Shown: piece by piece, positions 1 through 64,000 of the stretch
Position numbering within the stretch: the first letter of the stretch is position 1
How the letters are laid out: the number at the start of each line of letters is the position of its first letter
Notes under the pieces: model-generated
What the model was told of the DNA's origin: nothing
Seen by the model: only the letters and a program-made list of their open reading frames with translations
The model's database searches: none
Translations under genes and position numbers: made by a program
Assembly (NCBI GenBank): GCA_964017195.1
Contig: OZ024895.1
Coordinates: 28,388,875 to 28,452,874 of the forward strand
Direction of reading: 5' to 3'
Length of the DNA stretch: 64,000 nucleotides
Origin: Siderastrea radians
Lineage: Eukaryota > Cnidaria > Anthozoa > Scleractinia > Rhizangiidae

Positions 1-519
1 ATTAGAATGGGAATAGGAATTAAGTGCAGGTGGGAATAAGAATGGTAGTTTAAGTGGGAATTACATGTAGATCACTAGTAACAATATGAATGGGACTTAA
101 AATGAGAATAGTCCAATTTTGGTACAATGTATGTTAAATGGAAACATTAGATTGCAATGAGGCTCTGGGTTGAATAAACCACATACTCTTTGGTTTATTT
201 CTCTATCCACCCCCATCATTTGTATTCAAATCCACCCTTTTCACAGTTTTGGAAAGACATTTTACTTTATAATTTCAAGGCTGTGCTCTAAGAAGAATCA
301 CAGGGTGCCCAGAGGCTCCCAACCATGAATTCTAGGATGCCCAGGCTTTAAGCATTAGGCAAAAAATGAGTTTTTCTAGTCGCCCAAAGCAGCCTGAAGC
401 CCCCGGGTGCTGCTAGAGCACAGCCCTGATAATTGATTCTTATTAGTTGATAACATGCTTGAAACTGATGTATAAACTCATAATTAAAAGTTTACTTAAT
501 GGTTTCTATTATGTTTCAG

Positions 520-31777
<31,258 letters not shown>

Positions 31778-32129
31778 CATTCTAAATTGCCAAAAAATCA
31801 CCCCTGATGTATCTTACAACCACTTCTCTTTTCTACTTCCTTCATCAGAAAATATAGCAATTCACTTGAAATTAGAATTTCCCTTTGTAAATAGAACTTA
31901 AAATTTTATTAGATTCTGTTGTCATAGATACGTTAACGACTCTGATTGAAAGCAAACTTTCATAAATATATATACGCTCAAGGCTTCAAGTCCGTTATGA
32001 TGAGAATTCCTGATGCTCATTTTCCAATCACAAAGTACAGAATTCTCGATGCTGTCACTAGTGCGAAAAACCGGAATGAAGTATAATAGGTAGAAAGAAA
32101 ATATATTTTGTCAAAAGATTAGTTTTATA

Positions 32130-32450
32130 ACGTAAATGATCGATTAAGCGCCGCTACTCGAATAAGCGCCGCACCTTTACCGAAAATAATTAATAAGCGC
32201 CGCGGCGCTAGTTTAGGTATTGTTTATGTGTTCATGTTACTTCTTGTATTTGAACAGCAATACTTTCACAAAGAGACTGAGAAACTGCGTTCATGATACC
32301 TCTTGTATTTCATTCGAAATAATTTTATGTTAAATTGTGCATACCTAGTATATATATATATATATTCCCCTACTGTTTTACCCGTATTTGAAAGAAGCGC
32401 CGCCCTCGAATATTAAATAAGCGCCGCGGCGCTTAATTGATCATTTACGG
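32130..32450. mobile_element. TA-flanked element with GCGCCGC-rich ends, in SHIP 3' flank
   Basis: Inverted ends CGTAAATGATCGATTAAGCGCCGC / CGTAAATGATCAATTAAGCGCCGC, each followed by further AATAAGCGCCGC motifs. A TATATATATATATATA tract lies at about 32,349-32,364. Confidence 0.7.
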
Positions 32451-33055
32451 TAGTGTTAGTTATTTAGTGTTCTTTACTGGCAGTTATTTGAATTGGAGTA
32501 CTTATGAAAATGTCAACGCACTTGATAGCTTACACTGTTTGAAGAGTAAGTGTATTCTAATATTTTTATTCGAGCAATGTTTATAAGATCACAATAGTCA
32601 AAATTTTCTAAGCGAACTTTTGCAAAACGTTTCTATTTTTTATTTGATTGAATATCAGAATTACTGATTCTAAAGTGAACACTATGAACCATAAACGTGA
32701 CATTATGAGGGCTCTAATCGGTGTGGCAAAAATGGTTTTTCGCCTATTAAAAAACTAGCATACCTTTTTATGAAACAAGGTCTTCTTTTCCCCGAGTTAC
32801 AGAAAACGCTCGTAAAAAATTGGGATAACTCTAGTGTTTGCCACTCTCGCAAACCTCCTTCGTGCTACCACAATTCTGTCAATTTTGATATTTCATAAGT
32901 AGTAGATCTATTTAATATTAGTCCTAAAACAGACTATTTCTGATCGCTGAAGTATGTATATCAAACAGATTTATTAACAATTGAATGTCAAATCAATATC
33001 TTTTATATTGTGAACAACACATCTCAGTATTAAGGATAGACCCAAAAAGTTTACT

Positions 33056-33061
33056 AATAAA
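33056..33061 (+). terminator. Candidate SHIP poly(A) signal
   Basis: First canonical AATAAA found downstream of the stop. It implies a 3' UTR of about 1.3 kb that would include the MITE at 32,130-32,450 and end near the convergent minus-strand gene. Not proven. Confidence 0.4.
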
Positions 33062-33164
33062 ATTACGACTCACTCCAAATTTTCTACAGGCTGCTTGTTT
33101 TGATTCACGGGAAGAAGCGCCTAAAAAACCACTCGCTGCTTATTATGGGCTCACGCTCTAAAAA

Positions 33165-33420
33165 TCAATTTGGCGTCGATCCCGTTTCACAGACAACGAG
33201 CAGTCTCTCTGTGAGGTAGTCGAGAGTATACAACCCACAAACGAGCGTGAGAATCGCCTGTCGCGTGGAAGCATGACGCGTGTGTGTAGTGAGGCGGCGG
33301 CTGATGACGCCCGAGTCACGTTTCGACGTCGCAGGTGAATTTCCCGCTCGCACGCTTGTTCTTTTTGCTGGACTGACCATGAGCTGAAGGAGAGACTGGT
33401 CGTAGTCTATCCGTTTTGCG
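33165..33420. mobile_element. Inverted-repeat element of the GAGCAGTCTCTC family
   Basis: Left ACGAGCAGTCTCTCTG and right GAGAGACTGGTCGTAGTCTA, with central TGACGCGTGTGTGTAGTGAGGC. It is related to the element at about 41,343-41,608. It lies just beyond the 3' end of the minus-strand Shisa-like gene. Confidence 0.55.
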
Positions 33421-33660
33421 GCCAGTCGCGTTTCGCGCTACAACCTTACATGCGGATTCTCAGAGTCCGTGCGCGCTACCTCTCGTGTAACCCAACTATT
33501 ACGCCTAAAAGCATCAAACCAATCCTCTTTGGCGCAAAAAACGAGCGAGAAGCATGTTTAAATTCGCCCAAACAGAACAAGAAATGGTACCTCCTATATT
33601 TACACTCACTGAAAAGCGTTAAGATCGTGTTTGCTCAAGCAGTTTTCTATATTCTCGACA

Positions 33661-34440
33661 TCACTGTTTGATTGCAGCACCATATGAAGGATACAAATCC
33701 CCTGATCTCCCCTCCCTCGCTGCACTGTAGGGGGGAGGTGCGTCACTTACTCGCGTTGATTCAGGGTGGTCGGGTGGGGCAATGATGGCTTGTTGGTAGG
33801 AGGGTGGATCCTGTCCGAGGTAGGGTAGGGCGTCTTGTCTTGGGTCGAGTGGTTCTTGAGTCACGGAATCTGTCTCGTCACGACTACGTGACGAAGGACA
33901 CGTCACAACAAGGATACGCCTGCGGGCGCAGTAAATGTATAATATGATGATGACGACCAAAAAACCGATTGTGCCAAATACCGAGGCATGACAATGGTAG
34001 TCCTGACAATGGTAGTCATGACAATGGTAGTCCTCCTCTTCAAGGCAAAGTCCTTTACAACAACGTAAGCTTTTCCTTCCGCAATCCGAGTCCGTGTCAC
34101 AAGAATGTCCAAGACAATTAGTACGGGGTCGAGTGCACTGACCACTAAAGCAATCTTCAAACCACCCACAGTCTAAGTAGCTTGAACAATATTCATCTTT
34201 GCAGTTTTGGTAACATTCTTTATCCTCGATGCGGCAACAGTTGAAAAATGGACAGTCAGAGTTGCTGTAACAGGGCAATGGTTTGTGAACAGCGGCTGAA
34301 CATAACAAGAAAGCAATCAGTACAAGAAATAGCAAGTATTCTTTAACGTTGACGAAACATCGGAAATCTTTAAACGTCGAAATCGCAGCCATAGCTCTCC
34401 ATTCCAATTTTCTCTCTTGTAACAAATGACTCTTATGCAA
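33661..34440 (-). CDS. Shisa-like / STMC6-type single-pass membrane protein with PPxY tail
   Basis: Intronless, 259 residues from the first Met; Met17 is an alternative start close to the signal peptide. A hydrophobic signal segment spans about residues 35-49. The ectodomain (about 55-150) is Cys-rich, with two CC-containing modules (CYSNSDCPFFNCC and CDTDSDCGRKSLRCC). A DYHC[HQ] unit is triplicated at about 137-151. One transmembrane helix spans about 154-171, followed by basic CARRR. The tail has PPSY (212-215) and PPPY (235-238), ligands for WW domains such as those of NEDD4-type ubiquitin ligases. This layout matches the Shisa/WBP1/CYYR/VOPP superfamily; the exact member is not recognised. 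It converges with the SHIP gene. Residue-level orthology is not claimed. Confidence 0.8.
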   Translation of the reverse strand: MHKSHLLQERKLEWRAMAAISTFKDFRCFVNVKEYLLFLVLIAFLLCSAAVHKPLPCYSNSDCPFFNCCRIEDKECYQNCKDEYCSSYLDCGWFEDCFSGQCTRPRTNCLGHSCDTDSDCGRKSLRCCKGLCLEEEDYHCHDYHCQDYHCHASVFGTIGFLVVIIILYIYCARRRILVVTCPSSRSRDETDSVTQEPLDPRQDALPYLGQDPPSYQQAIIAPPDHPESTRVSDAPPPYSAAREGRSGDLYPSYGAAIKQ

Positions 34441-34818
34441 TTGTGCCTGAGAGGATAACTTCGTATGATGTGTCCTGTGCTAACCTTGTGATTGAAGGTG
34501 GTGTGGTCAAACTGTGTGACAGTTAACGCCTTCAACCCTATAAGCCCTGATATAAAAATGCATATTCTCCTTACTGTTCTCCATACATTTCTTATGGAAC
34601 TAGTAAGGAGAATTTGTCTATTTTGGAGAATAGAGAGGAAGAATAGAAAAGAATACTAGAAAAGAATAGTAAGGGGAATTTGTCTTATCCTTGGTCATCA
34701 CTTCCTTTTTTCTCATCACTTGATTATTTGTGAAATTTCCATCGTTCCCATGATTGTCATTCGATAATCGTTATGCTTTCTCACGTGTGTTCCTCTTGGT
34801 CTGCATTGACTATCTTTT

Positions 34819-35107
34819 AGAGCGGTTTTCAAATGTATGTCGTAAAACCAAAGCAAAGCAATTATGCTGACCAATCACAACAGGAATAAACAACACAATG
34901 AACCAATCAGAACTCGAAGCAAATACATGTTCCAAGGTAACTGGCGTCAAGCGCGGGAAAACGCGTGCGAACAAGTCACAGTTGGTTTTGGTTCTACATC
35001 TGATTGGTTGAGAAAGTGGAGCGAGTAATATTAACCAATCACAGCGTAGTGAAGCAAAACCAAAGCAAAATGCGAATTACTTTCGACAGTCAACTGAAAC
35101 CCCCTCT
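34819..35107. mobile_element. MITE of the CGGTTTTCA family
   Basis: Ends GAGCGGTTTTCAAATGTATG and ...GACAGTCAACTGAAACCCCCTC, flanked by TA. It shares inner CCAATCAGAACTCGAAGC and GCGCGGGAAAACGCGTGCGA with the intronic copies. It lies upstream of the minus-strand gene. Confidence 0.75.
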
Positions 35108-35935
35108 ATCGAAAAATGTGCTGAAAGCTAATTCGGGCCCGTAGCTAGTATGAAGGTAACCGAGGCAGTTGCCTCGGTAAACAGTTACTGTTACTGCTTT
35201 GTTGTACAGGAAAATAACATATAAATATTTGTTTGCAGAATTAAACCACGCAGCCTAGGCAGTTGACCTCAGTTTTGTCGCGACTGTCATAGCGGGAAAG
35301 AGCAGTCTCATTAATACCTTCACATTTCTTGCAGTTTGTTCTTGGTGATTGTTTTTTTATATTCGTTCGCAGACCCATTTTGCATTCTGGTTTGTTTGAA
35401 GAAACCATGATGGCGTCTTTGATCATCTTATCTCTGGCGTCTGCCCGTCGTCAAAAACTTTATGAGGACACAACACGGGAAGTAACTTGAGACGACGGGT
35501 CTTCTAGGCTCGGATTGTGTGACGGTCCAAATAGTACTCTGTGCCCAGGTCACGCGCGTGAGCCTTACAGCGTATTGACGTCAACCATGGATTTGCCTCC
35601 AACATTCTTCAAATTTTTCAAGCACAATATAAAGGCCGGCTTCTAATCAGGCACCAGAAATAGCGATTGTTTGAATAATTAGGCGGCGCGAGACGTCGCT
35701 GCCGTCTCACGAAATGCAAGGCACATTCCTGCATTTTCGGGTGTCAGTAGACTTAGTCTTCGTACGGGCTCTAAACAATCAGGCTCGTTAGACTAAAAGC
35801 TAAACTCTCAATTACCGCACAATTTGCTTGTGATATTACCTTTTTTCCATCTATAGCTATGACGTAACCAGATGGAAAAAAGTAACCGTAGAAAGGAGCG
35901 TAATTTTGTTGTTTTGAGTTTCGCAGCGTATTGAA

Positions 35936-36348
35936 GTTAAGTAAAGGTAAACGTTGAAATGTTTATTTCTGAGGGTAGCATTGACAAAATACATTAGAAT
36001 CACTGGTCGGCATTCGAACAACGGCCTTGTTGTTATCATAAAGTAAATTAAAATGGACCTGCATCGTTGTTTAAAAATAGATTGCAATTAGCCTGCACTC
36101 GTGTCGTTAGGATCCGAATGGAGCCCTTGCCTGCAGGCTGAAACATTTGTCGTGAATGCCTAAGGGCCGTTCTTAATGATACCACGGTTTAAGAACGATT
36201 CATTTCTCCAGGTATAGCCACAGGTTTTCTCCTGAAGAAAGAGTCGTTCAGAGAGGTCACTGGTTACACACAAACAACGTTCTCAAGTTGCATACATACA
36301 TTTAATTCCTTACATACCGGAAGTGAAAACCTTTTTTCCTTAGAAAAG
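35936..36348. repeat. 413-bp tandem duplication, copy 1
   Basis: Begins GTTAAGTAAAGGTAAACGTT and ends TTTCCTTAGAAAAG. It repeats directly from 36,349. It contains the intact CGAACAACGG that serves as an empty site for the insertion in copy 2. Confidence 0.85.
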
Positions 36349-36436
36349 GTTAAGTAAAGGTAAGCGTTGAAATGTTTATTTCTCAGGGTAGTATTGACAA
36401 AATACATTAGAATCACTGGTCGGCATTCGAACAATG

Positions 36437-37781
36437 GATCGTGTCTAAAAGTACACAAGAGTGACCACGAGTGACCACGAGTGACCAAGAGTAGACCACG
36501 AGTGACCACGAGTGACCACGAGTGACTACGAGTGACCACGAGTGAGATTGCATCAAAATATTTGGCTGATGTCATGATGACGTCATCATTACACCATTTT
36601 ATCAAATAATCACTATTTCACGGCAAACTGGCCGTTTCTTGAGACCTTTATACCTGGATTCGACATTTTCGCCATTTCTAACTGAATGGGGGAGGGGCTA
36701 GGGGACGGACAGGGAGGGGGCATGGGGGGTACAAACTTCCCTCCACCCACACCCTTTAATCTCGGTTCCAGCCACTTTTCTTAACTTTTTCTTCCCGCCC
36801 TTTTTTCCGCCTCCCGTACACCTCCCTCCCTCTTTTCTACCCGGAGTCCCAAATTCTGTCCATCTCCATCCCTACCCACCCCCCCCCTCGAAGGCTACCA
36901 GTGCCCAAGGGTGACAAAAAAAAGAAAGAAAGTGAAAATGACAAATATAAAAATTAACAAAAAGCGTTTCTGTGAAAGTACGTGATTTAAGGAAATATTT
37001 AATTGTTAAACGATTATAGTGGTTTACGCTATAAATTTCTCATATCAGCAAAACAATACAATCAAACCCCTTTGTTAACTACAACAGTCTAGAAAGAGGA
37101 AATCAAAGTAATTATTTATCTTAGATTTCTTTGAATATTATTAATAACTTTTCACAGGCAATAATGTAGCTGCGAGTACGTCCAAATCGTTTGCAAGTCG
37201 CGCAAATCCCGCAGGACGCTAAACACATACGGGTAGAATGACAAATGTAAACAACTAGGCCGACGATGAGATTATCCCGCCTTTAGTTAACTGGAAACTA
37301 ACAGATTTATTAAAGCGAACTACTTTTAAGAGAATTTGGGACTCCGGGTAGAAAAGAGGAAGGGAGGTGCACAGGAGGCGGAAAAAAGGTCGGGAAGAAA
37401 AAGGTAAGAAAAGTGGCGGGAACCAAGATTAAAGGGTTTGGGTGGCGGGAAGTTTGTACCCCCCATGCCCCCTCCCTGTCCGTCCCCTAGCCCCTCTCCC
37501 ATTCAGTCAGAAATGGCGACAGTGTCGAATCCAGGTATTAAGGTCTCAAGAAACGGCCAGTTTGCCGTGAAATAGTGATTGTTTGATAAAATGATGTAAT
37601 GATGACGTCATCATAACATCAGCAAAATATTTTGATGCAATCCCACTCGTGGTCACTCGTAGTCACTCGTGGTCACTCGTGGTCACTCGTGGTCTACTCG
37701 TGGTCACTCGTGCTCACTCGTGGTCACTCGTGGTCATTCACGGTCACTCGTGGTCACTCGTGTGTACTTTTAGACACGATC
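36437..37781. mobile_element. 1.35-kb foldback element, MULE-like target duplication
   Basis: Ends GATCGTGTCTAAAAGTACAC inverted at both borders. Arms extend to about 36,856 and from about 37,331. Flanks are CGAACAATG and TGAACAATG, an 8-9 bp target duplication with one mismatch. Outer arms carry decanucleotide repeats, and each arm carries a TGACGTCA palindrome. Non-coding. Confidence 0.85.
36461..36545 (+). repeat. GTGACCACGA decanucleotide array, left arm
   Basis: About eight 10-bp units with one 11-bp unit. It is mirrored as TCGTGGTCAC units in the right arm at about 37,645-37,762, where there are more copies. Confidence 0.9.
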
Positions 37782-38140
37782 TGAACAATGGCCTTGTTGT
37801 TATCATGAAGTAAATTGAAATGGACCTGCATCGTTTAAAAACAGATTGCAATTAGCCTGCACTCGTGTCGTTAGGATCCGAATGGAGCCCTTGCCTGAAG
37901 ACTGAAACATTTGTCGTGAATGCCTAAGGGCTGTACTTAACAATATCACGGTTTAAGAACGATTTATTTCTCCAGGTAAAGCCACAGGTTTTCTCCTGGA
38001 GAAAGAGTCGTACAGAGGTCACGGGTTACAAACAAACGAAGTTCTCAAGTTGCATACATACATTTAATTCCTTACATACCGGAAGTGCAAATTGTCCATA
38101 ACAGCTCACCGGAAACCACAAACTTTTTCCTTAAGAAAAG

Positions 38141-39894
38141 GGGAGGGGGGAGGGGGGTGAGACACTATGCTCCGCCTGTAAATTCTTCAGAATTTCTTGT
38201 TCCACAGAAATTGCATTTGAGTTTACAGCCAAATGAAGGAAACCATACTCCGATTCCCACAAACGACTGTGAATTTGGGAATTAAATTCAAACAAGATCA
38301 TAGGTCGTAGACTGCGGACTGTATAAAACCTAAGCCCTCAGATGGAACATACTTTAAGCAATAAAACTTAAGTACTAGCACTTGGTCATGTTTGAGTTTT
38401 CTAAGCTGAGAAGACTGGATTGGGCCCGTAGCCAGATCAATATTTTAACCGAGGCAGTAAGTGGGAAATAAAACAGAAAAGACCAAAACTAAAACGGAAA
38501 CCGGTTGGGAAATTTATTTGTACCTTATCTATTGAACACAGTTGTCCCACAAGGTGAATTTTATAACCCAGAGGACGTGGATTTGTCACGAGTCCACGAA
38601 TCAAATTTTAGAAATTTAAGAATCACGGAACAAAAATTTACCCTTCTTACAAACAGAGATTGCAAGCCCAGTCGAGGCACCAAAAACTTTGGTCTCAACG
38701 CCCTATGATATTTTGGTGACTATTCCGAGGCGTTCACTCCGGCTCATCGGGTGGAAATTAAGGGCTTTGGCGCGAAAATATTCCAACTTTAATAATTCAG
38801 TTTTCAACAGTATGCTGAAAATACTCGTCCCTATCAAAAAAGCATTTTATAAAAACTTTGCTCTTCGACGCAAGTCATCACAATATACAACACAGATAAA
38901 AACGTAATTATTACTGGCTCTTTGAAAAGGCATAAAAACTCTGACGGCGCAAAAATTATAAATTTCTCCATGAATACTGGAGTAATCCTGAGCGCTCTTA
39001 AAAAGAAAAAGTCAAACTTTTAAATTTAGACTGTCAAACCGACGATTTTTGGAAAACGGAATTTGTCGCGGTATAAATTATTATCTCTTGGAATAGCAAA
39101 TTCTTTCCAGCCTCTCTGAAACCTCGTGTGAAAAGGCATGTCACAGTCAGACTGTATCACGAGATTTGTACACGTACAATCCTGCCCCTAGTGATAGAAA
39201 ACAACATTTGAAAACAATAGAGAATTCTAAATTGAGTGATTGACGGAACAAAGTGAATTTCTGGAAGAATACGCAATGCTGAGCGCTCTTTATAACAAGC
39301 TTACGGAATTTGAAGAGGGATTTGTTGTTGTATTTTAACATACTTAGGAAGAGAAAATAAACTCTTGAACCAGCGATGGAAAGCAAATCCTCATCAGATA
39401 AAAGGCTATCTCATTGGCAGACCCTATCATGAGCTTTCCAGACCTATATTCGATCCATCGTACACTATAAAGAATCTTGCCCTCAGTGATATAAATCAAC
39501 GTTTGAAACACTTTTGAAAGAATTCGGAAATGAGTGATTAACGGCGCAAAGTGAATTTTCATCTTGAAATATTGACGCAATCCTTAGCACTCTTAATAAA
39601 AAATGAAAAAGGAAAATTACACCTTTAAACTTCTTTGACCTTTGTTAGTGAATAACTCTACCAAGTAAAGGTAAAAATTGTAACACCATACTCAAGTTGA
39701 CGTTCAGCTTGGTAGAAGGAAGGAAAATTTTTATAAACTTCAAAAACTTGTTCGAAAAAAGGCTTTACTGGAAGCATTGCGTTAGTTTTGTTTCGCTTAT
39801 TTTGGAGCACCCGATAAAATCAAAACTGATTACGGTCAAGACACACGCCTCAACACTAAACGTAACAAGTTGATGCAGATAGAACAGATCTAGA
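38141..39894. other. Intergenic, no gene seen
   Basis: Only short chance frames. A GGGCCCGTAGCCAG...AACCGAGGCAGT fragment near 38,420 repeats one near 35,125, so part of it is old repeat. Confidence 0.5.
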
Positions 39895-39990
39895 AAAAAT
39901 ACAATAGAATAGGATAGAAGAGAGTGGAATGGAAATAGACGAGATGGAATAGGATGGGATGGGATGGAATAAGATAGGATAAAATAGATA
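39895..39990 (+). repeat. GGAT(A/G)-type microsatellite
   Basis: Imperfect GGATA/GGATG/GGAATA units on the plus strand. Confidence 0.75.
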
Positions 39991-40161
39991 CTTCTTGTTT
40001 TACTCATCACTTTTCTCATCCATCAAACTTTTGTTTTCGTCAGATCCGGCCTTGTCACGGGCAGTTGAGGAGCAGCGCGTTTTTTCTGTTGCCTTTTTAA
40101 TGGTGGAAAAGCTGTTCAAGCCAGCCTCCTTGCCGGGATATAGTCAACGTGCAGGGGCACG

Positions 40162-40689
40162 ATGAAGGAGTTCGCTTTCAAAAAGACATTAAAACAAACT
40201 GATCTACTGCAAACGTTCGGAAAATGTTCGTCTCGGCCGTTCGTCTCGAATTCGTCACCGAAATGGATTGACCGTGAAGGCCTGGGAAAAAGCCGTACAG
40301 GAACAAGGCAAGACTTCTCCCAGAGTTACCTCCGTAAGGTAATCTTTGCCACCTTCTCAGGTTCAAACAACCTATGCCTTGAAAACGTACCGTGTGGTTT
40401 TATATGGCGCTTTAATCGCAATTTTCCGTGTTCTCTGTTGCTAATACGCAAATCTTATTGGTTCAATGGTCGGCGTTATCTATTTAAATGGATAGACTGT
40501 TTCTCTCTCGGGATTATCGGTTTCAGTGATAATTGCTCGAGAAACGAAGCTTTGAAGCTTGGATGCTACTTCAAAGAGCACAAATTTTCAAGGGAAACCA
40601 TCACACCAGTAGTTCCGAGACAGAAGCCTTCTATCGCCTTTTGTTTGCAGCACACAAATGAAATTTTTTTTCCGGATGAAAATAGCTGA
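40162..40689 (+). other. Unassigned 175-codon open frame
   Basis: The longest non-repetitive open frame in the intergenic stretch, starting at an ATG. The predicted protein is Lys/Phe/Ser-rich and resembles no family I recognise. An alternative frame over 40,250-40,339 reads GLTVKAWEKAVQEQGKTSP before a GTAATC, which could be a decayed exon. More likely chance or a gene relic than a live gene. Confidence 0.15.
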
Positions 40690-41342
40690 AACTAGTATTT
40701 CGAATTTAGTCAATTTAGAGCTCACCAATTTGAAATTTTCGGCGAAACTGTTTGAAATAAAAGAGACGAATAAACATGCACGATGTAAATATAACCAAAG
40801 CAACCTATTTTTTGATGATTTAGAGGCATAAACACAAGGATTTTTCCGGTAGATGATCAGGTTTTTTCGCCGGGTGGTCCTATTCAAACAGTAGGGTGTT
40901 TTTGTTAGGGGCTATCTAGCTATGGACTGATAGTTGCCCGCCAAAATTTAACTTCTTAAAACAACAGTTAGTGGAGGGTTTAGATGCTGGTTTTATTTAT
41001 CAATTATCAGAACGATAGTTCTGAGAAAGAACAATGATTTTTTTTGTTGCTGTTGTTCACCACTTAAGTTTCTTCCATACAAACTTGCGTTTGGTGGCCA
41101 AAATAAACACACTGGCAAGTCGACCAACGCTAGAAACAGGTTGCCAAAAACAAACAAAAAACAAAGGAAATAAATAAAGGCATCTTTGTGCACCTTGGGC
41201 ACGCGACTCCCGGCTACCAAAGAAACTAATACTGAGACCATCCTGTGTCCAAACTGCTATATGTGTTATTTGAAGTCGTCGGCCTGTTATCAAAACTTTT
41301 CGCTGTTCGCCAGCCAAACCAAGTCTGTTGCCATTTGGGGAC

Positions 41343-41608
41343 TCTAGACTACGAGCAGTCTCTCTTTCCGCTCAGGGATGGGTCGAGGCAAACGATCAAG
41401 CGAGCCGGCGCGAAAATTACCCACGTCGTTGAAACGTGACCCGCGTGTCGAGCCGCTAGTGTAGTGAGTCTTTTTCCGGCTCACTACACTAGCGGCCCGA
41501 CACGCGCGTCACGTTTCAACGCGGGAGGCGATTTCGCGGTCGTTCGCTTTTTCGTTTTCCTAGACTATCCCTGAGCGGAAAGAGAGACTGCTCGTAGTCT
41601 CTGGGAAC
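41343..41608. mobile_element. MITE of the GAGCAGTCTCTC family
   Basis: GACTACGAGCAGTCTCTCTTT at the left is inverted at the right. The centre is a near-perfect palindrome around GTAGTGAGTCTTTTTCCGGCTCACTAC, with TGAAACGTGAC on both arms. Confidence 0.75.
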
Positions 41609-41724
41609 TCAGTTGTGGCTCCGTTTGATCAGGGTTCAATGTTCAGTCATGACTGTCAATGCATCAGCCATTCCAGCAGTGCCAAAATTTCCTCCCGGTG
41701 TAAGTGGGGCATTTTTCCATTTAC

Positions 41725-41990
41725 TTTTTTTTTTACGTCCACTTCAAGATGGCGGACATTTGCGTTTTTCATTATCTTGAACAACCCATAGCGTTTTAAG
41801 GTTCATAAAGCGTCCATCAATAAAAATTAAGCACGTTTTTACTGTTTGGCTTCAGCAATAGGTCGCAATTTGCGTTTAAGAAACTAACTTTGAATCCAAC
41901 CAATTTGTGAATAGCTTAAACAGTTGTTTTCATTTTTCTGCGAAAAACGTTAATCGGCCGCCATCTTGAAGTGGGCGTAAAAAGAAAATT
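41725..41990. mobile_element. Inverted-repeat element with CACTTCAAGATGGCGG ends
   Basis: TTTACGTCCACTTCAAGATGGCGG (left) pairs with CCGCCATCTTGAAGTGGGCG (right). Borders are approximate. Confidence 0.6.
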
Positions 41991-42256
41991 AGCCCGTCCC
42001 AGGGAGGGTCGGTCATTCGTGATTTGTCTACACCGGGGCTTTTGACGGCCTCGTAATTTTGTCGTGACTAAATCGCCTCGTTTTACTCATCCACTTTCTC
42101 GTCCTTTTCATAAGTCGCGCACATAAGGCTCCGGCTATGTCTAAGGAGGACATAAAAGAGAAGGCAAACCCATAGAACAAACGATTACTGGAACAAAATT
42201 GAGAAATGAGACCTCTCTGATTAACAAAATGACAAACTAAAAGCCAGAGGAAAGGG

Positions 42257-42720
42257 ACGAGCGAGTTGGTTTTCCCGATATTTCGGACGGTCAAGCCGTC
42301 CTTCTTCGGAGGATTTAAAGAATATTAATAGTCATCTTCTCTGTTTGTACCATGTGGTTGCATTAATTCTAAAAGAGAAACCATACGTAGAGCTCGCGAA
42401 TCATTTTACATAGATAAGGCCAAAACTATGCAACCACATGGTATAAACAGAGAAGATGACTATTAATCCTCTTTTTTTAAAATTTCCTTGTTATTATTTT
42501 TATTTATTTATTTATTTATTTTACACTTCTCTTTGTTTATTCATGATAATTTTATGTCGTCCTCATTGGCTTGTTTAAATTTTAAATTCCAAACAATCGT
42601 ATCATATATCTACTGTAACCGTTTTACTGCATATTGCAACGACTATCCGTATTTTCATTAAATACCCCGAAGAAGGACGGCTTGACTGTCCGAAATATCG
42701 GGAAATTCAACTCGCTCGTC
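42257..42720. mobile_element. Inverted-repeat element with nested inner palindrome
   Basis: Ends GACGAGCGAGTTG(G/A)..TTTCCCGATATTTCGGAC are inverted at both borders. An inner inverted pair AATAGTCATCTTCTCTGTTT / AAACAGAGAAGATGACTATT lies at about 42,327 and 42,447. Confidence 0.7.
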
Positions 42721-42988
42721 GTTTTTTCTTTGCTGTTTTTTCATAATAGTTTATGTTAGTAACTTAACAAACATCCCCATGTGGTCCCATCTTATAGAAG
42801 TTTCAGAGGAAAGGGAACCCGGATTGAACCTAATTGACTTCAAAGATTATATGAAACTGACATGTCATAATCACTCGGCGTGAGGGTTCAAACGCTGTGG
42901 GCTTTTCTGTAGTCTCTCTTTCTCCCTCCCGACCCGCTTGTTGCGTTTTCACACGGCTGCCGTTTTCCCCCTGTGCGTTGCTATTTTA

Positions 42989-43068
42989 GCGACCATAGAG
43001 GAGATGGCCCTGGGAACGAGCGATGCTTTTTTTGGCGACCATAGAGGAGATGGCCCTGGGAACGAGCG
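42989..43068 (+). promoter_or_regulatory. Duplicated 34-bp segment in U2AF1 leader/promoter, with upstream ORFs
   Basis: The 34-bp segment starting GCGACCATAGAGGAGATGG is repeated at 42,989-43,022 and 43,035-43,068. If transcribed, each copy's ATG opens a short uORF (43,004-43,072 and 43,050-43,103), both closing before the U2AF1 start at 43,122. The transcription start is unknown. Confidence 0.5.
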
Positions 43069-43121
43069 GTAACATGACGCAGCTCGCTAGAAACCCTGGG
43101 TAATCTGTACTCGAAGACAGC

Positions 43122-43165
43122 ATGGCGGAGTATCTAGCGTCCATCTTTGGAACAGAGAAAGACAA
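43122..43165 (+). CDS. U2AF1: U2AF1 exon 1
   Basis: Encodes [14 protein letters not shown] plus two bases of Lys, identical to the human N-terminus. Donor GTAAGT. Confidence 0.97.
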
Positions 43166-46100
43166 GTAAGTGTATTCTGGATGAATTGTTATCGCTTGGG
43201 CGATTTTAAAAGGAGGTCGTGTTATTTTCCTAAAACGAACTTGCCATTATTTTGTTTACTACGTCTAAATGGATCCAAAATTCTAAAAGGCGTTATAAAA
43301 TATGGCTGCAAAATGTCAGAAGTTTATCTTAGATCTATTAAAACGTGAGATTATGAAGCCTTCTCGATTCGGTCTCTATCAGTATTTCATAAAATTAGAT
43401 GGCGAATGTCAAATGAAATTGTGGTTAGGTGCATGGAAGTGTAAGTTTTAATGCCAAATTTGATGACCCAGTGACGTCAACGATTCATTTATATCATCCC
43501 TTGACCATATGAAGAACTTGCTTTATTACCTTGCAAAAATTTACGCTAGCACAAAATAATGTAGGTACGTTTATGGATTTCATCGTTTGTTGTTATAAGC
43601 AATGTCTTGTGAGTAAAATCTCTGATAGAATATCTGCAAACCGATCGGCTCTTCTAACCATATTGAATGAAACAGCAAGCTGTTCATCAACCGACTGTTT
43701 ATTCTGGAAAAGGTTAATGAATTTTCCATCTGCTTAGGGTTAATTGCTCGTTCTACTTCAAAATTGGTGCTTGTCGCCATGGAGAAAGATGCTCAAGACT
43801 TCATAACAAGCCCACCTTTAGTCAAGTGAGTAACTTAACAAATAGACCTTTTGATGGTAACATCTGCCATCTTGAGAAAAGGGCAAACAGGATGCAAATA
43901 CAGTGTTTGTACGAACCGAGAGAAAACAAAAAAACAAAAAGCCAGTGTCAAATATTTTCAGTAATACAAGAAATCTTCACAAAATATGAACTGGAAACTT
44001 GAGATACAAAGTTAAAAATTATTCCCTTGAAATTTGATGGGTGAAGCTGCACTAGGAAGGACTTAATCGCATTTGAGGAGTGTAGCTTAACTTAAAAGGC
44101 TAAATCACATTTTTAGAGTTTTCATACATTTGTGTTAAAAACCTAGTCAAAGTCCACGGGAAGAGTTCACAGACAAATGATTTGAAAATTGAAAATGTGA
44201 TTATTTGCTTAAGGTGCAGTCTTGACATCACATTTAATTTGTTTTTTGTTATTGTTGTTGTTGTTGCTTTTTATTTCTTTTCCCTTTCAAGGGTCTATTT
44301 GTTCCATCCGTTTCTATACCACAAGGGTTCTTGTTTCAGTGTAAAATTTGACTTGGTTTAAGCTGGACAGAGCGTCTTATAAAAAGAATACTGTATCCAA
44401 AAGAGTAGCATAGCTTTCACAGAAGCAAAGACAATAATTAAAAATTGTCTTTTAATTATAGTTTTTATGGTGGTAGCATTTTTTAAGATGGGCCTGTAGG
44501 ACACCATCTTCTTGCAATATGGAATTTTCGTCTTAGTAGGTTGTTCAAGGTCACTGAATGTTTGATTGGCATGTTCATGATATATGGGGGTGAGCCGGGA
44601 CGGAAGAGGGCTGATGTTTTGACCGTGGTTTTCTTGGGGGCAGGGCTAGGTTAATACAATGCCTCAACCATGCTTATATTTGGGAGGTTTTAGGAGACAC
44701 TAGAAAGAGTTTTTCAGTTGATCAAAATTACATGCTTTAAAAATGGTGGCCCACAGGACTGTTATATGCAACAATTTTTAAGAGGGTTTTGGACATTATG
44801 TGGAACGAAATATGCCATTTAAAAAGTGAAAACAAGTGGGAAAGCTCTGGAAAGTTTGATTCAAATGGACTGGACATTGAAGGGCACAAAGCTTCTCAGA
44901 GGAATGAATTGATTGTTTCAAGATGGGATATTTCTTTTTCCTCAAAGAGATAGGCTTGTCTTAATGTCGGCAACTGATAAATGAGGCATATATTTCTGGC
45001 CTTGGAGTTCTTTAGGCTTTTTGTAGCCTTTTCTGGGTAAAACTGGAAACATGTCAAACTATGAGTTTGTTTGTTGTGACCATCTATTTGAAACATCTGT
45101 CACTGTTCTCATTCAGAATGTGCCATTTCATACATTTGAAATCTAGCTCATATAAAGAGGGAGAAAAAACGCTAGAATCTACACTAGGTTAATTTTGTCT
45201 AATCAAAACATTTAGCGGTGAAAACAAACTTAGTCTTCAATAAAATGCATTTGAGTTAATTTACAAGAGAAACCTCAAACCCGGGACATTTAGATCAGCT
45301 TTTGACAAGTAGTCATGCAAATATACAGGTAACACAATTAATTTTTATAAAATGCATACCACTTATCACTGCCTTGCAAAATACTGAAAGTGCGAGGGCT
45401 GGAGGAGAATTCAAAGGTTTAATTCTAGCAATCGACAGTTTGGTATGAAATGTGATTTTTTGGGTTTTCATTTTTGCGATATGTTTTTTTTCCTTTTTTG
45501 CAATTTCCGAAACAGATCAGGCAAAATTTATTTATATTTGATACCAAATAGAAAAAATCTGTGAATCTAGGTGCCCACAACTGTATAACTCCAGCTTGTG
45601 AGGGCCCCTTCTTGATAGACCTTGGGTTTTCTTGTTACTACTGTGTAGTAGCCTGCTGTTTGTATTGTTGCTGTAAAAAGTATACATCTAAGGCCTGTTT
45701 CAAACATCGTGCGACTGCCATGCCGAACTCAATTCATAAATTATAAATACATTACCAGTCATCAGAATACAATTTAAAAGTTGGCTAAACCGGCATTTTG
45801 GATTTATTCCTACAGCCGCCAGTCAGTGTTTTGTTTTTGGCAACAGCTGTTTTATTCGACTGAAGTAAATTCAACGTCTGAAACCAAGTGGTACGACAGT
45901 CGTGCTACAGTCGAGCCAGCTTAGCACGGCAGTAGAACGACCTTTGAAACAGGCCTAACTTTGATTAAAGTCAGCAACACACTAGGCAAAATCATGTGTT
46001 TGTCGGGCGTATTTTTGATTGCCAGCAAAAAATTGCCCAGTGTACCTGTTCCTGCAACAGCTATTTTTCCACAGATTTTGATCTCGGCCGAGAGCGATTA

Positions 46101-49100
46101 AAAATCGCCAGTATCTGACATGTCAGATATAAACGATTAAAATGCTCCACAATTCTGTAAAAATCACCAGCAATCGCCTGGTGTGTCCGCTCCCACTAAA
46201 ATGGTCAGTGATTGCTGATGATCACCTCGCCTGGTGTGTCACTCATTTAATATGAGGGGCTCTTTTCAGCAATCTTGATGTTTTGTGTGAGTCAAATTTG
46301 AAACTTGGAAAAATTTTAAGGTGGTCTCTTTTTTCAAGCTTCATGCGGGTAGAGTGGGTATCCTTTTTTATTCACAAATGAAGTTCTCAAAATAAGTTTT
46401 TTCTACAGTCCTTGTAATTGTAATCATGTAATTTATAATATGTGGTAAAATAAATAAATAAACAAATAAAATAAACAAATATGAATTTCCTTTTAAAGGG
46501 GCATAGTCACGCTGTTAGTTCACTTTAAAAATCCAAAATATGTCCTCACATCAATGAATGCCCACAAATAATGGTCTAGTTTTGTTACTAAAGATTGTAT
46601 TACTTCACTGAAACTATTTTTTGTCGTCTGTTGCTACGGATGGCAGGGATGGAAATGGATTGCAACTTGAAAAAATTAGGCTAAACTTTTCAAAATCTTC
46701 AAGTGTGTTGACATTAAATCAACATTAAATGGTCATGGATTGTTTTCTCTTAATGAAATTAAGTTAATCTGTTCCTTTAAATGTTCAAACACAATGATGG
46801 GCATGGATAAAGTTAGCTACCGATAATTTTAGCACAGTTTTGACCAAAAATCTACGAAATACTCGTGACTATGCCCCTTTAAAGATCGAATTTTCGTTTG
46901 TTTTCAGACTATTTTACTACAGAACATGTATCAGAACCCACAGAGTGCAGCACAGGTTGCTGATGGAACAAGTGAGTTTTATAGTTAAAAACAGTTTCTG
47001 GAATCCTCTGAAAACTTTTGTAATTGACCACTTGTAATTAACCTTTTCACTCCTAAAGTGGCCAAAGCAAAAAAATCACCAAAAATTCCAAATTTTGTTT
47101 GGTGAAATCGTAAAAAGTAAATAGACCCATGCAAAAGTTCTGCCAGCAAGGTTTCATTTGAATGGTAGTTAACACGATAGGATTTTGTCAAATCATCTCA
47201 CCATAACTTGTCAAATCATCTCACCATAACTTGGGCTAAGATTAAGAGGATTAAATCCAGTGCAATTTCTAATTTTCATGTCAAATTTGGAATTTGAAAG
47301 TGAATAAACAAACACAGTAATTGTACCATTAGTTTCCACTCAAACAAGGCCTGTATTTGTCAGTTTTAGAAGAAGTCAGGTACCAGGCGTGCGTTTCTCA
47401 AAAGCCCCGAAACTTTGTCAGGTCGATTTCGGGTACAATAATACACACTGCATCTTGTAAAAAAGAAGTTCCTAAGCATGAAACTTTGCTATAAGCTAAA
47501 TATTTCTTATCTTCGAGATGCCTAAAACAGGGTTCGTGCGGGTCCTGGAAATCCGGGAAAGTCCTGGAATTTTATTCTGGCATTTTCCAGGACTGGAAAG
47601 TCCTGGAAAATTAATGCAGGTTCTGGAAAGTCCTGGAAATCTATAAACTCTTATAATAAAGTTTTCTTTTAAAACAATTTTTTGCAGTATTATTTTTGGA
47701 TTTCTATTTTGTAAGGGATAATTGTTTCAATTATTGTGGATTTGGGAGTCTTGGAAAAATCTATCTGGGTCTTGAAAAAGTCATGGAAAAGTCATGGAAA
47801 ATTGTTTCTGAAAAAGGGTACGAACCCTGTAAAATAACAGCTTTGTATCCTAGAATGAGCTCTTCACATTTTTACAAATTGCTCTTCAGGGTCCAAAACT
47901 TTTCGGGGCTTTTGCAAAACACACGCCAGGTAACAATTTCCACTTGAATGTTGAAGTTTGATTTAACCAATTCTGGATTGAATCAATAAACTTTATTGAG
48001 CCAGTTGTTGGCTCTTCATAGAATACTCAGACTCCATTCCAGCTTGAAGCTTTTCTAAAATTCCCACTGAATGAATGTACAATGTAATCCCCCCATCCCT
48101 CCTATCCTCTGCTTATAAGCTCAATAGCTTATGGGTACACCAGTTTGGTCATACCCTCCTCCAGATGTAAAAAATGGAGTCTTACACTATGAAAATGTGT
48201 GAAAATGGATATGTGTATGGGTGAGAACAGAGATTTTCATCAAATCTGATGCCTTGATGTTACAGTGAAGACAACAGGTAAAAATGCATTGAAAGTTATC
48301 CGTTTTTAAACGAAAATGCAATGGTGATACGAAAAAGCTCACGTAAACAAAAATATTTGGCTTGGCTTTTGGGCCTTTGAAAATGGAAACTGTTGAAGAA
48401 GCATTTATGTAAATGGCGCCTAAAGGCAATTTTTGAAATAAAGTTACACTGAATTGTCTAACATGACAACTCACTACCAGAATATTTCAAAACCAAAAAA
48501 CCAAAAAACCCTTACCTAGCTGTACAATCTTAGTTTCTTAGACATGTAACAGGGATTTTACCCTCTGTTGAGTCTTTTTATTGTATTGAAACCAAACTTG
48601 TCACAGGTTCTGCTGCAGTTACTGCCAACTGGAAGTAATTGTCTGAATTTTCATGTTGTTTTTACTGTTTTCTTTTTTTTCTCACAGGTAGTGCAATCTC
48701 TGATGTAGAAGCACAGGAGCATTATGACAGATTTTTTGAGGTTTGTGTTATAATTTCTGATAATGTAAGGGACAATGTCACACCTTGAAACTGCACGTTG
48801 GATGCAATAAAATCAATATGGTTTTTCTTCTTAGTAATTTGTTTGAAACAGTACTCAAGCGCTCAAGAGATCACATACACCTGTACAAATGCTACACAGG
48901 GTGACACACCATATTTGATAATTATCACAACTGATCACGTTTTACTCTTGGTTGTTTTGTATCGTGTCAATAAATTTTTGAAAATTATTAGAATACAGGC
49001 CCCAGTTGTTCAAAAATTGGATAAATCTCTATCCAGTGGATAACACAATTGGTTTCCCTAACACTTATCCACTGGATAGTGATTTATCCGGTGGATAGCG

Positions 49101-52100
49101 CTACCCAACTTTTGAACAACTGTGGCCAGTTGTATAATTAGGCTTTTCTGTGATGGTAAAGAAATCCCAGTTTTAAAAAACAAAACCTGCTACATTTTGG
49201 CCAACACAAACAAAAACACAAACAGCATGATTCCAGGCATTACCCAAAATTTTTCATGACACAAAAGACTGCTAGTGCAACCAGATATTTCATAACGTTT
49301 TGGGAAGTAAAAAAGCCATTATTTCAAAAACAATGAACAAGCTGCCCAAGAGCTTCCTCAGAAAGATACGGTGATCTCCGTATAAACTCGGGCAAAATTG
49401 TGGAGTCAAACTAGAAAAGAGGAAAATCCTGTAAGCTTATGGCTTGATTTGCAGTGTTTTCTAATGCTGAAACGTGTTGGCCTGAGAAGATACTTTGTCC
49501 TCCTTGACTTTCACTGCTAGAGAAAGACATCTAAACTATACAACTCCCAAATTAAAAATTAAAATAACCAAAACAAAATCAAGACAAACAGATATTCATA
49601 ATCTAGTATTGTGACAAATCTTGGAAACTGTGGTCAACAAATTCTGTGCGATCACGTGGATTGTGCCCACTTTGACAGAGATGGCACAAAACTCGACAAA
49701 CAGGAGACAAACTTTTTTCAGGACCAGTAGTTTGTGCTGTGCATGTGCATGTTTATTTGAGGTAGCTTAGTCAAAGGAAATTACATTTAGGTGGATGATG
49801 TGTTAAAAAAATTTTTTTATTTATTTGTATAGGATGTTTTCCTGGAGCTGGAGGAGAAGGTAATGTTATTACTTAACTGCATTTTCTAACTACACTAACA
49901 ATTTAAAAATTTGCACTGTACATTGTACATTTGAGTGATAATTTATACACAGGAGTGTTGGATTTGTTTATTGAACTTCTTAATACACATACTTTGTACC
50001 ACTTGTCTTTTCCCTCCACCTTCTTGTAAGTTTTTCTTCTACATTCGTTTCAAATATTCAATAATATGAAAAGATCATATTAAACCTGCAGAAAAGAGAT
50101 TTTAAATGAATAGAAGATCACCCCAGATCATCACCAGTGGTGCACCAGTATCACAGAGTTAATGGGTTTGAATCCCACGCAAGCCTATGCAACTGCAAAA
50201 GTTGCCTACATAACTCCGATGATCTTCTGTTCATTTAAAACACATTCATTTTTCTCAACACATCTGATACATTAATGCACACAAACAGAGATGCTTCTTT
50301 ACTCATTTGTTAGTGACCTTTTGTTTTCATTATAGTATGGTGAAATTGAAGAAATGAATGTGTGCGACAATCTTGGAGACCACCTGGTCGGCAATGTCTA
50401 TGTTAAATTTCGCTATGAGGAAGATGCAGAAAAAGCTGTCAAGGACCTTGACAATCGCTGGTATAATGGTGAGGCGCCAATTCTGTTTTTGTTCTTTATT
50501 TAGGTAGTTGGATCGCTATTAATGCGTTCATTTTGAATAAAAATTGCTCAAAATGAAAAAAACCTGTTGAAGTAAAAATATATCAGATCGATACCTCTAA
50601 AGTTACGCTTCAAAAACTTAGATGTCTGTGGTGACAAATCCCATTTGAATTGCAGGCTCAAAAATTTTAGTTTGTCGTTTTACGGCTTTATCTTAAAAGT
50701 CAGATTGAAAAGAAATGTAGCAATTTATTTGTATACAGAAAAGGAAGAAACTCACGGGAGCCCGGACATGAAGCCCGCTTCTTTCTTCAGATATCATGTT
50801 TTAAAGAAAAAAACATGAGTCATCACTTTAAGCCACCGTAATATTGAGTATGACTCCGCGCTACCGTGAAAAGTTTATTTCGCCTCACAAGAAAAACCGG
50901 CGCAAATTTCAAGCAGATATGATAAATCTACGTCTTTAATCTTTAACCATCCCACCCACCTTTTTTACTTAAAAAAATGCAGTTTTTTTCCATTAAAGCG
51001 GTTTTTCAAGTGCTGTGTTGCCAAATGCCACTAAACTTTGCTACAAAAGCATTTTCTTACACTTTAGCTAGATTTTGAGTGAGCTTCTGTTGTAAATTAT
51101 ACAATATTTTGCTTTCACACATGTGCATAAGCCAAAATTTGCGGATTCATTTCCAATTTTTTTCTCGCTTCTTTTGCTTTCCTTTTTCTCTCCCTTTCTT
51201 TTCTCTTTATCTTCTACCCTTTATCCCCTTTCTATCCACAGGAAAAGTTTTGGCCTCAGCCCTTCTAAAAACCTGGAAATCGAACATTGATCAACCAGGT
51301 GACTTGGCCTATTTTACCACCATCTTTGCACCCAAAATTGGACATGTTTTTTCTGGTATAGCTCCGCCAGAATTTGGTCGATATTCAAAATGGACACATG
51401 CATGGATGGATCTGTCCTTGCTGTGTTAACTGCTTATCAAAACAATCTGATGACGTAAAAAATGATGACGTCACAAGTGGTTCAATGTCTCTGGGTCGAA
51501 AACGACCCAAAAATACGACTCTTTCTTGGTGGATTTTAAGGTCTAGGAAAGGCCAAAGATTTTAAAGAGTGGTCAACAACTGCTTTTAGAAATGTAATGC
51601 GAAAGTATTTCACGGTCCTTTAGTGGAATTTTGCCCGCAATGCTCACTTAATGATCACATGTTCGAATTTGAGTGAACGTAACATAACTGTCAACACGCG
51701 ATCATATCGTTTCAAATTTCACAAATCGAAGGAAAATAACACGCATAACAACCAACTTTATCCTTCATTTTCTCTGCTCCTAATAGGAATAAAGCTCTCA
51801 TCTTTTGCAGTTTTGTTAAACTTTGTATTATCTTTCAAGTAATCGAACTTTTGGATAGGGTTTATTTTTCACCTTCAACCAGTTCAAATACCTTAATACA
51901 TTCACTGCTAATTTGCAACTGGGGACCTTTAGAGGCAGTAGTCACAATTCCTATTTTTTTCCATTTGGGGGCTTGCTGTTTTGCCATTCTTCCAGTTTGG
52001 TGGTTATCAGGGGTGTACCTACCTGTACGCACGTACACATGTGCATACCCGAAAAATTGTCGAAGGTTAAAAGAAAGAGGCAAAACAAAACAGCAGAAAT

Positions 52101-55100
52101 ATAAAACAGATGGGAAATAAACGATGGTTGAAACAAGCACAATTGTTGCATCAACTTCCCCTATTTCATTGAAATATTAATTTTTCAAAACAAAAGCCAC
52201 CCTTTCTACGCAAATTCCAGAGAATCCACGAGATTGGTGGAATCAATATTGACACTAGTTATTTAGTGTAGGCAAAAGGGGGAAATTAGGGGGCTGAGAA
52301 TGACTAAGGCCCGGTTCAGATGCGAAACTTTTCAGCAGCCGGTCTTAATTCGAATTTAGGCTTCCCAAATTAGATTATAGATAGTAAGATTTTCAACGTC
52401 TATTATTCATCCGTTTTAAGGATCACCATTTCTCTGCATGATTGGTTTTGTTGTTCACGAAATGAAAGAGAAATTTTCTCACTGAGAAGCCATGATGGAC
52501 TGGAGATGGCAGCTCTTCTGTATCAACGCTGTTTATTGCCATATGTTTGAAAGGGAGAATTATGAAAGCTATTATTTCAACCGTACTCGCACAAAGACTA
52601 ACAAGCATAATTATATGATCAAGGAGGCTGCTGGTTATGGCGAGGGAAAAAGAGCAAAATCTCCTCTTTTTTTTCAAAACAGCACTATGTCGCAGGTTTG
52701 AGCCTCTGATGTATTTTACCTTTTGGATAATACCAAGTGTCGGAGTCTTCACTTTTATTAAACTTGTGTTTGAAACTCAAGTGGCAAAACTGTGGCAACG
52801 AGGCGTAATGGGTCCAGGGAAAAAATGTCTCGGGCCCTTTTTAAATCGTGGATGCAGTTTTTTGACCCTATTGTAGATTTTGAGAAAGGTCCTGTGAAGC
52901 CAGGTGTAATGACATCCATATAACAAAACTTTTAAAACTTAGTGGCAAACAGAATCGTTCATTCCAAGCAAAATTAAAAATAAAATTCTGATCTGTGTGC
53001 TGTAAAAATAAAAAAATGACACAATAGCATGGACTATCAATTTGGAAGAGAGCTTTGATAAGATTCAAGGAGCAACAGCTGTGTGATTTTCATAAACTAT
53101 AGTCCATAAAATAACTGAAAATTTACACTACCGTGTTAGAAGGATATTAATTGTAGACACATTTCCAGCCTCTAGCGAAGACCTAAATTTAAATTGTCCT
53201 GGGGGGAGCAGTGCCTTCTTACCCTCCTAGTATGCTCATGACCTAGTTGTCATTCCATCCATGGAAAATTGTGCGTACCTCTGCAAAAATCCTGGCTATG
53301 CCCCTGGTTATGTTGGTCTCTTACCCTAGAGTCTGTGCTTACTTGTTGGTGACTGTGCCTCTAAAAGTTAAATATGTGACAACCCTGCCTTGTAAACTAC
53401 ACATACATAGTTATTGCTAAGAGCAAAATTAATTGTAGGTGCACATACGTTAAACCTAATAGTGAGAGTACATTTATTGCATATGGAGACGTTTTTCACA
53501 ATATTTTACCAATACTTATTGGTTTTCTCCGTTTTCTTCCATAAGGCCAACCCATCTATGCTGAACTTTCACCAGTGACAGATTTCAGGTAAAAGTTCTC
53601 TTACTTTGGAAGCTGTTTTGGTTATTATAACAGGGCTTTCACTAATTTGTGAAGTGGCTGGGAAAATGGAAAAAGTAGTGGGAAAAAACAATTGTGTCAG
53701 TAGCAATGCCTTGTTTGTTTATCATAGTTGACAGGACTCAAAGTTGTAGGAGCAGTAGAAAATCTCCTTTCCCTGCCTTAATTGATGTTATAAGGAGCTA
53801 ACTGATTCAACTGGTGTAAAGTTAAAAACAATGAGTGCAATCTGTGTCTATCAAGTTTGTGTCACCAAATTCATTGTTCATGTACATGTACAGTACAGTA
53901 CAGTACTGGTCAAATGTAAGTTGACAGTCTCGGCTTGATCCTCTAAACTTGATTCTCACATCTCGAATGTCGAGACGTTTGAGTTTCGAGACGCAAGAAC
54001 TGAGGTTCAAGAATCGAGTATCAAGAATCGAGAAACATGGAGTTTTCTAATATGCAAACTCGAAAAGAACTTCGAGAAAACGATATATTTCTCGAAGGAT
54101 GAATAATAGCTGTTCGCATGCCGAGCTTAAGGGTTTAAAACATCGACTCTCAGCGCATACAATATCAACTTGCGTATACGCAGGAAGCAAACGAACGAAC
54201 GATGGCAATATATCCGGATATCTATAAGTCTTAAAATTCAGTAAATTGAGTCTGCTTGGTATTTGCGAATATGCCTCAAGTTCCCTTAACATATATACTG
54301 ACAGAAATCCATTTTCAAAAGATGGTGAACGTTTAAAAGCGACTAAAGAACCTCACTGTACTGTTGTTATCACACAGACAACAGCGTGTGCATGGCCTGG
54401 ATACACGTTCACCTATCAAAGCCCATCGCAGTTCAATCTTTAGTTTTCGCAAAAAGGTACAGATCTATATGTTAAAATTGCGTGTATCTTTGCGGATGGA
54501 AACCTATCTTTGGAAGTTAGTGAACGAACCGGCGAAACTTTGAGCGAATGCAAATTTACAAATCTGTCAAGCCGCGAAGCCCTTTTGCCATGCACGTGAA
54601 GCCGCATTTGTTTATTTGCCGAACTACACGAATAATACACAGAACTTGTCATAAAAAGAAACTTTTGTGAATGAAACTGATATAAAATATCACAGTTTCG
54701 AAGTCTGATACACATTGTCATGTCTTCAGCGATAAATAAGAAGTGATTTATTTTTTACCTGTGCACGTAAATTTGCATACCGTATTTTCTCGATTAAACT
54801 CCGGACCCCGAGTAAAGGCTGGGTTCAAATAAAATGCCGGGTCTACAGGGCCGAGTTTAAAATAAACGCCCCCAGCGTTTATTCGGGGTCCTGGCATTTA
54901 TTCGAGATGGGTATACTAAGTCAGGATTACTACATACTACACACTAGTATTCAAAGCAAACTACCTTTTACAAAGTACTTCTAACTATAACAGGTGAAAC
55001 AAACGACGCATAAGGTAATGTGTCAATCTCTTTTAAATTATGGTAACTTACAACCAAGCAAGGATCACCTCAAGGTTCTCTCCAGCGTATCAAGCGGTTC

Positions 55101-58100
55101 CTTGAATCGTTCCATAATGTTGCCTTTCTCGAAACTGATGGAGCAGGAAGCTCGCCACCACTAAACTTGTTCTAAATTGCTTGCACAGTACGTTTGCTGT
55201 CGAGCAGTTACCAACACACTTCTTCCGTGTTTTAGGGAGAAACATAACATTGAGAAGAGTTCAATCACTGTTCCTGCCAGTGGTGGTTATTTTTGATAAA
55301 TTATTTACTAGATTCACTTAGATGAGACAAAGTTGATCACATTTTTAACGTTTTCATTGAAATTTGGTTCTTGGTTCAATAAACCTCCAATACTGATATT
55401 GAAAAGTGGATGGCGGAAAAATGCATTTGATAAATAAACGCCGGGCCCCAAATAAATGCCGGGTTTGAATAAACGCCGCGTATATGATGCCGAGTTTTAA
55501 ATAAATGCCCCTGACATTTAATCGAGAAAATACGGTACGTCAAAAGCGAAATTTGAAACCTGACTGAATGCGTAACGTAACAATGCTTTTGATGCAACTC
55601 AGACTCAAACTCTCACTCTCGACAGACGTTTTGCCTTTCTGTTTCAACTGTAAATGTCTAAATTAAAAAATATAGGGAAATTTAGCATCGCTTATACAAA
55701 GCTTGTCACAACGCTGAGCCCATGAAATGCCTGTTTTACGCAACAACTGGGAAAAGTTTGAGTTGTAGTTTTCGAGCGATTTTTCGTCGAGCGTTTTGTC
55801 AAATAGCTATTTTAGGAATTATCGCAACAATTTCCGCAACATTAAAAACTTACAGTGAATAATTTGCCCTATGAGGAAAGGAGCAGTGAATTCTAAACAC
55901 TTGCACCTCATTTTTCGACACACGTGTTGGATCTGTAAACAGTAACGCTCGCGATTGACTTCGGTCTGCATTTGTCCGATTTATTTCTCGAGAGATCACT
56001 CAAGCGACAAGCTCAATAGTTTCTCGACTCGAAACTCGATTCTCAATCCTTGAAATTCTTGAAACCCGACTCGAGACTCGATTCTCGAAAATTTCAAGAC
56101 ACGAGGATCAAGACGCGAGGGACTGTCAACTTACATTTGGCCGGTACTGTATGTATATACTAGCACAGAGTTCTTCAAAGTTACTTCTCAGTGCAGTTTC
56201 ATGTCCGCCCTGCAGGATTAATATGTCAAGGACAGTGTTGATGTAATCAACATTTTGCCTGTACCCTTCATTATCACCATCATCGTCATTGTCATCATCA
56301 TCATCATCTGCCTGAGCGCATTCAGTCAGTCTTGATGAACTTTCTTTAGGCATGCTGTTGTTTCATAATGTTGAGGACCTCAGAACGTGACAGGCCAGTA
56401 GTGGTCTCCAGTTATTGGGTATACATTGTAATTATGTTTCAACTACTTAAATTCAATTCTATTCTATTTTGTTTTTAGGGAGGCATGCTGTAGACAGTAT
56501 GAAATGGGGTAAGTGATATATTTTCTACCCATCATTATCTTAGTGATTCCCATTCCCTGGCATTGACACTCTGTGGTTTTCAGTTTTCTGGTATACTCTC
56601 AGCAGTGTTCAGAGAGTTCAGTTAGGCCCCATCTACACTAGCAACTCCTCCACTCAATTTAAGTGGAAGCTGTCAAAAACTAATAAAAAAATTTGTACCT
56701 GGTGCAATGGTATGGTGCATGTCATTGTGAAAGTTGTGTATGATGCAAATTAGATATGTATGGGGAAATTGAGTTTATCCTCTCCCCTCCCCCCTCCCCC
56801 TCCCCCAACCAGTTATGAAAGTTAGTTCTCTTGGATAGGTTTGCAAAGAGACTAATGATATCACATAAAAATAAATTATGACAAAATATGTTAACTTGAA
56901 AAGTTCGGGTGTTTTAGTTTTGAAGGCTGAAAAGGTATGGGTCACACAAGTGTACGAGACATTTATGGGAGAAGACAACTAGTAATTCTAGCCCCCAACT
57001 ATCTGTACCTCTTCACCAAATCATAATGGCTTCTCCTTTACCTCTACTTTATTAGTTTGTTTACACATTCTCTTTGTGGTGATGAACACTGATGGTGGTT
57101 GTTTTTAATGTACCGGTCGTCAATAGTCCTAGCTTCTTTAAATCCTTGGCTAATCATAGGTTATGAAGTCAACACAAGCTTTAGAAATGACATCTTGTGT
57201 ACAGACTTGCATTGTTTGGTCAGATAGACTTGAAAGTAGACCCAAGTTGATCACTGGCCATTTCAGTACAACACATGCCCACAAAACCAAGATCAATCAA
57301 ATTATGTTGGGTGGCCAAATATTATTATATTAAATGGCTTGTGGGTGGATTTGAGCTCCAACAAAATGGTGGCAAGTACATGCACATAGGAATTTGTCAC
57401 TCCATTTGACCAAAGCTTGAAGATAAATCTACGTGTTCTACCTGTTTCAGTAGCGTATTAAAACAGGAGACTGTTCTGAAAGCTGGATTTGATGTCAGAC
57501 ATGAATGTTTTTGGTCATATGGCTTTCACTCAGCAATAATAATGATATTCTTGTTGCACCACACATTATTGTTGACTGGCATAGTCTCATTCCTGAGTGT
57601 CTCTGAAGTTTTACTTCATGAATATCAGTTAACAGCAAAGGAAGATTGTTTATTTGCAGGACATCTACAGGTGAAAGGCTGTCAGGAAGCATTATAGAGT
57701 CCTTCATATTGATGGGCAGTCTTTCATCTTTCAAATTCCTACGAATAAATGTTTTTCCTTTGCTGTTAACTAAGAGTCTTGACATTTCTTGCTGCTGTGG
57801 ACCCTCTGCTGTAGTGGCCATGAGCATTTACTCTTTTTGTAGCTGGGTGTTCGGTGTCAAAGTTAACTGTCACATGGATCTTGAAATGCAGTGTCCTACC
57901 TATCTAAGTCCTGTTTTGTTAGTAATTTGTTGAGCTGGATAGTCTCAACCATGTCCTATTGTAGGCATTATAAAGATAACACATAATTGTGCTACATGTT
58001 ATTGTAATTAATTTTTGTTAAACCCTCTGACTTGTGTGATCCCATCTGTTATGCAGTGAATGCACACGAGGAGGGTTTTGTAACTTCATGCATCTGAGAC

Positions 58101-61100
58101 CCATCTCCCGGGACAGCCGGTAAGCGCGACTGGACTATTCAGCTTAATCAGTTTAAAATTTAGTCTTCTTGTGTATTCCTAGAGAATGTACTCGTGGTGG
58201 GTTTTGTAACTTCATGCACATGCGGCCCATTTCAAGAGATTTGCGGTGAGTTGTTAGGCTTGATGCAAGGGTCAGGGGAGCCAGTGCTCTTGCCAGACCA
58301 AGAGAAAAGGGAGTCTCAATAGCAGCTGTAATTATGAATTCTTCTTATATCTTTAGTTTATTGTGATGGCCATTACCCTTACTCAGATTGCATCCTTTTT
58401 TGATTGTTCATTTGTTTTAGGTGGGGGGGGGGGGGCACACCCTCCATCCCTAAACTTACAATTATTAAAGTAATGTTTCTTGTGAGGTCAATAACGTGAG
58501 GACACAACAGTAAGTAGCAAGCTTTGCGACGTGGCGTAACTGTGATCCGTAAAAACTCAGCTGTTGCTTCATTTCTTCTGGAACATGCATACTTCAAATC
58601 ACTCACACAGTGCATAAGTATTTACATGCAATCATGCAATGTGGCTAATTACTTTGGGATCATCCTCAGTGCACTGTCTATAGTCCGGTTAGTTTTCTCG
58701 TTAACAGTTCCTGAGAGATCTTGTTTTCAATCGGCATTGTTCTTTGTTCCTGTAACAGTTGCCTGTCGGAGACGTGTCACTGAGCACTTCAGCTCACTGC
58801 CAATTCTCGTTTGTCACTTCTCGTTTGCCTTCTCATTTGCCTTCTCGTTTCACTTCTTCTTCTTCTCTCTTTGTCGTTTGCCAATTCTCGTTTGTTGTCG
58901 TTGTGCGATTTTCGCTTATTTTTCATGTCACCTAAGGATCATAACAAAAAACCCTTAAAAATAAATCCATTGATTGGACAAGTAAAGGTGTTTCTCTCCT
59001 TTTTGGTGTGGCACATATTCAGGGTGGTAATGCACCCTGCCTCGGCTTCATTGATGATAATTTGCTTTGGGTTATACATGTGTTTTTTAAGGATTTCTTG
59101 TGCTTTGCATTTTCCTCGGTTTTGTATGCAGCCCATCAAATATCACAAAGATTAATTTTAGTGTGTCAGTTTTACAGACTATTCCAAATTCTAAATCCAG
59201 TCAAAAATTAAAGGCGCTTGTGATTCTTTTAGTAAAATAATATTATTCTTCATCAAAATGGTGTGGCATTTCCTAGGAGTGTAAAAGTCCATGAAGATTT
59301 AGTTATCTTGCTGGAGGTCCTGGAAATTCTTGGAAATTTGTAAATACGTGCATGCAAAGTAGCATTTAAAAGCAAGCTAAAAACAGTACAGACACTGTCA
59401 AAGCATGCCTCAGCTAAGGTGGCACAGTGTGCGAACTTACCAAGTAAATATTATTGTTACAGGAAGTGAGGCGAAGGTAGAGAATGGTGAACTCTCCTTT
59501 TTTTCTTCTCTCTGGCAAGAACACTTGGTGTTGGGGTGAAATCAAGAGCATAAACTTGACGTGATACCCTTTTCGACATTTTCCTGGAGAGGAGGGAGGG
59601 AGGGCAAGGGAAGGGGGTGCTACTCTGGTGCAAAAAACTGTGTTTTCCTGGTACAAGTGGCGAACTTGCTAGGCAGGCAATCCCCAGTATTTTAAGTAGG
59701 AGGGAAACTGGATTTCAGAGGTGGGAAAAATTAAACTTACATGTAACCTTGGTTGATTTAAGCGCTTAAAGCAGCCAGGCAAAAACTTGTGTTCGTGGTC
59801 AGACCGTACTTAGTCTGGTCCACCATTTACCCTGGATGATGAGGTAGAAGCCAGTTTGTTGCTGTACTTTCTTCTTACACAGTTACCAAAAACATAGAAA
59901 AGTTGACAGAACAGAATAAGACTTTGGGCTTAGCCTGTAAAGGGTAGTAGATGTACCTTTTTGTAATCACGTTTGGGGTTGTTTCCAATTGATAATTTTC
60001 ATTGATAATTGCTTCTAATACAGGCGTGAGTTGTATGGAAGTAAGCGCCGCAGGAAAAGGTATGTTGTTTTCCTTGGTCTGTGTTTTTTCTTTCGTTTTT
60101 TCTTCTTCCTTCCTTCCTTTTTCTTGTTTTTTTTCCCTTGGAATCACCAAACTTCCAGTCTCTACAGAAATAGCACTTTCAAATTCCTAAGCTATTTGGA
60201 ATCTAACAGCCACAGATTTGTTTGTTGTGTAACCCTTGTTAATGAAGACAGAACGAGGTACTGAAACCCTGAAGAATCCACTGTGTGTGGATCATTTGGG
60301 TTGTAATCGGTGTGGGTTATAATATCTGGATTTGGACGGGTGAAATGGAAGAATATCTTCACTTAAAAGACATAGTTGTTCATAGTTACCTCAAAACTAA
60401 TGATGTGCATGGAACAACATTTTCCAAAGGTCAAAAGGGGGATGGTTCTAAGTGAATAAAATAATGAAGTGAAGTGTTTAGTTATAGAAAGTGTGCTTGG
60501 GGCAAGCTTTCAAAAAGCAAACAGTTGGCAAGAACGTTTGTAACACTGTGACGTGTTAGTGTGGGTTTTTAATTGAATCTTGTCTTGGGTTTTTAACTGA
60601 ATCTTGTTTGAAAGCTCAATAATGCGTTAACTTTCAAAGCGTCATATTGCTACGCACAAACATTTATGAGGAGAGCACTGTTCACTTTATTAACTTTCAG
60701 TCAATCAGCAAATTTAAAGTGCACAAACTTTTTAAATTGCCAACAGCGATCGTGTTGAGGGAAACAAGTTATTGGCACAGGTTCCCTTAAATAAGTTGGT
60801 TTCTCTTTAGCAAGTACAGAAATTCTTATTTATTTCAGAGGTGCTGGCGCAGCCGGTGCAAAAGAAGCATCTCCAGGGTTTGTACAAAAATGGGCACATC
60901 ACTTTTGTTATGTGAAAAACAGTGTACCACAAGTGTTTCACGCTCCTTCTTTAAAACAAAACAAAAAATAAAGAATGTGATCGGACACTGCAACGAAGGC
61001 TTAAGAATTCAAATTAATGGCTTGTCAAATGGAACAGAAACTCTTAGAACACACTGCCTTTCAAATAATAAAGAGATTAGTACTTAATGACATTTTTCTT

Positions 61101-62564
61101 GTTAAAAATAAGGTTGAGATTAACAGTAACCCTTCCTGAGATATCTAAGTAAATGCATATCTATTTATTGTGCTGATCCAGATGAGAAATAAGGAGTATT
61201 GACGCATGGAATCTCATGCTAGGTTAAGATTTACTTCAGTGCGAGATGGTTATTATTTTTTTATTGGGTATACATGACTTATTTTGATACTGGTAAGAGT
61301 TTCATTCCTGTTGAAGATTGCCTATCACATGAACCAGGTCGCTAATGCTACTAACGCTCACTAACATCAAAACTTGCAGTCATAGAATTTTTGCAGTCTT
61401 TATTTCCCTACCAGAATGCAAATTTTGATCCTATGCAGCCACCAAGCTAAACTTGCACCAACATGACATTTTGTACTGGTATTATAGGGAGTATCCTAGA
61501 AATTGGCTTTTGGGGTACGCTGGTCTTGGTTGGCAGCATAACCCGTTTTGAAGTCACTATTGTTTTCTTTTTCTGTTTTCTTTTTTTTCGGTAACATGTT
61601 TAAAAATCTTAATTTTCTCGACGTTGAAGTGCCTTGGCATAAAGGGCTGCATGAGCATTTCTAGCTGATTTGAAATCGTATTCTTTATTGTCAAACTTTG
61701 CTGTGTAAAATTTCAGGATGGGAGGTTTTCCCTCCAACTCAGCCAGAGGTAACAGCAAAGGACGAGGTCGCCCAACCATCCAAACATTGTCAGACATTTC
61801 CTATTAACTTAGTTCTAACGTGTAATTTTGTGGGTGTGACTAGAGCCACAACTAAATGAGTAAGCTTGAAATCTGTGGTATTTTAGTCTGCAGCTGCGAG
61901 ATTTGTTTCTTTAAAAGAGAAATATGAGACGCGTTCTACATCATACAAAAAGGAGAGAATGGCAAAACCAAGCACTGTTTGCGTAGGAGGTGCAACTGTG
62001 CAAATCTTCAATTGCCAAAAGCTCTTGCATTTTAACAATTTGAGGGGCACTCAACGAATCTGTTCCTTCAATTTTAAATTTTAATTGTTAAAATTCTTAA
62101 AAGTTTTATCGAATCCAAGCAAGCCTTGAAGACCCCTCGAAATTGAAATATGGCCAATCCATTGTTTTTCCCAATTTAATTTTCTCCTTCTCCTCCTCGA
62201 AAAATTCACAAGGATAATTACCGTCAAGACTTACGATATATTTCGCATCTTATAGGTTTTCCCATGTGAAACGATGACATCCCGAAATTAATGCTAATGT
62301 GACAATCACCTGCATTTGCACTTGTGCGCCAACTCATATTATCTAGATTTGGTGAAAAACACGTATGCAAAAAGTCAATCTATATTGTTTTCATCATTTT
62401 TTTCCATTTCCAGGTCTCGCTCGAACTCTCCTCCATACACTCGCCGTTCTCGGTCCAGATCTCCTCCCCGCCGTCGTTCCCGTTCTCCTCCCCGCCGGGA
62501 TAGATCGCGCTCACCTCGCCGTGACCGATCACCACGTGACCGTGACAGAAGAGGCCGCCACTGA
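43122..62564 (+). CDS. U2AF1: U2AF1: splicing factor U2AF 35 kDa subunit (complete, 12 exons used per transcript)
   Basis: U2AF35 pairs with U2AF65 and reads the AG of 3' splice sites in the nucleus. Exons: 43122-43165, 43738-43825, 46908-46971, 48688-48740, 49833-49859, 50336-50468, 53546-53588, 56479-56508, one of 58057-58119 or 58183-58245, 60024-60059, 60839-60877 and 62414-62564, giving 771 bp (256 residues plus stop). The order is [19 protein letters not shown] finger 1 (with the Ser equivalent to human S34), a U2AF-homology RRM ending [19 protein letters not shown] finger 2, a basic segment, then an RS tail. Length and order fit human U2AF1 (about 240 residues); the C-terminal tail differs. 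The start ATG context is AGCATGG. Exon 60839-60877 is Gly/Ala-rich and least conserved. Confidence 0.97.
43738..43825 (+). CDS. U2AF1: U2AF1 exon 2, CCCH zinc finger 1
   Basis: Between GCTTAG and GTGAGT. It encodes [18 protein letters not shown] then [11 protein letters not shown], with all four zinc ligands present. One conservative change from human (Glu for Asp). Confidence 0.97.
45692..45955. mobile_element. MITE with TAA target duplication (PIF/Harbinger-like)
   Basis: Inverted ends GGCCTGTTTCAAACATCGT / GGCCTGTTTCAAAGGTCGT, flanked by TAA at 45,689-45,691 and 45,956-45,958. Confidence 0.78.
45972..46246. mobile_element. MITE with ACACACTAGGC/ACACACCAGGC ends
   Basis: Left AACACACTAGGCAAAATCAT and right inverse GACACACCAGGCGAGGTGAT. 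It starts only 16 bp after the previous MITE. Confidence 0.65.
46497..46878. mobile_element. piggyBac-like MITE with TTAA target site
   Basis: Inverted ends AGGGGCATAGTCACG, flanked by TTAA at 46,493-46,496 and 46,879-46,882. It ends 29 bp before the acceptor of U2AF1 exon 3. Confidence 0.8.
46908..46971 (+). CDS. U2AF1: U2AF1 exon 3, RRM start
   Basis: Between TTTCAG and GTGAGT. It reads [20 protein letters not shown], matching human TIALLNIYRNPQNS. This corresponds to the exon that is duplicated (Ab/Ac) in vertebrates; no second copy was noticed here. Confidence 0.95.
47383..47930. mobile_element. TA-flanked MITE (CAGGCGTGCGTTT family), interrupted
   Basis: Ends CCAGGCGTGCGTTTCTCAAAA / CCTGGCGTGTGTTTTGCAAAA, with TA on both sides. 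It is disrupted by the element at 47,528-47,829; the intact relative is at 31,273-31,491. Confidence 0.75.
47528..47829. mobile_element. Nested CCTGGAAA-rich element with TAAAA target duplication
   Basis: Inverted ends CAGGGTTCGTGCGG / CAGGGTTCGTACCC. The interior is rich in TCCTGGAAAG. TAAAA occurs on both sides and only once at the unoccupied relative (31,397-31,401). Confidence 0.8.
48688..48740 (+). CDS. U2AF1: U2AF1 exon 4
   Basis: Between TCACAG and GTTTGT. It encodes [13 protein letters not shown] (human DVEMQEHYDEFFE). Confidence 0.95.
48996..49132. mobile_element. TA-flanked MITE (AGTTGTTCAAAA / ATCCACTGGATA family)
   Basis: Inverted CAGTTGTTCAAAA(A/G)TTGG at both ends, with internal TATCCAGTGGATA palindromes. 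Confidence 0.78.
49833..49859 (+). CDS. U2AF1: U2AF1 exon 5, 27-bp exon
   Basis: Between GTATAG and GTAATG. It encodes DVFLELEEK (human EVFTEMEEK), phase 0 on both sides. Confidence 0.95.
50097..50247. mobile_element. Short inverted-repeat element
   Basis: TTTAAATGAATAGAAGATCA and inverse TTTAAATGAACAGAAGATCA bound the segment. A GGTTTGAATCC inside resembles a tRNA B box with one mismatch; no matching A box is convincing. Confidence 0.6.
50336..50468 (+). CDS. U2AF1: U2AF1 exon 6, U2AF-homology RRM
   Basis: Between TTATAG and GTGAGG. It contains [20 protein letters not shown] and NRWYNG. The conserved Trp is the U2AF65-contacting residue. Confidence 0.97.
50469..53545 (+). other. Large U2AF1 intron, no clear feature
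   Basis: 3.1 kb with several short open frames and C/T-rich tracts. No conserved protein or bounded repeat recognised. Confidence 0.5.
53546..53588 (+). CDS. U2AF1: U2AF1 exon 7, end of RRM
   Basis: Between CATAAG and GTAAAA. It encodes [14 protein letters not shown] and two bases of Arg. The acceptor is AAG, not the more usual CAG/TAG. Confidence 0.95.
53901..56149. mobile_element. 2.25-kb TA-flanked non-autonomous element
   Basis: Inverted ends CAGTACTGGTCAAATGTAAG / CAGTACCGGCCAAATGTAAG continue through TTGACAGTC, with TA on both sides. Subterminal TCGAGACTCGATTCTCGAA-like motifs occur at both ends. No transposase frame was seen. It contains the nested element at 54,780-55,535. Confidence 0.82.
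54780..55535. mobile_element. Nested TA-flanked element (CCGTATTTTCTCGATTAAA family)
   Basis: Inverted ends CCGTATTTTCTCGATTAAA with TA on both sides. Near each end, AATAAACGCC/AATAAATGCC motifs are repeated. It is inserted within 53,901-56,149. Confidence 0.8.
56479..56508 (+). CDS. U2AF1: U2AF1 exon 8, start of zinc finger 2
   Basis: Between TTTTAG and GTAAGT. It encodes EACCRQYEM, including the residue equivalent to human Q157 and the first zinc-ligand Cys of finger 2. It ends in phase 2 (GG of Gly). Confidence 0.95.
56509..58056 (+). other. U2AF1 intron upstream of the duplicated exons
   Basis: Nothing bounded recognised. There is a C-rich CCCTCCCC tract near 56,785. Control elements for exon choice could lie here but none is evident by eye. 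Confidence 0.4.
58057..58119 (+). CDS. U2AF1: U2AF1 exon 9a, alternative zinc finger 2 exon
   Basis: Between TATGCAG and GTAAGC, 63 bp, phase 2 to 2. It encodes [20 protein letters not shown], with three zinc ligands (Cys, Cys, His). Paired with exon 9b 63 bp downstream. Confidence 0.93.
58183..58245 (+). CDS. U2AF1: U2AF1 exon 9b, alternative zinc finger 2 exon
   Basis: Between TTCCTAG and GTGAGT, 63 bp, phase 2 to 2. It encodes [20 protein letters not shown]. Relative to 9a there are 17 nucleotide differences but only Leu to Met and Ser to Leu. The SRDLR end is closer to human SRELR. Confidence 0.93.
60024..60059 (+). CDS. U2AF1: U2AF1 exon 10, basic segment
   Basis: Between TACAG and GTATGT. 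It encodes [11 protein letters not shown] (human RELYGRRRKKH). Confidence 0.93.
60839..60877 (+). CDS. U2AF1: U2AF1 exon 11, Gly/Ala segment
   Basis: Between TTTCAG and GTTTGT, 39 bp, phase 2 to 2. It encodes [12 protein letters not shown]. It is skippable in frame. Supported by phase and splice sites more than by homology. Confidence 0.7.
61609..61797 (-). other. Antisense 62-codon open frame in last U2AF1 intron
   Basis: A complete frame, with an in-frame TAG one codon before the ATG. The protein-like composition includes [20 protein letters not shown]. No family is recognised. It could be a small gene, a retrocopy fragment or chance. Confidence 0.2.
62414..62564 (+). CDS. U2AF1: U2AF1 terminal exon, RS domain and stop
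   Basis: Starts after TTTCCAG. It encodes [20 protein letters not shown], then repeated [11 protein letters not shown] blocks ending RRGRH and TGA. A typical Arg/Ser tail. Confidence 0.93.
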
Positions 62565-64000
62565 TTGGATTTACGGACCTTTATTGTTGTCGTGTATTCC
62601 ATGTAACAGCTCTGTAGTTTTGCCTCTATTACCTAGCTATCAAATTATACTGATAAGACAGTTAACTTATTTTGTCAACTCAAACTAAACATGTTTAGTT
62701 AACATTTATTTTTAGGTGATAGCTTAACCTGATTTAACGCTAACACACTGAATTGAAGGCTTGAGTTTCTCTTTGTGTCCTCATACCTTCAGAGTTGTGA
62801 TTTCGTTGCCGAGACTCTCACATTAATGGCTGCTATAAGCCAATTATTATTCACGGTTCAAATGACTTGAAAACATACTTAACTTGACAGCTTTTAAAGG
62901 TATCATGGGGTTTCAGTTTGCAAACATTTTTTTAAGGAATCCTATCCGTCGTTTATCAGAACTGAAACCGGAAACTTACTGAACCGGTTTTTAATTTGAC
63001 ACCAACTTCTCCCAAGTTGCTTCATATAGATGCATTGAAAGTGTTAAGAAGGTTAAGAAGTATGTGTTTATGTGTTTGGACTTGCTGCTCAGAGTCTTAA
63101 GTACCGTGAATTTGCACCTGTCATACCTATGTAAATTTGTCTTTTAGTTGAAAAATAAATACTGCTTCTCCGGTACATGTCTTGATTTTCTTTGGCGTAA
63201 TATACGAAGTGTTGGGTTTATTTTGCATTCCTGATCAGGGAAGATTGATTGGCCGAGATTGGAAACCACATGCGTAATTGGAAGTTTACAGGAACTGAAT
63301 GCGCATTTTGCATGCGATAGCGCGCCATTTTGTGGCTCTGTTTATATTTTTTACATAGGGTACTAAATATCAGTCACTCCACATGATTTTATTTACTTGG
63401 CCAGCATATGCATTGTAGTTTATTTCCAATAATCTGTGGCCGAAATTTGTAAGGAACGTAATCATGCTTTGAAAAAAGTGAAAATTAGGGAGTGTTTGTG
63501 ATTTGTCTAGTGGGAAGTGGGGAAGCTATGTTGACTATTCATAGTCACCCTTTCCACTACCACAGTTCTTCTCTAATCATGGATGCCACCGTGGAGGAAG
63601 GATTTATTTATCGTGAATTGTGCTGGAATATTAAAGAACAGTAACAAAATCAAATGTGGTACAGAATTGTAAATGTATTAAGCACTGTGAACTGTCAGTC
63701 AAGTCCTTGCTTCACCAAGATAATTGATGCTAATTCCTTAAGTGATGATAGTAGTAACGGTTCGTTCACGGCATGTCCGTCTAAAATAGAAATGGCTCTA
63801 CATCTGAAAAAGCTAAAACGGCAGAACTAGAAATAAAGCTAAGAAAAGTTCATATTTGTCTAACTCCCAAGAGAACAACGCATAAAGTTGCAATTTGTAT
63901 TGGCATTTTTTAATCGAGATCAATGAAAGGACCATTAATTTGAAAAGTACAAACGCTAATGGAAATAAACAGTCCAGTCAGAGTTTCTGCATCACGTGAC
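62565..64000 (+). other. U2AF1 3' UTR and downstream flank
   Basis: Contains the poly(A) signal at 63,153. Beyond it no gene or bounded repeat recognised. Confidence 0.5.
63153..63158 (+). terminator. U2AF1 poly(A) signal
   Basis: AATAAA lies 589 bp after the stop codon, followed within 30 bp by a T/G-rich stretch (GTACATGTCTTGATTTTC). Confidence 0.7.

What the first reader, a model, noticed from the sequence alone, without database searches (positions are those of the whole stretch)
58057..58245. Tandem, apparently mutually exclusive exons for the second zinc finger of U2AF35
Two 63-bp exons with identical phases and good splice sites lie back to back. Each supplies three of the four zinc ligands of CCCH finger 2. 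They differ at 17 of 63 bases, about 13 of these silent, and at only two residues (Leu/Met after the ligand His, Ser/Leu in SRDxR). That pattern indicates an old duplication with both copies under purifying selection. The intervening intron is 63 bp, so splicing 9a to 9b may be sterically hindered, which would enforce either/or use. Vertebrate U2AF1 also has an exclusive exon pair (Ab/Ac), but in the RRM; this is a different place in the same protein. The finger contacts the 3' splice site AG region, so the choice could tune splice-site preference across the transcriptome.
Basis: partly seen in the sequence, partly recalled or inferred. Interest (0 to 1): 0.92.

Follow-up and report, generated by a model that had tools for sequence, protein, structure and literature searches.

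The report
Coral U2AF35 zinc-finger exon pair
A stony coral's gene for the core splicing factor U2AF35 carries two alternative copies of the exon that builds most of its second zinc finger, and protein models from other reef corals contain one copy or the other, so corals appear to have kept an old two-way switch inside a protein that helps define where introns end.

Summary
The window holds a complete stony-coral U2AF1 (U2AF35) gene with two 63-nt, same-phase exons, 9a 58057-58119 and 9b 58183-58245, separated by a 63-nt intron. Each supplies C, C and H of CCCH finger 2. They differ at 17 bases: 13 synonymous (saturated), 4 nonsynonymous, giving two residue changes (L/M at 174, S/L at 181); 0 of 20,000 neutral simulations reach that.

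New: public proteins of Acropora palmata, Orbicella faveolata and Porites harrisoni come in two forms that differ only inside this exon and match 9a and 9b. Acropora and Orbicella belong to different stony-coral suborders. None of 295 retrieved homologues joins both exons. The assembly has one U2AF1 locus.

Best explanation: an ancient tandem exon duplication spliced either/or, helped by an intron too short for efficient 9a-9b joining. RNA usage, regulation and function were not testable. The kind is known (vertebrate U2AF1 exons Ab/3); this site and lineage I did not find described.

The parts
43122..43165 (+). U2AF1 exon 1 (start codon at 43122)
43738..43825 (+). U2AF1 exon 2, CCCH zinc finger 1
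46908..46971 (+). U2AF1 exon 3, start of the UHM (RRM)
48688..48740 (+). U2AF1 exon 4, UHM
49833..49859 (+). U2AF1 exon 5 (27 nt), UHM helix
50336..50468 (+). U2AF1 exon 6, UHM
53546..53588 (+). U2AF1 exon 7
56479..56508 (+). U2AF1 exon 8, [10 protein letters not shown]: first zinc ligand of finger 2 and residues 156/157
58057..58119 (+). alternative exon 9a, [22 protein letters not shown]163, C169, H173 of finger 2 and start of helix alpha6 with Ser181
   Evidence: peptide found in Acropora palmata, Orbicella faveolata, Porites lutea, Porites harrisoni and one unnamed 1,687-nt contig
58120..58182 (+). 63-nt intervening intron; A at positions 28, 36, 37 and 43 are the best branch-point candidates
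58183..58245 (+). alternative exon 9b, [21 protein letters not shown]: same ligands, Met174 and Leu181
   Evidence: identical peptide in Porites harrisoni, near-identical in other corals
60024..60059 (+). U2AF1 exon 10, [12 protein letters not shown], rest of helix alpha6
60839..60877 (+). probable optional 39-nt exon, Gly/Ala-rich linker ([13 protein letters not shown])
   Evidence: Oculina patagonica isoforms with and without such a segment
62414..62564 (+). U2AF1 last coding exon, RS domain and stop codon

Best explanation
The two exons are an ancient tandem duplication of the exon for most of zinc finger 2 and the first turn of helix alpha6 of the single U2AF1 gene of a stony coral. The transcript is spliced 8-9a-10 or 8-9b-10, giving two U2AF35 proteins that differ at residues 174 (Leu/Met) and 181 (Ser/Leu). 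Joining 9a to 9b is disfavoured because the 63-nt intron cannot hold a branch point far enough from the 9a 5' splice site; which exon wins is probably set by competition between a weaker and a stronger 3' splice site. Reading of the AG is probably common to both proteins; the difference is expected in the finger-2/alpha6 platform that meets the UHM and the large subunit, so the isoforms should differ in pairing with U2AF2 or in stability, with knock-on effects on weak 3' splice sites. Shown: gene, exon pair, selection, either/or protein models in other corals, single locus. Inferred: either/or splicing in this species, steric enforcement, alpha6/U2AF2 as the point of action.
For: Complete gene model with frame-consistent GT-AG introns. 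Saturated synonymous but low nonsynonymous divergence, neutral simulation 0 of 20,000. Acropora is in suborder Refertina and Orbicella in Vacatina; a paper passage puts the complex/robust split at ~415 Mya (PMC6214176), and the 9a tail [10 protein letters not shown] is identical across them. An unnamed 1,687-nt contig encodes a complete 258-aa 9a-type protein, which needs spliced RNA (or a retrocopy), since the gene here spans 19 kb (inference). No protein with both exons, a 9a-9b junction or a clean exon-9 skip among 295. No branch-point candidate more than 43 nt from the 5' splice site except two A's at the very 3' end. The intron is 63 nt while the other introns of the gene in the model are 476 to 3,082 nt. 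One U2AF1 locus in the assembly.
Against: No RNA reads of this species could be mapped. The paired proteins of other corals are gene predictions, and the two Porites harrisoni proteins come from different contigs, so they may be alternative annotation choices or haplotypes. Only 9b-type was listed for Oculina (P0005, P0010) and Pocillopora (P0009); the database is clustered at 90%, so this is not evidence of absence, but it is not support either. Acropora cervicornis P0111 lacks exons 8 and 9 altogether. Double inclusion and double skipping would both stay in frame, so no frameshift or NMD filters them. A human 56-nt intron with 27-nt spacing is spliced. Absolute lists were capped (best 120 of 4,192, 990 and 1,545 hits).
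Confidence: 0.78

Rival explanations
1. Only one exon (most likely 9b) is used to a functional degree and the other is a minor or dead copy.
For: 9b has the more pyrimidine-rich 3' splice site (0.76 against 0.65 over 17 nt) and 9a begins with T; Oculina and Pocillopora were listed only with 9b-type.
Against: 9a is open, keeps all ligands and RNA-contacting residues, and its tail is identical across two coral suborders; its 5' splice site matches the consensus at 7 of 9 positions against 6 for 9b; a neutral copy would have about 10.7 residue changes.
Confidence: 0.1
2. Both exons are often included together, giving a U2AF35 with a 21-residue duplicated partial finger, or both are skipped.
For: All four combinations keep the reading frame; short introns can be spliced; P0111 of Acropora cervicornis lacks exons 8-9.
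Against: No such double-inclusion protein and no clean exon-9 skip among 295, including a search made with the 9a+9b protein as query; the intron is under the ~50-nt spacing needed for efficient splicing.
Confidence: 0.08
3. The exon choice changes AG or flanking-base preference directly through altered RNA contacts of finger 2.
For: Finger 2 does contact -1G and +1G in the fission-yeast structure; vertebrate U2AF1 isoforms are reported to differ in 3' splice-site preference although their differences lie in the UHM (abstract).
Against: R165, C169, N170 and F171 (contacting residues by the +6 offset) are encoded identically by 9a and 9b, and 155/156 lie in the common exon 8. Residues 174 and 181 are not among the contacts named in the two of six parts of PMC7505975 that I read.
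Confidence: 0.2
4. Assembly artefact: haplotype or collapsed copy placed in tandem.
For: Tandem duplications are a common assembly error (general knowledge).
Against: 27% divergence with a strongly synonymous pattern, unrelated flanking introns, and both peptides found in other coral genera.
Confidence: 0.02

Closest known systems
Vertebrate U2AF1 tandem exons 3 and Ab (U2AF35a/U2AF35b)
   Same: Same gene; tandem duplicated, equal-length exons, either/or use, few residue differences, kept over long evolution (PMC5224494).
   Different: 67 nt each, so double inclusion or skipping shifts the frame and is removed by NMD; located in the UHM with seven residue differences. Here 63 nt, frame-neutral, finger 2/alpha6, two differences.
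OGDH mutually exclusive exons 4a/4b enforced by branch points close to the 5' splice site
   Same: Short intervening intron with branch-point spacing under ~50 nt as the proposed enforcing mechanism (PMC7969005 passages).
   Different: There branch points were mapped experimentally; here they are only predicted, and the intron is shorter.
Molluscan U2AF1 alternative UHM alpha2 segments (seen here, not recalled from print)
   Same: Another pair of alternative segments in the same gene: both forms in 7 of the molluscan species examined.
   Different: In the UHM helix, not finger 2; the two segments are much more diverged; I did not look at genomic DNA.
Dscam-type mutually exclusive exon clusters
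   Same: Tandem exons, one chosen (named in papers).
   Different: Many copies and long-range RNA docking there; two copies here, and no docker-selector element was identified.

Membership tests
U2AF1 / U2AF35 | CCCH finger - UHM/RRM - CCCH finger - RS domain order | tested here: met
   Pfam zf-CCCH (two stretches) and RRM_1 above cut-off for both isoforms; RS tail in the last exon; fission-yeast U2AF23 chain 4yh8_A E 6.6e-78.
U2AF1 / U2AF35 | RNA-contacting and zinc-binding residues of finger 2 kept | tested here: met
   C163, R165, C169, N170, F171, H173 in both exons; contacts taken from PMC7505975.
Tandem duplicated exon pair | Adjacent homologous exons of equal length and phase with own splice sites | tested here: met
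Tandem duplicated exon pair | Both copies under purifying selection | tested here: met
   13 synonymous to 4 nonsynonymous changes; neutral simulation.
Mutually exclusive exons | Transcripts carry exactly one of the two | tested here: inconclusive
   Protein models only: either/or pairs in other corals, no double inclusion among 295; no RNA data for this species.
Mutually exclusive exons | Enforcing mechanism: too short 5'ss-branch-point distance | tested here: inconclusive
   Predicted spacing at most 43 nt; branch points not mapped; counter-example of a spliced 56-nt intron.
Mutually exclusive exons | Enforcing mechanism: frameshift/NMD of double inclusion | tested here: not met
   All four combinations are in frame.
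Vertebrate U2AF1 exon 3/Ab pair | Duplicated exon lies in the UHM, 67 nt | tested here: not met
   Exons 3-6 here are single in the window; the pair is in finger 2 and 63 nt. Not orthologous to the vertebrate pair.

The most novel reading that the evidence does not exclude
Stony corals have carried, since before the split of their two main clades (put at ~415 Mya in one paper), a dedicated isoform switch in finger 2/helix alpha6 of the core 3'-splice-site factor. Isoform 9a carries Ser181 where 285 of 293 parsed homologues have Leu (Ser only in five coral 9a-type proteins), next to Arg residues, so it could be a phosphorylation-sensitive, U2AF2-weakened form that shifts use of weak 3' splice sites across the transcriptome by tissue, stage or stress, and perhaps regulates its own exon choice through the weaker 9a 3' splice site.
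Probability: 0.3. Interest if true: 0.8.

Novelty: new variant of a known kind. Interest (0 to 1): 0.62.

Why it matters
U2AF35 defines the 3' splice site in most animals, and single-residue changes in its fingers alter splicing in human cancers. If corals run two versions differing at two residues of the finger-2/alpha6 platform, the pair is a natural experiment on what that platform does beyond reading AG. With the vertebrate pair and the molluscan segments seen here, it suggests that the same core factor was given a tandem-exon switch more than once, at different sites, a pattern that can be tested with existing coral RNA-seq.

Tried and rejected
Structure prediction of the Acropora palmata 9a-type and 9b-type proteins with 28-row alignments gave weak models (mean pLDDT 53.6 and 54.3; finger regions under 50); both show a helix at 179-186, but no difference between isoforms can be read from them. 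No fold search was made on them.

Docker-selector RNA structure: the repeat scan of 56509-60023 gave 7 inverted-repeat pairs; only a 66-nt pair (74% complementary, 57616-57782, in the intron upstream of 9a) stands out, and nothing pairs one site with alternatives at both exons. Not pursued.

A bacterial-type promoter/terminator scan of 58000-58300 was run and is not informative for an animal gene.

A possible further coding exon near 61719 was considered and dropped because no GT donor there kept the frame into the RS exon (by eye). The first exon-10 end (60060) was one base long and broke the RS frame; one search corrects it.

A deeper origin of the duplication (octocoral Dendronephthya has 9b-like MRPISRELR, sea anemones Actinia and Actinostola have LRPISKDVR) was considered; too few residues and no genomic DNA, so left open.

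None listed a paper that I could tell describes a finger-2 exon pair in U2AF1; this covers only, judged from titles and abstract starts, in an open-licence library.
Full report
What is there. The + strand from 43122 to 62564 carries a complete U2AF1 gene (exon coordinates under parts). The protein is 243 aa without the optional exon, matches Pfam zf-CCCH (two stretches) and RRM_1, and aligns to fission-yeast U2AF23 from residue 1 to 191 (E 6.6e-78). The best database hits are stony corals (Acropora, Orbicella, Oculina, Porites, Pocillopora) at 89-97% identity, with one oribatid-mite protein among the first ten.

The exon pair. Exons 9a (58057-58119) and 9b (58183-58245) are each 63 nt, both start after codon position 2 and end after codon position 2, and carry C163, C169 and H173; the first ligand of finger 2 lies in exon 8. 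They differ at 17 of 63 bases: 13 synonymous and 4 nonsynonymous changes by Nei-Gojobori, pS 0.87 (beyond correction), dN 0.083. The repeat unit is 70 nt including both borders, with no similarity reported beyond it in the introns. Under neutrality at least 13 of 17 synonymous changes has P = 4e-6; of 20,000 simulated copies none had 2 or fewer residue changes, the mean was 10.7, and 8,175 had a stop. No third copy and no second copy of any other U2AF1 exon was found in the window.

One gene. The window's own assembly (804,772,777 bases, 439 contigs) has one DNA match to 9a (a DNA query for 9b did not complete) and 8 matches to the protein: 7 fall in this gene and 1 is a weak match to the finger-1 region with two stops. 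So both isoforms would have to come from this locus.

Other corals. Acropora palmata X2/X1, Orbicella faveolata X3/X4 and Porites harrisoni P0014/P0012 are pairs of proteins that differ at 3, 4 and 2 residues, all within exon 9, one of each 9a-type ([10 protein letters not shown]) and one 9b-type (MRPISRELRR or [10 protein letters not shown]). 9a-type was also found in Porites lutea and in an unnamed 1,687-nt contig; 9b-type in Oculina, Pocillopora (variant MRPISGILRR), the octocoral Dendronephthya, and two unnamed sequences. Orbicella is in suborder Vacatina, Acropora in Refertina; [quoted passage not shown] That the suborders correspond to these clades is recalled. The simplest reading is that the pair predates living Scleractinia.

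Against this stand Acropora cervicornis P0111, which lacks exons 8 and 9, and the fact that gene predictions are not reads. All four combinations are in frame, so, unlike the vertebrate 67-nt pair (PMC5224494, introduction read), a frameshift cannot police the choice.

Mechanism of exclusion. The intervening intron is 63 nt; the other introns of the model run from 476 to 3,082 nt. Its A residues, other than A56 and A62 at the extreme 3' end, lie at most 43 nt from the 5' splice site (sequence). Passages of PMC5740500, PMC7969005 and PMC6692369 give ~50 nt as the spacing needed for efficient assembly. PMC8363638 (passages) reports a human 56-nt intron with 27-nt spacing that is spliced, so the short intron should disfavour rather than forbid 9a-9b joining. 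The 3' splice site of 9a is less pyrimidine-rich than that of 9b (0.65 against 0.76; other exons 0.53-0.94) and 9a starts with T; 5' splice sites match CAGGTAAGT at 7 (9a) and 6 (9b) of 9 (others 5-8). Differential regulation through these 3' sites is my inference.

What the switch changes. PMC7505975 (parts 1 and 2 of 6 read) names finger-2 contacts in fission yeast C149, R150, R159, C163, N164, F165; with the +6 offset these are 155, 156 (exon 8) and 165, 169, 170, 171 (exon 9), identical in 9a and 9b. The differing residues are 174 and 181. [quoted passage not shown] Leu181 is matched by Leu in fission yeast and found in 285 of 293 parsed homologues; the rest are Ser in the five coral 9a-type proteins, Val in 2 and Pro in 1 (2 of 295 were unparsed, and one of them, Actinostola, also has Val). 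Met174 was found in 9 of 293. I therefore expect the switch to act on the finger/UHM/U2AF2 platform rather than on AG reading. Models of both isoforms were too weak to test this.

Known or new. Vertebrate U2AF1 tandem exons are well described and their isoforms are reported to be mTOR-controlled with different 3' splice-site preferences (PMC6821156, abstract). The coral isoforms already stand in public databases as predicted proteins. I found no paper describing a finger-2 pair in ten searches listed under Tried and rejected. So: new variant of a known kind.

Noticed in passing
P0018, P0033, P0042 and other molluscan hits: Molluscan U2AF1 proteins come with two alternative UHM helix segments (such as VDDVQGQQDFDDFFEEVFTELEDK or MDDTELQQFYDEFFEEVYVELE): both forms in Crassostrea angulata, C. 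virginica, Pecten maximus, Gigantopelta aegis, Mercenaria mercenaria, Octopus sinensis and Sinanodonta woodiana. Predicted proteins of Magallana gigas (P0019) and Mytilus (P0046, P0056) carry both in a row. This looks like a further, separate alternative-exon pair in U2AF1.
   Followed up: partly
60839-60877: Optional 39-nt exon for a Gly/Ala-rich linker before the RS domain; Oculina patagonica isoforms X1 and X3 differ by such a segment, so the gene could make 2 x 2 isoforms.
   Followed up: partly
5160-5371 and 5482-6726: 51-bp satellite in two arrays (4.1 and 24.4 copies) whose units are reverse complements of each other; it creates long spurious open frames.
   Followed up: no
57616-57681 and 57717-57782: 66-nt inverted repeat (74% complementary, 35-nt loop) in the intron just upstream of exon 9a; mobile-element remnant or a possible structural regulator.
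   Followed up: no
33661-34479, - strand: 272-codon open frame with a cysteine-rich stretch, a hydrophobic segment and PPxY-like motifs; no significant Pfam match (best E 0.61).
   Followed up: partly
P0111: Acropora cervicornis U2AF1 model lacks exons 8 and 9; possibly an annotation that failed at the tandem exons.
   Followed up: no
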